The position numbers were made by a program, and so were the translations under genes. DNA of 5,272 bases from the NCBI GenBank assembly GCA_905236315.1, contig CAJOPO010000011.1, forward strand, positions 1 to 5,272, given 5' to 3'. Under the pieces are notes generated by a model. That model ran no database searches and was not told the DNA's origin. It saw only the letters and a list, made by a program, of their open reading frames with translations. The stretch is from an uncultured Treponema sp. GTDB lineage: Bacteria; Spirochaetota; Spirochaetia; Treponematales; Treponemataceae. Positions 1-5,272 of the stretch are shown here, piece by piece (the stretch's first letter is position 1; each line of letters begins with the position of its first letter).

Positions 1-942
1 AAAGGGATCATTATTTGTAAATTTCGGTCAATTAGATACTACTATTATCGTCTCACTTCTAATGTCATGGTTTGTAATAGTACTATGGGAACAGAAATTG
101 CTAAAAGGAAAAAGCAACTTCTCATTAATACATGGCATGGTGGCGGTGGTGGATATAAAAAAAGTGGTATTGCACGATCGGAATATAAAGGTGCAAAAAA
201 GATTTATTATCTGTTAGAAAAAAGAGATACTGACGTTTTTTGTACGAGTTCAAAAACAAGTTTTGAAAATTCTATTATTTCAGCTTTTGATCATCATGGA
301 AAAGTAATAAAGGGAACGCCACGCAATGATATGTTTATTAATAAAGACAGAAAAGATATTGATAAACATGTAAAAAAATATCTTGGAATTGACTCTAATA
401 TAAAGATTATTCTTTATGCACCCACATATAGAAATGACAAAGAAAAAAAGAGGAATGTCCACGATTATGGATTGGATTTTATGCGCATGAAAAAGGCATT
501 TGAAAAGAGATTTGCAGGAGAATGGATAGTTTTGATTCGTTATCATTATTTTTTGGCGAATAAATATATTATTTCTGATCATGATAATATTTTGGATGTT
601 ACCTTATATCCTGATATGCAGGAATTGCTATATACTTCTAATGCTCTTGTAACTGATTACTCTTCATCTATATGGGACTATTCTTTTTCATATAAACCAT
701 GCTTTTTATTTTGTTCAGATCTAGCTAAATATCGTAGAGAGAACGGATTCAATAAACCAATTGAGTCTTGGGGATTTCCTTTAGCTATAAATAATGATGA
801 ACTTGAAAAAAACATTATTGAATTTGACGAGAATGATTTTATCAGAAAAATGAATTTTCATCATAAAGAAAATGGATCATTCGAAGACGGAAAAGCCTCT
901 AAGAGAGTATATGAATTGATAAAAAAACATTGTTTACTATAA
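1..942 (+). CDS. CDP-glycerol glycerophosphotransferase family protein (TagB/TagF-like), 5'-truncated by window
   Basis: Enzymes of this family transfer glycerol phosphate (sometimes ribitol phosphate) from the CDP-alcohol to a lipid-linked glycan or teichoic acid chain at the inner face of the membrane. The frame is open from base 1 with no stop, so the true start lies upstream; the ATG at 67 is internal, because family-like sequence (a Tyr-rich stretch, then LTSNVMV) precedes it. In the 313 visible residues: NTWHGG at 43-48 (family TWHG, with the probable catalytic His46), KGTPRND at 104-110, ILYAPTYRND at 137-146, RYH at 180-182 (second conserved His), TDYSSSIWDYS at 218-228 (CDP-alcohol phosphate-binding region) and FEDGKAS at 294-300. 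The C-terminus looks complete. TagB-type proteins are about 380 residues, so perhaps 60-80 are missing. The gene ends 12 bases before the polymerase gene, suggesting one operon. Family assignment is firm from the motifs; whether the donor is CDP-glycerol, CDP-ribitol or another CDP-alcohol cannot be read from the sequence. Confidence 0.93.
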   Translation, partial: KGIIICKFRSIRYYYYRLTSNVMVCNSTMGTEIAKRKKQLLINTWHGGGGGYKKSGIARSEYKGAKKIYYLLEKRDTDVFCTSSKTSFENSIISAFDHHGKVIKGTPRNDMFINKDRKDIDKHVKKYLGIDSNIKIILYAPTYRNDKEKKRNVHDYGLDFMRMKKAFEKRFAGEWIVLIRYHYFLANKYIISDHDNILDVTLYPDMQELLYTSNALVTDYSSSIWDYSFSYKPCFLFCSDLAKYRRENGFNKPIESWGFPLAINNDELEKNIIEFDENDFIRKMNFHHKENGSFEDGKASKRVYELIKKHCLL

Positions 943-945
943 TTT

Positions 946-950
946 AGGCG
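946..950 (+). promoter_or_regulatory. Weak ribosome binding site for the polymerase gene
   Basis: AGGCG lies in the 12-base gap after the upstream stop; its AGG ends 6 bases before the ATG at 955. It is the poorest Shine-Dalgarno match of the four visible in the window, so translation here may depend partly on ribosomes finishing the upstream gene. The ATG at 955 is still the best start because a hydrophobic membrane segment begins immediately after it. Confidence 0.5.
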
Positions 951-954
951 TAAT

Positions 955-2310
955 ATGTATTTATATATATTAATTATATCTCTTTTTGCTCTATGGTTAT
1001 TTGCACTTATAATTTTTCGGAATGATATATTCCACCCATGTGCTATTGTATGTTTTGTGTTTTTCGCTAGTGCTATTTGCACATCATACAATGCAGATAC
1101 ATGGGATATAGAATTAGGATATAAAACAGTTACTCTTATAATTCTATCCCTAATTTTTGCTATTGTACCAGGAGTACTTATACAGCGTATTAAAATATTA
1201 GAATCAGATAATATTTATAGAGTAATAAGAAAAGATATCTATAAAGAGAGTATAATAAAAATTGATACATGGAAGATAGTGTTTGTTTGCATTTTTGGAA
1301 TTATCACAATATTTATCTATTTTTCTGAAGTGCAAAGAATAGCAGTAATCCACGGATTTAAATATGGAACATGGAATATATTGATGAGGATATACAGAGA
1401 TGCTTCTCATTTTCATTCTGATAATGTAGAATTATCCGTTTCGTTTATTGCAGCAACATTTTATCAATTATTTAGAGTGTTAGCCTCACTAATAGGATAT
1501 GTATGCGCTAATAATATTGCTATTTCCGGAAGAAAAGGCGTAGAAATAAAGTACTTTTTGCCAATATTAATCTACTTTTTCTGTTCATTATTAACAGGTG
1601 GAAGAATGCCGATATTGCGTTTCTTTTTCATGGTTTTGATATGTTTTTCTGTTATAAAAAAGAGAATAAACGGCTGGGATAGTAAAATAAATATCTCTTT
1701 ATTGATCAAAATTTTCGTTATTACTTTTTTTGTATTATTGATATTTAGTCAATTACGAACTGCTGTTGGACGTAATAATAAAACAGATTTTCTATCTTAT
1801 ATAACGATGTATGGAGGAGGATCAATAGCTCTTTTGGATTTATTCATAAAAGATCCTATTTCTCCTTCGAGGATTTGGGGAAAAGAAACATTCCAATATT
1901 TTTTGAAGTTTATAGGATCAAGATTTCATATATCGGATTTAATCTATGTAAGCGCGAAAGAATTTAGAAGTCATAATGGAGTTATAATAGGAAACACATA
2001 TACAGCTCTCCGATCACTATACTATGATTTTGGATTCTATGGTTGCTTAATTTTTTGCGGAATATTTGGATTAGTATTTTCAGCTTTATATTATTCGCTA
2101 AAAGAAAAAAATACCAAAAATAAAATTGATATGAAATTGATGGTATATTCATATATTTCGTATAGTTTCTTTTTGTACAGCATCAATTCTTATTTCGATT
2201 TTATGTCATTCAATTTTTTAAAACAATTAGTGTTCTTCTATGCGTTGAGATATTTTCTACTATCATTTAATATTAAAATGAATCTTAATGGAAGCAGGTT
2301 GCACAATTAA
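955..2310 (+). CDS. Oligosaccharide repeat-unit polymerase-like membrane protein (Wzy type)
   Basis: This is a 451-residue, very hydrophobic protein with about 10-11 likely membrane spans, near residues 3-21, 27-45, 59-79, 107-124, 162-187, 199-214, 218-236, 247-266, 363-382, 395-412 and 418-438. A long, more polar loop lies between about 267 and 360. Wzy-type polymerases join undecaprenyl-linked repeat units at the outer face of the membrane and have this topology, length and large extracytoplasmic loop. Features recalled from repeat-unit polymerases are the LLTGGRMPILRFF stretch at 212-224, a YGGGSIALLDLF segment at 286-297 and GNTYTALRSLYYDFGFYG at 346-363; Arg217, Arg268 and Arg353 are candidate functional residues. 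Primary sequence is poorly conserved in this class, so the call rests on topology, these segments and neighbours. An O-antigen ligase or another glycan membrane protein is the alternative. It sits between two CDP-alcohol-dependent transferase genes, consistent with a Wzy-dependent capsule or exopolysaccharide operon. No linkage specificity can be inferred. Confidence 0.8.
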   Translation: MYLYILIISLFALWLFALIIFRNDIFHPCAIVCFVFFASAICTSYNADTWDIELGYKTVTLIILSLIFAIVPGVLIQRIKILESDNIYRVIRKDIYKESIIKIDTWKIVFVCIFGIITIFIYFSEVQRIAVIHGFKYGTWNILMRIYRDASHFHSDNVELSVSFIAATFYQLFRVLASLIGYVCANNIAISGRKGVEIKYFLPILIYFFCSLLTGGRMPILRFFFMVLICFSVIKKRINGWDSKINISLLIKIFVITFFVLLIFSQLRTAVGRNNKTDFLSYITMYGGGSIALLDLFIKDPISPSRIWGKETFQYFLKFIGSRFHISDLIYVSAKEFRSHNGVIIGNTYTALRSLYYDFGFYGCLIFCGIFGLVFSALYYSLKEKNTKNKIDMKLMVYSYISYSFFLYSINSYFDFMSFNFLKQLVFFYALRYFLLSFNIKMNLNGSRLHN

Positions 2311-2320
2311 TATGTATTTT

Positions 2321-2326
2321 GAGGTG
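2321..2326 (+). promoter_or_regulatory. Ribosome binding site that fixes the start of the CDP-alcohol transferase gene
   Basis: GAGGTG is a good match to the anti-Shine-Dalgarno sequence, and its GAGG ends 7 bases before the ATG at 2332. The GTG at 2326 is in frame but its first base is the last base of this site, leaving no room for initiation. The ATG at 2332 is therefore the better start, shortening the longest possible protein by two residues. Confidence 0.75.
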
Positions 2327-2331
2327 TGATT

Positions 2332-3111
2332 ATGAAATATACAGCGAAGTATTTCTCTGATAATATGCCAGTTGAAAAGAAGATAAAAGATTCAATATTA
2401 TGTAGATTATTATATAGGAAACTCTCATTTTACTTTTCAGCATTAGCTGCTAATGCCGGTGTCTCTGCTAATACCATCTCATATGTATCTACGATTGAAG
2501 GAATTATTGTATGCGTGATGTTCTTAATACCTAATTACTATTCAAATATACTGGGAGCTATACTAATTAATTTTTGGGTAATACTTGACTGTGTTGATGG
2601 AAATCTTGCTAGATCTGTAAAAAAACAACCTTTTGGTGAGTTTGCAGACGCAATTAGCAGCTATATTCTTGTTGCATTTATGTGTGTATGTATGGGATTT
2701 TCAATTTATAATTTAGGAGGTGTTTTTTTTAAGAAAGAAAACGTTTATATTATTTTAATAGGATCGTTTGCGTCTATTTCAAATACTTTAATGAGACTTA
2801 TTTATCAAAAATATAAAAATGTAGAAAAAAGACTTACTGAAGAGGGTATTATAAGAAAAGCAGAAGATTTTTCGGGCAATCATAACAAACTCAATAATAT
2901 AATAGTGCGCATAGATTCTGAACTCGGTTTAGGAGCACTTTGTTGCCTTATTCTTCTTATACTAGCAATTTTTCGTGCTTTAGATATAATGGTGTTATTT
3001 TATTTTATTTATTACGGATCAGCGTGTTTAATATCAACTTTGATTTATATTAAAAAATCAGTAAGAGCAACAAAAAAATATAAAATCTATAATATGGAGA
3101 ATAATAAATGA
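2332..3111 (+). CDS. CDP-alcohol phosphatidyltransferase family protein with variant active site
   Basis: Members of this integral-membrane family displace CMP from a CDP-alcohol, transferring the phospho-alcohol to a hydroxyl acceptor. Classical members make phospholipids; those inside glycan operons may decorate a polyprenol-linked sugar instead (inference). The protein has 259 residues from the ATG at 2332, a size normal for the family. The signature reads D86-x2-D89-G90-x2-A93-R94-x7-G102-x3-D106-x3-S110. The first three metal-binding aspartates, the Gly and the Arg are present, but the fourth aspartate, proposed as the catalytic base in structurally studied members, is serine (AGC codon at 2659-2661). 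Likely membrane spans lie near 51-67, 72-88, 109-128, 137-155, 200-216 and 219-240, with the signature on the cytoplasmic side of one span. ANTIS at 46-50 fits the 'PN-x-IT'-like segment before the first span. The gene overlaps the opine dehydrogenase gene by 4 bases (ATGA), implying translational coupling. Family membership is clear; substrate and even activity are uncertain. Confidence 0.88.
   Translation: MKYTAKYFSDNMPVEKKIKDSILCRLLYRKLSFYFSALAANAGVSANTISYVSTIEGIIVCVMFLIPNYYSNILGAILINFWVILDCVDGNLARSVKKQPFGEFADAISSYILVAFMCVCMGFSIYNLGGVFFKKENVYIILIGSFASISNTLMRLIYQKYKNVEKRLTEEGIIRKAEDFSGNHNKLNNIIVRIDSELGLGALCCLILLILAIFRALDIMVLFYFIYYGSACLISTLIYIKKSVRATKKYKIYNMENNK
3096..3099 (+). promoter_or_regulatory. 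Ribosome binding site for the opine dehydrogenase gene, inside the upstream gene
   Basis: GGAG lies 8 bases before the ATG at 3108, within the last codons of the CDP-alcohol transferase gene. Together with the ATGA stop/start overlap it supports coupled translation of the two products. Confidence 0.7.
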
Positions 3112-4226
3112 AGATAACAGTTGTTGGAGCAGGCAACATCGGTTTGGCGATAACTGCATATATAGCAATCAAGCACAAAGCGGATGTGACATTATTTACA
3201 AAAAAATCGATTGATTCTATCTATTTAAATATGGATGAACAAAAAATATGTGAACAAACAAAAAGATTTTCGATAACCGACAATCCTGAAATAGCTTTTT
3301 TAAATGCGGATATAATATTTGTAACTTATCCATCATTTTTAAGAAAAAAATTTATAGAAAGAAATCAACAATATATTAGGACTGATGCATATTTTGGTTT
3401 CGTTCCCGGATATGGTGGAGCTGAATATACTTGTGTAGATATGATTGATCGAGGTGTGAATATTTTTGGTTTTCAAAGGGTTCCTTATATTGCAAGAATA
3501 TCAAAAGATAAAGCTGAAAAAACTGTCAGTATTCTTTCTAGTAAAAAGGAGCTTTTTGTAGCCGCTATTCCAAAAGAAAAAGCAGAAGAAATTTCGGAGA
3601 TCGTAGAAAAGCTTTTAGACATTCCTGTTAGAAAACTGAAAGAATATCTTTCTGTTACGCTGGCACTATCTAATCCGCTTTTACATATTTCCGGTTTATA
3701 TAACATTTTTAAAGACTATAAAAGAGGAAAAAAGTATGACCATCCACTAAAACTTTACGAAGAATGGAATGATAAAACTTCAAAACTTCTATTTATATAT
3801 GACGGAGAATTGCAGGAAATTTGTCAAAATTTTAGATCTTTTGATATGAACAAAGTTATTCCTCTTCCTATCTACTATGATTCCCCAACTCCAGAGGTGA
3901 TGACAAAAAAATTAAAAAGCATAGAATCTTTTAAAGTTGTGATGGCTCCATTGAAAAAAACTCATGATGGATATTTTTTAGATCTTTCGTCGAGAATGTT
4001 TGCGGAAGATTATCCGTTTGGTATATGTATTATAAAAGATTTTGCTAGAATACTTAATATAAAAACTCCAACGGTAGATATCCTTTTAGATTTTTATAGA
4101 AATTTATCAGGGCATGTATATTTCAATACAGACGGATCATATACAAGTGAAATTAAAGATACAGGAGTTCCAGGTATTAATGGTCTAAATACTAAAGATA
4201 AGTTGATTGATTTTTATAATAGGTGA
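3108..4226 (+). CDS. NAD/NADP octopine/nopaline (opine) dehydrogenase family protein
   Basis: Opine dehydrogenases catalyse NAD(P)H-dependent reductive condensation of an amino group with a 2-oxo acid, giving an N-(1-carboxyalkyl) secondary amine; the reverse oxidation also occurs. The 372-residue length fits the family. An N-terminal Rossmann domain opens with KITVVGAGNIG (dinucleotide-binding G7, G9, G12); strand 2 ends LFTKKS at 29-34, where no acidic residue fixes NADH preference. PGYGG at 100-104 and QRVPYIARI at 123-131 match conserved positions near the nucleotide and substrate. The C-terminal helical domain has SNPLLH at 188-193, with His193 in the place of the family's catalytic His, then SPTPEVM at 259-265 and AEDYPFG at 299-305. 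The cytosolic enzyme lies between a CDP-alcohol transferase gene (4-base overlap) and a PLP enzyme gene (4-base gap), so a role in making a surface-glycan substituent is more likely than catabolism of opines. A metallophore-type opine synthase is less likely because no nicotianamine-synthase-like gene or transporter is visible. Amine and oxo-acid substrates are unknown. Confidence 0.87.
   Translation: MKITVVGAGNIGLAITAYIAIKHKADVTLFTKKSIDSIYLNMDEQKICEQTKRFSITDNPEIAFLNADIIFVTYPSFLRKKFIERNQQYIRTDAYFGFVPGYGGAEYTCVDMIDRGVNIFGFQRVPYIARISKDKAEKTVSILSSKKELFVAAIPKEKAEEISEIVEKLLDIPVRKLKEYLSVTLALSNPLLHISGLYNIFKDYKRGKKYDHPLKLYEEWNDKTSKLLFIYDGELQEICQNFRSFDMNKVIPLPIYYDSPTPEVMTKKLKSIESFKVVMAPLKKTHDGYFLDLSSRMFAEDYPFGICIIKDFARILNIKTPTVDILLDFYRNLSGHVYFNTDGSYTSEIKDTGVPGINGLNTKDKLIDFYNR
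4221..4226 (+). promoter_or_regulatory. Ribosome binding site overlapping the preceding stop codon
   Basis: AGGTGA contains the TGA stop of the opine dehydrogenase gene and serves as Shine-Dalgarno site for the ATG at 4231; its AGG ends 7 bases before that ATG. The arrangement suggests that ribosomes ending on one gene reinitiate on the next, keeping the two enzymes in similar amounts. Confidence 0.7.
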
Positions 4227-4230
4227 AAAT

Positions 4231-5272
4231 ATGTATTATTTGAATCCTGATATTGAGAATTTATGCCGTATTTTTGATCAAAATGAGCGTAAAGATTATT
4301 TACGTCTTGATTTGAATGAAAATCCCGGAGGATTACCAACAGAATTTATCCAATCTGTACTTAGAGATATTACTCCGCAGTTTGTAGCACAATATCCAGA
4401 AACATTTCATTTCACAAAAGTGTTGGCGGATTTTCTCGGAACTGATAGTTCGCATCTTTGTCTTGTAAATGGTTCAGCAGAGGGCATTCGTTATATAATT
4501 CAAGCTTTTACAAGTAAAGGTGGTCGTATTGTTGGTGTTGTTCCATCTTATTTTATGTTTCAGATTTATTCAAAAATGTATGGAAGAAATTTTGTGCAAG
4601 TTTTTTACAACGAAGATTTAAGCCTAGATATTAATAAGATAATAGATAAAATGACAAATGATACGCAATTACTTCTCTTACTTAATCCAAATAATCCGAT
4701 GGGAAATGTATATAGCGATGAAGAATTTGAATGTATTTTTAAAGTAGCGAAAGAAAGACAGATCACTATTCTTATTGATGAAGCTTATTTCTATTTCTAC
4801 CCAAAAACATTTATCAAATATGCACTAGAAAGAAAGCATATTTTAGTTACTCGTACTTTTTCTAAGCTGTTTTCTATGGCCGCTTGTCGACTGGGTTATG
4901 TAGTCGGTTGGCCTGAAGGTATAAAGATGATTCAAAAACTATGTACGCCTCATAATATAAACGCATTTGCTATAAAGTTTGCTGAAGCGGCTTTAACCAC
5001 TCCAGGTATGCTAAACCAGCTAATTTCTAATTTTATTGAAGGCCGCCGCTACCTAATTAATTGGCTGGATGAAAATGAATATCAACATAAAGGTGAAGCG
5101 GGTAACTTTATCTTTATCAATCCAAAAACGGATGCTAAAAATATTGTAAATCGCATGAAATTCGAGAAGAAAATTTTGATCAAATCTTATCAAAATATAG
5201 GAAAGTTTGGAGATTGCTTGCGCGTATCGATTGGTGAGAAAGAATATATGGAAATATTTACTAAAGCATTAA
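4231..5272 (+). CDS. HisC/CobD-like PLP-dependent aminotransferase, class I/II (3' end cut by window)
   Basis: This is a fold-type I PLP enzyme of the histidinol-phosphate aminotransferase/threonine-phosphate decarboxylase group. The frame gives 347 residues without a stop; such proteins are about 350-370 long and the C-terminal motif is already passed, so few residues are missing. Visible motifs: LNENPGG at 28-34 (N-terminal substrate segment), NGSAEG at 80-85 (cofactor phosphate loop), PSYFMF at 105-110, NPNNPMG at 152-158 (Asn155 contacts PLP), DEAY at 183-186 (Asp183 pairs with the pyridine nitrogen), TFSK at 209-212 (Lys212 forms the Schiff base), ACRLGY at 218-223 (Arg220, phosphate binding) and LRVSIG at 330-335 (Arg331, usual carboxylate contact). 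All catalytic residues are intact. No other histidine or cobamide gene is present, so a glycan-precursor role fits better: transamination to an amino compound, or CobD-like decarboxylation of a phospho-amino acid to an amino-alcohol phosphate. The sequence does not decide between them. Translation probably couples to the opine dehydrogenase gene 4 bases upstream. Confidence 0.88.
   Translation, partial: MYYLNPDIENLCRIFDQNERKDYLRLDLNENPGGLPTEFIQSVLRDITPQFVAQYPETFHFTKVLADFLGTDSSHLCLVNGSAEGIRYIIQAFTSKGGRIVGVVPSYFMFQIYSKMYGRNFVQVFYNEDLSLDINKIIDKMTNDTQLLLLLNPNNPMGNVYSDEEFECIFKVAKERQITILIDEAYFYFYPKTFIKYALERKHILVTRTFSKLFSMAACRLGYVVGWPEGIKMIQKLCTPHNINAFAIKFAEAALTTPGMLNQLISNFIEGRRYLINWLDENEYQHKGEAGNFIFINPKTDAKNIVNRMKFEKKILIKSYQNIGKFGDCLRVSIGEKEYMEIFTKAL

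Follow-up and report, generated by a model that had tools for sequence, protein, structure and literature searches.

A predicted opine-type variation of CDP-activated headgroup decoration encoded behind glycan genes in an uncultured Treponema sp.

An opine dehydrogenase (ODH) and a HisC-like PLP enzyme encoded side by side in an uncultured Treponema sp. are predicted from their sequences to yield an amino-alcohol phosphate bearing an N-(1-carboxyalkyl) group; this would be activated with CTP and attached, in phosphodiester linkage, to a lipid-linked surface glycan (probability of the whole scheme about 0.6). Serinol phosphate as the amine and pyruvate as the oxo acid form the most likely combination and are offered as a best guess. 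The likely model of the module is a CDP-headgroup decoration with an opine variation, which appears to be new, no prior description having been found in the open-licence literature.

The analysed DNA (the window) is the whole 5272-base contig C11 of a 2.57 Mb genome (546 contigs, 84.5% complete), which also carries a second ODH contig. Open reading frames (ORFs), together with Pfam and curated models, place CDP-alcohol transferase-like, ODH and HisC-like PLP genes, in this order, behind polymerase and glycerophosphotransferase genes. The first-pass annotation had described the same genes, and these were confirmed along with the 4-base overlap of the ODH start with the stop of the preceding gene (3108-3111) and the 4-base spacing between the ODH and PLP genes (4227-4230). 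Since the contig ends inside the PLP gene, this gene is cut and anything downstream is out of view. The features are as follows.

1..942, + strand: CDP-glycerol glycerophosphotransferase-like gene, partial, 5' end off the contig (PF04464, 187 bits, E 6.6e-55)
955..2310, + strand: oligosaccharide repeat-unit polymerase (TIGR04370, 134.4 bits, cut-off 40)
2326..3111, + strand: CDP-alcohol phosphotransferase-like membrane enzyme (GTG start; in-frame ATG at 2332)
2587..2661, + strand: CDP-alcohol transferase motif DxxDGxxAR-x7-GxxxDxxxS, with Ser in place of the fourth Asp
3108..4226, + strand: ODH family enzyme (PF02317)
3477..3479, + strand: codon of ODH Arg124, candidate phosphate contact (alignment of 29 ODHs)
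3684..3686, + strand: codon of ODH His193, aligned with octopine dehydrogenase His212 (invariant in 29/29)
3993..4010, + strand: ODH Arg296 to Asp301, aligned with octopine dehydrogenase Arg324 and Asp329 (both invariant in 29/29)
4231..5271, + strand: HisC-like PLP enzyme (Aminotran_1_2), ATG at 4231, still open at the contig end

Known settings of opine dehydrogenases include invertebrate metabolism, the opines of crown galls, and metallophores. The ODH of the window has the alpha-helical C-terminal domain PF02317 (67.4 bits; Pfam cut-off 30) and shares its predicted overall fold and its His/Arg/Asp positions with octopine dehydrogenase and CENDH, neither of which is known to be glycan-linked. 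His193 and Asp301, presumably the catalytic His/Asp pair, and Arg296, taken to be the oxo-acid Arg, are the same in every ODH of the alignment. Its family, its predicted fold and the conservation of its catalytic residues point to a predicted NAD(P)H-dependent enzyme that would reductively couple an amine with a 2-oxo acid. Unlike octopine dehydrogenase and CENDH (~21% identity), which have Thr and Ser, respectively, at the aligned site, the aligned ODHs have Arg at position 124 in 28 of 29 cases and Lys in one, making Arg124 a candidate phosphate contact; Gln118 of octopine dehydrogenase aligns with Tyr102, a position that varies among the 29. A metallophore opine of the staphylopine type was rejected, the PF10100 match being only E 0.11 and the neighbours being glycan genes.

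The PLP enzyme would supply the amine by transaminating dihydroxyacetone phosphate to serinol phosphate. Scored without its last few residues, it reaches 223.6 bits with the hisC model TIGR01141 (equivalog cut-off 276.55), and it reaches 137.2 bits with the CobD model TIGR01140 (equivalog cut-off 290.55). A role in histidine or cobalamin biosynthesis was rejected, as other copies in the genome look fit for those tasks: a hisC copy above the cut-off (295.6) lies on contig C210, and a HisC/CobD-like gene on C215 is flanked by genes read as cobalamin genes.

The pairing of the two enzymes was followed through the window's ODH clade (clade A), which holds at least eight named relatives; L013 and L014 were left out, being short matches to the nucleotide-binding end only. 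ODH and PLP genes occur together in all eight named relatives, and because of this recurrence the pairing is considered more than chance. A cytidylyltransferase-type gene lies within 5 kb in 8/8 of these loci (PF01467-type in seven, NTP_transferase/LicC-like in two, both in one), and a LicD gene is present in six. The locus is also carried by a cultured commensal, Adlercreutzia hattorii. Furthermore, among 19 more distant ODHs, 12 are close to a LicC-like/PLP fusion and for 13 a class I PLP partner lies no more than 2 kb away, while one (L081) lies inside a complete 2-aminoethylphosphonate (AEP) operon; at three of the 19 (L075, L079 and L080) none of the sought partner genes was found, and Arg124 is kept. 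The proposal of a CTP-dependent nucleotidyltransferase outside the window is thereby supported at the level of family membership, with CTP use by the neighbouring enzymes suggested by their family. Family names are loose here: neither the GCT domain (124.1 bits, where 165.4 is the cut-off) nor the LicC-like proteins score above the cut-off of any curated model. In L005, the small PF01467 gene scores 83.6 with an adenylyltransferase model and 74.8 with GCT, and the nucleotidyltransferase of L006 is solely of this small kind.

Judging from these neighbourhoods, a GCT- or LicC-type enzyme would form the CDP derivative, before or after the ODH step. The window contains no cytidylyltransferase, its contig ending before the expected place, and the enzyme is probably encoded elsewhere in the genome. 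The last and weakest step may be transfer of the phospho-opine to the glycan by a LicD-type enzyme in the relatives; no LicD was found among the window's ORFs, three LicD genes lie on other contigs of the genome, and in the window the CDP-alcohol transferase-like enzyme or the PF04464 enzyme may play this part. The GCT-Gfo fusion found beside PLP genes suggested another source of the amine, in which a Gfo/Idh enzyme would oxidise CDP-glycerol to a ketone ahead of transamination. Gfo proteins carry an "EKP" lysine motif; this route was rejected as a general one because the lysine is replaced (ESP, EAP, ETP or DSP) in 13 of 15 fusions, in which the glycine-rich motif is also degraded. The motifs are intact only in L108 and in the window genome's own GCT-Gfo gene (L019, on contig C57; 44% identical).

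N-carboxyalkylation by the ODH appears to be an optional tailoring of an older aminated-headgroup pathway, because PLP relatives elsewhere pair with a cytidylyltransferase-type gene without an ODH. ODH is absent from all 20 further PLP loci, and a cytidylyltransferase-type gene is immediately adjacent in 17 of them (LicC-like in 11 of the 17); 16 of the 20 PLP enzymes are only 39-43% identical to that of the window. As HisC-like PLP enzymes also pair with LicC-like enzymes, pairing with GCT argues only weakly for serinol.

The CDP-alcohol transferase-like protein is the weakest link of the module. Its predicted fold and PF01066 score place it in the family. CDP-alcohol phosphotransferases share the four-aspartate motif DxxDGxxAR...GxxxDxxxD; here the first three aspartates are kept and the fourth is Ser110, a replacement found in all 23 aligned subfamily members (picked from 459 homologues). 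No such gene was found in the eight related ODH-PLP loci by BLAST seed or by motif (L006 being readable only ~0.7 kb beyond its ODH), on the genome's second ODH contig, or in the 20 PLP loci (some contigs short), and its role as an obligate partner was rejected because it was not found in 27 ODH loci beyond the window's (some contigs short). With contigs matched by size as a proxy, the best 120 homologues of ODH and of the CDP-alcohol transferase share one contig, that of the window, and the best-homologue lists of ODH and PLP share seven. In a survey, the subfamily appeared in 2 of 373 genomes, both times with a GCT-like gene no more than two genes away, without ODH or PLP, and among polysaccharide genes as read from ORFs. 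The three-gene arrangement was seen in the window only. Of the trio drawn by the first-pass annotation, the ODH-PLP half is supported; that annotation had named a trio not conserved in related genomes as a ground for refutation and, taken literally, this is what was found. Its choice of the membrane enzyme for attachment to the glycan is also weakened, the gene being missing in relatives and its subfamily lacking the fourth aspartate.

The most serious alternative, though a tentative one, keeps the pathway logic and takes phosphoethanolamine as the amine, with the PLP enzyme acting as a phosphoserine decarboxylase and N-carboxyethyl-phosphoethanolamine as the product. The pairing of LicC-like with HisC-like PLP enzymes is compatible with it, whereas the HisC-like PLP enzymes of the ODH loci score higher with hisC than with CobD in 7/7 tested (the reverse holds for 4/4 of the fused type), and the GCT domain of L007 is closest to glycerol-3-phosphate enzymes. 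R-Cet-EtnP, presumably the Proteus and not the Klebsiella substituent, provides the structural precedent that the first-pass annotation had named. The abbreviation stands for N-[(R)-1-carboxyethyl]ethanolamine phosphate and is given in the glossary of PMC9630907 and in a figure legend there, the figure showing capsular polysaccharides of K. pneumoniae and O-polysaccharides of P. mirabilis. This known polysaccharide substituent belongs to the predicted product class of phospho-opines, but no genes are given for it in that legend or glossary, and no paper tying the Proteus mirabilis carboxyethyl substituent to an opine gene cluster was found in the open-licence literature. Moreover, Cj1436 and Cj1437 of C. 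jejuni are described in PMC11800397 as capsule-locus enzymes giving ethanolamine phosphate or serinol phosphate from phosphoserine or dihydroxyacetone phosphate, Cj1436 converting phosphoserine to ethanolamine phosphate. The likeness to the present enzymes is one of described function, and the amine is amide-linked to glucuronate there, in contrast to the phosphodiester predicted here after CTP activation and N-carboxyalkylation.

It is unlikely that the CDP-alcohol transferase places the phospho-opine, or a plain amino alcohol, on a membrane lipid as an unusual phospholipid headgroup. By predicted fold it also resembles PI-phosphate synthases and choline phosphotransferases, and its closest NCBIfam model (far below cut-off) is archaetidylinositol phosphate synthase; nevertheless, the polymerase and glycerophosphotransferase genes just upstream, LicD in most relatives and the polysaccharide and GCT-like neighbours of both subfamily loci favour a glycan. 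Separate products for the ODH and the PLP enzyme, merely sharing a capsule locus, are improbable: PLP homologues outnumber those of ODH (4379, including distant HisC-like proteins, against 245 at E 1e-3) and occur without ODH in the 20 further loci, but the reverse fails, since the ODHs of clade A and most distant ones do have a PLP partner. An N-carboxyalkyl-AEP product is highly improbable, for despite the AEP operon of L081 and a PEP mutase and LicC-like/PLP fusion elsewhere in the window's genome (C487), that mutase already adjoins its own separate fusion, and PEP mutase is above the cut-off in 0/8 clade-A genomes (weak matches in 5/8, at most 26 bits; cut-off 31.5). Hence, where the first-pass annotation had left the choice between amino-alcohol phosphate and amino-phosphonate, a phosphonate was rejected as unlikely for the window's clade and finds a place at the distant L081.

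Compared with known systems, the phospho-opine pathway resembles LicC/LicD phosphocholine decoration in passing a CTP-activated phospho-headgroup to a surface glycan, and differs in that the amine is predicted to be PLP-made and N-carboxyalkylated and the window lacks LicD. The Pnt pathway with PntC likewise combines a cytidylyltransferase with a PLP aminotransferase (PMC6697681), which are two domains of one protein in T. denticola Tde1415, the same kind of fusion as near the distant ODHs; the main text of that paper mentions no opine or dehydrogenase, and PEP mutase over the cut-off is missing from all eight clade-A genomes. Nothing joining an opine dehydrogenase with aminoethylphosphonate was found in the open-licence literature, nor, as far as titles and the opening of abstracts tell, an ODH polysaccharide-gene-cluster paper on such a pathway.

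The balance tilts slightly towards a broader view, in which these ODHs are a general, unrecognised tailoring of surface headgroups in bacteria and at least one archaeon, with a keto acid capping the free amine of CTP-activated phospho-amines. If so, the partner genes (HisC-like PLP with GCT, LicC-like/PLP fusion or AEP operon) would set whether serinol phosphate, phosphoethanolamine or 2-aminoethylphosphonate is capped, and a positively charged surface group would become an opine-type anionic or zwitterionic one. This would offer a biosynthetic explanation for N-carboxyalkyl phospho-amine substituents, which are known chemically, and several bacteria and one archaeon would gain a charge-switching step in their surface decoration; the predictions for the three gene sets are directly testable.

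The ODH family is rare, occurring in 5/394, 8/397 and 8/391 genomes of three surveys (at survey thresholds), with no relative found in a viral contig collection. Among the matches listed, the closest ODHs come from Bacillota; since C11 is also short, mis-binning is possible, in which case the genome-level arguments would fall. At 29.6%, its G+C content lies below the 31-40% of 12 stretches from other contigs of the genome, and its three-base composition is closer to L007 than to any of eight own contigs, still inside the range of the genome's AT-rich contigs.

Comparative genomics supports well the core idea of the first-pass annotation, a putative opine-type phospho-headgroup, and the CDP-alcohol transferase/opine dehydrogenase (ODH)/PLP enzyme trio, as drawn there, is not conserved. 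The window is the entire contig C11 (5272 bases) of a fragmented source genome (2.57 Mb, 546 contigs, 84.5% complete), and its five genes lie on the same strand, the reported 4-base overlap and 4-base gap among the trio being confirmed.

1-942, same strand as the other four genes: glycerophosphotransferase (PF04464), partial
955-2310, same strand: polymerase (TIGR04370)
2326-3111, same strand: CDP-alcohol transferase-like protein
2587-2661: CDP-alcohol transferase motif with Ser replacing the fourth Asp (Ser invariant, 23/23)
3108-4226, same strand: opine dehydrogenase
4231 to contig end, same strand: HisC-like PLP enzyme

The serine substitution may denote altered catalysis in this transferase subfamily.

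A genome scan identified at least eight true relatives of the window ODH (46-62% identical), mostly in metagenome-assembled genomes, from Butyrivibrio, Clostridiales and other Bacillota, Clostridium, Methanobrevibacter and Adlercreutzia; the window ODH and eight relatives form one group in the tree (clade A; support 97/93). In all eight loci a PLP gene, truncated at the edge of the contig in L006, lies no more than 2 kb from the ODH. Each locus also has a cytidylyltransferase-type gene no further than 5 kb away, with a PF01467-type gene in seven and an NTP_transferase/LicC-like gene in L010 and L011. The sole such gene of L006 is a small PF01467-like one, whose L005 counterpart scored 83.6 with an adenylyltransferase model vs 74.8 with the GCT (cytidylyltransferase-type) model, both below cut-off. 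The headgroup transferase gene LicD is present in 6/8 loci; L007 has a PF04464 gene immediately upstream in its place, and no transferase was matched in L012 by the seeds used. Furthermore, six of the eight genomes encode a GCT-Gfo/Idh fusion (437-484 aa) as a single full-length copy, always at the ODH-PLP locus. Among 15 such fusions (L005, L007-L009, L011, L012, L019, L076, L106-L108, L110, L111, L114, L119), the GCT domain is apparently intact, judged by eye, and the lysine of the Gfo EKP motif is gone in 13.

Surveys of 394, 397 and 391 genomes (thresholds 1e-40, 1e-60 and 1e-60; centre genomes counted) yielded 5, 8 and 8 ODH-positive genomes, respectively, and 19 further, distant ODH loci were fetched. 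In 12 of these (L047-L050, L068-L070, L073, L074, L077, L078, L082), a LicC-like protein fused to a CobD-like PLP enzyme (about 605 aa in all) is encoded close to the ODH, as the next gene in 10 and within 1.6 kb in all 12. LicD occurs in 13/19 loci, adjoining the ODH in L071, accompanying unfused LicC-like, ODH and PLP genes in L072, and GCT-Gfo and ornithine-cyclodeaminase-like genes in L076; L075, L079 and L080 have none of the sought partners. In L081 (genome G1109, 4411-10684), a same-strand run comprises LicD, ODH, phosphonopyruvate decarboxylase (442.7 bits; cut-off 312.5), 2-aminoethylphosphonate (AEP) aminotransferase (457.1; 360.8), a PEP mutase-GCT fusion (413.8; 319.55) and a LicC-like gene, which predicts N-carboxyalkyl-2-aminoethylphosphonate as the product. 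Since HisC-like PLP, LicC-like/PLP-fusion and AEP-operon neighbourhoods meet the same ODH family, three distinct phosphorylated- or phosphonylated-amine routes would share it together with nucleotidyltransferases.

PLP-enzyme relatives (E 1e-70 or better) were detected in 22/397 genomes at 23 places. Twenty places besides L005 were examined (G414 and G684:C21 left out), with 59-77% identity to the window enzyme in four and 39-43% in the other 16. ODH was found at none of the 20, and the PLP gene is directly adjoined on the same strand by GCT-Gfo (6) or a LicC-like gene (11) at 17, a pattern suggesting that PLP enzyme and nucleotidyltransferase form the core, with ODH as an addition. Elsewhere, GCT-Gfo is one gene away (L106), an IspD-type gene is two genes away (L109), or the opposite strand bears a PEP mutase-GCT piece together with a weak match to LicC-like genes (L118). 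LicD accompanies 10/20.

Regarding the amine, HisC-like PLP enzymes (window, five clade-A proteins, L072) scored higher with hisC (218-253 bits) than with CobD (137-169) in 7/7 cases, and fused ones showed the reverse (CobD 167-183, hisC 139-149; 4/4 tested), all under equivalog cut-offs. The source genome separately holds a HisC above cut-off (C210), a HisC/CobD-like gene flanked by apparent cobalamin genes (C215) and, on C487 (L029), a PEP mutase with an N-terminal cytidylyltransferase-like domain adjoining a 611-aa LicC-like/PLP fusion; hence the window PLP is a distinct enzyme. The C487 genes would form a phosphonate headgroup route of their own. The substrate of HisC is an acetol phosphate, and the L007 GCT domain is closest to glycerol-3-phosphate cytidylyltransferase. 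Serinol phosphate is the first choice for the probable amine and phosphoethanolamine the second; PMC11800397 describes C. jejuni Cj1437 (DHAP to (S)-serinol-P) and Cj1436 (serine-P to ethanolamine-P). PEP mutase above cut-off was found in 0/8 clade-A and 1/12 fused-type genomes (the other 11 without), which makes a phosphonate unlikely for most of both. The earlier phosphonate option is unlikely for the window and would fit other members of the family. AEP is activated by PntC, and in T. denticola Tde1415 the domain for AEP transamination showed detectable activity (both PMC6697681). In PMC9630907, the legend to a figure on capsular polysaccharides of K. pneumoniae and O-polysaccharides of P. 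mirabilis names R-Cet-EtnP; among the literature matches listed, no description of an opine dehydrogenase in a CTP-activated headgroup pathway was found.

The window ODH is the only one of clade-A type found across 394 genomes of its class, suggesting horizontal transfer or a mis-binned contig, and base composition fitted either reading. The L011 contig, binned as the archaeon Methanobrevibacter, carries GCT-Gfo, LicD, PLP, ODH, LicC-like and PF04464-like genes; its ODH groups with a Clostridium ODH (support 100/100), which suggests possible transfer between domains. Apart from the window, the source genome encodes a second ODH (L020, contig C66; 36% identical) between ornithine-cyclodeaminase-like and YidC-like genes, with a PF04464 gene upstream.
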